A stretch of DNA of 38,421 nucleotides, taken from Nitrococcus sp. Lineage in GTDB: Bacteria > Pseudomonadota > Gammaproteobacteria > Nitrococcales > Nitrococcaceae. The notes beneath the pieces are model-generated. The model did not search any database and was not told the DNA's origin. It saw only the letters and a program-made list of their open reading frames with translations. The translations under genes and the position numbers were made by a program. Of the stretch, positions 1 through 38,421 are shown piece after piece. Location: assembly GCA_030452265.1 (NCBI GenBank), contig JAKDMQ010000006.1, positions 1 through 38,421 of the forward strand, in the 5' to 3' direction. The number at the start of each line of letters is the position of its first letter. Within the stretch, counting starts at the first letter, position 1.

Positions 1-185
1 CGGAACCTGTAATTGCCGGTAAGCCAGTGAGAGCGGCACGGACATTCGCTGATGTTACGCCTGGCACGGCTTTCTGGTATTGCAACTCAATCGGGTTGGT
101 AGAGATCGCGGTCAATCAGGGCAGTGCCGCGCGGCGGCTTGGCCTTCAAGTGGGTGATTCACTCCCGTTTCAGCAGTTGGCTTGA
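1..185 (+). CDS. SAM hydroxide adenosyltransferase (DUF62 family), C-terminal end only
   Basis: The third forward frame is open from base 3 to a TGA at 183-185 and gives about 60 residues. It is absent from the ORF track because its start lies outside the window. The stretch holds the pattern NSIGLVEIAVNQGSAA followed by LGLQVGD, which matches my memory of the C-terminal beta-barrel domain of the SAM-dependent chlorinase/fluorinase-like family. Most members hydrolyse S-adenosylmethionine to adenosine and methionine. The catalytic N-terminal domain is not in the window, so activity cannot be judged. The gene points toward mdh with about 115 bases between them. Recognition rests on a short segment, so the family call is likely but not certain. 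Confidence 0.6.
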   Translation, partial: EPVIAGKPVRAARTFADVTPGTAFWYCNSIGLVEIAVNQGSAARRLGLQVGDSLPFQQLA

Positions 186-301
186 GCTAGCGGCATTGGG
201 CGCGCCGGCCCGCTGCTCTTTGCTAGAATGCCATGAGGGCGCCGCTCGCCTTGGTGCGTCGTCTCAACATGCACTTTGTCCCAAGCACTAGGAGGCCTGC
301 C

Positions 302-1282
302 ATGAAAGCACCTGTACGCATTGCGCTAACTGGTGCCGCGGGGCAGATTGGTTATAGCTTGCTGTTCCGAATTGCCGCTGGCGCGATGTTCGGCAAGGAT
401 CAGCCCGTGAGGTTACAGTTACTGGAGATAACCCCGGCATTGGCCGCGCTTGATGGTGTGGTAATGGAGCTCGAGGACTGCGCCTTTCCGCTGCTGATGG
501 GTGTCGAGACCAGTGATCAGCCCAGAACGGCTTTTCGCGATGCGGACTTCATTCTGCTGATAGGCGCCAAACCGCGTGGCCCAGGGATGGAGCGCAAGGA
601 CCTGCTCGAGGCCAATGCCGCCATTTTCTCGGAGCAGGGCAAGGCGATCGATGAAGTGGCAAGCCGCAATGTGAGGGTTCTGATCGTTGGCAACCCGGCC
701 AACACTAACGCCTTGATCGTGCAAGGCAATGCCCCTAACATCGACCCTCGCTGTTTCACCGCCATGACACGGCTGGATCACAACCGGGCGCTGGCGCAGC
801 TAGCGCAGAAGGCGGGATCGCACGTGAGCGATCTAAGGCAAATGATTATCTGGGGCAATCACTCCTCGACCCAATATCCGGATATCAGCCAGGCTACGGT
901 CAAGGGGCGGCGGGTGAGCGATCTGGTCGACAAACAATGGCTAATCCAGGATTTCATTCCGACCGTGCAGCAACGCGGCGCCACCATCATCAGAGCCCGC
1001 GGCCAATCCAGTGCGGCCTCGGCTGGGAATGCCGCTATCGATCACATGCGTAGCTGGGTTTTGGGCACCCCAGGAGACGATTGGGTGAGCATGGCGGTAC
1101 GCTCCGATGGCGGCTACGGGATTGCCGATGGCCTCTTTTATTCCTTTCCATGCCGCTGCAGCGACGGCCACTATCAAGTGGTGCAAGGGCTCGGAATCGA
1201 TGAATTCAGTCGCGAGCGCATGCTCGCTACCGAGCAGGAGCTAGTGGAAGAGCGCAGCGCGATCAAACACTTGTTGCCCTGA
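302..1282 (+). CDS. mdh: Malate dehydrogenase (NAD-dependent, group 2, cytoplasmic type)
   Basis: This enzyme interconverts malate and oxaloacetate in the TCA cycle. The start at 302 is chosen over the ORF-track start (233) because AGGAGG lies six bases upstream and the protein then begins MKAPVRIAL, as in the family. Length is 326 residues, close to the usual 326-330. The Rossmann loop GAAGQIG is at residues 11-17. The active-site loop RGPGMERKD, the GNPANTNAL segment, the TRLDHNRA aspartate region and the catalytic histidine in [11 protein letters not shown] are all present. It is a stand-alone gene, converging on uvrA with about 60 bases between the stop codons. Lactate dehydrogenase is unlikely given the RGPGMERKD loop. 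Confidence 0.96.
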
Positions 1283-1300
1283 GGTGTCTACTCGGAGCTC

Positions 1301-1321
1301 GCTGAGCTGCGCTGCCTCAGC
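1301..1321. terminator. Weak hairpin between convergent mdh and uvrA
   Basis: GCTGAG and CTCAGC form a 6-bp stem around a 9-nt loop in the roughly 60-base space between the two converging stop codons. There is no real T-run on either side (only TTT on plus), so a terminator role is a guess from position. Confidence 0.3.
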
Positions 1322-1343
1322 TTTGGATCCGAACGCCAGGGGC

Positions 1344-4199
1344 CTACTCGGCCGCGGCTCGACGCTCGCGCCTCGATGCCAGTAGCGGCTTCAAGAAACG
1401 TCCGGTGTGGGATTGTTGGGTGTGTGCGATCGCCTCCGGTGTGCCGGTGGCCACAATCCGGCCACCGCCGTCGCCCCCTTCGGGACCGAGATCGATGATC
1501 CAATCAGCCGTTTTGATCACATCCAAGTTGTGCTCGATAACGATTACCGTATTGCCGTGATCGCGCAGCCGATGCAGAACCTGCAGTAGTTGATCGATAT
1601 CGTGAAAATGCAGCCCCGTGGTGGGCTCATCCAGAATATAAAGGGTGCTGCCGGTATCACGCTTGGATAGCTCCCGTGCCAGCTTGACGCGCTGGGCCTC
1701 GCCTCCGGAGAGCGTGGTGGCGCTCTGGCCGAGCTTGATGTAGCTCAAGCCCACATCCACCAGCGTTTGCAGCTTACGCTTGATCACGGGCACGGCGTTG
1801 AAGTAATCGAGCGCCTCCGCCACGGTGAGCTCCAGGGTCTGGTAAATGTTGCGGCCCTTGTATTTGATCTCCAGGGTCTCGCGGTTGTAGCGCTTGCCAT
1901 TGCAGACATCGCAGGGCACATAAACATCCGGAAGAAAGTGCATCTCGACCCGAAGTACTCCGTCGCCCTGGCAGGCCTCGCAGCGCCCGCCCTTGACGTT
2001 GAAGCTGAAGCGGCCCGGCGGATAACCCCGGGCGCGGGCTTCGGGTGTCGCCGCAAAGAGCTCGCGCAGCGGTGCAAACATGCCGGTATAGGTGGCCGGG
2101 TTGGACCGGGGCGTGCGACCGATTGGGTTCTGATCGATATCCGTGACTTTATCGAACAGCTTCAGGTTATCGATGCCGTCGCAGGGCGATGGCGGCTCAC
2201 TGGCGCCGTTGATCTCGCGCGCGGCATAACGATACAGCGTATCGTTGATCAGGGTGGATTTTCCGGAACCGGATACTCCGGTTACGCAGATCATCAGTCC
2301 AGCCGGGATTTGGACATCGATGCCCTGCAGGTTATTGCCCCGGGCGTTGCGCAGCCGCACGATGCGGCTCCGCTCGATGGGCTTGCGCCGCGTGGGAACC
2401 TCGATGCGGCGCCGGCCCGAGAGATAATCCCCGGTGATCGATTCGCGGCTAAGCTCGATTTCGCCCGCACGACCTTGTGCCACCACGGCGCCGCCGTGCG
2501 CGCCGGCACCCGGGCCGATATCCACAATATGGTCCGCGCTGCGGATGGCATCTTCGTCGTGCTCCACCACGATGAGCGTATTGCCAAGATCACGCAGTTG
2601 CAGCAGTGTTTTTAGCAGCCGCTCATTATCCCGCTGGTGCAAACCGATGGATGGCTCGTCGAGCACGTACATCACGCCCACGAGCCCCGCGCCGATTTGA
2701 CTTGCCAGCCGAATGCGTTGGGCTTCACCGGCGGAGAGCGTGTTGGCGCTGCGCGCAAGGGTTAGATACTCCAAACCGACGTTGACGAGAAAGGACAGGC
2801 GCTTTTGAATCTCCTTGCCGATCGGGCCGGCAATATCACCTTTGCTGCCCGGCAAGGTCAACTGCTGGAAGAAATCGAGGGCGCGGCCTATGGAGTATTC
2901 GGCAAGACCCGGCAGACTCTGTCCGGCTACGAAGACATGCCGGGCGCCGCGATTGAGGCGGGTGCCGTGGCAGTCCGGGCACACGCGCAGAGTAAGATAA
3001 TGGGCGAGCGCCTCGCGCACGATGCTGGAGTCGGATTCGCGATAGCGGCGTTGCATATTCGGTATGACGCCCTCGAACGAATGGCTGCTGGTCTTGTGCC
3101 GACCCTTGGGCGTTCGGTAGTGGAATTCAATGCGCTCATCCCCGCTGCCATAGAGCAGGATATCGCGAAGATCCTGCGCAAGCGCTCGAAACGGAGTTTC
3201 CAGGTCAAACCCGTAATGCGCGGCGAGATCGCTCAGCAGTTGGCCGTAATAGGCGTTACGCCGATCCCAGCCCCGTATCGCGCCCGTAGCGAGAGAGAGC
3301 TCGGGGTGGCTGACGACCCGGTCGGGATCGAAGAACTGCTGCTGCCCGAGTCCGCTGCAAAGCGCGCAGGCCCCTTTGGGGTTGTTGAAAGAGAACAGGC
3401 GCGGCTCCAGCTCGGGCAGGGAATACCCGCACCGCGGGCAGGCGAAACAGGCCGAGAAGACCAGCTCATCGGGAGGTGGTTCCGCATCGAGGAAGCCGAG
3501 CCGGACAATGCCGCCCGTGAGATCGAGGCAGGTCTCCAGCGAATCGGCGATACGCGTCGCCTGATCCGGTCGCACCCGAAACCGGTCGACCACGGCCTCG
3601 ATGGTGTGCGAGCGTTTGGCATCGAGCTTCGGAATCTCGTCGAGCTCCACCACCCGCCCGTCGATTCGGGCGCGAATGAATCCCCCGCTGCGTAGCTCTT
3701 GCATGACCCCCAGATGCTCACCCTTGCGGCCATCCACGCGCGGTGCCAGCAGCATGAGCTTGGTTCCCTCGGGAAGGCTCAGAATCTGATCGGCCATCTG
3801 ACTCACCGTCTGCGCGTTGAGATCGATCCCGTGCTCCGGACAGCGGGGTGTGCCGGCACGTGCGTAGAGCAGGCGCAGGTAGTCATAGATCTCTGTCACG
3901 GTGCCGACCGTGGAGCGCGGATTGTGCGAAGTGGCCTTTTGCTCGATGGAAATTGCCGGTGAGAGCCCCTCGATATGGTCTACATCCGGTTTCTGCATCA
4001 GGGACAGGAACTGCCTCGCGTAAGCCGAGAGCGATTCGACATAGCGTCGCTGACCCTCGGCAAAGATCGTATCGAAGGCGAGCGAGGACTTTCCCGAGCC
4101 CGAGATGCCGGTGATCACCGTAAGCCGGTTACGGGGGAGCTCGAGATCGATGCCGCGCAGGTTATGAGTCCGTGCGCCTTGGATTCGAATACTGTCCAT
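1344..4199 (-). CDS. uvrA: Excinuclease ABC subunit UvrA
   Basis: UvrA is the DNA-damage sensor of nucleotide excision repair. It is an ABC-type ATPase dimer that loads UvrB at lesions. The start at 4199 ([14 protein letters not shown]) matches the family N-terminus; the ORF-track extension to 4298 is not conserved. Length is 951 residues (E. coli 940). Two ATPase halves are visible: Walker [10 protein letters not shown] at residues 31-39 and GVSGSGKST in the second half, with signatures [12 protein letters not shown] and [12 protein letters not shown]. Zinc-finger cysteines are present (CPRCGY...CALCSG, and CEACQGDG...CDVCNGKRY). Upstream I looked for a canonical LexA box (CTGT-N8-ACAG) and saw none. 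The ribosome site is weak (GGAAG). Confidence 0.98.
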
Positions 4200-4522
4200 T
4201 CTTCCACAAACGAGTTTTGGATGGTCCAGAGAAGCCCGTAAGCCAAGGCTCTCCGCGGGGTTGTGACTACCTTGGTAGGGTATTGCATAAATGCGCACGG
4301 GTATTCTGCAATCAGGCCAACTTCAGGTTGGCGAATCTACCGAAAGTATTTTGCTTATACCAGGGTGGTACTGAGTGCCTGATTCTGTGTGAACTTCACG
4401 ACGTTGTGCTCAGTCGCCGGCGCTGCGGGAAACCTCTCGACCTCAGCCCCTCCTGCCAACATGACTCAGACAAAGTTGCCGTGTAGTTGCTCTACGCCAG
4501 AGATGAGCCTATTGTTTTTGGC
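4200..4522. other. Intergenic region upstream of uvrA and of the small coiled-coil gene
   Basis: This 323-base stretch holds the divergent promoters by inference, but I could not pick out convincing -35/-10 pairs. Two short inverted motifs occur (CTACC-TT-GGTAG and TACCA-GGG-TGGTA). The ORFs listed here in the track have no ribosome site or recognisable protein and look like noise. Confidence 0.4.
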
Positions 4523-4807
4523 ATGCTCGATACCTTGCGCTACTCCAAACGCCTGCAAAACGTGGGTTTCAATCAAGAGCAAGCGGAAGCTCAGGCCGAG
4601 GCGCTGCGCGATGAGATCTCGGAATCAGTTGCCACACGAGAGCAACTGGAAAACGCCACCCGGCGCCTCGATGCCAAGATCGAGGCTGTAGAGCAGCGCC
4701 TGAGCGCCGAAATAACATCGCTGCACTGCGCAATCGGGCTCTCGGCGGGGTTGGCTGCGGCCGTTTTGGGCATGACGACCGCTGTACTGATCAAGCTGTT
4801 GATCTAA
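4523..4807 (+). CDS. Small coiled-coil protein with C-terminal membrane segment (DUF1640/CCDC90-like)
   Basis: This is a 94-residue protein of unknown function. The start at 4523 (MLDTLRYSKRLQNVGF) is preferred over the TTG at 4487 because it resembles the usual beginning of bacterial DUF1640 proteins, distant relatives of mitochondrial CCDC90/MCUR1. Residues of roughly 20-65 are rich in A, E, Q and R with heptad-like spacing (EQAEAQAEALRDEI, LENATRRLDAKIEAVEQRL), consistent with a coiled coil. The last 25 or so residues (GLSAGLAAAVLGMTTAVLIKLLI) form one membrane helix ending almost at the C-terminus, so it is probably tail-anchored. The ribosome site is weak. The family call is from pattern memory; no function is proposed. 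Confidence 0.6.
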   Translation: MLDTLRYSKRLQNVGFNQEQAEAQAEALRDEISESVATREQLENATRRLDAKIEAVEQRLSAEITSLHCAIGLSAGLAAAVLGMTTAVLIKLLI

Positions 4808-5046
4808 CCGAATCAAGCGCCTGCTCCGCGGCTTGGTAGTGGAGATAAGCCACCAACGCCGTAAGCGCCATGGCGAAACCTTTTTTACGCACGCTCCGTC
4901 GCTTAGTAGCGGACACCGGTTGCGCAGCTTACGTCGCTCGGCTCGTTGCGGTACGCTACGCGTAGCTCATCTCTTCGGGGTGCTGATCGCGACCCGTTAG
5001 GGGATTCAGCTGAAATATCTCGGCTGGCCTGAACATGATAATAGGT
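4808..5046. repeat. Intergenic region with an imperfect direct repeat and a 12-bp palindrome
   Basis: Two 23-base copies start at 4823 and 4893, 70 bases apart (GCTCCG..GCTT.GTAG.GGA.A, 18 of 23 identical). A perfect palindrome GCTACGCGTAGC lies at 4955-4966. No ORF here has a plausible start and product. It may be the remains of a repetitive extragenic element; copies elsewhere in the genome cannot be checked from this window. Confidence 0.35.
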
Positions 5047-5859
5047 TCAAACCACGTCAGAAGAGCCTGATTCTTTGGCCAGATGGGCCTGCAGACGTTG
5101 CTCCCACAACACCAGGTTGCGGCGCGCTTCGACCACGTAAGCAGTTTTCCGGAATAACCGCAGCATGATCCGGCTCAGCACGACACCCCTGCGCCGCATT
5201 GGCCGTTGCACGTCGATCAACAGTACCGCGCGCTCCTCGGCGGTATCGTTGTGGACCTCGTGCGCATAGCGGTCATCGAATACGAAAGCGCGCCCGTTTT
5301 CCCACACGCAGCGGACCCCGCCCACATCCATGTAGCACTGCTCGCGCGCGCGCGGAACCATGAGCCCGAGATGGCAGCGAATAAGGCTTTTGGTTACGCC
5401 GCGGTGGCGAGGTATATGCTTGCCCGGCGCCAGAATAGAGAAGAACGCGGTCTGCAAGTCCGGGATCCGCCGCAGCACAGCGGTCGTTTTCGGACAGAGC
5501 TCGCAGTTCAACCGCGACTTATAACCAAACCCATATAGGATGAACGTTCGCCATTGATCATCGGGAGAGATGCGGTATTGGTCGGCTGAGACATCCTGGA
5601 AGCGGGGAATGTGCTCGCGAAATTTGAGGATTTCATCGAGCTCGGCGCGAATATCGCGCCAGTTCGCCTCCAGCTCGGCCACCCAGGGAAACGCCTTGGA
5701 GTCGAGCACCGGCTGATCCGGCACCAAGGAGCTTGCCGCGATGTAGCGGTCGATGCTTCTCAGGATCGGCTTGCCCAAACTGCGCACATAGCGCCGACGT
5801 GTCGCTCGCAGCGCGTCAAGCAGCGCGGCTGGCTTCCTCTCTCGGATATTCTCCATCAT
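5047..5859 (-). CDS. Aspartyl/asparaginyl beta-hydroxylase family dioxygenase (LpxO/AspH-like)
   Basis: Predicted Fe(II)/2-oxoglutarate-dependent hydroxylase of 270 residues. By comparison with human AspH, the first iron ligand should be His152 in HRGVTKSLIRCHLGL, the second His200 in FDDRYAHEV, and the 2-oxoglutarate-binding arginine R210 before AVLLIDVQRP. All are present, so the enzyme should be active. This family uses two histidines without the acidic ligand of other 2OG dioxygenases. Bacterial members include LpxO, which 2-hydroxylates lipid A acyl chains, and peptide or amino-acid hydroxylases. The gene is last in an apparent operon after fadD and an SDR gene, which favours a lipid substrate, but this is inference. 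Start MMENIRERK has AGGA just upstream. Confidence 0.82.
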   Translation of the reverse strand: MMENIRERKPAALLDALRATRRRYVRSLGKPILRSIDRYIAASSLVPDQPVLDSKAFPWVAELEANWRDIRAELDEILKFREHIPRFQDVSADQYRISPDDQWRTFILYGFGYKSRLNCELCPKTTAVLRRIPDLQTAFFSILAPGKHIPRHRGVTKSLIRCHLGLMVPRAREQCYMDVGGVRCVWENGRAFVFDDRYAHEVHNDTAEERAVLLIDVQRPMRRRGVVLSRIMLRLFRKTAYVVEARRNLVLWEQRLQAHLAKESGSSDVV

Positions 5860-5900
5860 TCATTCCTGACTTTGGTTGGGCGGCGCTGAATGTGACTACA

Positions 5901-6674
5901 TCATTCGGGGTCGGCCTTCAGCTTGGGCCTGAGGCCAGCGAGTAAGGCATCATACAGCCGTACCGGCAGCAACCGATAGACGTTGACGGCCAATACCAGC
6001 GGCCACGGGAACGCATAGCGCGGCTTTTGAGCCACGATCGCCCGGTGCATGCGCGCGGTTGCCGCCTCCAGCTCGAGCTCGAATGGCCGGCTCTTACGTC
6101 TGGGCTTAGTCCTGACGAAACCGGGCAATAACAATGTCACCTGGATGCCGCGCGGGCGCAGCTCCATACGCAGGCCTTCCATCATATTGGTAAGTGCCGC
6201 CTTGGCCGCCGAATAGCCCGCCGCGCCGGGCAGGCCGCGATAGCCCGCGAGGCTACCCATTGCGACGATATGCCCCGCTTTGCGCGCTAACATGGCGGGT
6301 AGAGCCGCCTCGATACAGATTGCCGTGCTCATGACGTTTAGGGCGAGCACGCGCTCGATATGCGCGGCCGAGAACGGTTCGATCTGGGTCCGCTCACCGC
6401 CGCCGACATTGGCGATCAGCCGCGTCACGGGCCCAAGCGCCGACTCCACCGTGCGCACCGCCTGGTGCACGCTCGCCGCGTCGGTTACATCGCAGGCAAT
6501 TGCCAGGGCCGTGCCGCCGGTCTGCTTGATCTCCAGCGCGAGCTCATCGAGCAAATCCTTGCGCCGCGCGATGAGCGCGACAGCGTGACCCTCATGCGCA
6601 ATGCGGCGCGCGAGGCTGCGGCCGATGCCGCTTGAGGCTCCGGTTATGAAGGAGACCGGCTGGCAGGTGCTCAT
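5901..6674 (-). CDS. Short-chain dehydrogenase/reductase (SDR family)
   Basis: NAD(P)-dependent oxidoreductase of 257 residues, the normal length for a classical SDR. The cofactor loop TGASSGIG is at residues 11-18. The usual NNAG motif is replaced by ANVGG near residue 90. The catalytic set looks complete: N113, S141, Y154 and K158 (YSAAK). The C-terminal stretch rich in prolines and hydrophobic residues (FPWPLVLAVNVYRLLPVRLYDALL) is seen in SDRs acting on long-chain or sphingoid-like lipids, and may lie against the membrane. Its ATG overlaps the fadD stop by 4 bases, so the two are translationally coupled. The substrate is unknown; a ketone or alcohol on an acyl chain is a reasonable guess. 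Confidence 0.85.
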   Translation of the reverse strand: MSTCQPVSFITGASSGIGRSLARRIAHEGHAVALIARRKDLLDELALEIKQTGGTALAIACDVTDAASVHQAVRTVESALGPVTRLIANVGGGERTQIEPFSAAHIERVLALNVMSTAICIEAALPAMLARKAGHIVAMGSLAGYRGLPGAAGYSAAKAALTNMMEGLRMELRPRGIQVTLLLPGFVRTKPRRKSRPFELELEAATARMHRAIVAQKPRYAFPWPLVLAVNVYRLLPVRLYDALLAGLRPKLKADPE

Positions 6675-8419
6675 CGGGGCAAGGGTCGACGCCGCCTGTC
6701 GTTGCCGTTCTCTGCAGAGCGTTTATCTGGTTTGATCGCGCCTGCGCGCTCGATTTCCGCCTCGCGCAACGCACGCCGGAGAATCTTGCCCACGTTGGAT
6801 TTGGGTAACTCGCCGCGAAATTCAATCTCCCGCGGTACTTTGTAGCCGGTGAGCTGTTTGTGACAATGCTCGATCAGCTCGTGCTCGGTCAACGCGCCAT
6901 TGCGGCGCACGACGAATGCCTTCAGGCGTTCACCATGCTGCTCATCCGGGATGCCGATAACGGCCGCCTCGGCAACGTCAGGGTGACTTGCGAGCACGTC
7001 CTCGACCTCATTTGGGTAGACGTTGAACCCGGAGAAGTTGATCATGTCTTTCTTGCGGTCGACGATGTAGACATAGCCCTGCGCATCCATGCGCGCCACG
7101 TCGCCGCTGCGCAGCCAGCCACCTTCGTGGAAGGCGCTCTTGGTTTCCGCCGCGCGTTCGCCCCAGTAGCCGGCCATGACCTGTGGGCCGCGCACGCACA
7201 GCTCACCGTTGTCTCCGAGAACGACCTCATTGCCGTCATCGTCCCGAATGCTGACCTCGGTGGAGGAGATTGGTAAGCCGATGCTGCCCTTGTGATCAGT
7301 CAGGTCCAAGGGATTGATGCAGACCGCCGGGGACGTCTCCGTGAGCCCATAGGCCTCCACGAGCGTAGAGCCGGTCGTTGCCTTCCAGCGCTCCGCGGTG
7401 CGGTGCTGAACGGCCATGCCCCCACCGAGTGTCAGGCGCAAATGGCTGAAGTCGAGATCGGCAAACCCCTGGGTGTTGAGTAGGCCATTGAAAAGCGTGT
7501 TCACACCGGTAATGGCACTAAAGCGTACGCGGCGTAACTCCCGCACGAAGCCGCGCAGATCCCTTGGGTTAGTAATGAGCACGTTCTCGCCGCCGAGCTT
7601 CATGAACATCAGGCAATTGGCGAGCAGCGAGAAGATATGGTAGAGAGGCAGGGCCGTGATGATGACCTCTTGCCCGGGACGCATGGCATCGCCAATCCAT
7701 GCAGAGGCCTGCTGCAGATTGGCGACCATATTATGGTGAGTGAGCATCGCGCCTTTGGCGGTGCCGGTCGTGCCGCCCGTATACTGCAGGAACGCAAGAT
7801 CCTTCGGCGCCACCACGGTGGGCTCGGGCTCGAGGCCGGCGCTCTCCCGCAATGCTTGCCGAAAGGATACCGCCCCCGGCAAGTCAAACCGGGGCACGGC
7901 CTTTTTGATGTACTTCACGACGGCATTGACGAGCTGCGCTTTGGGTGTCGGCAGCAAATCGCCGATACGGGTGGTGAGCACCGTCTCTGGTCGCTGCCCG
8001 CTCGGGATTTGCTCGAGCGTGTGGGCGAAGTTCTCCAGAATTACGATCGCCCGTGCACCCGAGTCGGTGAGCTGGTGGCTCAGCTCGCGCGCGGTATAGA
8101 GCGGATTGACGTTGACCACCGCAAGCCCCGCGCGCAGGGCAGCGAATAGGGCAACCGGGTATTGCAGGACGTTGGGCAGCATGAGCGCGATTCGATCGCC
8201 CTTGCCGAGACCGGCGCGCTGCTGCAGCCAGGCGCCGAGCGCACGGCAGCGGGCGTCGAGCTCGCGATAGGTCAAAGCCGTGCCCATGTTGCTGAATGCC
8301 CGATGATTGGCGTAGAGGTGGACGCTGCGATCAAATACGTCATTGAGCGACGCAAATTCGCCGAGGTCGATCTCCGCGGGTACCCCTTGCGGGTAGCTCT
8401 CGAGCCAGATCTTCTCCAA
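6671..8419 (-). CDS. fadD: Long-chain fatty acid-CoA ligase FadD
   Basis: This enzyme activates long-chain fatty acids to acyl-CoA via an acyl-AMP intermediate, usually at the inner membrane. It is 582 residues (E. coli FadD 561). The start is a TTG at 8419 giving MEKIWLESYPQGVPAEI, which lines up with the E. coli N-terminus, and a GGAGGGG ribosome site sits a few bases upstream. The ATP loop is YTGGTTGTAKGAMLTH, followed by YGLTETSP. The FACS signature region reads DRKKDMINFSGFNVYPNE, and the C-terminal lysine is in PKSNVGKILRR. It is the first gene of an operon with an SDR (4-nt overlap) and an AspH-like hydroxylase. It may serve lipid tailoring as well as beta-oxidation. Confidence 0.95.
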   Translation of the reverse strand: MEKIWLESYPQGVPAEIDLGEFASLNDVFDRSVHLYANHRAFSNMGTALTYRELDARCRALGAWLQQRAGLGKGDRIALMLPNVLQYPVALFAALRAGLAVVNVNPLYTARELSHQLTDSGARAIVILENFAHTLEQIPSGQRPETVLTTRIGDLLPTPKAQLVNAVVKYIKKAVPRFDLPGAVSFRQALRESAGLEPEPTVVAPKDLAFLQYTGGTTGTAKGAMLTHHNMVANLQQASAWIGDAMRPGQEVIITALPLYHIFSLLANCLMFMKLGGENVLITNPRDLRGFVRELRRVRFSAITGVNTLFNGLLNTQGFADLDFSHLRLTLGGGMAVQHRTAERWKATTGSTLVEAYGLTETSPAVCINPLDLTDHKGSIGLPISSTEVSIRDDDGNEVVLGDNGELCVRGPQVMAGYWGERAAETKSAFHEGGWLRSGDVARMDAQGYVYIVDRKKDMINFSGFNVYPNEVEDVLASHPDVAEAAVIGIPDEQHGERLKAFVVRRNGALTEHELIEHCHKQLTGYKVPREIEFRGELPKSNVGKILRRALREAEIERAGAIKPDKRSAENGNDRRRRPLPR

Positions 8420-8652
8420 CGTTCCCCTCCATGCCGGGCGGCTGCGCGTCCTGTCGATCGCTAACCTTCAACACCAGTATAAGGAGGGAAAAGCTGTCGG
8501 GATAGCAGCGGGCGCACTGGCCTAATGGGGCGCGTGGATGAACGGTTGCCAATCCCGATGCGCTTTGGCGATTATGAGCAGTCAGCAAGAGAGGGCGGAT
8601 CTCTGACCTGAATTTGGGAGCACACGAGTGGCCCAGCGGATGAGGAGGCGCG

Positions 8653-9657
8653 ATGGGCAATCCGAGCATGCGCGCGATGGTATTCGATGGCTCCAAGCCA
8701 CGGCTGCGCCTGCGACAAGTCACTCGGCCTATGCCAGGACCGGGCCAGGTGCAGTTGAGGGTTCGCGCCTGTGCGGTCTGCCGTACCGACCTGCACGTGA
8801 TCGATCGGGAATTGCCGGAACCCAAGCGAGCGCTTGTTCCAGGCCATGAGATCGTTGGGGTGGTAGAACGCCTTGGCGAGGGTGTCACCCGCTTTCGGTC
8901 CGGAGATCGCATCGGTGTGCCGTGGCTTGGCTGGACTTGTGGTCAGTGCCGCTATTGCCGGTGCGCGCGAGAGAATCTCTGCCCGGCGGCGAGGTTCACC
9001 GGTTATACGCTTGATGGTGGCTATGCCGAGTATGTGGTCGCCGATGAGCGTTATTGTTTTCCGATCCCTGCCGACTACGGCGATGCGGCGGCTGCACCGC
9101 TGCTGTGCGCCGGTCTGATCGGCTATCGGGCCTATCGAATGACGGGCCCCGATGTGGAACGCCTGGGTTTGTACGGGTTCGGCGCCGCCGCCCATATCCT
9201 GGCGCAGATTGCCGTTCAGCAAGGGAAAAAGATATTCGCCTTTGCGCGGCCAGGGGATATCGAATCCCAGCAGTTTGCCTTGCGGCTCGGAGCTGTTTGG
9301 GCCGGAGATTGCGATGCAGCACCGCCAATGCCGTTGGATGGCGCGATCATTTTCGCACCGGTAGGCGATTTGGTGCCGAAAGCGCTCACGCATATTGCGC
9401 CCGGCGGGAGCGTCGTCTGCGCGGGCATCCACATGAGCGATATCCCGTCCTTCCCCTACCGCCTCCTCTGGGAGGAGCGTATCGTGCGCTCGGTGGCCAA
9501 TCTGACGCGGGCGGACGGCGATGCCTTTCTGGCGCTAGCGGCGCAGGTGCCGGTATGCACTGAGGTGCAAATCTTCTCTCTCGCGCAGGCGAACGAGGCA
9601 CTCGATTGTCTGCGCACTGGGCGTGTGCGAGGAGCCGCGGTGCTCACCATCGCCTGA
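8653..9657 (+). CDS. Zinc-dependent alcohol dehydrogenase (MDR family)
   Basis: Medium-chain zinc alcohol dehydrogenase of 334 residues. The catalytic zinc ligands C43 (CRTDLH) and H65-E66 (GHE) are visible. The structural zinc site is complete, with C96, C99, C102 and C110 in the CGQCRYC...ENLC region and an extra cysteine at C104. The nucleotide loop reads YGFGAAAHI, a variant of GxGxxG. AGGAGG lies four bases before the ATG. The gene is divergent from fadD with 233 bases between the starts. It resembles the AdhA-like group of stand-alone dehydrogenases. The substrate cannot be read from the sequence; a fatty alcohol or aldehyde would fit the neighbours, but that is only a guess. Confidence 0.88.
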   Translation: MGNPSMRAMVFDGSKPRLRLRQVTRPMPGPGQVQLRVRACAVCRTDLHVIDRELPEPKRALVPGHEIVGVVERLGEGVTRFRSGDRIGVPWLGWTCGQCRYCRCARENLCPAARFTGYTLDGGYAEYVVADERYCFPIPADYGDAAAAPLLCAGLIGYRAYRMTGPDVERLGLYGFGAAAHILAQIAVQQGKKIFAFARPGDIESQQFALRLGAVWAGDCDAAPPMPLDGAIIFAPVGDLVPKALTHIAPGGSVVCAGIHMSDIPSFPYRLLWEERIVRSVANLTRADGDAFLALAAQVPVCTEVQIFSLAQANEALDCLRTGRVRGAAVLTIA

Positions 9658-9798
9658 AGGCGATGGGGTACAGGCATTAGCCCTGCCTCGTGCCTCCCTG
9701 AGTGAGGTTGCAACCGCGCACGAGCGTACGCGCAAGCCGTTTTCTCTGCGTTCGCCACGCCGCACGCGGATAGAATCCCCCACGGTTGCGAGCGCTTT

Positions 9799-9827
9799 TT
9801 GGCCGCGTGCGAGTCTGCTTGTATAAT
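9799..9827 (+). promoter_or_regulatory. Sigma-70-type promoter for tRNA-Leu (and possibly tig)
   Basis: A consensus TATAAT at 9822-9827 lies 21 bases before the tRNA. A partial -35 TTGGCC at 9799-9804 is placed 17 bases upstream of it. The strong -10 and the position fit a stable-RNA promoter. Confidence 0.55.
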
Positions 9828-9848
9828 TCAATTTGAGTAGGATCCCGA

Positions 9849-9936
9849 GCGAAAGTGGCGGAACCGGTAGACGCGCTGGGTTTAGGTCCCAGTGGGGCGC
9901 TCCCCCGTGAGAGTTCGAGTCTCTCCTTTCGCACCA
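9849..9936 (+). tRNA. tRNA-Leu (anticodon UAG)
   Basis: The 88-nt gene begins GCGAAAG and its 3' arm CTTTCGC pairs with it, followed by A and an encoded CCA. The anticodon arm is CTGGG-TTTAGGT-CCCAG, giving anticodon TAG (leucine, CUA-type codons). A long variable arm (class II) and the TTCGAGT T-loop are present. It lies 71 bases before tig with no clear terminator in between. Confidence 0.96.
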
Positions 9937-10007
9937 CACCGCGAATCGGCGCGTGCAGAACCGACCCTCAGCCGAGGTCGAGAAAGCCGCGCAACGAGGT
10001 AAGCTCG

Positions 10008-11369
10008 ATGGAAGTATCCGTGGAAACGATCCAGGGCTTGGAGCGACGTCTGAGATTTCAGGTGTCTCAGGAGCGTGTTGACAGGGAGGTGAAAACGCGA
10101 CTGACCGACTTGAAAGGTAAGGTGCGACTGGATGGCTTCCGGCCCGGCAAGGTTCCCTACAAGGTCGTTGAGAAGCGCTACGGCGCCGAGGTTCGCGACG
10201 AAGTGGTGACCGAGCTGCTCCGGGCCACCTATGTGGACGCCATGGAGCAGGCGGGGCTGCGCCCGGCCGGTGCGCCGGATATTCAGCCTCTGCCCACGCA
10301 AGCGGGTGAGGATCTCGAATATACGGCAACCTTGGAGGTGCTGCCGGAGGTTGAGGTCAAGGGTCTCGATGAGCTCGAGGTGGAACGCCCGGTGGTGGAG
10401 ATCGCCGATGCCGACATCGAGCAGGTGATCGAGCAACTGCGCCGGCAAAAGGTCGATTACACGGAGGTGGACCGCCCGTCGGTCGAGGACGACCGGGTCA
10501 TTATTGATTTTTCGGGACAGGTTGATGGCTCGGGGTTCAAAGGCGATAGGGGCAAGGATGTCAAGGTGCGGATCGGCTCGGGGCAGATGCCCGCGGAGTT
10601 CGAAAAGGCTTTGCTAGGCTTGCGTGCTGAGGACGTAAAGGATATCGAATATAGTTTTCCGGAGGGATTCCCTGATCAAGGGGTTGCGGGTAAAACCGCT
10701 AACTTTCACGTCACGGTCAATCGCGTCGAGGAACCGCGGCTACCGGCGCTCGATGATGAGCTCGCCAAGCACATGGGAATCGAAGAGGGCGGCCTCGAGC
10801 GACTGCGCGAGCAGGTTCGCGAAAGCGTTGCGCACGAGCGTGACCGGGCGGTGCGTACGCGGCTCAAACAGCAGGTGCTGGACAAGCTGTTGGCGAACAA
10901 TGACGCTCTGGAACTGCCGCAGTCGCTGGTGAGCGCGGAGCTCAAGGTGCTGCGGGAGCGGGCGCTGCGTCAGATGCAGCAATTCGGCCGCGATGCGCAG
11001 GAGCCGGATATTCCTGACTCAGCGCTCGAGCAGGGGGCGCGTCGCCGGGTAACGCTGTATCTGCTGATCAACGAGATCGTTCGCAACAACGATCTCCGGC
11101 TGGACGAGAAGCGCTTGCAGGAGACGCTGCACGAGCTTGCCGCCAGCCATGACCGGCCCCAGGAGCTTCTGCAGTATTATATGGAACATCGTCAGATGAT
11201 GGAGAGCCTGGAGCTTGCCGTGATCGAAGATCAGGCCGTCGACTGGATTCTGGAGCGAGCGAAAATACTCGATCAGGCGATGAACTTCGACGAGCTGATG
11301 GGCGTCAAAAGTGTATCCGACGCTCAAAGTGGGGAATCCGAAGGTGAAGGCAGCGAGGTGAACGCATGA
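10008..11369 (+). CDS. tig: Trigger factor, ribosome-associated chaperone
   Basis: Trigger factor binds ribosomal protein L23 at the exit tunnel and shields nascent chains. The start at 10008 ([15 protein letters not shown]) has GAGGT seven bases upstream and matches the family; the ORF track runs on through the tRNA. Length is 453 residues (E. coli 432). The ribosome-docking signature GFRPGKVP is at residues 43-50. The FKBP-like PPIase domain follows ([19 protein letters not shown]...), then the long helical substrate cradle, and an acidic tail. The last four bases overlap the clpP start (ATGA), so the two genes are translationally coupled. The tig-clpP-clpX-lon order is typical of gammaproteobacteria. 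Confidence 0.97.
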
Positions 11370-12010
11370 GCACATCCAGGGATCGGTGTCATGAACCGAT
11401 GGCCACCGGCCTCGTGCCGATGGTAGTGGAGCAGACCGCCCGCGGGGAGCGCGCCTATGATATCTACTCGCGGCTGCTCAAGGAGCGGGTCATCTTTCTG
11501 GTGGGTCCGGTGGAGGATCATCAGGCTAACCTGTTGATTGCGCAGCTACTGTTTCTCGAGTCCGAGAATCCCGACAAGGACATCCATCTTTATATCAACA
11601 GTCCCGGCGGTGTCGTGAGCGCCGGCTTGGCCATCTATGACACCATGCAGTTCGTCAAACCGGATATCAGCACGGTTTGTATCGGTCAGGCGGCGAGCAT
11701 GGGTGCGTTATTGCTCACCGGTGGCGCGGCCGGTAAACGTTACTGTCTGCCAAACTCCCGGGTCCTGATCCATCAGCCGCTCGGCGGTTTCCAAGGTCAG
11801 GCGACGGATGTGGATATCCATGCGCGCGAGATACTGGCCATGCGCGAGCGATTGAATCAGATCCTGGCGCATCATTCCGGACAAGACATCGAGACGATTG
11901 AGCGGGATACCGAGCGGGACAACTTCATGGGACCGGAAGCGGCGCAGGCCTATGGTATCGTGGATGGGGTGCTGCGCGATCGGGCGAAGCTTGCGGCTCC
12001 CGAGCAATGA
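11366..12010 (+). CDS. clpP: ATP-dependent Clp protease proteolytic subunit ClpP
   Basis: ClpP is the tetradecameric serine protease chamber that works with ClpX (and ClpA where present). Length is 214 residues. The catalytic triad is complete: S111 in GQAASMG, H136 in VLIHQPLGG and D185 in ERDTERDNF, the same positions as in the E. coli precursor. The first dozen or so residues before [12 protein letters not shown] are probably a self-cleaved propeptide. The start overlaps the tig stop by four bases. clpX follows after 221 bases and appears to have its own heat-shock-type promoter in addition to read-through. Confidence 0.98.
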
Positions 12011-12050
12011 CACTAAAGGGTCGGACGTCATATGAGGGGTGGTGTTAGCG

Positions 12051-12079
12051 CTTGAACGGAAAGCTTGCTTGCGCCATCC
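12051..12079 (+). promoter_or_regulatory. Candidate sigma-32 (heat-shock) promoter for clpX
   Basis: CTTGAAC at 12051-12057 and CGCCATCC at 12072-12079 are separated by 14 bases. The E. coli RpoH consensus is CTTGAAA, 13-15 bases, CCCCATNT. The -35 matches 6 of 7, the -10 is less exact. The lon promoter candidate in this window has the same spacing. Confidence 0.45.
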
Positions 12080-12231
12080 TTGCAAGTAGGACGGTACGTC
12101 GGTGTGCCACTCGACGCAGGGCCTGCAGGGGGCTTTAGGCCTTAGTAGCGTGACCCCTTGCTCTTGCGCGAGCCAGCAAAAGAAGGCATGGTTTGGAGGG
12201 GGATCCGTCGGCCACGTTCGAGGTTACCATA

Positions 12232-13509
12232 ATGACTGACAGAGAGAACGGCAGGGGCGACGGGAGCGGCAAGCTGCTCTACTGCTCCTTTTGCGGTAAG
12301 AGCCAGCATGAGGTGCGCAAATTGATTGCGGGCCCGTCCGTTTTCGTCTGCGACGAATGTGTCGAGCTCTGCAACGACATCATTCGCGAGGAGATGGAGG
12401 AAAAGGCGGCGGGGACGGCTAGCAAGCTGCCCAAGCCGCATGAGATCAAGACCGTATTAGATGACTACGTCATCGGCCAGGAGCATGCGAAGAAGGTCCT
12501 GTCGGTTGCGGTCTACAACCACTACAAGCGCATGGAGGCCAGCCACTCGAAGAGCGAGGTCGAGCTCTCTAAGAGCAACATTCTGCTCATTGGCCCTACC
12601 GGCTCTGGTAAGACCTTGCTGGCGGAAACGCTGGCGCGGTTGCTCGATGTGCCATTCACGATCGCCGATGCGACCACCTTGACGGAGGCGGGTTATGTCG
12701 GTGAAGACGTGGAGAACATCATCCAGAAGCTGCTGCAGAAATGCGATTACGATGTCGAGAAGGCTCAGCAGGGCATCGTCTATATCGACGAGATCGATAA
12801 GATCTCGCGCAAGGCTGATAATCCCTCCATAACCCGCGACGTCTCGGGTGAGGGCGTTCAGCAGGCACTGCTAAAGCTGATTGAGGGAACGATCGCTTCG
12901 GTGCCGCCGCAGGGTGGGCGTAAGCATCCGCAGCAAGAGTTCCTGCAGGTGAATACCGGCAATATTCTATTCATCTGCGGTGGGGCCTTTGCCGGGCTGG
13001 AGAAGATCATTCAACAGCGCTCGGAGCGCGGAGGAATCGGCTTTTCGGCCGAGATAAAGGGCCGGGAACAGCGCAAGAGCATCGGTGATTCGCTGCGGGA
13101 TATAGAGCCGGAAGACCTCATTCGCTATGGATTGATTCCTGAGTTCGTAGGCCGCATGCCGGTGGTGGCGACGCTGGATGAGCTCGATGAGGAGGCGTTG
13201 GTACGCATCCTCACGGAGCCCAAAAACGCTTTGGTCAAGCAGTACCAGAGGCTTTTCTCGATGGAAGGGGCGGCGCTCGAATTCCGAGCGGATGCCTTGC
13301 GCGGCGTAGCGTGCAATGCCATGGAGCGCAAGACCGGCGCTCGCGGTCTGCGTACTCTGATCGAGCGCGTGCTGCTGGATACTATGTACGAGCTGCCTTC
13401 GATGGAGCACGTTAGCAAAGTGGTTGTTGATGAGGCGGTCATAAGCGGTGAGTCCAAGCCCTATGTCATGTACGCTGGCCCGGATCAGCCGGTGGCGGCA
13501 TCCGACTGA
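12232..13509 (+). CDS. clpX: ATP-dependent Clp protease ATP-binding subunit ClpX
   Basis: ClpX is the AAA+ unfoldase that feeds substrates (ssrA-tagged and others) to ClpP. The start at 12232 ([18 protein letters not shown]) gives 425 residues (E. coli 424) and has an AGGTT ribosome site; the upstream extension in the track is not conserved. The N-terminal zinc domain has C18, C21, C40 and C43. Walker A GPTGSGKT is at 121-128. The pore loop GYVGED, the RKH-loop GGRKHPQQ and the ClpP-docking IGF tripeptide in GIGFSAE are all present, so it should be a fully working partner of the upstream ClpP. Confidence 0.98.
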
Positions 13510-13556
13510 TCCCATTTGGGCGAGGTCCAATCGGACCCGCTTGTTTCGCCAGGAGA

Positions 13557-13586
13557 GCGCCGGCCGCCCGTGCGACCGGCGTTTTT
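13557..13586 (+). terminator. Intrinsic terminator after clpX
   Basis: CGCCGG at 13558-13563 pairs with CCGGCG at 13576-13581 around a 12-nt loop, followed directly by TTTTT. It lies about 50 bases after the clpX stop and just before the lon promoter candidate. Confidence 0.75.
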
Positions 13587-13593
13587 GTCTGCA

Positions 13594-13621
13594 TTGAAAA
13601 CCGCTCGGACTGGCCGCATAT
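13594..13621 (+). promoter_or_regulatory. Candidate sigma-32 (heat-shock) promoter for lon
   Basis: TTGAAA at 13594-13599 and CCGCATAT at 13614-13621 are separated by 14 bases and resemble the RpoH consensus. The site lies directly after the clpX terminator and about 77 bases before the lon start. In E. coli, lon is a known heat-shock gene. Confidence 0.55.
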
Positions 13622-13697
13622 TTGGATTTAATTGCGCCCACGGGCCGCCGTGGGGTGGCGGGCGTGCCACTTAGCCGAGCTCGACGAGGATTCCGGT

Positions 13698-16124
<2,427 letters not shown>

Positions 16125-16465
16125 GGGGCGGGGCCGTATTGACGCCTTTCCAGTGCGTCTGTTATATAAAAAGCACGGCAGGTCGATTAATTCGGCCTGC
16201 CGTTCGCGTAAAACAAAGTTACCGCTTTTTAGGGACTCCATCCACGCCTAGGGTCATCGGGTGCCGAAGGACTCAATAGGAGAAGGGTACGACGCGCCTG
16301 TCGCCCCGAATGTCAAGATTGTTCTCGGAAATTTGGGGCGGTAGCATACCGCGATAACGTCTGCGGTGATGCTTGAGGATCGAGCGCAAGCCGGAATCGC
16401 GGGTTGATTGAGGCAGGCGCGTCAAGGGAATTTACTGGTGCAGAGAACAACAGGGGAATGTTCGA
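16125..16465. other. Intergenic region between lon and hup
   Basis: This 341-base region holds one clear hairpin, listed separately. No ORF with a ribosome site is seen. The hup promoter should be in the downstream half, but I could not assign convincing hexamers. Confidence 0.4.
16168..16203 (-). terminator. Hairpin with T-run on the minus strand, between lon and hup
   Basis: ACGGCAGG (16175-16182) and CCTGCCGT (16196-16203) form a perfect 8-bp stem. Read on the minus strand the stem is followed by GC and then TTTTTATA, a good intrinsic terminator. On the plus strand no T-run follows. No minus-strand gene is nearby, so it may block antisense transcription, or serve lon through the stem alone. 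Confidence 0.5.
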
Positions 16466-16738
16466 ATGAACAAATCGGAACTGATTGAAGTCGTTGCGCA
16501 GTCTGCCGACATTTCTAAGGCCGCGGCAAGCCGCGCTGTCGATGCGTTCGTTGCCTCCGTGACAGATGCCCTGAAGGAAGGTGATCAGGTGACCTTGGTC
16601 GGGTTTGGGACTTTTACAGTTCGTGAGCGTGCCGCGCGTACCGGCCGCAATCCTCGGACCGGCGCAAGCATCACCATTCCGGCATCAAAAGCGCCCGGAT
16701 TTAAGGCTGGCAAGGCTTTAAAAGATGCCGTGAATTAA
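16466..16738 (+). CDS. hup: DNA-binding protein HU (beta type)
   Basis: HU is a small dimeric nucleoid protein that bends DNA. Length is 90 residues, exactly typical. [11 protein letters not shown] begins the helical dimerisation part. [21 protein letters not shown] is the hallmark stretch leading into the DNA-contacting arm with its RNPRTG tip, and the protein ends with [17 protein letters not shown] lies about ten bases upstream of the ATG. Its place between lon and ppiD is the classic location of hupB in gammaproteobacteria. IHF is less likely, given the HU-type ends and position. Confidence 0.96.
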
Positions 16739-16752
16739 TTCGTTACCTGCTA

Positions 16753-16828
16753 GGGTGGTTAGCTCAGCTGGGAGAGCGTCGCCCTTACAAGGCGGATGTC
16801 GGGGGTTCGAGCCCCTCACCACCCACCA
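16753..16828 (+). tRNA. tRNA-Val (anticodon UAC)
   Basis: The 76-nt gene has acceptor arms GGGTGGT and ACCACCC, an encoded CCA, D-arm AGCTCAGCTGGGAGAGC and T-loop TTCGAGC. The anticodon loop CTTACAA gives TAC (valine). Confidence 0.97.
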
Positions 16829-16835
16829 AAAGGAT

Positions 16836-16912
16836 GGAGCGGTAGTTCAGCTGGTTAGAATGCCGGCCTGTCACGCCGGAGGTCGCGGGTTCAAATCCCG
16901 TCCGCTCCGCCA
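16836..16912 (+). tRNA. tRNA-Asp (anticodon GUC)
   Basis: The 77-nt gene has acceptor arms GGAGCGG and CCGCTCC, discriminator G and an encoded CCA. The anticodon arm CCGGC-CTGTCAC-GCCGG gives GTC (aspartate). It follows tRNA-Val by seven bases, so both are probably cut from one transcript. Confidence 0.97.
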
Positions 16913-16931
16913 TCCTAGTTCCAGCAGTAGG

Positions 16932-16956
16932 AAGGCGCCTTATAGGCGCCTTTTTT
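16932..16956 (+). terminator. Intrinsic terminator after the tRNA pair
   Basis: AAGGCGCCT and AGGCGCCTT form a perfect 9-bp stem with a TAT loop, running into a run of T. It ends the hup/tRNA transcript just before ppiD. Confidence 0.9.
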
Positions 16957-16982
16957 CTAACCACTGAACGGATAGCTGCACC

Positions 16983-18905
16983 ATGTTGCAAACCATCCGA
17001 GATCGAGCGAAGGGTATCGTGGCCTACATTATCGTCGGCCTGCTGATTATTCCTTTTGCTCTATTCGGTGTTTATAACTACTTTACAGGAGGCTCAAATC
17101 CGCCTGCTGCGACCGTGAACGGGATCGATATCACGCGTAGCGAGCTCGACAATGCCGTGCAGCGCCAGCAGGCCCAGCTACGTGAGCTGCTGGGTGATCG
17201 GTATGACCCGGCACTGTTTGATGAAGAGCGCCTGCGCCGGCAGGTACTCGACCGTATGGTCGATCAGGCCGTGCTGCTGCATTTCGTTCGGCGCCAGGGG
17301 TTACGTATTACGGATGACTCGCTGCGCTCGATTATCCGCAGCCAGCCGTATTTCCTCGTGGATGGTCGATTCTCAGGCGAGCGTTACCGCACGGTGCTGC
17401 AGCAGAATGGATACTCTACGGAGCAATATGAGGCGCAGCTGCGCCGCGAGCACCTGCTGCGGCAGTTGGAATTTGCCATTGCCGCCACCTCCGTAATTAC
17501 GCAGCACGATGTGGCGCAATTTGTGGCACTCGAGCGCCAAAGCCGCAACCTCGCCTGGCTCAGAATCGACGCGGCAGGTTTCCGAGATCAATCCCAGGTG
17601 GATAAAAAAGCAGTTCAGCACTACTACGATACGCACAAGCAGGCGTTACGGCACCCAGCGCAGGTGAAGATCAGCTATATCGAGCTCTCCGAGAACGCGA
17701 TGGCACGTCAGACCCAGCCGGATGACAAGGCTCTGCACCGGTATTACGAAGAGTACAAAGACAGTCGCTTCACACTCCCGAGTGCGCGCAGTGTTCGCCA
17801 CATTCTGATCAAGCTGCCGGAGGTCGCAAGCAAAGAGCAGGTTGCAGCGGCGCGCAAGCAAATTGAAGCGCTGCGTAAGCAAATCGTACAGGGCGCGGAC
17901 TTCGCGCAGATCGCGCGGCGCCACTCGCAGGATGTGGGCTCAGCGAGACGCGGCGGCGAGCTCGGATTCGTGCGCCGGGGGGAGACGGCCGAGGCCGTCG
18001 ACGAAGCGGTCTTCAACCTCCAAGTCGGGGAGATCAGCAAGCCCATCCGCAGCCGCTTCGGCTGGCATTTGATCGAGGTCACAGCCATCCGCCCCGGAGG
18101 GGTTAAACCCTTTTCGCAGGTTAAGGCTCAGATTCGACGGGAATTGCTCGGGCGGGAGGCGGCCAAGCGCTACTATGAGCTTAGCAATCAGGTGGCCAAC
18201 TATGCCTACGAGCATCCTGATAGTCTCGAGCCGGTGGCTGAGAAATACGGCTTGGCGATCCAACAAAGCGAGTGGTTTTCTCGATCTGGCGCCGAAGAGG
18301 GTATTGCCGCTAATCCGCAAGTGGTTGAGGCCGCATTCAGTGCCGAGGTTCTAAAGCAAGGGCTCAATAGTCAAAGCATCGAGCTTGATGATGCACGGCA
18401 GGTCATCCTGCGCGTCGACCATCGAAAACCAGCCACCGTGCCCGCGCTCGAAGAAGTCCAAGATCAAATTCGTGCTAGGCTGATCGCATTGAATGCCGCT
18501 GAACAGGCCCAGGCTCTCGGCGCCGAGCTGCTCGAAAAAGCGAAATCCGGCCGCTCCCTCGAATCGCAAGCCGAGGGCAAGGGCATGCCCTACTCGGCCG
18601 TGGGATGGGTGCAGCGTGACAGCAAGAAGGTGCCGGCTGCCATTATCGAGCAAGGTTTTCTTCTGCCACGCCCGAGCGCCGATAAGCAGACACTGGCGGG
18701 CGTCGAGCTGCCAGATGGGGATTATGTCGTGCTGGCGCTGCGCGGCGTGCGCGACGGTGACCTCAGTGAGATCGATGACGCCGAGCGCAAGCGTGTGCGC
18801 CAGGCGCTGCAGCGCGTGGAATCCGAGCGCACCTTGCAGGCGATGATTGAGCTGCTGCGTAAGCAGGCCGATGTGACGTTGGACCGGAGGCTCACGGCTG
18901 GGTAA
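16983..18905 (+). CDS. ppiD: Periplasmic folding chaperone / peptidyl-prolyl isomerase PpiD
   Basis: PpiD is an inner-membrane-anchored periplasmic chaperone that acts near the SecYEG exit. Length is 640 residues (E. coli 623). One membrane helix lies at about residues 12-36 (GIVAYIIVGLLIIPFALFGV), preceded by a short positive N-terminus, so most of the protein is periplasmic. A SurA-like N-terminal chaperone domain is at about 40-230. The parvulin (PpiC) domain at about 265-370 contains VRHILIKLPE, SQDVGSARRGGELGFV and FGWHLIEV. The E. coli parvulin domain is inactive; activity here cannot be judged by eye. The position after hup is the usual one. Its ribosome site is weak. Confidence 0.95.
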   Translation: MLQTIRDRAKGIVAYIIVGLLIIPFALFGVYNYFTGGSNPPAATVNGIDITRSELDNAVQRQQAQLRELLGDRYDPALFDEERLRRQVLDRMVDQAVLLHFVRRQGLRITDDSLRSIIRSQPYFLVDGRFSGERYRTVLQQNGYSTEQYEAQLRREHLLRQLEFAIAATSVITQHDVAQFVALERQSRNLAWLRIDAAGFRDQSQVDKKAVQHYYDTHKQALRHPAQVKISYIELSENAMARQTQPDDKALHRYYEEYKDSRFTLPSARSVRHILIKLPEVASKEQVAAARKQIEALRKQIVQGADFAQIARRHSQDVGSARRGGELGFVRRGETAEAVDEAVFNLQVGEISKPIRSRFGWHLIEVTAIRPGGVKPFSQVKAQIRRELLGREAAKRYYELSNQVANYAYEHPDSLEPVAEKYGLAIQQSEWFSRSGAEEGIAANPQVVEAAFSAEVLKQGLNSQSIELDDARQVILRVDHRKPATVPALEEVQDQIRARLIALNAAEQAQALGAELLEKAKSGRSLESQAEGKGMPYSAVGWVQRDSKKVPAAIIEQGFLLPRPSADKQTLAGVELPDGDYVVLALRGVRDGDLSEIDDAERKRVRQALQRVESERTLQAMIELLRKQADVTLDRRLTAG

Positions 18906-18906
18906 C

Positions 18907-18967
18907 GAGCCGTAATCGGCTCTCAGGCGTTCCGCTGCAGCCTCGCCTGCATCCCGCCGGGCGAGGC
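18907..18967. terminator. Two hairpins between convergent ppiD and fabI
   Basis: GAGCCG-TAAT-CGGCTC at 18907-18922 is a perfect 6-bp stem. GCCTCGCC (18940-18947) with GGCGAGGC (18960-18967) is a perfect 8-bp stem. Neither has a T-run. Their place between two converging genes suggests transcription end points or mRNA end protection. Confidence 0.4.
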
Positions 18968-18992
18968 GAGCAGCCGTAGGGAGCGTCGGCCG

Positions 18993-19793
18993 CTACGGAC
19001 TATCCGTCAGTTCGGCGCCGGAGAGTGCGACCGCATGGAAGCCGGCATCCACATGCAGCACTTCGCCTGTTATGCCCAACGCTAGGTCTGAGCAGAGAAA
19101 AGCGCTGGCGTTGCCGACATCCTCCAGCGTCACGTTGCGCCGCAGCGGTGCGGCCCTGAGGTTGAAATCCAGCATCTTGCGGAAGTTGCCGATCCCGGAG
19201 GCGGCCAGAGTGCGGATGGGGCCAGCCGAGACCGCGTTCACTCGGATTCCGTCCGGGCCAAGATCATAGGCCATGTACCGTACGTTGGCTTCGAGGCTCG
19301 CCTTAGCCGGACCCATGACATTGTAGTTCGGCAGCGCGCGTTCGCCCCCCAAATAGGTGAGTGTCAGCAGTGCGGCGTTGCGGCCTTGCATCAGTGGCCG
19401 CGCAGCTCGAGCCAGGGCGATGAAGCTGTAGCTGCTGATATCCTGCGCCATCCGGAACCCGGCTCGCGTTGTATTATCGACAAATGAGCCTTGCAGCTCT
19501 TCGCGCGGAGCGAAGCCGACAGCGTGAACCACGATGTCGATTCCTTCCCAACGCGTGCCGAGTTCGTCGAATACTGCCTCAATTTGGTCATCTTGGGTAA
19601 CGTCCAAAGGCAGCACGAGCTCGCTGGCGCAGGCCTGGGCACACTGCTCGACGCGCGCTCTGAGCTTGTCGTTCTGATAGGTAAGGGCGAGCTTCGCCCC
19701 TTCGCGGTGCATGGCCTCGGCAATGCCCCAGGCAATAGAGCGATTACTGGCAATTCCGACAACGAGGGCATGTTTGTCCTTGAGAAATCCCAT
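18993..19793 (-). CDS. fabI: Enoyl-[acyl-carrier-protein] reductase (NADH), FabI
   Basis: FabI performs the last reduction of each fatty-acid elongation cycle. The start at 19793 ([13 protein letters not shown]) has GGAGA upstream and matches the family; the track start at 19805 is a TTG four codons earlier. Length is 266 residues (E. coli 262). The cofactor region [13 protein letters not shown] is present. The catalytic residues Y147, Y157 and K164 lie in the [19 protein letters not shown] stretch. This is the FabI type, an SDR-like fold, rather than FabK or FabV, and the family is the target of triclosan. der lies divergently, 53 bases away. Confidence 0.97.
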
Positions 19794-19846
19794 GTCATCT
19801 CCCAACTGCGATAGTCCAAATTAAACGGCTGTATTAGGCCGCAAGC

Positions 19847-21295
19847 ATGAACCCCATGGAACCCGTAATCGTCCTGGTAGGGCGGCCCAATGTGGGCAAG
19901 TCGACACTGTTCAATTATATTACACGCCGCCGCGATGCCCTTGTAGCGGACTTCGCGGAGCTGACGCGTGACCGCCAGTATGGTCTGGGCCGAGTCGGAG
20001 CGCGTTCCTACATCGTGGTGGACACCGGCGGTATGGGCGAGGACAACGGGGATATCCGCGCCGGTGTTCAGGCCCAGGCGCGCCGGGCGATCGCGCAAGC
20101 CGACGCGCTGCTCTTTCTGGTGGATGCGCGCAGTGGCCCTACCGCGGTGGACGAGGTGCTTGCAAGTGAGCTTCGCGCGCAAGGCAAGCCATTGTTCCTG
20201 GTTGTCAACAAAACCGATGGCGTCAACGCGAGCGCGGCGGCCGCGGATTTTTACGCGCTTGGTTTGGGAGATCCGCATCCGATAGCCGCCGCCCACGGCA
20301 CGGGGGTGGCTCGGCTCATGGCGGCGATGCTCGAGCGCGTGACGACGAGGGCGCAAGATGATGCGCCGGTGTTCAGCGAGCAAGCGCATGCCGCGAGCAG
20401 GCGCATCCGGGTCGCTGTTGTCGGACGTCCAAACGTCGGCAAGAGCACGCTGATCAACCGCCTGTTGGGCGACGAGCGGGTGCTCGTCCACGGTGAGCCC
20501 GGCACCACCCGGGACAGCATCTTCATTCCCTTCGAGCGCGACGCAATCGCCTATACGCTGATCGATACGGCCGGGCTTCGCCGTCGCGGCCGGGTCTATG
20601 AAGCGGTGGAGAAATTCAGCGCCATCAAGACCCTGCAGGCCATTGCGGCGGCGCATGTGGCGATCATTGTGCTCAATGCCCACGAGGACGTGGCCGAGCA
20701 GGATGCCCGTATCATCAATTATGTCCTCGATGCCGGGTGCGCGTTGGTGCTCGCGGTCAACAAATGGGATGGGCTGGATCCCCCGCATAAGAAGCACATG
20801 CGCCGCGCTCTGGAGCGCAAGCTCGCCTTCGTCGATTTCGCCCAAGTGTATTTCATCTCGGCGCTGTGTGGCACCGGCGTGGGGCTGCTCTACGAGGCGG
20901 TGCGGCGGGCTAATGAATCCGCCTGCCGTGAGCTCGATACGCCGTTGCTCAATCGGATATTGGCCGATGCGGTGACGGCGCATCAGCCGCCCTTGGTTCG
21001 GGGCCGCCGGGTTAAGCTGCGTTATGCCCACCAGGGCGGCTGTAATCCCCCGCTAATCGTTATCCATGGTAATCAAACGGCATGTCTGTCCGCGGCCTAT
21101 CGGCGCTATTTGACCAACGTCTATCGTCGCGAGCTGGACCTCTGGGGCACGCCCATTCGACTCGAGCTGCGCACGGGCCGCAACCCTTACGCGGGACGTC
21201 TCAACGTGCTCTCACCCCGCCAACAGGCCCGGCGCAAACGCCTGCTCGCCTTCGTAAAGAGAAACCGGCTGCGGCGCAAGCGTCGCCGCCAATAG
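19847..21295 (+). CDS. der: Ribosome-biogenesis GTPase Der (EngA)
   Basis: Der is an essential GTPase with two tandem G domains that helps mature the 50S subunit. Length is 482 residues (E. coli 490). G1 motifs GRPNVGKST occur twice, near residues 11 and 200. G3 motifs are DTGG and DTAG, and G4 motifs are NKTD and NKWD. The KH-like C-terminal domain follows ([21 protein letters not shown]) and ends in a very basic tail ([11 protein letters not shown]), typical of ribosome binding. Two close ATGs are possible (19847, 19856); neither has a strong ribosome site. A 546-codon open frame on the opposite strand is a shadow of this gene. Confidence 0.97.
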
Positions 21296-21412
21296 CTGAG
21301 TGCTCTCAGCTAGGGGGGCGCGGGGAGCCGTTTATTCGCGGCGCGGTTGCGCGACTATAGCGCGGCTACTTGTAAAAGCTCGAGCCGCGTGCTACATATC
21401 TCAGCACGGGTT

Positions 21413-21438
21413 GTTGCAAAGTTCTTTGCAACGTTTTT
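21413..21438 (+). terminator. Intrinsic terminator between der and the cytochrome c gene
   Basis: GTTGCAAAG (21413-21421) and CTTTGCAAC (21424-21432) form a perfect 9-bp stem with a 2-nt loop, followed by GTTTTT. It separates der transcription from the respiratory operon. The near-perfect symmetry could also be a regulator binding site. Confidence 0.65.
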
Positions 21439-21467
21439 CATAACAGGGGCGTCGTACGTTGCGCATG

Positions 21468-21486
21468 GCTCGCGCGGAGCGCGAGC
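21468..21486 (+). other. Perfect GC-rich hairpin upstream of the cytochrome c gene
   Basis: GCTCGCGC-GGA-GCGCGAGC is a perfect 8-bp stem with a 3-nt loop, ending about 92 bases before the cytochrome start. No T-run follows. It may lie in the 5' leader of the operon or be an operator. No FNR-type (TTGAT-N4-ATCAA) box was found nearby. Confidence 0.45.
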
Positions 21487-21578
21487 TGCTGCGTTTAAAT
21501 GCGGGCGGGCCTTTTCGTAGACGCGCGCAGGACGTTGGATATATGGAGAATCAGCGCCCTGGGTAAGGAGGTTAAGCG

Positions 21579-22457
21579 ATGCTGAATGCCCCGAGCAGGT
21601 GGCGAGCGCAGTTCAAGCAGGTGCTTCTGGTGTTGGTGGCGGTCGGCCTAGGCGTAGTCATCACGGATGCCTGGGCTGCCGATGCGTCCGCCGGTGCCAC
21701 GCTTTTCAAATCGAAATGCGCAGCCTGCCATACGATTGGCGGGGGTGACACGGTAGGTCCGGACCTTGCTGGAGTAACGGAGCGTCGGGACACGCAGTGG
21801 TTGAAGAGCTGGATTGCGGATCCCCCCGGAATGATTGCCTCCGGCGATGCGACCGCGACGTCGCTGAAGAGTAAATACGGCATGACCATGCCCGACCTCG
21901 GGCTCTCCGATGACCAGATCGCCAACGTGATAGCGTACTTGGCGAGCGGCGGCGCTGGCGGAGGGGAGGCCTCAGCGGCGGGTGCCGCGGCGGCGGGCTC
22001 CACGGCAGCAGCGGCGAAGCCGGAGAGCACAGGCTCGGCTGAGCAGGGCGAGCGGCTGTTCACCGGCGAGGCGAGCCTTCGCAACGGTGGTCCGGCTTGC
22101 TCCGCATGCCATGCCGTTGCCGGTGTAGGCGGTGGCAGCATGGGGCCTGATCTGACGACCACATACAGCCGGCTGGGTGATGCGATGATCACGTGGCCGC
22201 AGGCGATGCTGCCGATGAAGCCGATTTTCACCGAAGACCCCCTGACGGATACCGAGAAGGCGGATCTGCTTGCCTTCTTCAAAGAGAAGGCGTCAGGCGA
22301 CGAGCTATCGGCATCCGGGCCGGTGGCGATGCTCCTCGGGCTGTCGATCATTGGAGCCATAGTGCTCGCGGTGATCCTGAGCGTCGTTTGGAAGAAACGG
22401 CTCATTGCGGTCCGTGAGCCCATGGTGTCGGGCACCAATCGCTGGCGTCGAGACTAG
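21579..22457 (+). CDS. Diheme, membrane-anchored cytochrome c of the Nxr/Nar operon
   Basis: A 292-residue periplasmic c-type cytochrome. A signal peptide covers about residues 1-33 (hydrophobic VLLVLVAVGLGVVI, likely cut after DAWA). Heme site 1 is CAACH at 47-51 with candidate Met ligands in YGMTMP (102, 104). An Ala/Gly linker spans about 124-150. Heme site 2 is CSACH at 174-178 with candidate Met ligands in AMLPMKP (210, 213). A C-terminal membrane helix at about 249-271 is followed by WKKR. Both hemes therefore face the periplasm, tethered to the membrane. AAGGAGG precedes the ATG. As first gene of the operon it probably accepts electrons from, or gives them to, the NarI/NxrI b-hemes. 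Thermus NarC and the Nitrobacter nxr-linked cytochrome are the nearest precedents I know. Confidence 0.88.
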   Translation: MLNAPSRWRAQFKQVLLVLVAVGLGVVITDAWAADASAGATLFKSKCAACHTIGGGDTVGPDLAGVTERRDTQWLKSWIADPPGMIASGDATATSLKSKYGMTMPDLGLSDDQIANVIAYLASGGAGGGEASAAGAAAAGSTAAAAKPESTGSAEQGERLFTGEASLRNGGPACSACHAVAGVGGGSMGPDLTTTYSRLGDAMITWPQAMLPMKPIFTEDPLTDTEKADLLAFFKEKASGDELSASGPVAMLLGLSIIGAIVLAVILSVVWKKRLIAVREPMVSGTNRWRRD

Positions 22458-22468
22458 GGGGGCGAAGC

Positions 22469-22491
22469 GCGATCGCGAAGCCCGCGATCGC
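22469..22491 (+). other. Hairpin between the cytochrome c gene and narG/nxrA
   Basis: GCGATCGCG and CGCGATCGC form a perfect 9-bp stem with a 5-nt loop (AAGCC); AAG/CTT can extend it across a small bulge. No T-run follows. It lies in the 80-base gap of an operon, so mRNA stability or processing is more likely than termination. Confidence 0.55.
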
Positions 22492-22537
22492 TTAGGCTGG
22501 TTACTGAATTACGATTCGACGAGGAGGTTCAAAAGCT

Positions 22538-25500
22538 ATGGGCTGGATTCAGGATCTAATCAACCCCAAGACTCGCCGGTGGGAGGAGTTTTATCGCAAC
22601 CGCTGGCAGCACGATAACGTCTTCCGCAGCACGCACGGCGTGAATTGCACGGGCGGCTGTTCATGGGCGATCTACGTCAAGGACGGCATCATCACCTGGG
22701 AGATGCAGCAGACCGACTACCCCTTGCTCGGGCGCGGTGAAGGCGGCCATGGTATACCGCCCTACGAGCCGCGCGGCTGTCAGCGCGGCATTTCGGCATC
22801 GTGGTATGTCTATAGCCCGATTCGTGTCAAGTATCCCTACTGCAAGGGCGTGATGCTCGATTTCTGGCGCGAGGCGCGCTCTCGCCACAACAACCCTATC
22901 GAGGCGTGGGGCTCGATGGTCTCCGATGAGAACAAGCGCACGCGCTGGCAGAAGGCCCGCGGCAAGGGCGGGTTTCGGCGCACGACCTGGGATGAGCTGC
23001 TCGAGCTCATCGCCTCCGCTTGTCTCTACACCGTGCAAAAGTATGGGCCCGACCGGGTGATGGGCTTCGCCCCGATTCCGGCGTTTTCGATGGTCTCGTT
23101 TGCGGGCGGCCAGCGCTTCTTGCACCTTCTCGGCGGTTCGACGATCAGCTTCTATGACTGGTACGCGGACCTGCCCACCGCCTTCCCTGAGATCTGGGGC
23201 GATCAGACCGATGTCTGCGAGAGTGCCGATTGGTACAACAGCAAGTTCATCGTCTCGATGGCGGCCAACCTCAATATGACCCGCACGGCGGATGTGCATT
23301 TTATTTCCGAGGCGCGTCATGAGGGCGCGAAGTTTGTGGTGCTCTCGCCGGACTTCAGCCAGGTCAGCAAATACGCCGACTGGTGGATTCCGGTCAAGCG
23401 GGGTCAGGATCTGGCATTTTGGATGGGCGTGGGTCATGTCATTTACACCGAGTTCCATATCAAGCGCCAGGTGCCCTACTTCGTTGACTACCTCCAGCGG
23501 TATACGGACATGCCCTTCCTGGTCAAGCTGGAGAAGGACGGTGACAGCTACCGCTGCGGGCGCTATCTGACGAGCGAGGAGGTCAAGAAGTACAAAAAGC
23601 AGGAGAACGCCGCTTGGAAGATGCTGGTGCTCGACCGTAAGAGCGGCGAGACTCGCTGCCCGAAGGGTCAGATCGGCCACCGCCACCAAAAGCAGCACGG
23701 CCAGTGGAACCTCAAGATGGAGGATGGCCTCGATGACAGCCCCATCGACCCCGTGATGAGCTTCATCGACCAGAGCGATGAAACCCCGCTGGTGCAGTAT
23801 TACGAGTACGCCACGGAGGTCATGTACAAGCGCGGCGTGCCGGCGAAAAAGCTCGAGACCAGCGATGGCCGTAGCGTACTGGTCGCCACGGTCTATGACC
23901 TTAATATGGCGCAGTACGCGGTGGACCGGGGATTGCCCGGCGATTATCCGAAGGACTACGACGACCCCGCGCCTTATACGCCGGCCTGGCAGGAGCAGTA
24001 CAGCGGCGTCGGCCGCCAGACGGTCATCCGCTTCGCCCGTGAGTTCGCCGGCACCGCCGAAAAGACCAAGGGGCGGTGCATGGTCATCTCAGGCGCCAGC
24101 GCCAACCACTGGTACCACAACAACTTCTATTATCGGGCGGACATTAACTGCCTGATCGCCTGCGGCTGCTGCGGACGCAACGGTGGCGGCCATAACCACT
24201 ACGTGGGCCAGGAGAAGCTCGCGCCGGTGGCCTCATGGGCGGCCATAATGAGCGGCGCGGACTGGGGTATCAAACCGCGTCTCACTCAGTCGGCGTGTTG
24301 GCATTACCCGAATAGCGACAGTTGGCGCTACGATGATTTGTTCGAGAAGTACTCGAACCTGCCGCCGCATTCCAAGTTCATGAAGGGCCAGCACTCGATC
24401 GACCTGATCGCAAAGGCCGTGCGCTTGGGCTGGATGTCGTATTACCCGCAGTTCAACCGCAGCCCGATCGAGCTCTGTCGTGAGGCAGAGGAGGCCGGGG
24501 CCAAGAACGACAAGGGTATCGTGGATTATGTGGTGCAGGGTCTGAAGAAGAAGACTCTTCAGTTTGCCATCGACGATGTGGATGCCCCGGAGAACTGGCC
24601 GCGGGTGTGGATCATCTGGCGGGGCAATGCCATGCAGTCGAGCGCGAAGGGGGCGGAGTTCTTCCTGCGCCATTATCTCGGCACGCATGACAACGCGGTC
24701 GCCGAGGAGCGAGCCAAGCCCCACGTCAAGCACGTGAAATGGCGGGAGCCCGCGCCGCGCGGCAAGATGGATTTGGTGCTCGACATCAACTTCCGCATGG
24801 ACACCACGGCGCTGTACTCCGATATCGTGCTGCCGACGGCGTTCTGGTATGAGAAGAATGATATCAATACCACCGACCTGCACTCCTTCATCCACCCGCT
24901 GGGTCAGGCGGTGCCACCGGTCTGGGAGTCCAAGACCGACTGGGATATCTTCAAGCTGTTCGCCAAGGAGGTTAGCAAGCTCGCACCGCAGGCGTTCTCG
25001 GGGCCAGTGAAGGATCTCTGGCATGGGCCGCTGGCACACGACACAGTCGATGGGATGGCCCAGCGAGAGGTGCGCGATTGGATGTATGGGGAGGGCGAGC
25101 CCATTCCCGGCAAGACCATGCCGCATTTAGCCGTGCTCGAGCGGGATTACACGCAGCTCTACGACAAGTACATCTCCCTCGGCCCCGCGATCCGGGAGAA
25201 GGGGATTACCGGTAACGGCTGCAACTTCCCGATCACCAAGCAGTACGATTATATGTGCGAGCAGCCGCTCGGTGCCTCGCCTGATCCGCGGCACAAGCGG
25301 GCGATCGAGTGGGGCGGTAAACGCTATCCCAGCCTCGAGGATCCGATCGATGGCTGCAACGCGATCATGTACCTAGCCCCGGAGACCAACGGTGAGGTCT
25401 GCTATCAAGCCTTCGAGGCCGAGCAGCACCACACGGGTGTCCCGCTGACCGACCTGGCCGAGCCGTACCGAAGCGTGGAGATGAACTTCTACGACATCAC

Positions 25501-26203
25501 CCGGCAGCCGCGGCGTGTGCTGACCAGCCCCTGCTGGAGCGGCAATATCATCGAGGGGCGAGCCTACTCGGCGTGGTGTCTGCAGATTGAGCGGTTGGTT
25601 CCGTTCCGCACGCTTACGGGCCGCCAGCACATCTACCTCGATGCTCCCTGGTATCTCGATTGGGGCGCGCATCTGTGCACCTATCGGCCGAAGCTGGACT
25701 ATCGCAATACCGATGATCTCAGTGTCAGCCCGATCGATGACAAGACGTTGATCCTAAACTACATCACGCCGCACGGTAAGTGGAACATTCACTCCACTTA
25801 CAAGGACAATCACCGTATGTTGACCTTGTCCCGCGGTATGGATCCGGTTTGGATCAATGACAAGGACGCCGAAAGCGTCGGCTTGAAAGACAATGACTGG
25901 GTTGAGGTCTATAATGACAACGGCGTGATTGTGACGCGGACGAATGTGAGCCGACGGGTACAATCGGGTATGTGCCTTTACTACCACGCTGTGGAACGGA
26001 CCATCTACATACCTAAGTCGCAGATCCGCGGCGGCCGGCGTGCGGGTGGTCACAACAGCGTGACGCGTACCCGCATAAACCCGCTGTTTATCGCCGGAGG
26101 GTATGGCCAGTTCACGTATCTGTGGAACTACTGGGGCCCGACCGGAGTATTGACGCGGGATACGCACGTCGCGATTCGCAAGCTCGAGAAGCTTGAATGG
26201 TAG
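22538..26203 (+). CDS. nxrA: NarG/NxrA: molybdopterin catalytic subunit, probably nitrite oxidoreductase alpha
   Basis: Catalytic alpha subunit of the membrane-bound Nar/Nxr group (DMSO reductase superfamily), 1221 residues (E. coli NarG 1247). It interconverts nitrate and nitrite at a Mo-bis-MGD cofactor. The N-terminal FS0 [4Fe-4S] ligands are H33, C37, C41 and C81. The Mo ligand is D225 in [12 protein letters not shown], where E. coli has a proline in place of this cysteine. No twin-arginine signal is present, so the active site should face the cytoplasm. GAGGAGG precedes the ATG. The NXR call is inferred from the leading c-type cytochrome gene and the lack of narK or narXL nearby; a narC-type nitrate reductase (narG) is the alternative. 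The Nar/Nxr family itself is certain. Confidence 0.85.
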
Positions 26204-26231
26204 GGCAAATGAGAGCTTGAGGTGTAGGAAA

Positions 26232-26256
26232 GCGGCCGCGCGCAGCGCGCGGCCGC
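26232..26256 (+). other. Very stable hairpin between narG/nxrA and narH/nxrB
   Basis: GCGGCCGCGCG and CGCGCGGCCGC form a perfect 11-bp, all-GC stem with a CAG loop. It sits in the 83-base gap between the alpha and beta genes, 18 bases before the narH ribosome site. No T-run follows. It could stabilise or separate mRNA segments. Confidence 0.6.
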
Positions 26257-26286
26257 GACGATTTACGATCTCCTAGGAGGTAAAAG

Positions 26287-27825
26287 ATGGATATTCGAGC
26301 GCAAGTCTCCATGGTGTTCCATCTGGACAAGTGCATTGGCTGTCACACCTGCAGCATTGCCTGCAAGAACATCTGGACGGACCGCCAAGGCACCGAGTAC
26401 ATGTGGTGGAACAATGTTGAAACCAAGCCTGGTACCGGTTATCCGACGCAATGGGAGGACCAGGAGAAGTACAAGGGTGGTTGGGAGCGTGATTCTCGCG
26501 GGCGGCTGAAGCTGAAGCTGCAGGGCCGTGCGGGCGCTCTGACCAATATTTTCTACAATCCAAGCCTCCCGACCTTGGATGACTACTACGAGCCGTGGAC
26601 TTACGATTACAAGAACCTGTTCGATGCCCCGGAGGGCGACGACCAGCCGACGGCGCGGGCTGTCTCCCTGGTGACAGGCGATTTCATGGACACCCTCGAG
26701 GCCGGCCCGAACTGGGACGACGATCTGGGTGGATCGGAGGTCTACGCGGCTAATGACCCTAACATCCTGAAGAGTTTGAGCGACTCCGAGCAGCAGGCGG
26801 TGAAGTCCCTCGAGCAGACGGTCTTCTTCTATCTACCGAGGATCTGCAATCACTGTCTCAACCCAGGCTGTGTGGCCGCGTGTCCGACCGGGGCCATCTA
26901 CAAGCGTGGCGAGGACGGCATCGTTCTGATCAGCCAGAATCGCTGCCGTGCCTGGCGGATGTGCGTGTCGGGCTGCCCCTACAAGAAGACTTACTTCAAC
27001 TGGTCGACGGGTAAGTCCGAGAAGTGCATCCTGTGCTACCCGCGTCTCGAGAGCGGACAGCCTCCGGCCTGCTTCCATTCCTGCGTCGGGCGCATCCGCT
27101 ACATCGGCATGGTGCTCTACGATGCCGATGGTATCGAGCAGGCGGCGCGCTCACCCGATAGCGGTTTGGTAGATGCGCAGCGGGCGCTCATCATGGATCC
27201 GTTCGATCCTGAAGTTATCGCCGGCGCCAAGCGTAACGGTGTTGGTGACAGCGTGGTTGCGGCGGCGCAGCAGTCACCGGTCTACAAGTTCGTGAAGGTC
27301 TGGGGTCTGGCCTTGCCGTTGCACCCGGAGTTTCGGACCTTGCCCATGCTCTTTTACGTGCCGCCGGTGTTGCCCGTGATTGCGTCGATTCGCGATGGGC
27401 AGTACGAGACGACGGCCGGTATGGAGTCGGCGCCGGCGGATGAGACCGGGCCCGACCTCAATACCGTAGAGAAGGCGCGGCTTCCGATGGCGTACATGGC
27501 GAGCCTATTTACAGCGGGCGATTTGGACGAGATCAAGTTGGTCTACCGCAAGCTGATCGCGGTTCGCATGTACATGCGTCAGGAGCAAGTGGGCGATCAG
27601 AAGGAAGAGGAAGTGCAGGAGGCGATGCGGCTCGCGAAGTTTACCGGGGAGGATTGCTTGCGGGTCTTCGAGCTGACCTCATTGCCCACATTCGAGGAGC
27701 GCTTCGTGGTCCCGCCGATGGAGCGGGAGCGTGCTATGGATGGTGAATTGCCGCCGCTTGATCCATACAGCCGCAAAGCGGCCGGTGGGTTCGGCTTCAG
27801 GGATGCCCCGGCGCGGAGGTTCTGA
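26287..27825 (+). CDS. nxrB: NarH/NxrB: iron-sulfur electron-transfer subunit
   Basis: Beta subunit carrying four iron-sulfur clusters that wire the Mo site to the membrane subunit. Length is 512 residues, the same as E. coli NarH. Cysteine groups are C16/C19/C22/C26, C187/C190/C195/C199, C220/C226/C230 and C247/C250/C262/C266. W223 replaces a cysteine in CRAWRMC, which marks the [3Fe-4S] cluster as in E. coli NarH. AGGAGG lies six bases before the ATG. No nxrX-like (PPIase) gene lies between alpha and beta, unlike the Nitrobacter layout as I recall it. The last coding bases include the ribosome site (GGAGGT) of narJ, so translation is coupled. nxrB is named from the same inference as nxrA; narH is the alternative. 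Confidence 0.86.
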   Translation: MDIRAQVSMVFHLDKCIGCHTCSIACKNIWTDRQGTEYMWWNNVETKPGTGYPTQWEDQEKYKGGWERDSRGRLKLKLQGRAGALTNIFYNPSLPTLDDYYEPWTYDYKNLFDAPEGDDQPTARAVSLVTGDFMDTLEAGPNWDDDLGGSEVYAANDPNILKSLSDSEQQAVKSLEQTVFFYLPRICNHCLNPGCVAACPTGAIYKRGEDGIVLISQNRCRAWRMCVSGCPYKKTYFNWSTGKSEKCILCYPRLESGQPPACFHSCVGRIRYIGMVLYDADGIEQAARSPDSGLVDAQRALIMDPFDPEVIAGAKRNGVGDSVVAAAQQSPVYKFVKVWGLALPLHPEFRTLPMLFYVPPVLPVIASIRDGQYETTAGMESAPADETGPDLNTVEKARLPMAYMASLFTAGDLDEIKLVYRKLIAVRMYMRQEQVGDQKEEEVQEAMRLAKFTGEDCLRVFELTSLPTFEERFVVPPMERERAMDGELPPLDPYSRKAAGGFGFRDAPARRF

Positions 27826-27826
27826 C

Positions 27827-28624
27827 GTGCCGCGGATGAGCAATCTGGTAATGGTGGTGCCGAAGCGCGTGTTTATGCTCTTCGGCACCATACTGGACTA
27901 CCCGACCCGGGATCTGAGCGCACATATCGCAGAGTGTGCGGAGGTTATCGGCGACCGAGCTCCTGCATCGGTCGCCGATCTCGAATCGTTCCGCGAGGAG
28001 GTCGAAGGCGCCCCTTTGGGTTATCTCGAAGAGGTGCATACGGCCTTTTTCGATCTCAATCCTGTGTGTAGGCCTTATGTGGGCTATCACCTTTTTGGTG
28101 AAACCTACCGCCGTAGTATGTTCATGATCCGGCTCAAAGAGATCTACGCGCAAAACGGGTTCGAGTTCCCTAAAAATGACCTGCCTGACCGATTGTCCGT
28201 TTTTTTAAGCTTTCTAGGGACCAACGACGACAATGTGCTCGGGCGTGAGCTCATCGATGAGGCCTTGGCACCAACCATGGCCAAGATGACGGGCATGGAA
28301 GTTCCGGTAAGCCGTGTAGCGTCGGGTCGTGGCCGAGCGCGGTCAGCCAAAAAGGAGAAGGAAGAGGTCGGACCCGTTCCGGGTGGGGCAGAGGCTGGGG
28401 GCCCCGAGCGCCCAGGAACGGGCGGCGGGTCGGAGGAGTTGCAGGGCCATAGCCACGGAGGCGAGGTGGACGATGGTGTTCTGCTCGATGCTGTTCATGA
28501 ATCGGCGGGTGTAGCGAGCGGCGCCAGTTGTTTGTACGTAAAGCCATTACGGTCCCTCGCGCGGATTATCCCAGCGCTGTGGGAGCCCGGGCGGCAGGCG
28601 GCCGCTGGCCGCGGTGAGCTATAG
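27827..28624 (+). CDS. nxrJ: NarJ/NxrJ: chaperone for molybdoenzyme assembly (TorD/NarJ family)
   Basis: System-specific chaperone that holds the alpha subunit until the cofactor is inserted; it is not part of the final enzyme. The start is taken as GTG at 27827, one base after the narH stop, because GGAGGT ends six bases before it; ATG 27836 is the alternative. The track start at 27731 is inside narH. Length is 265 residues (E. coli NarJ 236). Residues up to about 165 are a normal NarJ helical domain (FGTILDYPTRDL, YVGYHLFGETYRRSMFMI, ELPDxL-like DLPDRLSVFLSFLG). An unusual low-complexity stretch rich in G, E, K and P follows before a hydrophobic C-terminus (YVKPLRSLARIIPALWE). Confidence 0.82.
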   Translation: MPRMSNLVMVVPKRVFMLFGTILDYPTRDLSAHIAECAEVIGDRAPASVADLESFREEVEGAPLGYLEEVHTAFFDLNPVCRPYVGYHLFGETYRRSMFMIRLKEIYAQNGFEFPKNDLPDRLSVFLSFLGTNDDNVLGRELIDEALAPTMAKMTGMEVPVSRVASGRGRARSAKKEKEEVGPVPGGAEAGGPERPGTGGGSEELQGHSHGGEVDDGVLLDAVHESAGVASGASCLYVKPLRSLARIIPALWEPGRQAAAGRGEL

Positions 28625-28635
28625 AGGAGCAAGCC

Positions 28636-29358
28636 ATGTCGGATGTGATATTAGTGGGGATTCCCTACGTCGCGGTAGCGCTCGCCATTTTGGTGGGGGT
28701 TTACCGGTTCAAAACGGATACATTTTCGCATTCTAGCTTTTCGTCGCAGTTGCTGGAGAACCAAAAGCTATTTTGGGGATCTGCGTTGTGGCATTACTCG
28801 ATCGTGCTGATATTGTTGGCACACTTTATCGCGTTTTTGATCCCGCCGTTGTGGGGCGCGATCTATGGTGGCGCGGAGGTGGCGTTCGAGGCGTTTGGAT
28901 TGATACTTTCCCTCGTGGGTTTCCTCGCGCTAGGCTGGCTGATGATGCGTCGTTTTAGCTCGCGGCGGATCTTCGTGGTCACGAGCCGTATGGACTGGGT
29001 GGTAATCAGTCTTTTGTTGTTGCAGATGGCGTTGGGCTTCTTGGTCGCGTTGTCCTACCGTTGGGGCGGTCAGTGGTTTGTTTCCAGCACCGCGCCATGG
29101 CTCTGGTCAATGGCGACCTTGAACCCGCAGCCAGAGTATGTCAGCGCGCTGCCGTTTTTGGTGCAGTTCCATTTCTTGGCGGGATTTGTGCTGATTGCGC
29201 TGTACCCGTTTTCTCGTTTGGTGCATTTGGTGTTTTTCCCCATCCATTATATGTGGCGGCCTTATCAGCGCGTTATTTGGAACCGGGCGCCGCGCCCAGG
29301 CCTTGGGTCGACCCGGTCGGTGCCTGAGGACATCAGGCTGCGTAGGTTGAGTTCCTAA
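28636..29358 (+). CDS. nxrI: NarI/NxrI: membrane diheme cytochrome b subunit
   Basis: Gamma subunit that anchors the alpha-beta pair and carries two b-type hemes across the membrane. Length is 240 residues (E. coli NarI 225) with five membrane helices. Heme ligand candidates are all present: H53 and H63 in the WHYSIVLILLAHF helix, and the pair in FHFLAGFVLIALYPFSRLVH. GAGGAGC lies before the ATG and the gap from narJ is 11 bases. In a nitrate reductase it oxidises quinol; in NXR it would pass electrons outward, here plausibly to the operon's periplasmic cytochrome c. It ends the operon, followed by strong secondary structure. Confidence 0.88.
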   Translation: MSDVILVGIPYVAVALAILVGVYRFKTDTFSHSSFSSQLLENQKLFWGSALWHYSIVLILLAHFIAFLIPPLWGAIYGGAEVAFEAFGLILSLVGFLALGWLMMRRFSSRRIFVVTSRMDWVVISLLLLQMALGFLVALSYRWGGQWFVSSTAPWLWSMATLNPQPEYVSALPFLVQFHFLAGFVLIALYPFSRLVHLVFFPIHYMWRPYQRVIWNRAPRPGLGSTRSVPEDIRLRRLSS

Positions 29359-29364
29359 AGTTCG

Positions 29365-29378
29365 GAACGGGCCCGTTC
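29365..29378. repeat. Perfect 14-bp palindrome just after narI/nxrI
   Basis: GAACGGGCCCGTTC is fully self-complementary and starts six bases after the narI stop. It could be a dimeric regulator site, or part of the 3' structure of the operon mRNA. Confidence 0.5.
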
Positions 29379-29403
29379 GCATAGCATTGTAAGCTGGCCA
29401 AAC

Positions 29404-29465
29404 CGCCCGCCGCCCGAGCGTTTAAGCAAATTCACCGGATTTGCTGGTGCTTTGGGTGGCGGGCG
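29404..29465 (+). other. Composite stem-loop in the 384-base gap after the operon
   Basis: CGCCCGCCGCCC (29404-29415) pairs with GGGTGGCGGGCG (29454-29465), 12 bp with one G-U pair. Inside its loop, AGCAAAT (29425-29431) pairs perfectly with ATTTGCT (29439-29445). The whole is a two-tier stem of about 60 bases. No T-run follows. The rest of 29359-29742 holds no convincing gene, apart from one weak small ORF listed separately. Confidence 0.5.
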
Positions 29466-29551
29466 TTTCCGTTGCACGGGCGAAACAGGTCCGAGTCGCC
29501 CGGGTGTCGCATTTTCCCCATCGCGCAACGAACTCAATCAGGAATCGTTTC

Positions 29552-29650
29552 ATGAAAAGAGCAGACGGTGGCGACTGCGTGCGCAGGGGCAAATGCAGTT
29601 GCTGTATGGTTACAGTGCGATTTGGCCGTCCGGACCCGTTAATCGGGTGA
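29552..29650 (+). CDS. Possible 32-residue cysteine-rich peptide (weak)
   Basis: An ATG at 29552 has AGGA eight bases upstream and opens a 32-residue frame, MKRADGG followed by a DCVRRGKCSCCMV core. Four cysteines in ten residues could bind a metal or iron-sulfur cluster. It overlaps no other gene. Such frames arise by chance, and I recognise no family, so this is only a candidate. Confidence 0.15.
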   Translation: MKRADGGDCVRRGKCSCCMVTVRFGRPDPLIG

Positions 29651-29742
29651 TTCACGGGGCGGCCTGTGGAGCAGGTGGGTTGCTTCTGGATTTGCGGAGC
29701 AACTCTTCGTCATAGACGGTGTTATTCTCGAGGAGGTGAAAG

Positions 29743-30330
29743 GTGGCCTATATTGCACTGTCAACCCGGTGTGTTTGGATATCGCCTGAAGAAGGCCCGC
29801 GAATGGTTGAGATTGCGTGTGTGGAGATGCGCGATGGGGTGGCGACGGGAGAGAGCTTGCATCGCTACGTAAATCCCGGGGTGGGCGTCAGTGATGAGAT
29901 TCTGGGGGATGTGGGAATAAGCTCCGCTGAGCTCGCTGACAAGCCTCCATTCGCGGAATTGGGCCCATACGTGTGTGACTTTCTGCGCGGGCGGGCGGTG
30001 ATTGCCTATGATTTAGATCAGGTGTCGGTGCTGGAAAGAGAGTTCACGGCGCTGGTTGCGCGTTTGTTGCCGCCTTGGAAGAGCGGGAACTGGGATCTAG
30101 ACGCACAATGTAGCCTGCAGTCTCTGTCCATGTTGGCGAGATTGATCGAGGTGCCGGGTGAGGAGCTCGGGGAGATATGTGCGCATTATAATATTGAGCC
30201 ACCTCGGTCACCGGGGGCGCTGGATGAGGCAATGTGCGTTGGAGCCGTATATCCGGTTATGGAACCGGATATTCTGGCGTGGGAGCGGGAGTACGGTGAG
30301 GGGCTCATCACGACGAGTCTGGATGAGTAA
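29743..30330 (+). CDS. DnaQ-like exonuclease-fold protein lacking all catalytic residues
   Basis: A 195-residue protein starting with GTG and a strong AGGAGGTG ribosome site. Its whole length follows the E. coli DnaQ epsilon exonuclease pattern: MVEIACVEM, SLHRYVNPG, GISSAELADKPPFAEL, VIAYDLDQVSVLEREF, ELGEICAHYNIE and PGALDEAM...VY. The five catalytic positions are all altered: D12 to S7, E14 to R9, D103 to Q93, H162 to P157, D167 to E162 (E. coli then here). It should not cut DNA but probably keeps the fold, and the frame is intact, so it looks selected rather than decaying. It lies 384 bases after the Nxr/Nar operon on the same strand. Function unknown: a regulator, an adaptor or a nucleotide-binding protein are all possible. 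Confidence 0.6.
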   Translation: MAYIALSTRCVWISPEEGPRMVEIACVEMRDGVATGESLHRYVNPGVGVSDEILGDVGISSAELADKPPFAELGPYVCDFLRGRAVIAYDLDQVSVLEREFTALVARLLPPWKSGNWDLDAQCSLQSLSMLARLIEVPGEELGEICAHYNIEPPRSPGALDEAMCVGAVYPVMEPDILAWEREYGEGLITTSLDE

Positions 30331-30559
30331 GGCAGGCGGGTTAGGGTGATTTTGGTTTCACGATAAGAGCCTCTCACGCCGCCTATGGGCGGTGCGGTGT
30401 CGCTAGGAAAACGAGCGGCTGTTTGATGAGGTTTTGGCGCGAGCCGAGCCCTCGCCGCGAATGGCCTACGCTCGTGATCGTCGCCGCCAAGGCCGCTCGT
30501 GGCGGCAGTCGAGTTTAGGTGCTCTCCTTAGACGAGCTCTACTTCTCCTTGCCGGGGGC

Positions 30560-32497
30560 TCAGCGGTGGGCCCGGTCCACGACCAAGTGTTCCACCACCG
30601 ATGGGTCCGCCAGGGTGCTGGTATCGCCGAGATTGTCGACCTCGTTCATGGCGATCTTGCGCAGGATACGGCGCATGATCTTCCCCGAGCGAGTTTTGGG
30701 CAACGCCCCGGCCCACTGGATGACGTCGGGTTTTGCAATTGGGCCTATCTCCTTGCGTACCAGATCGATGAGTTCCCGGCGCAGTGGATCGGAAGGAGTG
30801 TTGTTCTTTACCAGGGTCACGTAGGCATAGACGCCTTGGCCCTTTATCGCGTGAGGGAAGCCCACCACGGCAGCCTCGGCGACAGCGGGGTGGAGCACCA
30901 GTGCGCTCTCGATTTCCGCGGTACCCATCCGGTGGCCGGATACGTTGAGGACATCATCGACACGGCCGGTGATCCAGTAGTAGCCGTCCTGATCGCGGCG
31001 CGCCCCATCACCCGTGAAGTACTTGCCGGGATATTGGGTGAGATAGGTGTTGAGAAAGCGTTCATGGTCGCCGTAGACGGTACGCATCATGCTGGGCCAG
31101 GGACGGGCTATGCACAGGTTGCCCTCGCCGGCTCCGTTCACTAGGTTACCCGCGGTATCGAGGAGCTGCGGCTCGACGCCGAAGAAGGGCAGGGTCGCGG
31201 ATCCCGGCTTGAGGTCGGTCGCGCCGGGCAAAGGCGAGATCATGATGGTACCTGTCTCGGTTTGCCACCATGTATCCACGATCGGGCAGCGAGTCTCGCC
31301 GACGACGCGATAGTACCACTCCCAGGCTTCAGGATTGATGGGCTCACCGACGGTGCCGAGCAGCCGCAGGCTGCGCCGGCTCGTCTGCTGGACCGGCTCG
31401 TTGCCCTCGCGCATGAGCGCGCGGATCGCCGTAGGCGCGGTATAGAAGATACTCACGCCATGTTTGTCGATGACCTGCCAGAAACGGGAAGCGTCCGGAT
31501 AGGTGGGCACGCCTTCAAAGATCAGAGTGGTCGCGCCATTGGCGAGCGGCCCGTAGACGATGTAGGAGTGCCCCGTTACCCAGCCGACATCGGCGGTACA
31601 CCAATAGACTTCGCGGTCATGGTAGTCGAAGACGTACTTATGCGTCATGGCCGCCTGTAGCAGGTATCCGCCGGTGGTATGGAGCACCCCTTTAGGTTTT
31701 CCGGTCGAGCCGGATGTATAGAGGATGTAGAAAGGATCTTCGGCGTCCATGGGCTCGGCCGGGCAGTCCGCGGAGGCCGCGCTGATTGCGTCGTGGTACC
31801 AGACGTCTCGTGCGTCGATCCAAGTAATATCCCCGCCCGTGCGCCGGACCACAAAGACCGTGGCGACGTTTGGGCATTCCTCGAGGGCGCGCTCGGCGTT
31901 TTCTTTCAGCGGTATGGGACGGCTGCCGCGTAGTCCTTCATCGGCGGTGATGAGGATGCGACAGTCGGAGTCGAGAATGCGATCGCGCAAGGCATGCGGC
32001 GAGAAACCGCCAAACACCGTTGAATGAACCGCGCCGATGCGGCTGCAGGCAAGCATGGTGACGGCGGCCTCCGGGATCATTGGCAGGTAGATGCACACCC
32101 GATCGCCTTTGCGTACGCCACGAGCCTTTAGTGCATTGGCGAATCGACAGACCTCTTCGTGCAGCTCACGGTAACTGATGCGCTTGTCCTGATCGGGCTC
32201 GTCTCCTTCCCAGATGATGGCGGTCTGATCGCCTCGGGTATTGAGGTGTCGATCTAGGCAGTTATAGCTTACGTTGAGCGTGCCCCCTTCGAACCAACGG
32301 ATATCGCCTTTGTCTAGGTCCGAGAAGTGGACGCGATTCCAGGGCTTGAACCAAGTGAGGAACGCCTCCGCTTGCTCAGCCCAGAAACCTTCCGGGTCGG
32401 TGATCGAGCGTTGGTACATCTGTTCGTATTGCTCCCGGTTCAACAGGGCATGCTCGGCGACGGTGGCCGGAACTGGATACAGTTTTGACTCGGGCAT
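30560..32497 (-). CDS. acs: Acetyl-CoA synthetase (AMP-forming)
   Basis: Acs makes acetyl-CoA from acetate, ATP and CoA through acetyl-AMP, allowing acetate scavenging. The start at 32497 ([13 protein letters not shown]) has AAGGAGG seven bases upstream; the track extension to 32566 is not conserved. Length is 645 residues (E. coli 652). The ATP loop is [15 protein letters not shown], the adenylation core has WWQTETG, and the hinge region reads [13 protein letters not shown]. Lys606 in TRSGKIMRR is the lysine that is acetylated to switch the enzyme off in E. coli (K609) and Salmonella. It converges with the DnaQ-like gene, 229 bases apart. Confidence 0.97.
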
Positions 32498-32621
32498 GAT
32501 CGGCCTCCTTCGTATTGGCTGCCTGCGCGCTCGCATGCGTGATGGGTCTAAGCGTTTTCTCGTCAACCGATCGCACGCGGTAGCATGAGAGCATCGCTAG
32601 TACGTGGTCCGCTCGGTAATC

Positions 32622-32642
32622 CTGCTAATCCTAGCTTAGCAG
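32622..32642. repeat. Inverted repeat in the acs upstream region
   Basis: CTGCTAA and TTAGCAG form a perfect 7-bp stem with a 7-nt loop, about midway in the 250 bases between the cysZ stop and the acs start. Neither strand has a T-run. It is a candidate operator for acs or a weak end point for queF-cysZ. Confidence 0.35.
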
Positions 32643-32747
32643 AGGTACACTCAGTTCCTCGGGCGCGCTGAGACATCGATTAGAGCCGACGGAGCTTGGC
32701 GCGCTCGCCTGGGCGCGCGAGGCCGCGCCGATACGCTGGCCAAGGCT

Positions 32748-33515
32748 CTAGCGCTCCCCCTGCTCCAAGCGCAATAACGTTGCGCCGATTACCCCAGTGG
32801 GCATGGCGATAAGATTGGCCACGGGGATGAGTGTGATGGCGAGTAGGCCGGCGCCGAAGCCGAGGTGGAGCATGCGCCGGCCTCGGACGAGCCGGCGCTG
32901 CTCCTTGAAGGCGATGCCGCGGTTGCCAAGCGGGTAGTCCATGTACTCGAGCGCCATAATCCAGGCGCCGTAGAGCAGCCACAGCGGTGAGGTCAGCAGG
33001 TTCGCCACCGGCACGAAGAAAAGGATTAGCAACGGTGCGGCGAGCAGCACGAAATAGGCGATCTTGCGCAGCTCGTCGCGGATCGCGCCTAGGGCGTCCA
33101 CGAATAGCCCGCCGCCGGACGCCTCCCGCGGCAGACGGCCGGTCACCTGTGCCTCTACCCGGGCGGAGAGCATGCCGTTGAAGGGCGAGCCGATGAGATT
33201 CGCGACCGCGGTGAAGGTGTAAAACATCACCACGAAGGCCATCAGCAGGAACAGCGGCCAGAGCAGCCAACGCGCGGCGACGACCAGAAAATCCAATATC
33301 GCACCGAGCCAGCCCTCGACCCGGATCTCCGCGGGCTCGGGTACCAGGTAGTTCATTAGCGACTGCAGCCAGTCGGCCCCGATCCAGAACAGCCCGGCGA
33401 ATACCAGCACGTTGACCACCACGGGCAGCCACACGTAACGTCGTAGTCCCACGGTGTTCAGCATCCGAAGGCCGCGAGGGACATAGGTGGCGCCGCGTAA
33501 GAAGTCGCCGAGCAT
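32748..33515 (-). CDS. cysZ: Sulfate transporter CysZ (EI24/DUF540 family)
   Basis: CysZ is an inner-membrane sulfate permease supplying sulfate for cysteine synthesis. Length is 255 residues (E. coli 253). Four long hydrophobic stretches are visible: YVWLPVVVNVLVFAGLFWIG, the WLLWPLFLLMAFVVMFYTFTAVA region, FVLLAAPLLILFFVPVANLL, and GAGLLAITLIPVANLIAMP. The family's LIGSPFN motif and the ALEYMDYPLGNRG region are present. The start codon overlaps the queF stop (TGATG), so the two are co-translated even though their roles (sulfate uptake, queuosine) are unrelated. No other cys gene is in the window. Confidence 0.9.
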   Translation of the reverse strand: MLGDFLRGATYVPRGLRMLNTVGLRRYVWLPVVVNVLVFAGLFWIGADWLQSLMNYLVPEPAEIRVEGWLGAILDFLVVAARWLLWPLFLLMAFVVMFYTFTAVANLIGSPFNGMLSARVEAQVTGRLPREASGGGLFVDALGAIRDELRKIAYFVLLAAPLLILFFVPVANLLTSPLWLLYGAWIMALEYMDYPLGNRGIAFKEQRRLVRGRRMLHLGFGAGLLAITLIPVANLIAMPTGVIGATLLRLEQGER

Positions 33516-33910
33516 CAGGGCAGCTCCACTTGCGCGGCGGGCGCCCAGTCCGGCGCCCGATGTTCGGCCACCACACTGGTGTGGATGCCGCCGCGCACGT
33601 TAAATTGCGCTTTAACGCGAACGAAGCGCGGCGTCAGCGTTGCGACCAAGTCGTCGAGAATGCGGTTGGTCACCGCCTCATGGAAGGCGCCCTCGTCGCG
33701 GAACGACCAGAAATAAAGCTTGAGTGATTTGAGCTCCACGCAGTGTGCTGCCGGCACGTAGTCGATGATAATCGTAGCGAAGTCCGGCTGGCCGGTCACG
33801 GGGCACAAGCAGGTGAATTCCGGTACCCGGATGTGCAGCGTGTAGTCGCGTTCCGGTTTCGGGTTGGGGAAGGTCACCAGAGACTTGGTCGGTTGTGTGG
33901 TCATGGCCAT
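33515..33910 (-). CDS. queF: NADPH-dependent 7-cyano-7-deazaguanine reductase (short QueF)
   Basis: QueF reduces the nitrile preQ0 to the amine preQ1, a step in queuosine tRNA modification. This is the short, unimodular form: 131 residues, not the roughly 280 of E. coli. The nucleophilic cysteine is C36 in [12 protein letters not shown] and the proton donor is D43 in the same motif. The family signature [16 protein letters not shown] follows, including the substrate-binding glutamate E59. ATG at 33910 or 33904 are both possible; neither has a clear ribosome site. It is coupled to cysZ by a one-base overlap and is divergent from smc. Confidence 0.96.
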
Positions 33911-34118
33911 GCGCTGAGCGTGAGGCAGTGAACGGGAATGATTTTAGCTCTCGTCCGTCGGTTTCGCTACCGGGGTGGATTTGCCTGCAAGGCGTGGGGC
34001 GTTATCGTATGTGGTCGTTGGCTGTTCCAAAGGCGCAAGGCGAACGGGGCCGGAGTGGACATGAGCCGGGAGAGAGCCGCCTCGGCCTTTACAATGAGCT
34101 CGATAATCCGCAAAGACC

Positions 34119-37100
34119 ATGCATCTAACTAAAATCAAGCTCGCGGGCTTCAAGTCCTTCGTCGAGCCGACGACCATTTCCTTGCCAGGTGCGATCATTG
34201 GCATCGTGGGCCCCAACGGCTGCGGCAAGTCCAATATCATCGATGCCGTGCGCTGGGTCATGGGCGAGAGCTCGGCGAAGTATCTGCGCGGCGAGTCTAT
34301 GGTGGATGTCATCTTCAATGGCACCGATTCTCGCAAGGCGGTGAGCGTGGCTTTCATCGAGCTCGTTTTTGACAATGTGGATGCCGCGGTCGGTGGTAAG
34401 TATGCGGCTTACAGCGAGATCTCGGTGCGTCGCCAGGTCAATCGCGACGGACAATCGACCTATTATTTCAACGGTACCCGCTGCCGGCGTCGGGATATCA
34501 CCGATGTCTTTCTCGGTACTGGCCTTGGGCCGCGCAGTTATTCCCTCATCGAACAAAGTATGATCGCCCGCATTATCGAGGCACGTCCGGAAGAGCTTCG
34601 GGCGCATCTGGAGGAGGCAGCCGGGGTCTCGCTCTACAGAGAGCGGCGCAAGGAGACCGAGCGCCGGATGCTCGATACCGGGGAGAACCTGGCGCGCTTA
34701 GATGATATGCGCGGCGAGCTCGCGCGTCAGCTCGGCAAGCTCAAACGTCAGGCGCAGGCAGCCGAGCGCTACCGGGCTTTGAAGAGCAAGCTGCGCGAAT
34801 GCCAGGCACATCTGCATGCGCTCAAGCTGAAGATGCTCGATAGTGAGCGCCAGCGCGTGCGCCACGAGACGGCGGTGCACGAGGACAATCTCGCCTCGCA
34901 GCTTGCTCAGCAGGGCGGGTTGGAGCGTAAGATCGAAGATCAGCGCGGCGCTTGCGCGCAGCGCAACGAGCGGGTCAATGACGTTCACGCTCGCTGTTAT
35001 GCGATTGGCAGCGAGATTGCCCGAGTCGAGCAGCAGATACAGCACCGTCGAGAGCTGTGTGAGACGAGCCGACGAGAGCTGGCGCGAACGCGTGAGGCGC
35101 TGCTCGAAATCGAGCGCAACGTCGATCAGGATCGGGATAAGCAAATGCAGCTACAATCGCGGGCCCAGGAGCTGGCGCTGGCGATTGCGGAGGCGTTTGC
35201 GGCCGAGACGGCGGCACGCGAGGTGGTCGAATCGAAGCAGGGCCAAATCGAGCAGTGGCGCGGGTGCTGGGAGCGGTTAACCGATGAGGCCGCGCAGCCG
35301 GTGCGGATTGTCCAGGTCGAGCGTGCCCGCATCGAGCAGCTCGAGCAGCGCGCGCGCGAGCGCGGCGAGCGCGGCGAGCGGTTGCGCGAGGAAAGCGAGC
35401 GGCTGATTCGCGAGAACCCGCAATCGGAGTTAGAACAGCGCATCGAGCGCGAGCAGGCGTTGCTCGATGAGGTCGCTCGGCTGCGGGAACGTCACCGGGA
35501 GCAACAGACCCGGCTCGGTGAGCTGCGCGAGCGGATAAGCCAATTGACCGATGGGGTGGATGAAATGCGCTCCGTACTGCATCGGGATCAGGCACGGCTC
35601 ACCTCGCTGGAGACGATCCAGCAAGCAGCCTTGGGCGAGGATGAAACGGTCAGGGCCTGGCTCGATGGTGTAGGGCTCGATGGCGAGCATCGGTTGTCGC
35701 AGTCGCTTGATGTCGAGCGTGGATGGGAGCATGCGCTGGAGACGGTGCTCGGCTGCGCGCTGCACGCCTTCGTGACGGAAAGTGCCGGCGGCGCGGGCGG
35801 CGAGCCGCTAAGTCCGCTCGGTACAGGGACCGTGATGCTGTTCAGCCCATGTTCTGGCTCAACGCCCGCGCGCCCGAAGCTCGGCCTTGCTCCGGCGCTG
35901 CGCGACAAGGTGAGCGCCCCCTGGGCCCTGGATGATCTGCTCGGTCATGTTTACTGCGTCGATGACCTTGCCGCGGCCCGCACCCTCGCCGTTGCCCTCG
36001 ATACGCATGAATCCGTCGTTACGCCCGAGGGTGTCTGGCTGGGCCGGCGCTGGGCTCGGGTGTATGGCGCCAATAGCCCCACGGCCGGCGTTCTCGCTCG
36101 CGAGCGGGAGATTGAGACGCTGCGTGCCGGCGTGGCTGCCAGGCGGCAGCGTTTGGCGGCCTTGCAGTCCGAACAGGGAAGCTTGCGCTCGGATTTGGCG
36201 GAGGCAGAGCCAGTTTTTGATGCGCTGCGCGAGGAGTTGGCCGATCGGCAGCGGGAGCTTGCAAGCGTACGTGCCCGCATAGATAGCCTGCGCGAGCGCC
36301 AGGATGAAATTGGCCAGCGGCGCCTGAAGATCGATCGGGAGCTCTTAGAGATTGCCGCGGCAAGTGAGGACACCGCCCAGGCCGTTTCTAGCGCGCGCGA
36401 AGGGCTGCAGGAGGCGTTGGCGCGTGGCGAGGCACTCGATCGCGAGCGCGCGTGCTACAAGGAAGAGGGGCAAGCTTTGCAGGTGCAGCTTGCAGCCGCG
36501 CAAGTGCGGTTCAAGGAGGCGCAGGCGCACCACCATGAGCTGAGCTTGCAGGAAAAGAGCGTCGCTACGGCGCGCGCGGCACTGGAGGAGTCCGTCGATC
36601 GGTTCGGTGAGCAGCGCCAGCGGCTTTTAACCCGCAATGCAGAGCTCGAGGCGCAATTAGCGCAGCTCGATGCCCCCGAGGGCGGCCTCGAGCTAGAACG
36701 CCGGCGTCTCGTGGATGAGCGGGCAACGATTGAGGAACGGCTGGCGCAGGCACGCCGCGAGCTTAGCGAATCCGAGCAGGCTCTGCGAGCGCTCGAGCCC
36801 CAGCGCGCGGAGAACGCTCAGCGAGTGCTGGAGCTGCGTGAAGCGCTGGAATCGGCCCGGCTGCGCGAGCACGAGCTGAGAATTCGGCTGCAGACCCAAC
36901 TGGAGCAGCTTGCGGAGCTGGGTTACGAGCTGGAGGCGCTGAGCGCCGGATTGGATCCCGAGCTTACCGAATCCGCTTGCGCTCAGGAGCTCAACCGCCT
37001 GCAGGAACAAATTAGCCGGCTCGAGCCCGTCAATCTGGCGGCTATCGGCGAGTGTTTGGATTTGGAGCAACGCAAGAGCTACCTCGACGCACAGCATGAC

Positions 37101-37634
37101 GATCTCAGCGCGGCTCTGAGCACTTTGGAGCGCGCCATCCGCCGCATCGATCAGGAAACACGGCAGCGCTTCAAGGAGACCTTCGAGCAGGTCGATCGAC
37201 GCCTGGGCGAGCTCTTCCCGCGCCTTTTTGGCGGCGGGCAGGCTCATCTCGAGCTCAGCGGTGAGGATCTGCTCGAGGGGGCGATTGCCATCATGGCCCG
37301 GCCGCCGGGCAAGAAGATCACCAGCCTGCATCTGCTCTCGAGCGGTGAGAAGGCGCTGACCGCGGTTTCCCTAGTCTTCGCCTTGTTTGAGCTCAATCCG
37401 GCGCCGTTTTGTATGCTCGATGAGGTGGATGCGCCGCTCGATGAGGCCAATGTGGGTCGCTTCTGCGACATGCTCCAGGAGCAAAGCGCGCGGGTACAAT
37501 TCATCATCATCACCCATAACAAAACCACCATGCAGGCGGCTAGCCACCTTCTCGGTATTACCATGAACGAGCCTGGAGTCTCTCGGCTGGTGGCGGTGGA
37601 TTTGACACGAGCGGCTGAACTGACGGCCGTTTGA
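34119..37634 (+). CDS. smc: Chromosome segregation protein SMC
   Basis: SMC forms the ring-shaped ATPase of condensin with ScpA and ScpB, organising the chromosome. Length is 1171 residues, normal for the family. Walker A GPNGCGKSN is at 31-39. A long coiled coil rich in E, R, Q, A and L follows to about 510, then the hinge at about 510-660, then a second coiled coil. The C-terminal head carries the LSSGEKALTA signature and the Walker B stretch FCMLDEVDAPLDE. The start MHLTKIKLAGFKSF matches the family, though no strong ribosome site is seen. Having smc rather than mukB supports a gammaproteobacterium outside the enteric group. zipA follows, as is common there. Confidence 0.97.
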   Translation: MHLTKIKLAGFKSFVEPTTISLPGAIIGIVGPNGCGKSNIIDAVRWVMGESSAKYLRGESMVDVIFNGTDSRKAVSVAFIELVFDNVDAAVGGKYAAYSEISVRRQVNRDGQSTYYFNGTRCRRRDITDVFLGTGLGPRSYSLIEQSMIARIIEARPEELRAHLEEAAGVSLYRERRKETERRMLDTGENLARLDDMRGELARQLGKLKRQAQAAERYRALKSKLRECQAHLHALKLKMLDSERQRVRHETAVHEDNLASQLAQQGGLERKIEDQRGACAQRNERVNDVHARCYAIGSEIARVEQQIQHRRELCETSRRELARTREALLEIERNVDQDRDKQMQLQSRAQELALAIAEAFAAETAAREVVESKQGQIEQWRGCWERLTDEAAQPVRIVQVERARIEQLEQRARERGERGERLREESERLIRENPQSELEQRIEREQALLDEVARLRERHREQQTRLGELRERISQLTDGVDEMRSVLHRDQARLTSLETIQQAALGEDETVRAWLDGVGLDGEHRLSQSLDVERGWEHALETVLGCALHAFVTESAGGAGGEPLSPLGTGTVMLFSPCSGSTPARPKLGLAPALRDKVSAPWALDDLLGHVYCVDDLAAARTLAVALDTHESVVTPEGVWLGRRWARVYGANSPTAGVLAREREIETLRAGVAARRQRLAALQSEQGSLRSDLAEAEPVFDALREELADRQRELASVRARIDSLRERQDEIGQRRLKIDRELLEIAAASEDTAQAVSSAREGLQEALARGEALDRERACYKEEGQALQVQLAAAQVRFKEAQAHHHELSLQEKSVATARAALEESVDRFGEQRQRLLTRNAELEAQLAQLDAPEGGLELERRRLVDERATIEERLAQARRELSESEQALRALEPQRAENAQRVLELREALESARLREHELRIRLQTQLEQLAELGYELEALSAGLDPELTESACAQELNRLQEQISRLEPVNLAAIGECLDLEQRKSYLDAQHDDLSAALSTLERAIRRIDQETRQRFKETFEQVDRRLGELFPRLFGGGQAHLELSGEDLLEGAIAIMARPPGKKITSLHLLSSGEKALTAVSLVFALFELNPAPFCMLDEVDAPLDEANVGRFCDMLQEQSARVQFIIITHNKTTMQAASHLLGITMNEPGVSRLVAVDLTRAAELTAV

Positions 37635-37755
37635 GGCCCTAGGGGTTGAGCTTCGCCTGCGCCGGGTGCAGTCTGTAAAGTTTCACGGGGGTGCCTAGCC
37701 GTTGAGGTTATCTCCCAAGAAATGGAATTATCGTTTCCTCGGAACGCCTGGCCGT

Positions 37756-37777
37756 CGGCGGCGGCGGCGGCGGCGGC
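37756..37777 (+). repeat. (CGG)7 trinucleotide tract upstream of zipA
   Basis: Seven uninterrupted CGG triplets plus one C lie in the 179-base smc-zipA gap, ending 36 bases before the zipA start. It is outside any coding frame I can support. Confidence 0.8.
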
Positions 37778-37813
37778 TTAGGATGCTAAGGTTAAGGTCA
37801 CCGGGACGTATGC

Positions 37814-38421
37814 ATGGAAGAGCTTCGCTGGCTATTGCTGATTTTGGGTCTGCTGGTCATCGTGCTGGTATATGGTTACGGACGCGTCCAGCAATGGCGC
37901 AATGAGGGGCCGCCTTGGCGGCGCCGGCGTTCGGGGCCGGAGCCCTTCGCCGAAGATTTGCTCCTGAACGAGGATGTCGAGGAGTCGCTCAGCGAGCTGG
38001 ACTCTTTGATTAGCGAGCGCCAGGAGGAGCTTCGTGGAGTGCATCCGCTGGGCGAAGCCACGCCGGCAGATGAGCGCAGTGCGGCGGCTACGAATCGCCT
38101 CAACGAAGACGTGGACGTGCCTGCACAGCCGGGTAGCCAACGATCTGAACGCCGGGAAGGTCGGTTGGCGGCGTTGCTTGGCAGCCGTGGCAGAAATCCG
38201 CGGCCGGACCGCGAGCCGCAGGGTCATCCAAAGAGCCCGGACGAGGAGAAAATCGTCGTAATCAATCTAGTCGCGGTAGCGGAGGGCGATTACTTTTCGG
38301 GGCCGGAGCTGGTGCAGGCGCTGGAGGCGGCCGGCATGCACTTCGGTGAGCACAATATCTTCCACCGTTTGCTGGATACGCCGAGCGATCCCAGCACCCT
38401 TTTCAGCGCCGCCAACATTCT
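37814..38421 (+). CDS. zipA: Cell division protein ZipA (3' end outside window)
   Basis: ZipA tethers FtsZ to the inner membrane at the division site. The frame starting at 37814 stays open to the window edge (202 codons), so the gene is cut off at the right end and is missing from the ORF track. MEELRWLLLILGLLVIVLVYGYG is the N-terminal membrane anchor with a tiny periplasmic head. A charged, proline-containing linker follows at about 25-140. The FtsZ-binding domain then begins (EKIVVINLVAV, ELVQALEAAGMHFGEHNIFHR, TLFSAANI), matching E. coli ZipA. Placement after smc is normal. About 70-90 residues are probably missing. Confidence 0.93.
   Translation, partial: MEELRWLLLILGLLVIVLVYGYGRVQQWRNEGPPWRRRRSGPEPFAEDLLLNEDVEESLSELDSLISERQEELRGVHPLGEATPADERSAAATNRLNEDVDVPAQPGSQRSERREGRLAALLGSRGRNPRPDREPQGHPKSPDEEKIVVINLVAVAEGDYFSGPELVQALEAAGMHFGEHNIFHRLLDTPSDPSTLFSAANI

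Follow-up and report, generated by a model that had tools for sequence, protein, structure and literature searches.

A NarC-type dihaem cytochrome c encoded ahead of nxrA as the probable fourth subunit of a cytoplasm-facing nitrite oxidoreductase in Nitrococcus

Introduction

The dihaem cytochrome c encoded directly upstream of nxrA in Nitrococcus is, by sequence comparison, homologous to NarC, which forms the fourth subunit of the Thermus nitrate reductase, and it very probably serves as the NarC-type fourth subunit of the cytoplasm-facing nitrite oxidoreductase (NXR), carrying electrons onward and probably also stabilizing the attachment of the enzyme to the membrane. This reading is based on the anatomy of the protein, its homology, its operon linkage, the retention of its haem ligands and the altered quinol-site residues of NxrI, all of which were observed here in a 38,421-nucleotide stretch of Nitrococcus DNA (the window) and in related genomes.

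Thermus NarC is a membrane-bound dihaem subunit that contacts NarI in two-hybrid assays (PMC7694296); narC mutants lose the membrane-bound enzyme, and NarC is required for the matured membrane enzyme (PMC7694296, PMC10609526). Its electron transfer within nitrate respiration has been called not well defined (PMC7694296). The same cluster has been noted in Nitrobacter hamburgensis, and a route from NarI via NarC to complex III or IV has been proposed (PMC7694296). The accessory nxr genes listed for Nitrobacter include one for a class I cytochrome c (PMC12815253), and the NXR of Nitrobacter hamburgensis is described as having a c-haem subunit of roughly 32 kDa (PMC12300631), to which the window protein, with a computed mass of 29.9 kDa before processing, can be likened by mass alone. 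The subunit is already known from the Thermus nitrate reductase and from Nitrobacter, and the idea of this electron route has been published before; the window case is a well-supported but ordinary instance of a NarC-type subunit.

Gene organization and 5' region

The cytochrome gene (21579–22457, 292 amino acids, from the ORF call) is the first of five genes on the + strand of this metagenome-assembled genome, and is followed by nxrA (22538–26203), encoding a NarG-type α-subunit of 1221 amino acids with a shortened N-terminus, nxrB (26287–27825; NarH-type β-subunit), nxrJ (27833–28624; NarJ-type chaperone) and nxrI (28636–29358; NarI-type γ-subunit). NxrJ scores above the cut-off of Pfam PF02613 and below that of TIGR00684, and NxrI scores far above the cut-off of Pfam PF02665 and just below that of TIGR00351. 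A frameshift considered for nxrJ was dropped, as its odd C-terminus ends alike in other Nitrococcus genomes. The window genome contains a single nxrA and several haem–copper oxidase operons, in one of which subunit II is c-haem-fused. In comparison with the sister species (locus L020), NxrA is 81% identical, while the cytochrome, NxrB and NxrI are 92–94% identical; the dN of NxrA is 0.127 versus 0.039 for NxrB with similar dS, and the excess lies around codons 400–1000, reflecting either accelerated change or recombination in the window lineage.

The Shine–Dalgarno sequence AAGGAGG (21565–21571, + strand), a perfect match that is identical across five Nitrococcus genomes, lies 7 bases before the ATG of the cytochrome gene. 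Further upstream, a terminator-like hairpin (21412–21433, + strand) separates the cytochrome gene from der (19847–21295), so that a separate transcription unit is likely to begin with the cytochrome gene. The leader also contains a conserved stem-loop (21467–21487, + strand), whose pairing is maintained across the five Nitrococcus genomes and in which a G–C pair is replaced once by A–U through changes on both sides; an Rfam search with this element gave no match, and it may be an RNA structure or a palindromic operator, two possibilities that five sequences cannot tell apart. A gene for a PpiD/SurA-like periplasmic prolyl isomerase (16983–18905) is located upstream of the nxr operon and keeps this place in other Nitrococcus genomes, whereas Nitrobacter carries an nxrX-like gene within the operon.

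Anatomy of the cytochrome

The first-pass annotation, which gave the same coordinates for the gene, had described its product as a dihaem cytochrome with a signal peptide, two CxxCH domains, an Ala/Gly-rich linker and a C-terminal membrane helix, and this anatomy is confirmed; all of the following features are on the + strand. The predicted signal peptide (residues 1–33, 21579–21677) contains a hydropathy segment at residues 15–33 and ends at a cleavage site, read from the sequence, between AWA and AD. The membrane-distal domain carries haem-c site 1, CAACH (residues 47–51, 21717–21731), and Met104 (21888–21890), the likely axial ligand of haem 1 from the alignment, whereas the membrane-proximal domain carries haem-c site 2, CSACH (residues 174–178, 22098–22112), and Met213 (22215–22217), the likely axial ligand of haem 2. 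In the alignment of 16 homologues, 28 residues are invariant, including both CxxCH motifs, Met213, Trp271 and Arg274; Met104 is kept in 14 of the 16, and the Thermus Met aligns beside it. Haem attachment at both CxxCH motifs and cleavage of the signal peptide are predicted from these motifs. The first domain is a clear class I cytochrome, matching Pfam Cytochrom_C with an E-value of 1e-21, while the second domain searched alone matches the same family barely above the cut-off (1.6e-4).

The two domains are joined by a flexible linker (about residues 124–152, 21948–22034, delimited by alignment) which is rich in Ala/Gly/Ser/Pro/Thr (these make up 76% of a segment containing the linker) and differs in length among the homologues. 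The second domain is followed by a transmembrane helix (residues 249–271, 22323–22391; hydropathy 2.91 at 249–267), at the inner end of which Trp271 and Arg274 are located, and by a basic C-terminal tail (22392–22454) that is predicted from the positive-inside rule to face the cytoplasm. A VR.PM motif in this tail is common to the window protein and the Nitrobacter homologues. The single-chain AlphaFold model, which was built from a shallow alignment of three sequences, has a pLDDT of 37. The suggestion in the first-pass annotation that this architecture provides a fixed electron path is only half correct and is overstated, since the distal haem domain is attached through a flexible linker whose length varies.

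Homology to NarC

In BLASTP comparisons the cytochrome matches Thermus NarC over both haem domains with an E-value of 4e-11 (4e-19 in the reverse direction). A NarC-type profile was built from the Thermus and five gammaproteobacterial sequences, with Nitrococcus left out; it scores the window cytochrome at 173 bits (E-value 2e-51) and the next unrelated cytochrome at 46 bits, and a grouping with oxidase-linked cytochromes, a possibility raised in the first-pass annotation, was not seen in this comparison. The Nitrobacter homologues score 182–186 bits and share 45–46% identity with the window protein. For family assignment this profile comparison took the place of a cytochrome tree with outsiders, the base of which was unresolved with long branches, leaving the family unseparated from two long-branch outsiders. 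Annotated plasmids searched with the cytochrome yielded generic cytochromes only, and the Thermus operons were found through NxrA.

As in the Thermus thermophilus NarCGHI system, the cytochrome is encoded by the first gene of the operon, begins with a signal peptide and has two CxxCH domains with His/Met as likely ligands; it further shares with Thermus NarC a low-complexity linker, a C-terminal helix with a conserved W..R at its end and homology across both domains. However, the identity is 27–29%, the Thermus linker is shorter than that of the window protein, and the Thermus enzyme is nitrate-reducing, with a NarI that retains Gly65. The Nitrobacter class I cytochrome c gene is similar in its position upstream of nxrA and in its domain plan, but differs in overlapping nxrA by 1 nt, where the Nitrococcus window has an 81 bp gap, and in encoding a cytoplasmic tail of 65–66 residues compared with 25 in the window protein; in addition, the Nitrobacter nxrX-like gene lies between nxrA and nxrB.

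The best PDB matches of the second domain together with the helix are to the second haem domain of QcrC (about 2e-5). QcrC, the dihaem cytochrome cc of the actinobacterial bc1–aa3 system, acts as a tethered wire between complexes and likewise combines two c-haem domains with a C-terminal membrane helix, but belongs to another family: the window cytochrome scores 59.5 with the QcrC model NCBIfam NF050122, the cut-off of which is 200. Sequence searches of the PDB with the cytochrome and NxrI found no structure of the cytoplasm-facing NXR type.

Linkage to narG/nxrA

In one NarG/NxrA clade, composed of Nitrococcus, Nitrobacter, Thermus and five other gammaproteobacteria, all 15 operons have the NarC-type gene directly upstream; it is absent from that place in all 44 informative nitrate-reductase loci outside the clade (the distant loci with usable upstream sequence and three further loci, L157–L159). 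Among the first 53 loci, which include the window, all 11 in which NarG is at least 53% identical have a dihaem c gene within 81 bp upstream, compared with none of the 42 with an identity of at most 47%, one of the 42 offering only 96 bp of upstream sequence. The Fisher test on the linkage counts gives p = 2.5e-14. The cytochrome-linked NarG/NxrA sequences form a single clade (SH-aLRT 100), and the counts therefore reflect one inherited association and not repeated origins. The gene order and the dihaem anatomy are conserved in four other Nitrococcus genomes (in three of which nxrA is on the same contig as the cytochrome gene), four Nitrobacter genomes, two Thermus genomes and five gammaproteobacterial operons, which argues that the arrangement is not due to chance. 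The latter five (L034–L038) are narCGHJI-type operons with a Thermus-like NarG that is 53–55% identical to NxrA; transporter-like genes follow downstream in four, and the fifth contig stops within narG.

Five genomes of one genus contain two nxrA copies each, with about 67% identity. This genus was taken to be Nitrobacter from the two copies, the family and the nxrX-like gene; the genomes were drawn from the family of a Bradyrhizobium-like genome, a phylum-wide draw having yielded none. The cytochrome gene precedes the operonic nxrA in 4/4 cases, with a 1 nt stop/start overlap; the fifth genome was left out of this count as its second nxrA begins at a contig end. The five orphan nxrA genes (L146, L149, L151, L152 and L154), which are close in sequence to the operonic ones, have no cytochrome gene, nxrB or nxrI nearby, which suggests that the cytochrome is tied to the membrane module. 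The first-pass proposal that the cytochrome is the likely electron partner of the enzyme is supported by this absence, together with the NarC homology and the clade-wide synteny. A locus of another genus (G937; L156, 1–2805) contains an NxrA-like gene of 64–66% identity that is cut by the contig end and has no cytochrome gene upstream, and represents either contamination or transfer.

NxrI and the quinol site

In the alignment of NxrI with Escherichia coli NarI, all four haem-b His residues are conserved. The E. coli sequence used as a ruler was checked at its key residues, and agrees with the PDB chain except at the sites mutated there; the PDB sequence 1y5i carries K86A. Gly65 and Lys86 are quinol-site residues of E. 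coli NarI, an assignment that comes from earlier work in that species. The position of Gly65 corresponds to Ala62 of the window NxrI (28819–28821) and is Ala in 7/7 NxrI sequences (four from Nitrococcus and three from Nitrobacter), compared with Gly in 47/47 NarI sequences of nitrate reductases (six NarC-type and 41 canonical). Around position 86 the alignment is gappy; with this caution, the canonical NarI sequences have Lys, His or Tyr here. Arg occupies the position in Thermus, in two Nitrococcus and in the gammaproteobacteria, Nitrobacter has Ala, and the window NxrI and its sister show a gap or Val. The Ala65 pattern, which is correlative, is consistent with electrons leaving NxrI to the cytochrome and not to quinone. 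The stronger statement, that nitrite oxidizers have dismantled the NxrI quinol site (Ala for Gly65 throughout, Lys86 lost or replaced) with the haem path kept, leaving the NarC-type cytochrome as the sole electron exit, is put forward tentatively, as slightly less likely than not.

Proposed electron path and alternatives

We infer the contact between the cytochrome and NxrI, the order of the haems, the direction of electron flow and the acceptor as follows. The C-terminal helix would hold the second haem domain next to NxrI on the periplasmic side of the membrane. The electrons taken from nitrite would be transferred from NxrA (Mo and Fe–S) to the Fe–S clusters of NxrB, then to the two b haems of NxrI, further to the membrane-proximal haem c2 and on to haem c1 in the flexibly linked domain. 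They would finally reach a terminal oxidase, either directly or via a soluble cytochrome c, with part of the electrons returning through the bc1 complex. The haem order and a possible swinging of the first domain are suggested by the composition and the length variation of the linker. The cytochrome would probably also stabilize the membrane attachment of NxrAB, the N-terminus of NxrA being short: 18 residues precede the YRNRWQHD-type motif in NxrA compared with 35 in canonical NarG, and the clade as a whole is 17 residues shorter. In E. coli the N-terminus of NarG contacts NarI and NarJ, and the Thermus complex needs NarC and NarI for stability and activity (PMC10609526). This need in Thermus, taken with the short N-terminus of NxrA, makes a double role of the cytochrome, as wire and anchor, the most likely one.

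The role in assembly or membrane attachment shown for Thermus NarC would, by analogy, be equally expected for the window cytochrome, and it could be asked whether this is its main function, with little flux through its haems and with a soluble cytochrome c taking electrons directly from NxrI. Thermus narC mutants indeed contain soluble, immature NarG, and the electron role of NarC in nitrate respiration is unsettled (PMC7694296, PMC10609526); moreover, the N-terminal segment that touches NarI and NarJ in E. coli is missing from the NarG/NxrA of this clade. However, a pure scaffold would need neither the two CxxCH motifs nor Met213, all of which are invariant, complementation in Thermus indicates that the distal haem matters for growth on nitrite (PMC7694296), and the loss of the quinol-site residues of NxrI calls for another electron exit, so that we regard a predominantly structural role as unlikely.

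It is very improbable that nitrate reduction is the main activity of the complex in this organism, with the cytochrome forming a side branch that leads to acceptors in the periplasm, as has been proposed for Thermus: although the Thermus enzymes of the same clade are nitrate reductases with NarC (PMC7694296), the window NxrA groups with the Nitrobacter-like NxrA (a genus identity that is itself inferred) rather than with Thermus (SH-aLRT 100), NxrI carries the Ala of nitrite oxidizers at position 65, and Nitrococcus is a known nitrite oxidizer with a cytoplasmic NXR (PMC3578206). Nitrite oxidation is accordingly the activity predicted for the window enzyme from its sequence. That the cytochrome is an unrelated, oxidase-linked protein which adjoins the nxr genes by an accident of position is barely credible; the resemblance of its first domain to many class I cytochromes, the weak similarity of its second domain and helix to QcrC and the behaviour of the cytochrome tree might suggest it, but the profile sets the protein more than 120 bits apart from all other cytochromes compared, and the synteny extends over Nitrococcus, Nitrobacter, Thermus and other gammaproteobacteria. 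An electron-carrying fourth subunit that also anchors the enzyme is the reading that we prefer.

Conclusion

By what path electrons exit a nitrite oxidoreductase that faces the cytoplasm is a basic question in the study of nitrification, for which the conserved cytochrome, together with the altered site in NxrI, offers a concrete and testable route. If the quinol site of NxrI is indeed dismantled, this would be a sequence mark separating NXR from the nitrate reductases of the same clade, and the altered site may provide a possible way of telling the two enzymes apart in genomes recovered from metagenomes.
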